Positions 1-8,890 of a stretch of DNA of 8,890 bases are shown one piece after another (the stretch's first letter is position 1; the number at the start of each line of letters is the position of its first letter). A model generated the notes under the pieces. The model was not told the origin of the DNA, did no database searches, and worked only from the letters and a program-made list of their open reading frames with translations. Both the position numbers and the translations under genes were made by a program. Source of the stretch: an uncultured Anaerolineaceae bacterium (GTDB lineage Bacteria; Chloroflexota; Anaerolineae; Promineifilales; Promineifilaceae). The stretch is from assembly GCA_937967805.1 (NCBI GenBank), contig CALBTC010000301.1, positions 1 to 8,890 of the forward strand, written 5' to 3'.

Positions 1-270
1 AATTTGAAGGAAGAAAAGTACACCGTCATCCGTGACGCCATGCTGGCCAACCTGCCCGGTAGTAGCAGTGACGGAATGCCGTTTGCCCAGTTAGAGGAAA
101 AAGTGGCAGCATATCTGGCAGAACATAACGTACCAACTGAGTTGTTCCCCAAGCCCGGCTCGGTGCGCTGGTATTGCAAGGCCGTCCAGCTTGATCTGGA
201 AGCCAAGGGTGTTATTGAACGCCTGCCCAAACAATCCCCCATCCGGCTGCGTAAAACGGAAACGGCGTAA
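1..270 (+). CDS. DUF6958-like small protein, 5' end cut by window edge
   Basis: The reading frame is open from the first base and ends at TAA 268-270. A TTG at position 4 could serve as a start, but no ribosome binding site is visible and the recognisable part of the family seems to begin further upstream, so I treat it as the 3' part of a gene. The visible 89 residues are a compact alpha/beta-looking domain. It has a 'Y.VIRDAMLANLP' helix, then 'MPFAQLEEKVAAYL', a 'LFPKPGSVRWYCKAVQLDLEAKG' core and a basic C-terminal 'PIRLRK'. The pattern 'LFP...W..K.VQLDLEAKGVIER' resembles, from memory, the small DUF6958 family, which looks winged-helix-like; no function is established. There are no membrane segments or signal peptide. 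An intrinsic terminator follows 24 bp after the stop, so it ends its own transcription unit. Confidence 0.65.
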   Translation, partial: NLKEEKYTVIRDAMLANLPGSSSDGMPFAQLEEKVAAYLAEHNVPTELFPKPGSVRWYCKAVQLDLEAKGVIERLPKQSPIRLRKTETA

Positions 271-293
271 AATTTACAGGTGGTGGCCTATTT

Positions 294-329
294 AAGTGGT
301 GGCTCTTGGCAGCGAGTCACCACTTTTTT
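294..329 (+). terminator. Rho-independent terminator after the DUF6958-like gene
   Basis: The arms AAGTGGTGGCTC (294-305) and GAGTCACCACTT (314-325) pair over 12 positions with one G-U wobble, around an 8-nt loop. A run of six T (324-329) follows. This is a textbook intrinsic terminator placed 24 bp after the stop codon. Confidence 0.85.
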
Positions 330-349
330 GTTGGGTACGGCCGTATTCT

Positions 350-378
350 TTGCACAGCCCCTCTGGTAAACCTATAAT
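350..378 (+). promoter_or_regulatory. Sigma70-type promoter of the CBS-ACT gene
   Basis: A -35 box TTGCAC (350-355), a 17-bp spacer and a perfect -10 box TATAAT (373-378) are seen. Transcription would start near 385, giving an untranslated leader of about 150 nt before the ATG at 538. Its position just after the upstream terminator fits a new transcription unit. Confidence 0.7.
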
Positions 379-388
379 TGCAGCAATG

Positions 389-442
389 AGTAAAAGCCAA
401 AAAGATTTTAGAAATAAGTCGAGCTCAAATTTGGCTTTTACT
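389..442 (+). promoter_or_regulatory. Leader hairpin of the CBS-ACT gene
   Basis: A perfect 13-bp inverted repeat, AGTAAAAGCCAAA (389-401) and TTTGGCTTTTACT (430-442), encloses 28 nt. It begins only about 4 nt after the predicted transcription start, so the mRNA would start with this stem. A second short pairing, GCTCAA (423-428) with TTGAGC (442-447), overlaps the right arm and could be an alternative fold. A role in mRNA stability or attenuation is inference; no T-run follows, so it is not a plain terminator. Confidence 0.5.
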
Positions 443-537
443 TGAGCAAATTACGAGAAACCTTGCTTTCTATTTCAAATACTTTTATGTGATTTGCTAA
501 ACCACGTTTTTCACTCACCTTTGACAAGGAGTCATAC

Positions 538-1179
538 ATGTTAGTAAAACGACGCATGTCCCAACCCGTTATTACCGTTCCGCCGGATATGTCGGTACCC
601 GATTGCTTGAAGCTGATGCAGCGCGAACGCATTCGCCGGACGCCCGTGGTGGAGAACGGCCGTCTTGTCGGTATCGTCTCAGACAAAGATTTGCTCAATG
701 CTTCTCCTTCAGACGCCACCTCGCTCAGCGTCTGGGAAATCACCTACCTGATCAACAAAATCAAGGTTAAGGATGTGATGACCAAAGAGATACTCACCAT
801 CCAGGAAAACATGCCCATTGAAGAAGCCGCCCGTATTATGGTAGACAACAAGATTGGCGGCCTGCCGGTGATGAACAACGGCGATCTGGTTGGTCTGATT
901 ACGGAAACCGACCTGTTCAAAATGCTGCTGGAGCTGATGGGGGCGCGAGACCAGGGGGTGCGGGTAACGGCCGTTGTCCCCGATAAAGTGGGCGTATTGG
1001 CCAAGATCACGCAAGCCATCGCCAATGCCAACGGCAGCTTCCTCGCCTTCGGCGAATTTTCCGGCGATGCGGCGTCTAATCGCATTGTGACTTTCAAAGT
1101 CCGCCACATGGATGAAGCGGCCGTGCGGGCTACGGTCGAGCCGGTGGTTGACCAAATCATCGATATCCGCACCAATTAA
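538..1179 (+). CDS. CBS-CBS-ACT domain protein, AcuB-like
   Basis: A 213-residue cytosolic protein with two CBS motifs (about residues 3-57 and 78-133) followed by a C-terminal ACT-like domain (about 141-211). The first CBS carries 'RIRRTPVVENGRLVGIVSDKDLL' and the second 'KIGGLPVMNNGDLVGLITETDLF', both canonical. The ACT part is recognisable by 'VVPDKVGVLAKITQAIANANGS'. The order and length match Bacillus AcuB (about 214 residues), a protein linked to acetoin use. In other bacteria such proteins are simply adenylate- or ligand-sensing regulators, so the acetoin role cannot be assumed; no acetoin genes are nearby. CBS pairs bind adenine nucleotides and ACT domains bind small ligands such as amino acids. 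The start is fixed by AAGGAG at 526-531, 6 nt before ATG. It appears monocistronic, with its own promoter at 350-378 and a long structured leader. Confidence 0.88.
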   Translation: MLVKRRMSQPVITVPPDMSVPDCLKLMQRERIRRTPVVENGRLVGIVSDKDLLNASPSDATSLSVWEITYLINKIKVKDVMTKEILTIQENMPIEEAARIMVDNKIGGLPVMNNGDLVGLITETDLFKMLLELMGARDQGVRVTAVVPDKVGVLAKITQAIANANGSFLAFGEFSGDAASNRIVTFKVRHMDEAAVRATVEPVVDQIIDIRTN

Positions 1180-1189
1180 TCTTGCTGCC

Positions 1190-1251
1190 AGGACTGGCAG
1201 TCCTTTGGCCGAATCAGTACCGTTCTGGCGGAATCCAGAACTGCCAGTCCT
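1190..1251. repeat. Nested palindromic repeat (REP/MITE-like)
   Basis: An outer 11-bp perfect inverted repeat, AGGACTGGCAG (1190-1200) and CTGCCAGTCCT (1241-1251), encloses a second stem TTCTGG (1223-1228) / CCAGAA (1235-1240). The left arm is itself part of a smaller palindrome (CTGCCA 1185-1190, TGGCAG 1195-1200). The element begins 11 bp after the CBS-ACT stop codon, so it could also act as a 3' structure of that mRNA. No T-run follows, and the shape is typical of an interspersed palindromic repeat. Confidence 0.65.
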
Positions 1252-1270
1252 AAATGAAGTTGTGTCTGGC

Positions 1271-1299
1271 TTGACGGCCGTTCCCCCCCCACGCATAAT
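1271..1299 (+). promoter_or_regulatory. Promoter of the dehydrogenase-MFS operon, C8 tract in spacer
   Basis: A -35 box TTGACG (1271-1276), exactly 17 bp of spacer and a -10 box CATAAT (1294-1299) are present. Transcription would start near 1306, about 97 nt before the ATG at 1403. The spacer contains eight consecutive C (1283-1290), and the -35 box overlaps an ACGGCCGT palindrome (1274-1281). Confidence 0.6.
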
Positions 1300-1324
1300 T
1301 GCCCCATAACCACCAATCAGATTC

Positions 1325-1380
1325 AACCTCCCGCAAGTTTTACAGAGGCTGATCATCTCGGCAAGAACCTGCGGGAGGTT
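1325..1380. repeat. Inverted repeat in the leader of the dehydrogenase gene
   Basis: AACCTCCCGCA (1325-1335) and TGCGGGAGGTT (1370-1380) are perfect complements. After one mismatch the pairing continues for a few more bases (1337-1340 with 1365-1368). The stem lies between the predicted transcription start and the ribosome binding site (AGGAG 1392-1396). It could be a leader structure or one more interspersed repeat; the sequence alone does not decide. Confidence 0.55.
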
Positions 1381-1402
1381 ACTCACCACCTAGGAGCATC
1401 TC

Positions 1403-2290
1403 ATGAAAGAAACAATCGGATTCATTGGCCTGGGCATCATGGGGCAGGGCATGGTGCGCAACCTGCTGGATAAAGGATTCGTCGTCTACATTTGGAACCG
1501 CACTCACAGCAAGATGGACCCCTTCATCGAGCAGGGGGCCATCGCTGCCACCAGCCCGGCCGACGTGGCCAGTCACGCCGACATCATCATCACCTGCGTC
1601 AGCGACACGCCCGATGTGGAGCATGTGATGCTGCAATCGAACGGCGTCATCTTTGGTGCCAAGCCCGGCAACCTGGTCATCGACATGAGCACCATCAGCC
1701 CCGAAGTCACCCGTCGCCTGGCCAAAGCCTTCTCCGACCGGGGCGTGCACATGCTCGATGCCCCCATCAGCGGCGGCAGCGAAGGGGCGGCCAAAGGCAC
1801 CCTCAGCATCATGGTTGGCGGCGCAGAAGACCAGGTGGCCCGCGCCATGCCCGTTTTTGAAGCAATGGGCAAAGCCATCACCCACGTTGGCGACATCGGT
1901 GCCGGGCAAACGGTGAAGCTGGTCAATCAAATTCTGGTGGTGGTAACGATGCTGGGGGTTGGGGAGGCGCTGCTCTTTGCCCAGGCAGGTGGTCTGGACC
2001 TGAACAAAACGCTGGAGGCCGTTACGCAGGGGGCAGCGGGCAGTTGGATGCTCAGCAATCGCGGTCCACAGGTAGTGGAGCGGGATTGGCGACCTGGTTT
2101 CACTATTGATTTACAGCAAAAAGATTTACGCCTGGTGCTGGAGACGGCCGATCAACTTGGAGTGCCAATGCTCGGCACCAGCCTGGTGTTTAACCTGTAC
2201 CGCGCCCTGCAGCAGCAAGGCCTCGGACTGGAAGGCAACCACGCTCTGGTCAAAGCGTTGGAGCATTTGGCGGGGACAAAAATTGGCTAA
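1403..2290 (+). CDS. Beta-hydroxyacid dehydrogenase, GarR/GlxR-like (3-HIBADH family)
   Basis: A 295-residue NAD(P)-dependent oxidoreductase of the 3-hydroxyisobutyrate / 2-hydroxy-3-oxopropionate (tartronate semialdehyde) family, normal in length. The N-terminal Rossmann fold has the dinucleotide loop GLGIMG (residues 9-14). The substrate-binding signature DAPISGG is at 119-125. The catalytic lysine is K172 within 'GAGQTVKLVNQ', and a second conserved 'KDL' lies at 240-242. The 'NQ' after the catalytic lysine, and the 'F.IDLQQKDL' block, look more like GarR/GlxR (tartronate semialdehyde reductase) than like valine-pathway HIBADH, which usually has 'NN'. The true substrate remains uncertain. 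The start is supported by AGGAG (1392-1396) 6 nt upstream. The MFS transporter gene follows after 39 bp, so the two are probably co-transcribed from the promoter at 1271-1299. Confidence 0.88.
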   Translation: MKETIGFIGLGIMGQGMVRNLLDKGFVVYIWNRTHSKMDPFIEQGAIAATSPADVASHADIIITCVSDTPDVEHVMLQSNGVIFGAKPGNLVIDMSTISPEVTRRLAKAFSDRGVHMLDAPISGGSEGAAKGTLSIMVGGAEDQVARAMPVFEAMGKAITHVGDIGAGQTVKLVNQILVVVTMLGVGEALLFAQAGGLDLNKTLEAVTQGAAGSWMLSNRGPQVVERDWRPGFTIDLQQKDLRLVLETADQLGVPMLGTSLVFNLYRALQQQGLGLEGNHALVKALEHLAGTKIG

Positions 2291-2329
2291 AGGCGATCAA
2301 GCTCAAAGAGCAAGGGTGAAGGTATCGCG

Positions 2330-3958
2330 ATGTCGGTAGTCAAGTCAGCCACTACAAAAACAATTGTCGCACCGGAAGCAGAAAAATGGGTGTTGGTGGC
2401 CACCATCTCTGCTTCTAGCATGGCTTCCATCGGCAGCAGCGCGCTTAACGTGGCCTTGCCGGCGCTCCAGCGTGATTTGCAAGTGAGCGGCACAGAGCTG
2501 CTGTGGATTGTCAATGCCTTTGCGCTGTTTCTATCGGCCCTTATTTTGGTGGGCGGTTCGCTGGGGGATCATTACGGCCGTAAACGCATTTTCACGCTGG
2601 GCATCATCCTCTTTTCCGTCGCTTCTCTGGCCTGCGGTTTGGCCCCGAACACCTTCATTCTCATCCTGGCGCGGGCCGTACAAGGCATCGGCGGGGCATT
2701 GATGGTGCCGGGCAGCCTGGCCATCCTTTCTGCCTCTTTTCCGTCAGACCGGCGCGGCGCAGCTATTGGGCTGTGGTCCACCTTTAGTGCGCTCATGATT
2801 GCATTGGGTCCGGTATTGGGGGGATGGTTGGCCAGCCAGGACCTGTGGCGCCTGGTTTTTTTCCTCAACATCCCGCTGGCTGTTGTGACCCTTTTTGCCC
2901 TGACCCGCGTTCCCGAAAGCAAAGATGAGTCAGCGCCGGAAGAGCTTGACACTGCCGGCTCGCTGCTGGCAACCCTGGCGCTGGCCGGCTTGACCTACAG
3001 TTTTATCCAGGCCCCCGAGTTTGGCTTTGACGATTGGCGCATTATTACCGGTCTGGTCGCCGGAGCCGTTCTTTTTGCGGCTTTCATTGTTGTCGAAGCG
3101 CGCAGCGACCATCCGCTGGTGCCGCTGCGCCTGTTCCGTTCACGCACTTTTAGCGGCGCAAATTTGCTGACCCTGTTTCTTTACGGTGCGCTGGGCAGCA
3201 CCCTCTTTTTCTTACCGCTTAATCTCATACAGGTGCAGGGATATCCGGAACAGATAGCCGGACTGACCTTGCTGCCGTTTGTATTGCTGCTCACGCTGAT
3301 GTCGCGCTGGGCCGGGGGCCTTGTTGACCAAATTGGGGCGCGTATCCCGCTGACGGTGGGGCCAATCATTGCCGGTGTTGGCGTTTTCTTATTTGCTTTG
3401 CCCGGAGTTACAGATGGGCCACAGGATTTTTGGCTAACCTTTTTGCCACCCATTTTGGTGCTGGGATTGGGCATGGGGATTACGGTGGCCCCGTTGACAA
3501 CGGCCGTTATGGGCGCCGCCCCGGAAGAAAGCAGCGGCACCGCCTCGGGCATCAATAATGCTGTTTCACGCTCCGCCAGCGTTCTGGCGGTGGCCGTGCT
3601 GGGGGCCGTTGCCCTGATCTCGTTTAAAGCGTCTCTGGCAGACAGCACGCGCGATCTGGGTTTGCCGCCGGCGGCCCAAACGGCGCTTGATGAAGAAGCG
3701 CGCGACCTGGGCGGTGCGGCCGTTCCGGACGGATTAGCGCCAGAGACCGCGGCCGAGGTTTCCGCCGCCATCAAAATGTCGTTTGTAGAGGCGTTTAGAC
3801 GGGTGATGGTGATTTCGGCCGTTTTGTGCTGGCTCAGCGCGCTGCTAGCGGCCGTTTTAGTTGAGGGTAAACCGCATCCCCAAATGGCAGCAAAACTGCG
3901 TCGCGTTAAGCTGCTGTTTCACGATCAAGGATGTCCAACGGTCGATCATCATGGTTAG
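2330..3958 (+). CDS. MFS transporter, DHA2 (EmrB/QacA) family, 14-TM
   Basis: A 542-residue integral membrane protein, the usual length of 14-helix drug:H+ antiporters of the DHA2 family. Visible signatures are the early 'LNVALPALQRDL' (39-50), motif A 'GGSLGDHYGRKR' (75-86), 'LARAVQGIGGALMVPGS' (113-129, motif B) and motif C 'ALGPVLGG' (158-165), which marks exporters rather than importers. A hydrophilic stretch of about 55 residues (434-488) precedes the last helix and a short basic tail, as in EmrB-type proteins. It presumably exports a small toxic or metabolic compound across the cytoplasmic membrane; the substrate cannot be read from sequence. There is no adjacent TetR or MarR regulator and no membrane-fusion partner, unlike emrAB. 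The start at 2330 has a modest GAAGG (2318-2322) upstream. It follows the dehydrogenase by 39 bp and converges on the AhpD-like gene. Confidence 0.92.
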   Translation: MSVVKSATTKTIVAPEAEKWVLVATISASSMASIGSSALNVALPALQRDLQVSGTELLWIVNAFALFLSALILVGGSLGDHYGRKRIFTLGIILFSVASLACGLAPNTFILILARAVQGIGGALMVPGSLAILSASFPSDRRGAAIGLWSTFSALMIALGPVLGGWLASQDLWRLVFFLNIPLAVVTLFALTRVPESKDESAPEELDTAGSLLATLALAGLTYSFIQAPEFGFDDWRIITGLVAGAVLFAAFIVVEARSDHPLVPLRLFRSRTFSGANLLTLFLYGALGSTLFFLPLNLIQVQGYPEQIAGLTLLPFVLLLTLMSRWAGGLVDQIGARIPLTVGPIIAGVGVFLFALPGVTDGPQDFWLTFLPPILVLGLGMGITVAPLTTAVMGAAPEESSGTASGINNAVSRSASVLAVAVLGAVALISFKASLADSTRDLGLPPAAQTALDEEARDLGGAAVPDGLAPETAAEVSAAIKMSFVEAFRRVMVISAVLCWLSALLAAVLVEGKPHPQMAAKLRRVKLLFHDQGCPTVDHHG

Positions 3959-3970
3959 TTAGTTGGCCTG

Positions 3971-3986
3971 GGCCTGTAGGTAGGCC
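3971..3986. terminator. Small hairpin between convergent genes
   Basis: GGCCT (3971-3975) and AGGCC (3982-3986) form a 5-bp stem with a 6-nt loop, in the 43-bp gap between the convergent MFS and AhpD-like stop codons. There is no clear T-run on either strand, so a role as bidirectional terminator is only suggested by position. Confidence 0.3.
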
Positions 3987-4001
3987 GGTCTTTCGCGTAC
4001 A

Positions 4002-4589
4002 TTACATTTCTGCTCTTCCCCACGTTTGAATGAACGATTCTGGCTCGACGCCCAAACCGTGTGCAATGCGATTGATATAGTTGAAATAGCCAATCACCTG
4101 TACTGCATCATGGATGGCGCGGTCATCAAAGCCATGTTGGCGCAGCGCGTCTATGTCGCCGGGGGCCATCTCATGCTGGCGATTTGTGAGCCCGGCCGCA
4201 AATTTACAAAGCGCCATGTCTGCAGGAGCCAGCGGGGCTGTGCGCCAATCGCGGACCAATGCGTGAACATACGCATCAGCTTGTTTGTCATTGGGAATGT
4301 CGGCTGCGATCTCGGCCCGGAGATCGTGGGCATGTGCCTGGTGTCAGTAATGGCAATTGTTTTCCACAGAAACGACCACCGCCAACATTTCCCGCTGCGT
4401 GCGTGTCAGCGGCGACTCCCCCATCATCAGCGTCTGATAAAAGCGGATACTGTCCTTCAGCGCCATCTCGTTGACGCTCATAATTTGCACGATGTTCCAG
4501 ATGCGGCCCGCTCGTTTGATGGCCGCATTCAGCTGCCGCTTCAGCAAGCCAGTCGCTTCTTCCAGGTAAATCTGTTTGATCCAGGCCAT
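4002..4589 (-). CDS. AhpD/CMD-type peroxidase-related enzyme, probable selenoprotein (CxxU)
   Basis: Read through one in-frame TGA (4346-4344), this is a single 195-residue protein of the carboxymuconolactone decarboxylase / alkylhydroperoxidase AhpD superfamily, 'peroxidase-related' type. Residues 1-81 ('MAWIKQ...', 'ESPLTRTQREMLAVVVSVENNCHY') and 83-195 ('HQAHAHDLRAE', 'FAAGLTNRQHEMAPGDIDAL', 'VIGYFNYINRIAHGLGVE') together give the expected length and all usual blocks. The redox centre normally reads E-x-x-C-x-x-C-x-x-x-H. Here it is E76, C79, H80, Y81, TGA at 82, then H86, so the TGA replaces exactly the second cysteine. The frame is the same on both sides and the downstream half is undamaged, which argues against decay. 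Selenocysteine at 82 is the simplest reading, supported by a hairpin just downstream. The enzyme would reduce peroxides through a C79-U82 pair. The start has AAGGAG 7 nt upstream. It lies 85 bp after the FAD oxidoreductase gene on the same strand. Confidence 0.8.
4307..4326 (-). promoter_or_regulatory. Candidate bacterial SECIS hairpin
   Basis: On the minus strand, CGATCTC (4326-4320) pairs perfectly with GAGATCG (4313-4307) around a 6-nt loop CGGGCC. The loop starts 25 nt after the TGA (4346-4344), with G at its second position. Bacterial SECIS elements are short stem-loops within the coding region just after the UGA, with a small apical loop carrying a G near its start, at about this distance. 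It is the clearest hairpin directly following the TGA. Confidence 0.65.
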
Positions 4590-4606
4590 CCCGACTCTCC
4601 TTCTTC

Positions 4607-4629
4607 TGTAGCCGCGGATTCTTTCCGCG
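4607..4629. repeat. CCGCGGATTCTTTCCGCG hairpin repeat, copy 1
   Basis: The stem CGCGGA (4613-4618) / TCCGCG (4624-4629) with loop TTCTT. The 23 bp at 4607-4629 are identical to 7360-7382, and a variant lies at 6394-6408. It sits just upstream of the ribosome binding site of the AhpD-like gene (minus strand). Confidence 0.7.
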
Positions 4630-4649
4630 TTCTCCCACTTAAATAATTG

Positions 4650-4698
4650 GACACAGATTTTTGTTTTATCTGTGTCAATCTGTGTTTATCTGTGTTCT
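4650..4698. repeat. ATCTGTGT short repeat cluster with hairpin
   Basis: Three units of a 10-bp pattern ending in ATCTGTGT lie at about 4667-4696. Together with GACACAGAT (4650-4658) they form a 9-bp inverted repeat with ATCTGTGTC (4668-4676), loop 9 nt. The cluster spans the stop codon of the FAD oxidoreductase gene on the minus strand, so the last residues of that protein (NRTQINTD) are encoded by the repeat. The hairpin could be a weak terminator for that gene, although only an AT-rich stretch and no real T-run follows. Confidence 0.6.
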
Positions 4699-6348
4699 AT
4701 TTTCTTTTAAATTTCGTTCTATGCGGCGGCGCAGCTTGGCAGGCCATTTGTCCGGCTCTTCGGATGGGTACACTTCCAAAGGCGGACCATTTTGCTGGAG
4801 CAGGTCGCTCATTTTGCGGCCCAAAATTTGTCGCGCCGTCATCAGGCCAGAACTGGTAGCGCCAGCCACGCCGTGCCCCGCCGTGGTGCTGGCCCCGCAC
4901 AGCCACAGCCCGGCGATCTCCGTTTTGTTTTTGAAGGCCCACGGACCCACCTGGAAGCGGCGCTTGTCGATGCCGTACAGATTGCCCCGCGTGGCGTTGA
5001 GATAATGCTTGTTGCTCAGCGGCGTGCCCAGCTCCTTGAAGACCACATGCTGGCTAAATCCCGGCACGCGCTTGTCGATATTGGCCAACATGCCGGCGGT
5101 AAGCTTTTCTTTGAGCTCCTGGTATTCCCACTCCCGGTCACCTGACGGCTGGTCGGCCCATTTAGCAAACGGCTCATAGTTGACAAAGGCAAATGCCTCC
5201 AGCGTGTGGTGCCCGCTGTGCATTTTGGACGGGTCTTTGAGCGTGGTCACCGTCAGAAACATCCCCTCCGGCTGGAAATCCTGCACCACTTTGTCTGTCA
5301 GGCCATCGGCATAGATGCCGTCTACGTCGCTGTGGTTGTAAAACCAGTAGTTGCCCGAATCCAGCCCGGCAGCGCGCAAATCCATGTCTACGGCCATGAA
5401 CAGGCTGAGGGCGGAAGTGGAATAGCTTACCTTGTCCAGCTTACGCTGCAATTTGCCGCTCAGGTGCTCGCGGCCCACCAACTGGCCAAACGTCACCTCC
5501 GGATCGGCATTGCTAACAACGTGCCGGGCGGCAATTTCCGTGCCGTCCATCAGGCGAACGCCGCGCACTCGTTTGGCATCATCCAGCAAGATGTGTTCGA
5601 CGCGGGTTTGCAGGCGCAGCTCGCCGCCGGCCCGCTTGAGGGCGCGGGCAAAGGCGCGCGGGATGGCAAAGGCGCCGCCCACGGGGTAGAAGCCGCCGTC
5701 AAAATAATGATGGGTGACGCCCGCGTGCAGCGGCGCGGAAACCTGCGATGGCGGCAGGCCGTGGTCGCCGGATTGGGCCGACAAAATGGCGCGCAGCACC
5801 GGATCAGAGACGTAATGGTTGATGAGGTCCGCGCCTGTTCGCAAAGCCCAGCGCAGGAGGTGGCGGGCGCGCCAGGGCAAAGTCAGGGCATCGCCCAGGC
5901 CGCGCACGCGGCCCAGCAGGCGCACCTCGTCCATGAGCTGCTGGCACATGCTCAGGTAGCCGTCGATGCCTTTGGCTTCTTGAGGGAAACGTTCTTTAAG
6001 ACGTTCGGCAAATTTTTCGCGCCCCTTGGGGATGTCGAATTGCTCCTCACCAATGAAGACGTGGTCGAAGCCGTCGGGGTTGATTTCGCAGAAGGCCAGG
6101 TCGGCGGAGATGCCCAATCCTTCATAGATACGGCGCATCTGGCCGCCGGGGCCGATTCCGCCGATGTAATGCACACCGGGGCTGAATTTATAGCCGTCCA
6201 GGGTGAAGGAGTGGGTCCAGCCGCCGGGTACGTCGTGCTGCTCCAGAACGAGGACTTTTTTGCCGGCTTGAGCCAGGGGTACGGCCGTACTCATTCCCCC
6301 AGCTCCCGAGCCAATCACAATCACTTCATACGCTTCGTTTGCCATCAT
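4675..6348 (-). CDS. Phytoene desaturase / retinol saturase-like FAD oxidoreductase
   Basis: A 557-residue flavoprotein of the CrtI/CrtISO/RetSat family. The N-terminus holds the FAD-binding Rossmann fingerprint 'VIVIGSGAGGMSTAVPLAQAGKKVLVLEQ' (residues 9-37, shown for its GxGxxG and terminal E36). It is followed by 'PGGWTHSF' (41-48) and 'PGVHYIGG' (57-64). The H-Y-x-G element is typical of carotenoid isomerases and all-trans-retinol 13,14-reductase-like members rather than of CrtI proper. The C-terminal FAD motif 'GLWLCGASTTAGHGVAGA' is at about 480-497. It probably saturates, desaturates or isomerises a polyene substrate; no other carotenoid gene is visible, so the substrate is open. Two adjacent ATG codons (6348, 6345) can start it, and the ribosome site is weak (GAGAAG directly upstream). 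A -10 of extended type lies at 6385-6377. The last residues come from a repeat. The stop is TGA, with an in-frame TAA two codons later. Confidence 0.88.
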   Translation of the reverse strand: MMANEAYEVIVIGSGAGGMSTAVPLAQAGKKVLVLEQHDVPGGWTHSFTLDGYKFSPGVHYIGGIGPGGQMRRIYEGLGISADLAFCEINPDGFDHVFIGEEQFDIPKGREKFAERLKERFPQEAKGIDGYLSMCQQLMDEVRLLGRVRGLGDALTLPWRARHLLRWALRTGADLINHYVSDPVLRAILSAQSGDHGLPPSQVSAPLHAGVTHHYFDGGFYPVGGAFAIPRAFARALKRAGGELRLQTRVEHILLDDAKRVRGVRLMDGTEIAARHVVSNADPEVTFGQLVGREHLSGKLQRKLDKVSYSTSALSLFMAVDMDLRAAGLDSGNYWFYNHSDVDGIYADGLTDKVVQDFQPEGMFLTVTTLKDPSKMHSGHHTLEAFAFVNYEPFAKWADQPSGDREWEYQELKEKLTAGMLANIDKRVPGFSQHVVFKELGTPLSNKHYLNATRGNLYGIDKRRFQVGPWAFKNKTEIAGLWLCGASTTAGHGVAGATSSGLMTARQILGRKMSDLLQQNGPPLEVYPSEEPDKWPAKLRRRIERNLKENRTQINTD

Positions 6349-6376
6349 CTTCTCGCTTTTTATGGGTAAAAAGCGG

Positions 6377-6385
6377 ATTGTAACA
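6377..6385 (-). promoter_or_regulatory. Extended -10 promoter for the FAD oxidoreductase gene
   Basis: On the minus strand the sequence TGTTACAAT (6385-6377) is an extended -10 element (TGn followed by TACAAT). Its start point would be about 20 nt before the ATG at 6348. No good -35 is seen at 16-18 bp, which is acceptable for extended -10 promoters. Confidence 0.4.
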
Positions 6386-6390
6386 CAGTC

Positions 6391-6410
6391 GTGGCGGATT
6401 CTTTCCGCGC
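6391..6410. repeat. CCGCGGATTCTTTCCGCG hairpin repeat, variant copy 2
   Basis: The stem GCGGA (6394-6398) / TCCGC (6404-6408) with the same TTCTT loop as the copies at 4613 and 7366. The outermost base pair is changed. It lies in the divergent promoter region between the FAD oxidoreductase and YdjM-like genes. Confidence 0.65.
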
Positions 6411-6424
6411 CTGAAAGATCCGTT

Positions 6425-6446
6425 GGTCAATTTTGCAAAATTGACC
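6425..6446. promoter_or_regulatory. 22-bp perfect palindrome overlapping a -35 box
   Basis: GGTCAATTTTG (6425-6435) is followed directly by its exact reverse complement (6436-6446), with no spacer. The right end TTGACC (6441-6446) is also the -35 box of the promoter for the YdjM-like gene. Position and symmetry suit a dimeric repressor operator. It could instead be a short interspersed palindrome of the kind found elsewhere in this window. Confidence 0.55.
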
Positions 6447-6469
6447 TACAGGCAGGCCAAAATTACAAT
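6441..6469 (+). promoter_or_regulatory. Sigma70-type promoter of the YdjM-like gene
   Basis: TTGACC (6441-6446), a 17-bp spacer and TACAAT (6464-6469) form a good promoter. The predicted start is near 6476, about 36 nt before the ATG at 6512, leaving room for the strong AAAGGAGG ribosome site. Confidence 0.65.
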
Positions 6470-6511
6470 GGCTTCAGGTATTGATTTCGGTAGGACAAAG
6501 GAGGAGATGAC

Positions 6512-7186
6512 ATGGCGCAGGCAGGGATTCATGGATTGGTTGGCGTGGTGGTGCGGCGCTGGGTGCCCGCGCGCCGGTGGCTACTGTTGGGCATCGTGCT
6601 GGGCAGCTTTTTGCCCGATTTTGACAATTTTGCCGTGGGCGTGGCCACAATAACCGGTGCTTCGACTGAGGGGCTGCACCGCACGCTGACGCACAGTTTG
6701 TTTTTTGTGCTGGCGCTGGTGGTTGTTTTTTGGTTGGTGGGGACGGTGGGAAAACGGCCGCATCTCACCAACCTCGGTCTTGGACTGGGCATTGGCGTGC
6801 TGCTGCACATCGTGCTGGACCTGCTCATCTGGTTCAACGGCTTGCATCTGTTGTGGCCGCTGGATATTTATGTCAATTTTTGGGCGGGCGTTACGCCGCC
6901 GGAATGGTTCAGCAACCTGCTGATGCCGCTGGAGAATCTCTTTTTTGCCGCTTACTTTTGGGGATTGGCGGTTTTGGCCCGGCGGCAGGGAACGGATTTG
7001 GATCAGGTAAGAGGGTTGAGGAGGTGGACGGCCGTTCAGCTCTTCCTCTTTCTCATTTTCCTGGTGCTGGTCTATACGCTGGAGCGCGGCTTCCTGATCA
7101 TTTACGGCGCAGCGTATTTGTTCTCGCTGGGGCTGGCGACCGTGCTCACCATTCGCCTGCGGCAAACAATTGAGGCCACACCCTAA
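6512..7186 (+). CDS. YdjM-like membrane-bound metal-dependent hydrolase (DUF457)
   Basis: A 224-residue integral membrane protein with the signature pattern of the YdjM/DUF457 family. It has an N-terminal 'GIHGLVG' with H7, a first helix ending in 'GSFLPDFDNF' (31-40, acidic D36 and D38), 'LHRTLTHSLFF' (55-65, H56 and H61) and 'GVLLHIVLDLL' (95-105, H99 and D103). These His/Asp residues are the presumed metal ligands near the membrane face. About five to six hydrophobic helices are visible (roughly 23-40, 62-80, 87-107, 141-157, 174-190, 196-214). The family is annotated as inner-membrane metal-dependent hydrolase and in Escherichia coli is LexA-regulated; its substrate is not established. 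The start is set by AAAGGAGG at 6497-6504. It is divergent from the FAD oxidoreductase gene and stands alone, with repeats downstream. Confidence 0.82.
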   Translation: MAQAGIHGLVGVVVRRWVPARRWLLLGIVLGSFLPDFDNFAVGVATITGASTEGLHRTLTHSLFFVLALVVVFWLVGTVGKRPHLTNLGLGLGIGVLLHIVLDLLIWFNGLHLLWPLDIYVNFWAGVTPPEWFSNLLMPLENLFFAAYFWGLAVLARRQGTDLDQVRGLRRWTAVQLFLFLIFLVLVYTLERGFLIIYGAAYLFSLGLATVLTIRLRQTIEATP

Positions 7187-7188
7187 AG

Positions 7189-7345
7189 TTGTCATTACTT
7201 CGGCAAGCTCAACCATGTGGAGCAGCTCAGCACAAGTTTGAGCGCAGCGAAAAATCCCTCTAAAGCTCAATTTTTGAAGCCCTTATGAGCGATGACTGCG
7301 CCGTTTCTGCTCCGTAGGGATGCTTCACTTCGTTCAGCATGACAA
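7189..7345. repeat. Composite interspersed repeat region
   Basis: Non-coding stretch after the YdjM-like gene. It is bounded by TTGTCAT (7189-7195) and ATGACAA (7339-7345), which are reverse complements. The right part contains GATGCTTCACTTCGTTCAGC (7319-7338), a type of sequence I recognise as a common intergenic palindrome-family remnant in several bacterial phyla. The left part has 'CTTCGGCAAGCTCA'. I see no convincing gene in it. Confidence 0.5.
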
Positions 7346-7359
7346 ATGAGGGTTGTGCG

Positions 7360-7382
7360 TGTAGCCGCGGATTCTTTCCGCG
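7360..7382. repeat. CCGCGGATTCTTTCCGCG hairpin repeat, copy 3
   Basis: The stem CGCGGA (7366-7371) / TCCGCG (7377-7382), loop TTCTT. The 23 bp are identical to 4607-4629, about 2.75 kb away. Confidence 0.7.
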
Positions 7383-7408
7383 CAGGTATAGAGGCCGAAA
7401 CCCCGCCT

Positions 7409-7467
7409 GTCATCCCCGCGCAGGCGGGAATCCATACCCCCTGGACCCCCGCCTACGCGGGGGTGAC
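7409..7467. repeat. REP-like 26-bp inverted repeat
   Basis: The arms at 7409-7434 (GTCATCCCCGCGCAGGCGGG...) and 7442-7467 (...CCCGCCTACGCGGGGGTGAC) are reverse complements at 22 of 26 positions, separated by 7 bp. Conceptual translation gives the well-known artefact 'VIPAQAGIH', a sign of this widespread intergenic repeat type. It abuts the stop codon of the TPR remnant (7470-7472), where it may form the transcript end. Confidence 0.75.
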
Positions 7468-7469
7468 AA

Positions 7470-7883
7470 TTAGAGGTGGTCCAGCGGTTCGGCGGCGTCT
7501 ACCTGGCCCCAGTGGTAGCCCATGTCTACGGACATGGTTTGGGCGCGGGTGACCTCTTGACGGGCGATGGTGGGGTTGCCGCCGGCCAGGTGGGCCCAGG
7601 CGAGGGCGATGCGAATGTCGGCTTCGAAGATGCGGTAGCCGCCGTCCGAGAGACCTGACAGGTGGCCCTTAGAGTTTGCGGCTGGCGAGGAGGGTTGAGT
7701 AAATTGTTTTAGATCGATTGCAAGATTGCCTAATATTCGATGACATTGGCTCAATTTGTCGGGCATCCAGCGACAAAGCTTCTTCCAAGTTCCCTTGCAG
7801 ATTCTCTGACCAAGCAAGCCATCCTATTGCTCTCACTTCCACCCTTTTGATTCCACTTTGCTGTGCCAATCTTAATGCCTCTG
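7470..7883 (-). pseudogene. Remnant of a TPR-repeat protein gene, frameshifted
   Basis: Reading leftward from the MITE, the frame encodes 'EALRLAQQSGIKRVEVRAIGW' and continues 'LAWSENLQGNLEEALSL', a TPR-like helix pair. Family-like sequence then continues in a different frame ('CHRILGNLAIDLKQF'). After a junction near 7640-7675 containing ACCTGTCAGGT (7655-7665), the C-terminus follows: 'GGYRIFEADIRIALAWAHLA', then 'MGYHWGQVDAAEPLDHL' and TAA 7472-7470. That ending resembles the last repeats of large TPR/NB-ARC-type proteins of Chloroflexota. There is no proper start, the frame changes, and the 5' side is cut by a MITE at 7884-7976 whose removal joins 'KVTE' to 'ALRLAQQ' in frame. The 5' part is AT-rich and the 3' part GC-rich, so two remnants may have been joined. 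Confidence 0.6.
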
Positions 7884-7976
7884 TAACTATACAGACCCTA
7901 AGGGTTTCGAACTCGACTAATTTGTCCCCGAAAGGGGCAAACCCTTAGGGTCTCGCCGGGGAAACCTGTATAGTTA
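7884..7976. mobile_element. 93-bp MITE with 11-bp terminal inverted repeats and 6-bp target duplication
   Basis: The ends TAACTATACAG (7884-7894) and CTGTATAGTTA (7966-7976) are perfect inverted repeats. Inside, ACCCTAAGGGTTT (7895-7907) and AAACCCTTAGGGT (7939-7951) are also perfect complements, and CCCC-GAAA-GGGG (7926-7937) forms a tip hairpin. Immediately outside the ends, CCTCTG occurs on both sides (7878-7883 and 7977-7982), a 6-bp direct repeat expected of transposition. It encodes no protein, so a transposase would have to act in trans. It interrupts the TPR remnant. Confidence 0.75.
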
Positions 7977-7982
7977 CCTCTG

Positions 7983-8357
7983 TTACTTTTTTAATTTTGG
8001 CAAATGCTTTGAGGCAGCCACCACCAATTGGCGCAATGCGGGGTTTTCTAACTGCTCGCTGTGGCTGATTTTGACGTGGCGCAGATTTTTGCCGCTGCCA
8101 TCTAGCAAATTCTGCGGGTCGGGCAGGTCGCTGCCGTAGTAAAAGCCGAGGTTGATGCGCTCTTTGAAGAGGGCAATGTAGCAAAACTGTTCCGACATTT
8201 TCTTGGGACCCACGCCGTAGCCGCTGATGCGCTGATTGAGCCAGACTACCTCTACCACATCGGGCATCACGTCTTGAATCAGCGCTTTGGCCTGCCGCGC
8301 CAGGTCTGCTACGTTGGCGCTGGCGGTGGCTAACATTTCTTTAAATTCGTTGCTCAT
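7983..8357 (-). CDS. DUF1801 (YdhG-like) domain protein
   Basis: A 124-residue soluble protein. The block 'VWLNQRISGYGVGPKKMSEQFCYIALFKERINLGFYYGSDLPD' (start at residue 38), followed by 'LLDGSGKNLRHVKI' (84-97), is the typical DUF1801 pattern: a small alpha/beta fold of unknown function, often near stress or DNA-related genes. The start at 8357 ('MSNEFKEML') is chosen because AGGAGG lies 7-8 nt upstream. An in-frame ATG at 8438 would add 27 residues encoded by a double-hairpin repeat ('GYRTGCSIYAGG') and has no good ribosome site. No signal peptide or membrane segment. It follows the Nudix gene on the same strand across 137 bp. Its TAA stop (7985-7983) abuts the right target duplication of the MITE. 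Confidence 0.8.
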   Translation of the reverse strand: MSNEFKEMLATASANVADLARQAKALIQDVMPDVVEVVWLNQRISGYGVGPKKMSEQFCYIALFKERINLGFYYGSDLPDPQNLLDGSGKNLRHVKISHSEQLENPALRQLVVAASKHLPKLKK

Positions 8358-8376
8358 TTTCATTCCTCCTGCGTAA

Positions 8377-8415
8377 ATCGAACATCCTGTTCGATACCCG
8401 ATTTGGAAAATCGGG
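8377..8415. repeat. Tandem double hairpin upstream of the DUF1801 gene
   Basis: Two adjacent perfect 8-bp stems with 3-nt loops, one base apart. ATCGAACA (8377-8384) pairs with TGTTCGAT (8388-8395), and CCCGATTT (8397-8404) with AAATCGGG (8408-8415). The pair lies only some 10 bp from the DUF1801 ribosome site, between it and the Nudix stop. It may be an intercistronic mRNA structure or an interspersed repeat. Confidence 0.6.
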
Positions 8416-8494
8416 CCACAATAACGCGCCATTTTCATTCATGGTGGTGTGCCCGCTCATGGGGAACTCCCTGGAAAATGAATCTGTGGATAAT

Positions 8495-8890
8495 TTAACT
8501 GAGGTCGAACGGCCGTCCAACAAAGTAGTCTCTCAGTTCATCGGGCCAATGCTGCCGCATGATCTCGGCCCGGGCAATGACGGGCAGCAGCCAATGGTTC
8601 TCCGATAGGAAGTCGACAAGCTCGCTGGCCGTAAACCAATGGTGAGCGTCGTGTTCGGTACTTAGCCGGATGGCGCTGGCGGCAGGAACGGTGCAGGCGT
8701 AGGCGATACCCAGCAGCTCGTTCTCCGGGCTGGCCGGTCCGCGATAAAAATGGGTGGTGCCCAAGATAAATTCGATTTCGGGATGCACGCCCAGCTCTTC
8801 TTCTACTTCGCGGTAGAGGGCTTCTTCAAAACTTTCCCCCTGGTCCACGCGCCCGGTGACGCATTCCCAGCTGCCTGCGCCCACGTCTTT
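8495..8890 (-). CDS. Nudix hydrolase, N-terminus beyond window edge
   Basis: The last 131 residues of a Nudix-family protein; the frame stays open to the window edge. A GTG at 8884 could be called as start, but it sits inside 'KDVGAGSWECVTG', where the family normally has coding sequence before it, so it is most likely an internal valine. The complete Nudix box G-x5-E-x7-R-E-V-x-E-E-x-G-V runs from 'GRVDQGE' to 'REVEEELGV' (residues 13-35 of the visible part). Its glutamates bind the Mg2+ needed to cleave a nucleoside diphosphate linked to another group. 'HWFTASELVDFL' is a usual C-terminal block. The substrate (oxidised nucleotide, nucleotide sugar or other) cannot be told. It ends at TAA 8497-8495, 137 bp before the DUF1801 start. 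Confidence 0.87.
   Translation of the reverse strand, partial: KDVGAGSWECVTGRVDQGESFEEALYREVEEELGVHPEIEFILGTTHFYRGPASPENELLGIAYACTVPAASAIRLSTEHDAHHWFTASELVDFLSENHWLLPVIARAEIMRQHWPDELRDYFVGRPFDLS

What the first reader, a model, noticed from the sequence alone, without database searches (positions are those of the whole stretch)
4002..4589. Probable selenoprotein: AhpD/CMD-family enzyme with an in-frame TGA at the second redox cysteine
Seen: one minus-strand frame from ATG 4589 to TAA 4002 is interrupted by a single TGA (4346-4344). Residues before it end in E-N-N-C-H-Y, residues after it start H-Q-A-H. In the peroxidase-related AhpD/CMD family this position is the second Cys of CxxC, with E three residues before the first Cys and a His four after the second. 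Both halves keep full family-like sequence with no frameshift. Seventeen nt after the TGA begins a perfect 7-bp stem with loop CGGGCC (4326-4307), matching the position and form of bacterial SECIS elements. Known: AhpD-like and CMD-domain selenoproteins with CxxU motifs have been reported from marine metagenomes. Inference: this is a selenocysteine enzyme that standard gene calling would split into an 81-residue and an 85-residue fragment.
Basis: partly seen in the sequence, partly recalled or inferred. Interest (0 to 1): 0.93.

Follow-up and report, generated by a model that had tools for sequence, protein, structure and literature searches.

The report
Selenocysteine AhpD-like redox enzyme gene
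This stretch holds a gene of the AhpD-like redox-enzyme family whose second active-site position is written as an in-frame TGA that is predicted to be read as the rare amino acid selenocysteine; the same TGA, and in most cases a matching predicted RNA hairpin after it, recur in relatives from many bacterial phyla, so it is a well-supported new member of an already known selenoprotein family.

Summary
In detail: one minus-strand frame (4589-4002) carries a single TGA at codon 82, the second position of CxxC. Comparison strongly supports a selenoprotein. In a genome scan, all 63 of 64 loci that cover the site have TGA there and a Cys codon at 79. Just after the TGA, 77 of 88 distinct genes pass the published bacterial SECIS rules (synonymous-codon controls: mean 28, maximum 37), with compensatory stem changes and a loop Arg codon that is CGT or CGG in 70 of 70. 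Of 50 relatives' genomes, 46 have selA and 43 selB over cut-off. In a Planctomycetota class, 13 of 13 genomes with the TGA gene have selA, against 119 of 235 others; in an Anaerolineae-type class the link is not significant. The window's own genome is not held, so its machinery is untested, and its hairpin alone is only marginal. The family is known ('AhpD-like', COG2128/TIGR01926, CxxU; Sargasso Sea 2005). One reader detail is wrong: the conserved Glu is E67, not E76. New here: this Chloroflexota-type member, few Cys forms in this branch, and two Cys forms in genomes without a selA match. Function is inferred.

The parts
4002..4589 (-). AhpD-like (peroxidase-related, TIGR01926) predicted selenoprotein gene, 195 residues with U at 82
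   Evidence: AlphaFold2 model mean pLDDT 96.1 (Cys in place of Sec), closest PDB folds are the peroxidase-related proteins 2prr, 2pfx, 3c1l, 6k40, 2oyo
4344..4346 (-). in-frame TGA, codon 82, predicted Sec codon (second position of CxxC)
   Evidence: TGA in 63 of 63 covering loci of the genome-contig scan
4307..4326 (-). SECIS-like hairpin (predicted): 7-bp stem, loop CGGGCC, 24 nt between TGA and loop
4353..4355 (-). Cys79 codon, first position of the CxxU motif
4332..4334 (-). His86, invariant in A1, position of the relay His (His55 of PA0269 / His137 of M. tuberculosis AhpD)
4347..4349 (-). Tyr81, invariant in A1, position of relay Tyr50 of PA0269
4389..4391 (-). Glu67, at least 90% conserved in A1, position of relay Glu36/Glu118
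4597..4600 (-). GGAG, ribosome-binding-like sequence 7 nt before the ATG
   Evidence: read directly

Best explanation
The gene belongs to the peroxidase-related AhpD family and carries, at the second CxxC position, an in-frame TGA that is predicted to be decoded as selenocysteine with the help of a predicted hairpin just downstream, so that the product is likely an enzyme with a Cys79/Sec82 redox pair that would reduce peroxides or disulfides. Shown here: the frame, the TGA, its conservation, the family, the conservation of the predicted hairpin beyond coding constraint, and Sec machinery in most relatives' genomes. Inferred: the window's host has the same machinery; SelB with Sec-tRNA binds the hairpin and reads UGA as Sec; Sec82 acts as the attacking selenolate, helped by a Glu67-Tyr81-His86 relay, and Cys79 resolves it into a selenenylsulfide. 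Substrate and electron donor are untested.
For: TGA at column 82 and TGY at column 79 in 63 of 63 covering loci (64 found; L064 is partial), from Chloroflexota, Planctomycetota, Verrucomicrobiota, Fidelibacterota (Marinimicrobia), Actinomycetota, Acidobacteriota and SAR324/Deltaproteobacteria; none of the six scan patterns favours TGA and one would match only Cys forms. Across all 148 loci mapped (four duplicates included): 135 TGA, 12 Cys, 1 not covering. bSECIS rules of PMC13188914 (section 5): 77 of 88 distinct genes pass, synonymous-codon null mean 27.8, maximum 37 in 100 sets. The windows starting at +0 and +15 after the TGA have the strongest structure signal of those tested along the gene (mean z -0.95 and -1.18; next -0.62). 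Stems of 6 or more bp in 70 of 88 genes, 18.7% in shuffles. Covariation, e.g. pair +21/+34: CG 43, TA 14, GT 3, TG 2, unpaired 3 of 65. Loop G at +26 in 88 of 88, G or U at +27 in 86 of 88. Loop Arg codon CGT/CGG in 70 of 70, against 50 of 149 Arg codons elsewhere in the same 94 contexts, near-copies included. Sec machinery in the genomes of 50 of the 64 loci: selA over cut-off 46 (control 1 of 14), selB 43 (control 2 of 14), tRNA-Sec 45 (control 5 of 14, so less specific); all three in 39. The genome of L001, the window's closest neighbour in the tree, has all three (G001). Class of G038 (a Planctomycetaceae record): 13 of 13 TGA-gene genomes have selA over cut-off against 119 of 235 others, Fisher p = 2.4e-4 (codons read). 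Two Cys forms, G147/L100 (TGT) and G535/L131 (TGC), lie in genomes with no selA match. Relay residues E67, C79, Y81, U82, H86 have exactly the spacing of PA0269 Glu36, Cys48, Tyr50, Cys51, His55. Loss of the AhpD-like protein DR_1765 made D. radiodurans more sensitive to H2O2, and variants in its two CxxC Cys complemented much less well (PMC8945050, passage seen, reporting Zhao et al.); that 6k40, which matches here, is this protein is inferred.
Against: The window's own genome is not held. The single hairpin is only marginal by itself (931 of 20,000 shuffles; 20.8% of shuffles pass the rules). Some genomes with the TGA gene lack machinery over cut-off: G033 and G047 lack selA and selB (G047 has one borderline tRNA hit of 50.6 bits), G041 has only tRNA-Sec, and 4 of 49 TGA-gene genomes in the class of G002 (Anaerolineae-type) have no selA match, so the association there is not significant (45 of 49 against 205 of 249, p = 0.14). 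Most are MAGs and completeness is not given. 11 of 88 genes fail the SECIS rules and 15 of 88 have under 5 consecutive pairs in both registers. Paralogue group II passes in only 14 of 27 (expected 5.4) with a mean MFE z of -0.08, and ten distant Cys forms have a mean MFE z of -0.62, not far from -0.83 in the TGA group, so MFE in that window does not by itself separate Sec from Cys genes. No protein or activity data.
Confidence: 0.93

Rival explanations
1. The TGA is a sequencing error or the first step of gene decay (pseudogene).
For: Single window of unknown source; reads not available; stop inside an otherwise intact frame.
Against: The same codon is TGA in 63 of 63 covering relatives across several phyla, and apart from one stop at the C-terminal end of the matches in L001 and L026 it is the only in-frame stop in them; the hairpin is conserved beyond what the protein requires.
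Confidence: 0.03
2. The host reads TGA as tryptophan (code 4 or 25), so residue 82 is Trp.
For: 19 of 113 database relatives are listed with W at column 82; one of them, P0004, is on record with a contig of 199 kb and its DNA could not be looked at.
Against: The W entries look like table-4 calls of the same TGA: P0044 (W) is 94% identical over 137 residues to L011, which has TGA. The upstream FAD gene ends in TGA (weak, since TAA follows soon after). Trp would abolish the redox motif, and would not explain the hairpin or the selA link in the class of G038.
Confidence: 0.02
3. It is a selenoenzyme, but its main job is not peroxide or disulfide reduction; for example reductive dehalogenation, as by the AhpD-fold debrominase Bmp8.
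For: Bmp8 (6ohi, 6ohj) is in the same fold neighbourhood (ranks 35-37); that Sec is used for reductive dehalogenation in deiodinases is recalled, not tested.
Against: Much closer folds and sequences are peroxidase-related AhpD proteins; all five proton-relay positions are kept.
Confidence: 0.1
4. UGA is a real stop and the 81-residue N-terminal product is the functional one.
For: An 81-codon ORF ends there.
Against: The downstream 113 codons stay conserved with the family and the hairpin follows the stop; taken alone, the 81-residue half is below the Pfam CMD cut-off (18.9 against 23) and the 113-residue half has no Pfam match.
Confidence: 0.02

Closest known systems
AhpD-like selenoprotein family (COG2128 / TIGR01926, CxxU; example MCB9421940.1; Sargasso Sea 2005, 'AhpD-like 1' of the GOS survey 2008, reviews 2022 and 2026)
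   Same: Same family model (TIGR01926 over cut-off), same CxxU motif with Sec at the second position, SECIS-like hairpin downstream.
   Different: This member is from a Chloroflexota-type contig by the placement of this one gene; its sequence was not compared with MCB9421940.1, which is not held.
Cys peroxidase-related AhpD proteins of known structure (2prr, 2pfx, 3c1l, 2oyo, D. radiodurans 6k40)
   Same: Fold (TM 0.83-0.86 by query length), CxxC region.
   Different: Cys instead of Sec; 23-31% identity over the fold alignment.
M. tuberculosis AhpD / P. aeruginosa PA0269
   Same: Five proton-relay positions with identical spacing (PMC3141380; A1).
   Different: Distant in sequence; M. tuberculosis AhpD (1gu9) ranks only 50th in the fold search and has the motif elsewhere in the chain; Cys instead of Sec.
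NF041238 AhpD_rel_CFYUT (seleno)protein
   Same: Related family that also has a CxxU motif.
   Different: 55.6 bits, far below its cut-off of 175, so not this family.

Membership tests
AhpD-like selenoprotein (COG2128/TIGR01926, CxxU) | Family model TIGR01926 over its curated cut-off | tested here: met
   129.6 bits, cut-off 81.8, with C at position 82
AhpD-like selenoprotein (COG2128/TIGR01926, CxxU) | In-frame UGA at the second position of CxxC, conserved in relatives | tested here: met
AhpD-like selenoprotein (COG2128/TIGR01926, CxxU) | bSECIS: loop 3-9 nt, stem 4-16 bp, G in the first two loop positions, spacing 16-37 nt, MFE at most -7.5 | tested here: met
   Window: 7-bp stem, loop CGGGCC, spacing 24 nt, -10.1 kcal/mol for +7..+50, though 20.8% of synonymous shuffles also pass; family test 77 of 88
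AhpD-like selenoprotein (COG2128/TIGR01926, CxxU) | Sec machinery (selA, selB, selD, tRNA-Sec) in the same genome | not testable with these tools
   Own genome not held. In 50 relatives' genomes: selA 46, selB 43, tRNA-Sec 45 over cut-off, all three in 39; selD not searched
AhpD-like selenoprotein (COG2128/TIGR01926, CxxU) | Cys homologues aligned at the Sec position | tested here: met
   P0019, P0036, P0042, P0070, P0073 and loci L100, L131, L134-L141, L150, L151 have C there
AhpD-like selenoprotein (COG2128/TIGR01926, CxxU) | Selenium present in the protein | not testable with these tools
   needs 75Se labelling or mass spectrometry
NF041238 AhpD_rel_CFYUT | Score over the curated cut-off | tested here: not met
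   55.6 against 175 bits
AhpD-type thiol peroxidase (works like) | Glu/Cys/Tyr-or-His/Cys/His relay spacing -12, 0, +2, +3, +7 | tested here: met
   E67, C79, Y81, U82, H86
AhpD-type thiol peroxidase (works like) | Peroxidase activity | not testable with these tools
   no assay possible

The most novel reading that the evidence does not exclude
In this branch of the AhpD-like family selenocysteine is the standing state: Sec is carried across at least seven bacterial groups, and the few Cys forms inside it are reversions that arise when a lineage loses the Sec machinery, sometimes leaving a fossil SECIS hairpin behind (L100: TGT in a genome without a selA match, with the same GGCGAAGGTCTTCGCC hairpin as its TGA sisters L117 and L147).
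Probability: 0.4. Interest if true: 0.45.

Novelty: new member of a known kind. Interest (0 to 1): 0.32.

Why it matters
It is a clear case where gene calling loses an active-site residue: of 113 database relatives 80 align only downstream of the Sec site and 19 carry W there. It adds a well-supported Chloroflexota-type member to the AhpD-like selenoproteins. It also shows a predicted SECIS hairpin that is kept in two registers while the protein under it changes from DLRAEV-like to DFGLES-like, and it gives natural Sec/Cys pairs (for example L040 with P0036 and P0042, 72-73% identical) for testing what selenium buys this enzyme.

Tried and rejected
Conserved neighbourhood: tblastn of eight window genes against 128 fetched loci (flanks of at most 8 kb, often about 1.5 kb) found only AhpD (127 loci); no other window gene recurs near it at E <= 1e-15, so the upstream FAD oxidoreductase is not supported as a partner. 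Class of G002 (Anaerolineae-type): selA is so common (246 of 298 over cut-off) that the link with the TGA gene has little power there (p = 0.14); the class of G038 was used as a second test. MFE alone for the window's hairpin: not significant. Rfam (gathering scores) and tRNA scans of the window: nothing. Fossil hairpin in L100: its MFE alone is not significant (19% of shuffles as stable); distant Cys forms pass the SECIS rules in 4 of 10, expected 2.7. selD was not searched. Papers: for PMC13188914 passages and the whole of section 5 were read; for PMC9312934, PMC2398784, PMC1088965, PMC1794560, PMC3141380 and PMC8945050 passages found by search terms; the start of the abstract was seen in the listings; all others in search listings only. 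A search for selenoproteome with Anaerolineae found no paper; selenoprotein with Chloroflexi and AhpD found one (PMC1794560).

Full report
Observation. The minus-strand frame from ATG 4589 to TAA 4002 gives 195 residues with one internal stop, TGA at codon 82 (4346-4344). The context is NNC79-H-Y-U82-H-Q-A-H86. A GGAG lies 7 nt before the ATG. The hairpin at 4326-4307 is as described: seven pairs, loop CGGGCC, 24 nt between TGA and loop. With C at position 82, the protein scores 129.6 bits against TIGR01926, peroxidase-related enzyme (cut-off 81.8), and matches Pfam CMD (40 bits, cut-off 23).

Is the TGA conserved? A scan of one genome per species found 64 loci. In all 63 that cover the column the codon is TGA, with TGC or TGT at position 79. 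Adding loci from two class-wide searches, 148 loci were mapped, four duplicates included: 135 TGA, 12 Cys, 1 not covering. Of the 84 matches listed in 298 genomes of the class of G002, 70 were fetched and read at the codon: 59 TGA, 11 Cys; ten of the Cys ones are distant (27-33% identity), the other is L100 (40%). Protein databases mishandle the gene: of 113 relatives, 80 align only downstream of column 82, 19 show W, 5 show C, 5 are gapped there, and 4 show G, R, D or S. The W entries are best read as table-4 calls of the TGA: P0044 (W) is 94% identical to L011 (TGA); the DNA of the W entries themselves was not seen.

Is there a SECIS element? The bacterial model (PMC13188914 section 5) asks for a 3-9 nt loop, 4-16 bp stem, G in the first two loop positions, 16-37 nt from the UGA, and MFE at most -7.5. 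Among 88 distinct genes (three with N dropped), 77 pass; 100 sets of synonymous-codon shuffles pass 27.8 on average, at most 37. A repeat without the window and with per-gene codon use gave 76 of 87, expected 30.4. Sliding the test along the gene, the windows starting at +0 and +15 stand out (mean z -0.95 and -1.18; the next is -0.62; windows over the TGA itself were skipped). Stems of 6 or more pairs occur in 70 of 88 genes, 18.7% in shuffles; 15 of 88 have under five consecutive pairs. The stem exists in two registers: 65 genes fit i+j = 55 at least as well (mostly DLRAEV-like), 23 fit i+j = 54 better (mostly DFGLES-like). Pairs change together, e.g. +21/+34 as CG 43, TA 14, GT 3, TG 2, unpaired 3 of 65. 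Loop position +26 is G in 88 of 88 and +27 is G or U in 86 of 88. When the loop codon is Arg it is CGT or CGG in 70 of 70, although only 50 of 149 Arg codons elsewhere in the 94 contexts are. A second Anaerolineae-type paralogue group is weaker, 14 of 27 (expected 5.4, mean MFE z -0.08); 13 loci of the class of G038 pass in 8 (expected 4.6); distant Cys forms pass in 4 of 10 (expected 2.7), but their mean MFE z of -0.62 is not far from the -0.83 of the main TGA group, so the rule-based and covariation evidence counts for more than stability. For the window alone the hairpin is only suggestive: 931 of 20,000 shuffles reach 7 bp there.

Does the machinery go with it? The window's genome is not held. 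In the genomes of 50 of the 64 loci, selA is over cut-off in 46 (one more is cut by a contig end), selB in 43, tRNA-Sec in 45 and all three in 39; the controls are 1, 2 and 5 of 14, so the tRNA model is the least specific. The three Actinomarina genomes carry a diverged selB-like gene (189-193 bits, below the cut-off) beside selA. G033 and G047 have neither selA nor selB over cut-off, and G041 has only tRNA-Sec; completeness is not given for these genomes. In the class of G038, a Planctomycetaceae record, selA is over cut-off in 132 of 248 genomes; all 13 with the TGA gene (E <= 1e-25) have it against 119 of 235 others (p = 2.4e-4, codons read). In the class of G002 (it also holds the Ardenticatenales record G005; here called Anaerolineae-type) selA is over cut-off in 246 of 298, and the association is not significant (any selA match: 45 of 49 against 205 of 249, p = 0.14). 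Two Cys forms sit in genomes with no selA match: L100/G147 and L131/G535; L131 is diverged and has no Cys at column 79.

What does the protein look like? The AlphaFold2 model, with Cys for Sec, is confident (mean pLDDT 96.1) and closest to the peroxidase-related AhpD structures 2prr, 2pfx, 3c1l, 6k40 and 2oyo (sequence search). In alignment A1 (43 sequences) C79, Y81, position 82 and H86 are invariant and E67 is at least 90% conserved. Their spacing equals the relay of PA0269 (Glu36, Cys48, Tyr50, Cys51, His55) and M. tuberculosis AhpD (Glu118, Cys130, His132, Cys133, His137) in PMC3141380. The inferred mechanism is attack by Sec82 selenolate and resolution by Cys79; that the second Cys is the attacking one in AhpD is recalled. 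A D. radiodurans AhpD-like protein protects against H2O2, and variants in its CxxC complement much less well (PMC8945050 passage).

Where does it belong? In a tree of 146 rows the window pairs with L001, a Chloroflexota MAG (SH-aLRT 95), inside a Chloroflexota-rich part of the tree; 130 Sec rows and 16 Cys rows need at least 6 changes, and 4 are forced by starred branches (quick method, root not inferred). The family is known: AhpD-like, COG2128, CxxU, 27 Sargasso Sea sequences (PMC1088965), 299 in GOS with 902 Cys homologues (PMC2398784), 2 in bacterial genomes in 2006 (PMC1794560), and listed with COG2128 (2022) or TIGR01926 (2026) under the same example MCB9421940.1 in reviews. So this is a new member of a known kind. 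The GOS count shows that Cys forms are common in the wider family; their scarcity seen here concerns the branch near the window. The more novel possibility, that Sec is the standing state of this branch and its Cys forms are reversions, is open.

Noticed in passing
L101-L119 and L142-L149 (e.g. G346, G293, G311, G069, G227, G263, G240, G096): Many Anaerolineae-type genomes hold a second, 34-46% identical TGA-containing AhpD paralogue; at least eight genomes of the class search hold both forms, so one host may make two selenoproteins of this family.
   Followed up: partly
L100 (G147): A Cys (TGT) form in a genome without a selA match that keeps the same hairpin as its TGA sisters L117 and L147; a possible fossil SECIS, though its stability alone is not significant.
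   Followed up: partly
L117 and L096 (G096): Two TGA-containing AhpD genes in a genome with no selA match: either an incomplete genome or a lineage that lost the machinery.
   Followed up: no
L014, L016, L017 (Candidatus Actinomarina): Streamlined marine Actinomarina genomes of about 1 Mb carry the TGA gene, selA, tRNA-Sec and a diverged selB-like gene (189-193 bits, below the cut-off) right beside selA.
   Followed up: partly
4640-4700: Short AT-rich repeat (ACACAGATAAACACAGATTGACACAGATAAAA) between the FAD oxidoreductase gene and the AhpD gene; it also encodes the last residues of the FAD protein.
   Followed up: no
7346-7552: ORF translating to PVIPAQAGIHTPWTPAYAGVT, which resembles a widespread intergenic repeat (recalled); probably not a gene; no Pfam match.
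   Followed up: partly
7470-7869: Two overlapping minus-strand ORFs without Pfam matches that look like remnants of a repeat-rich regulator gene (impression, untested).
   Followed up: partly
1-270: DUF6958 protein at the window's left edge (Pfam 74.6 bits).
   Followed up: no
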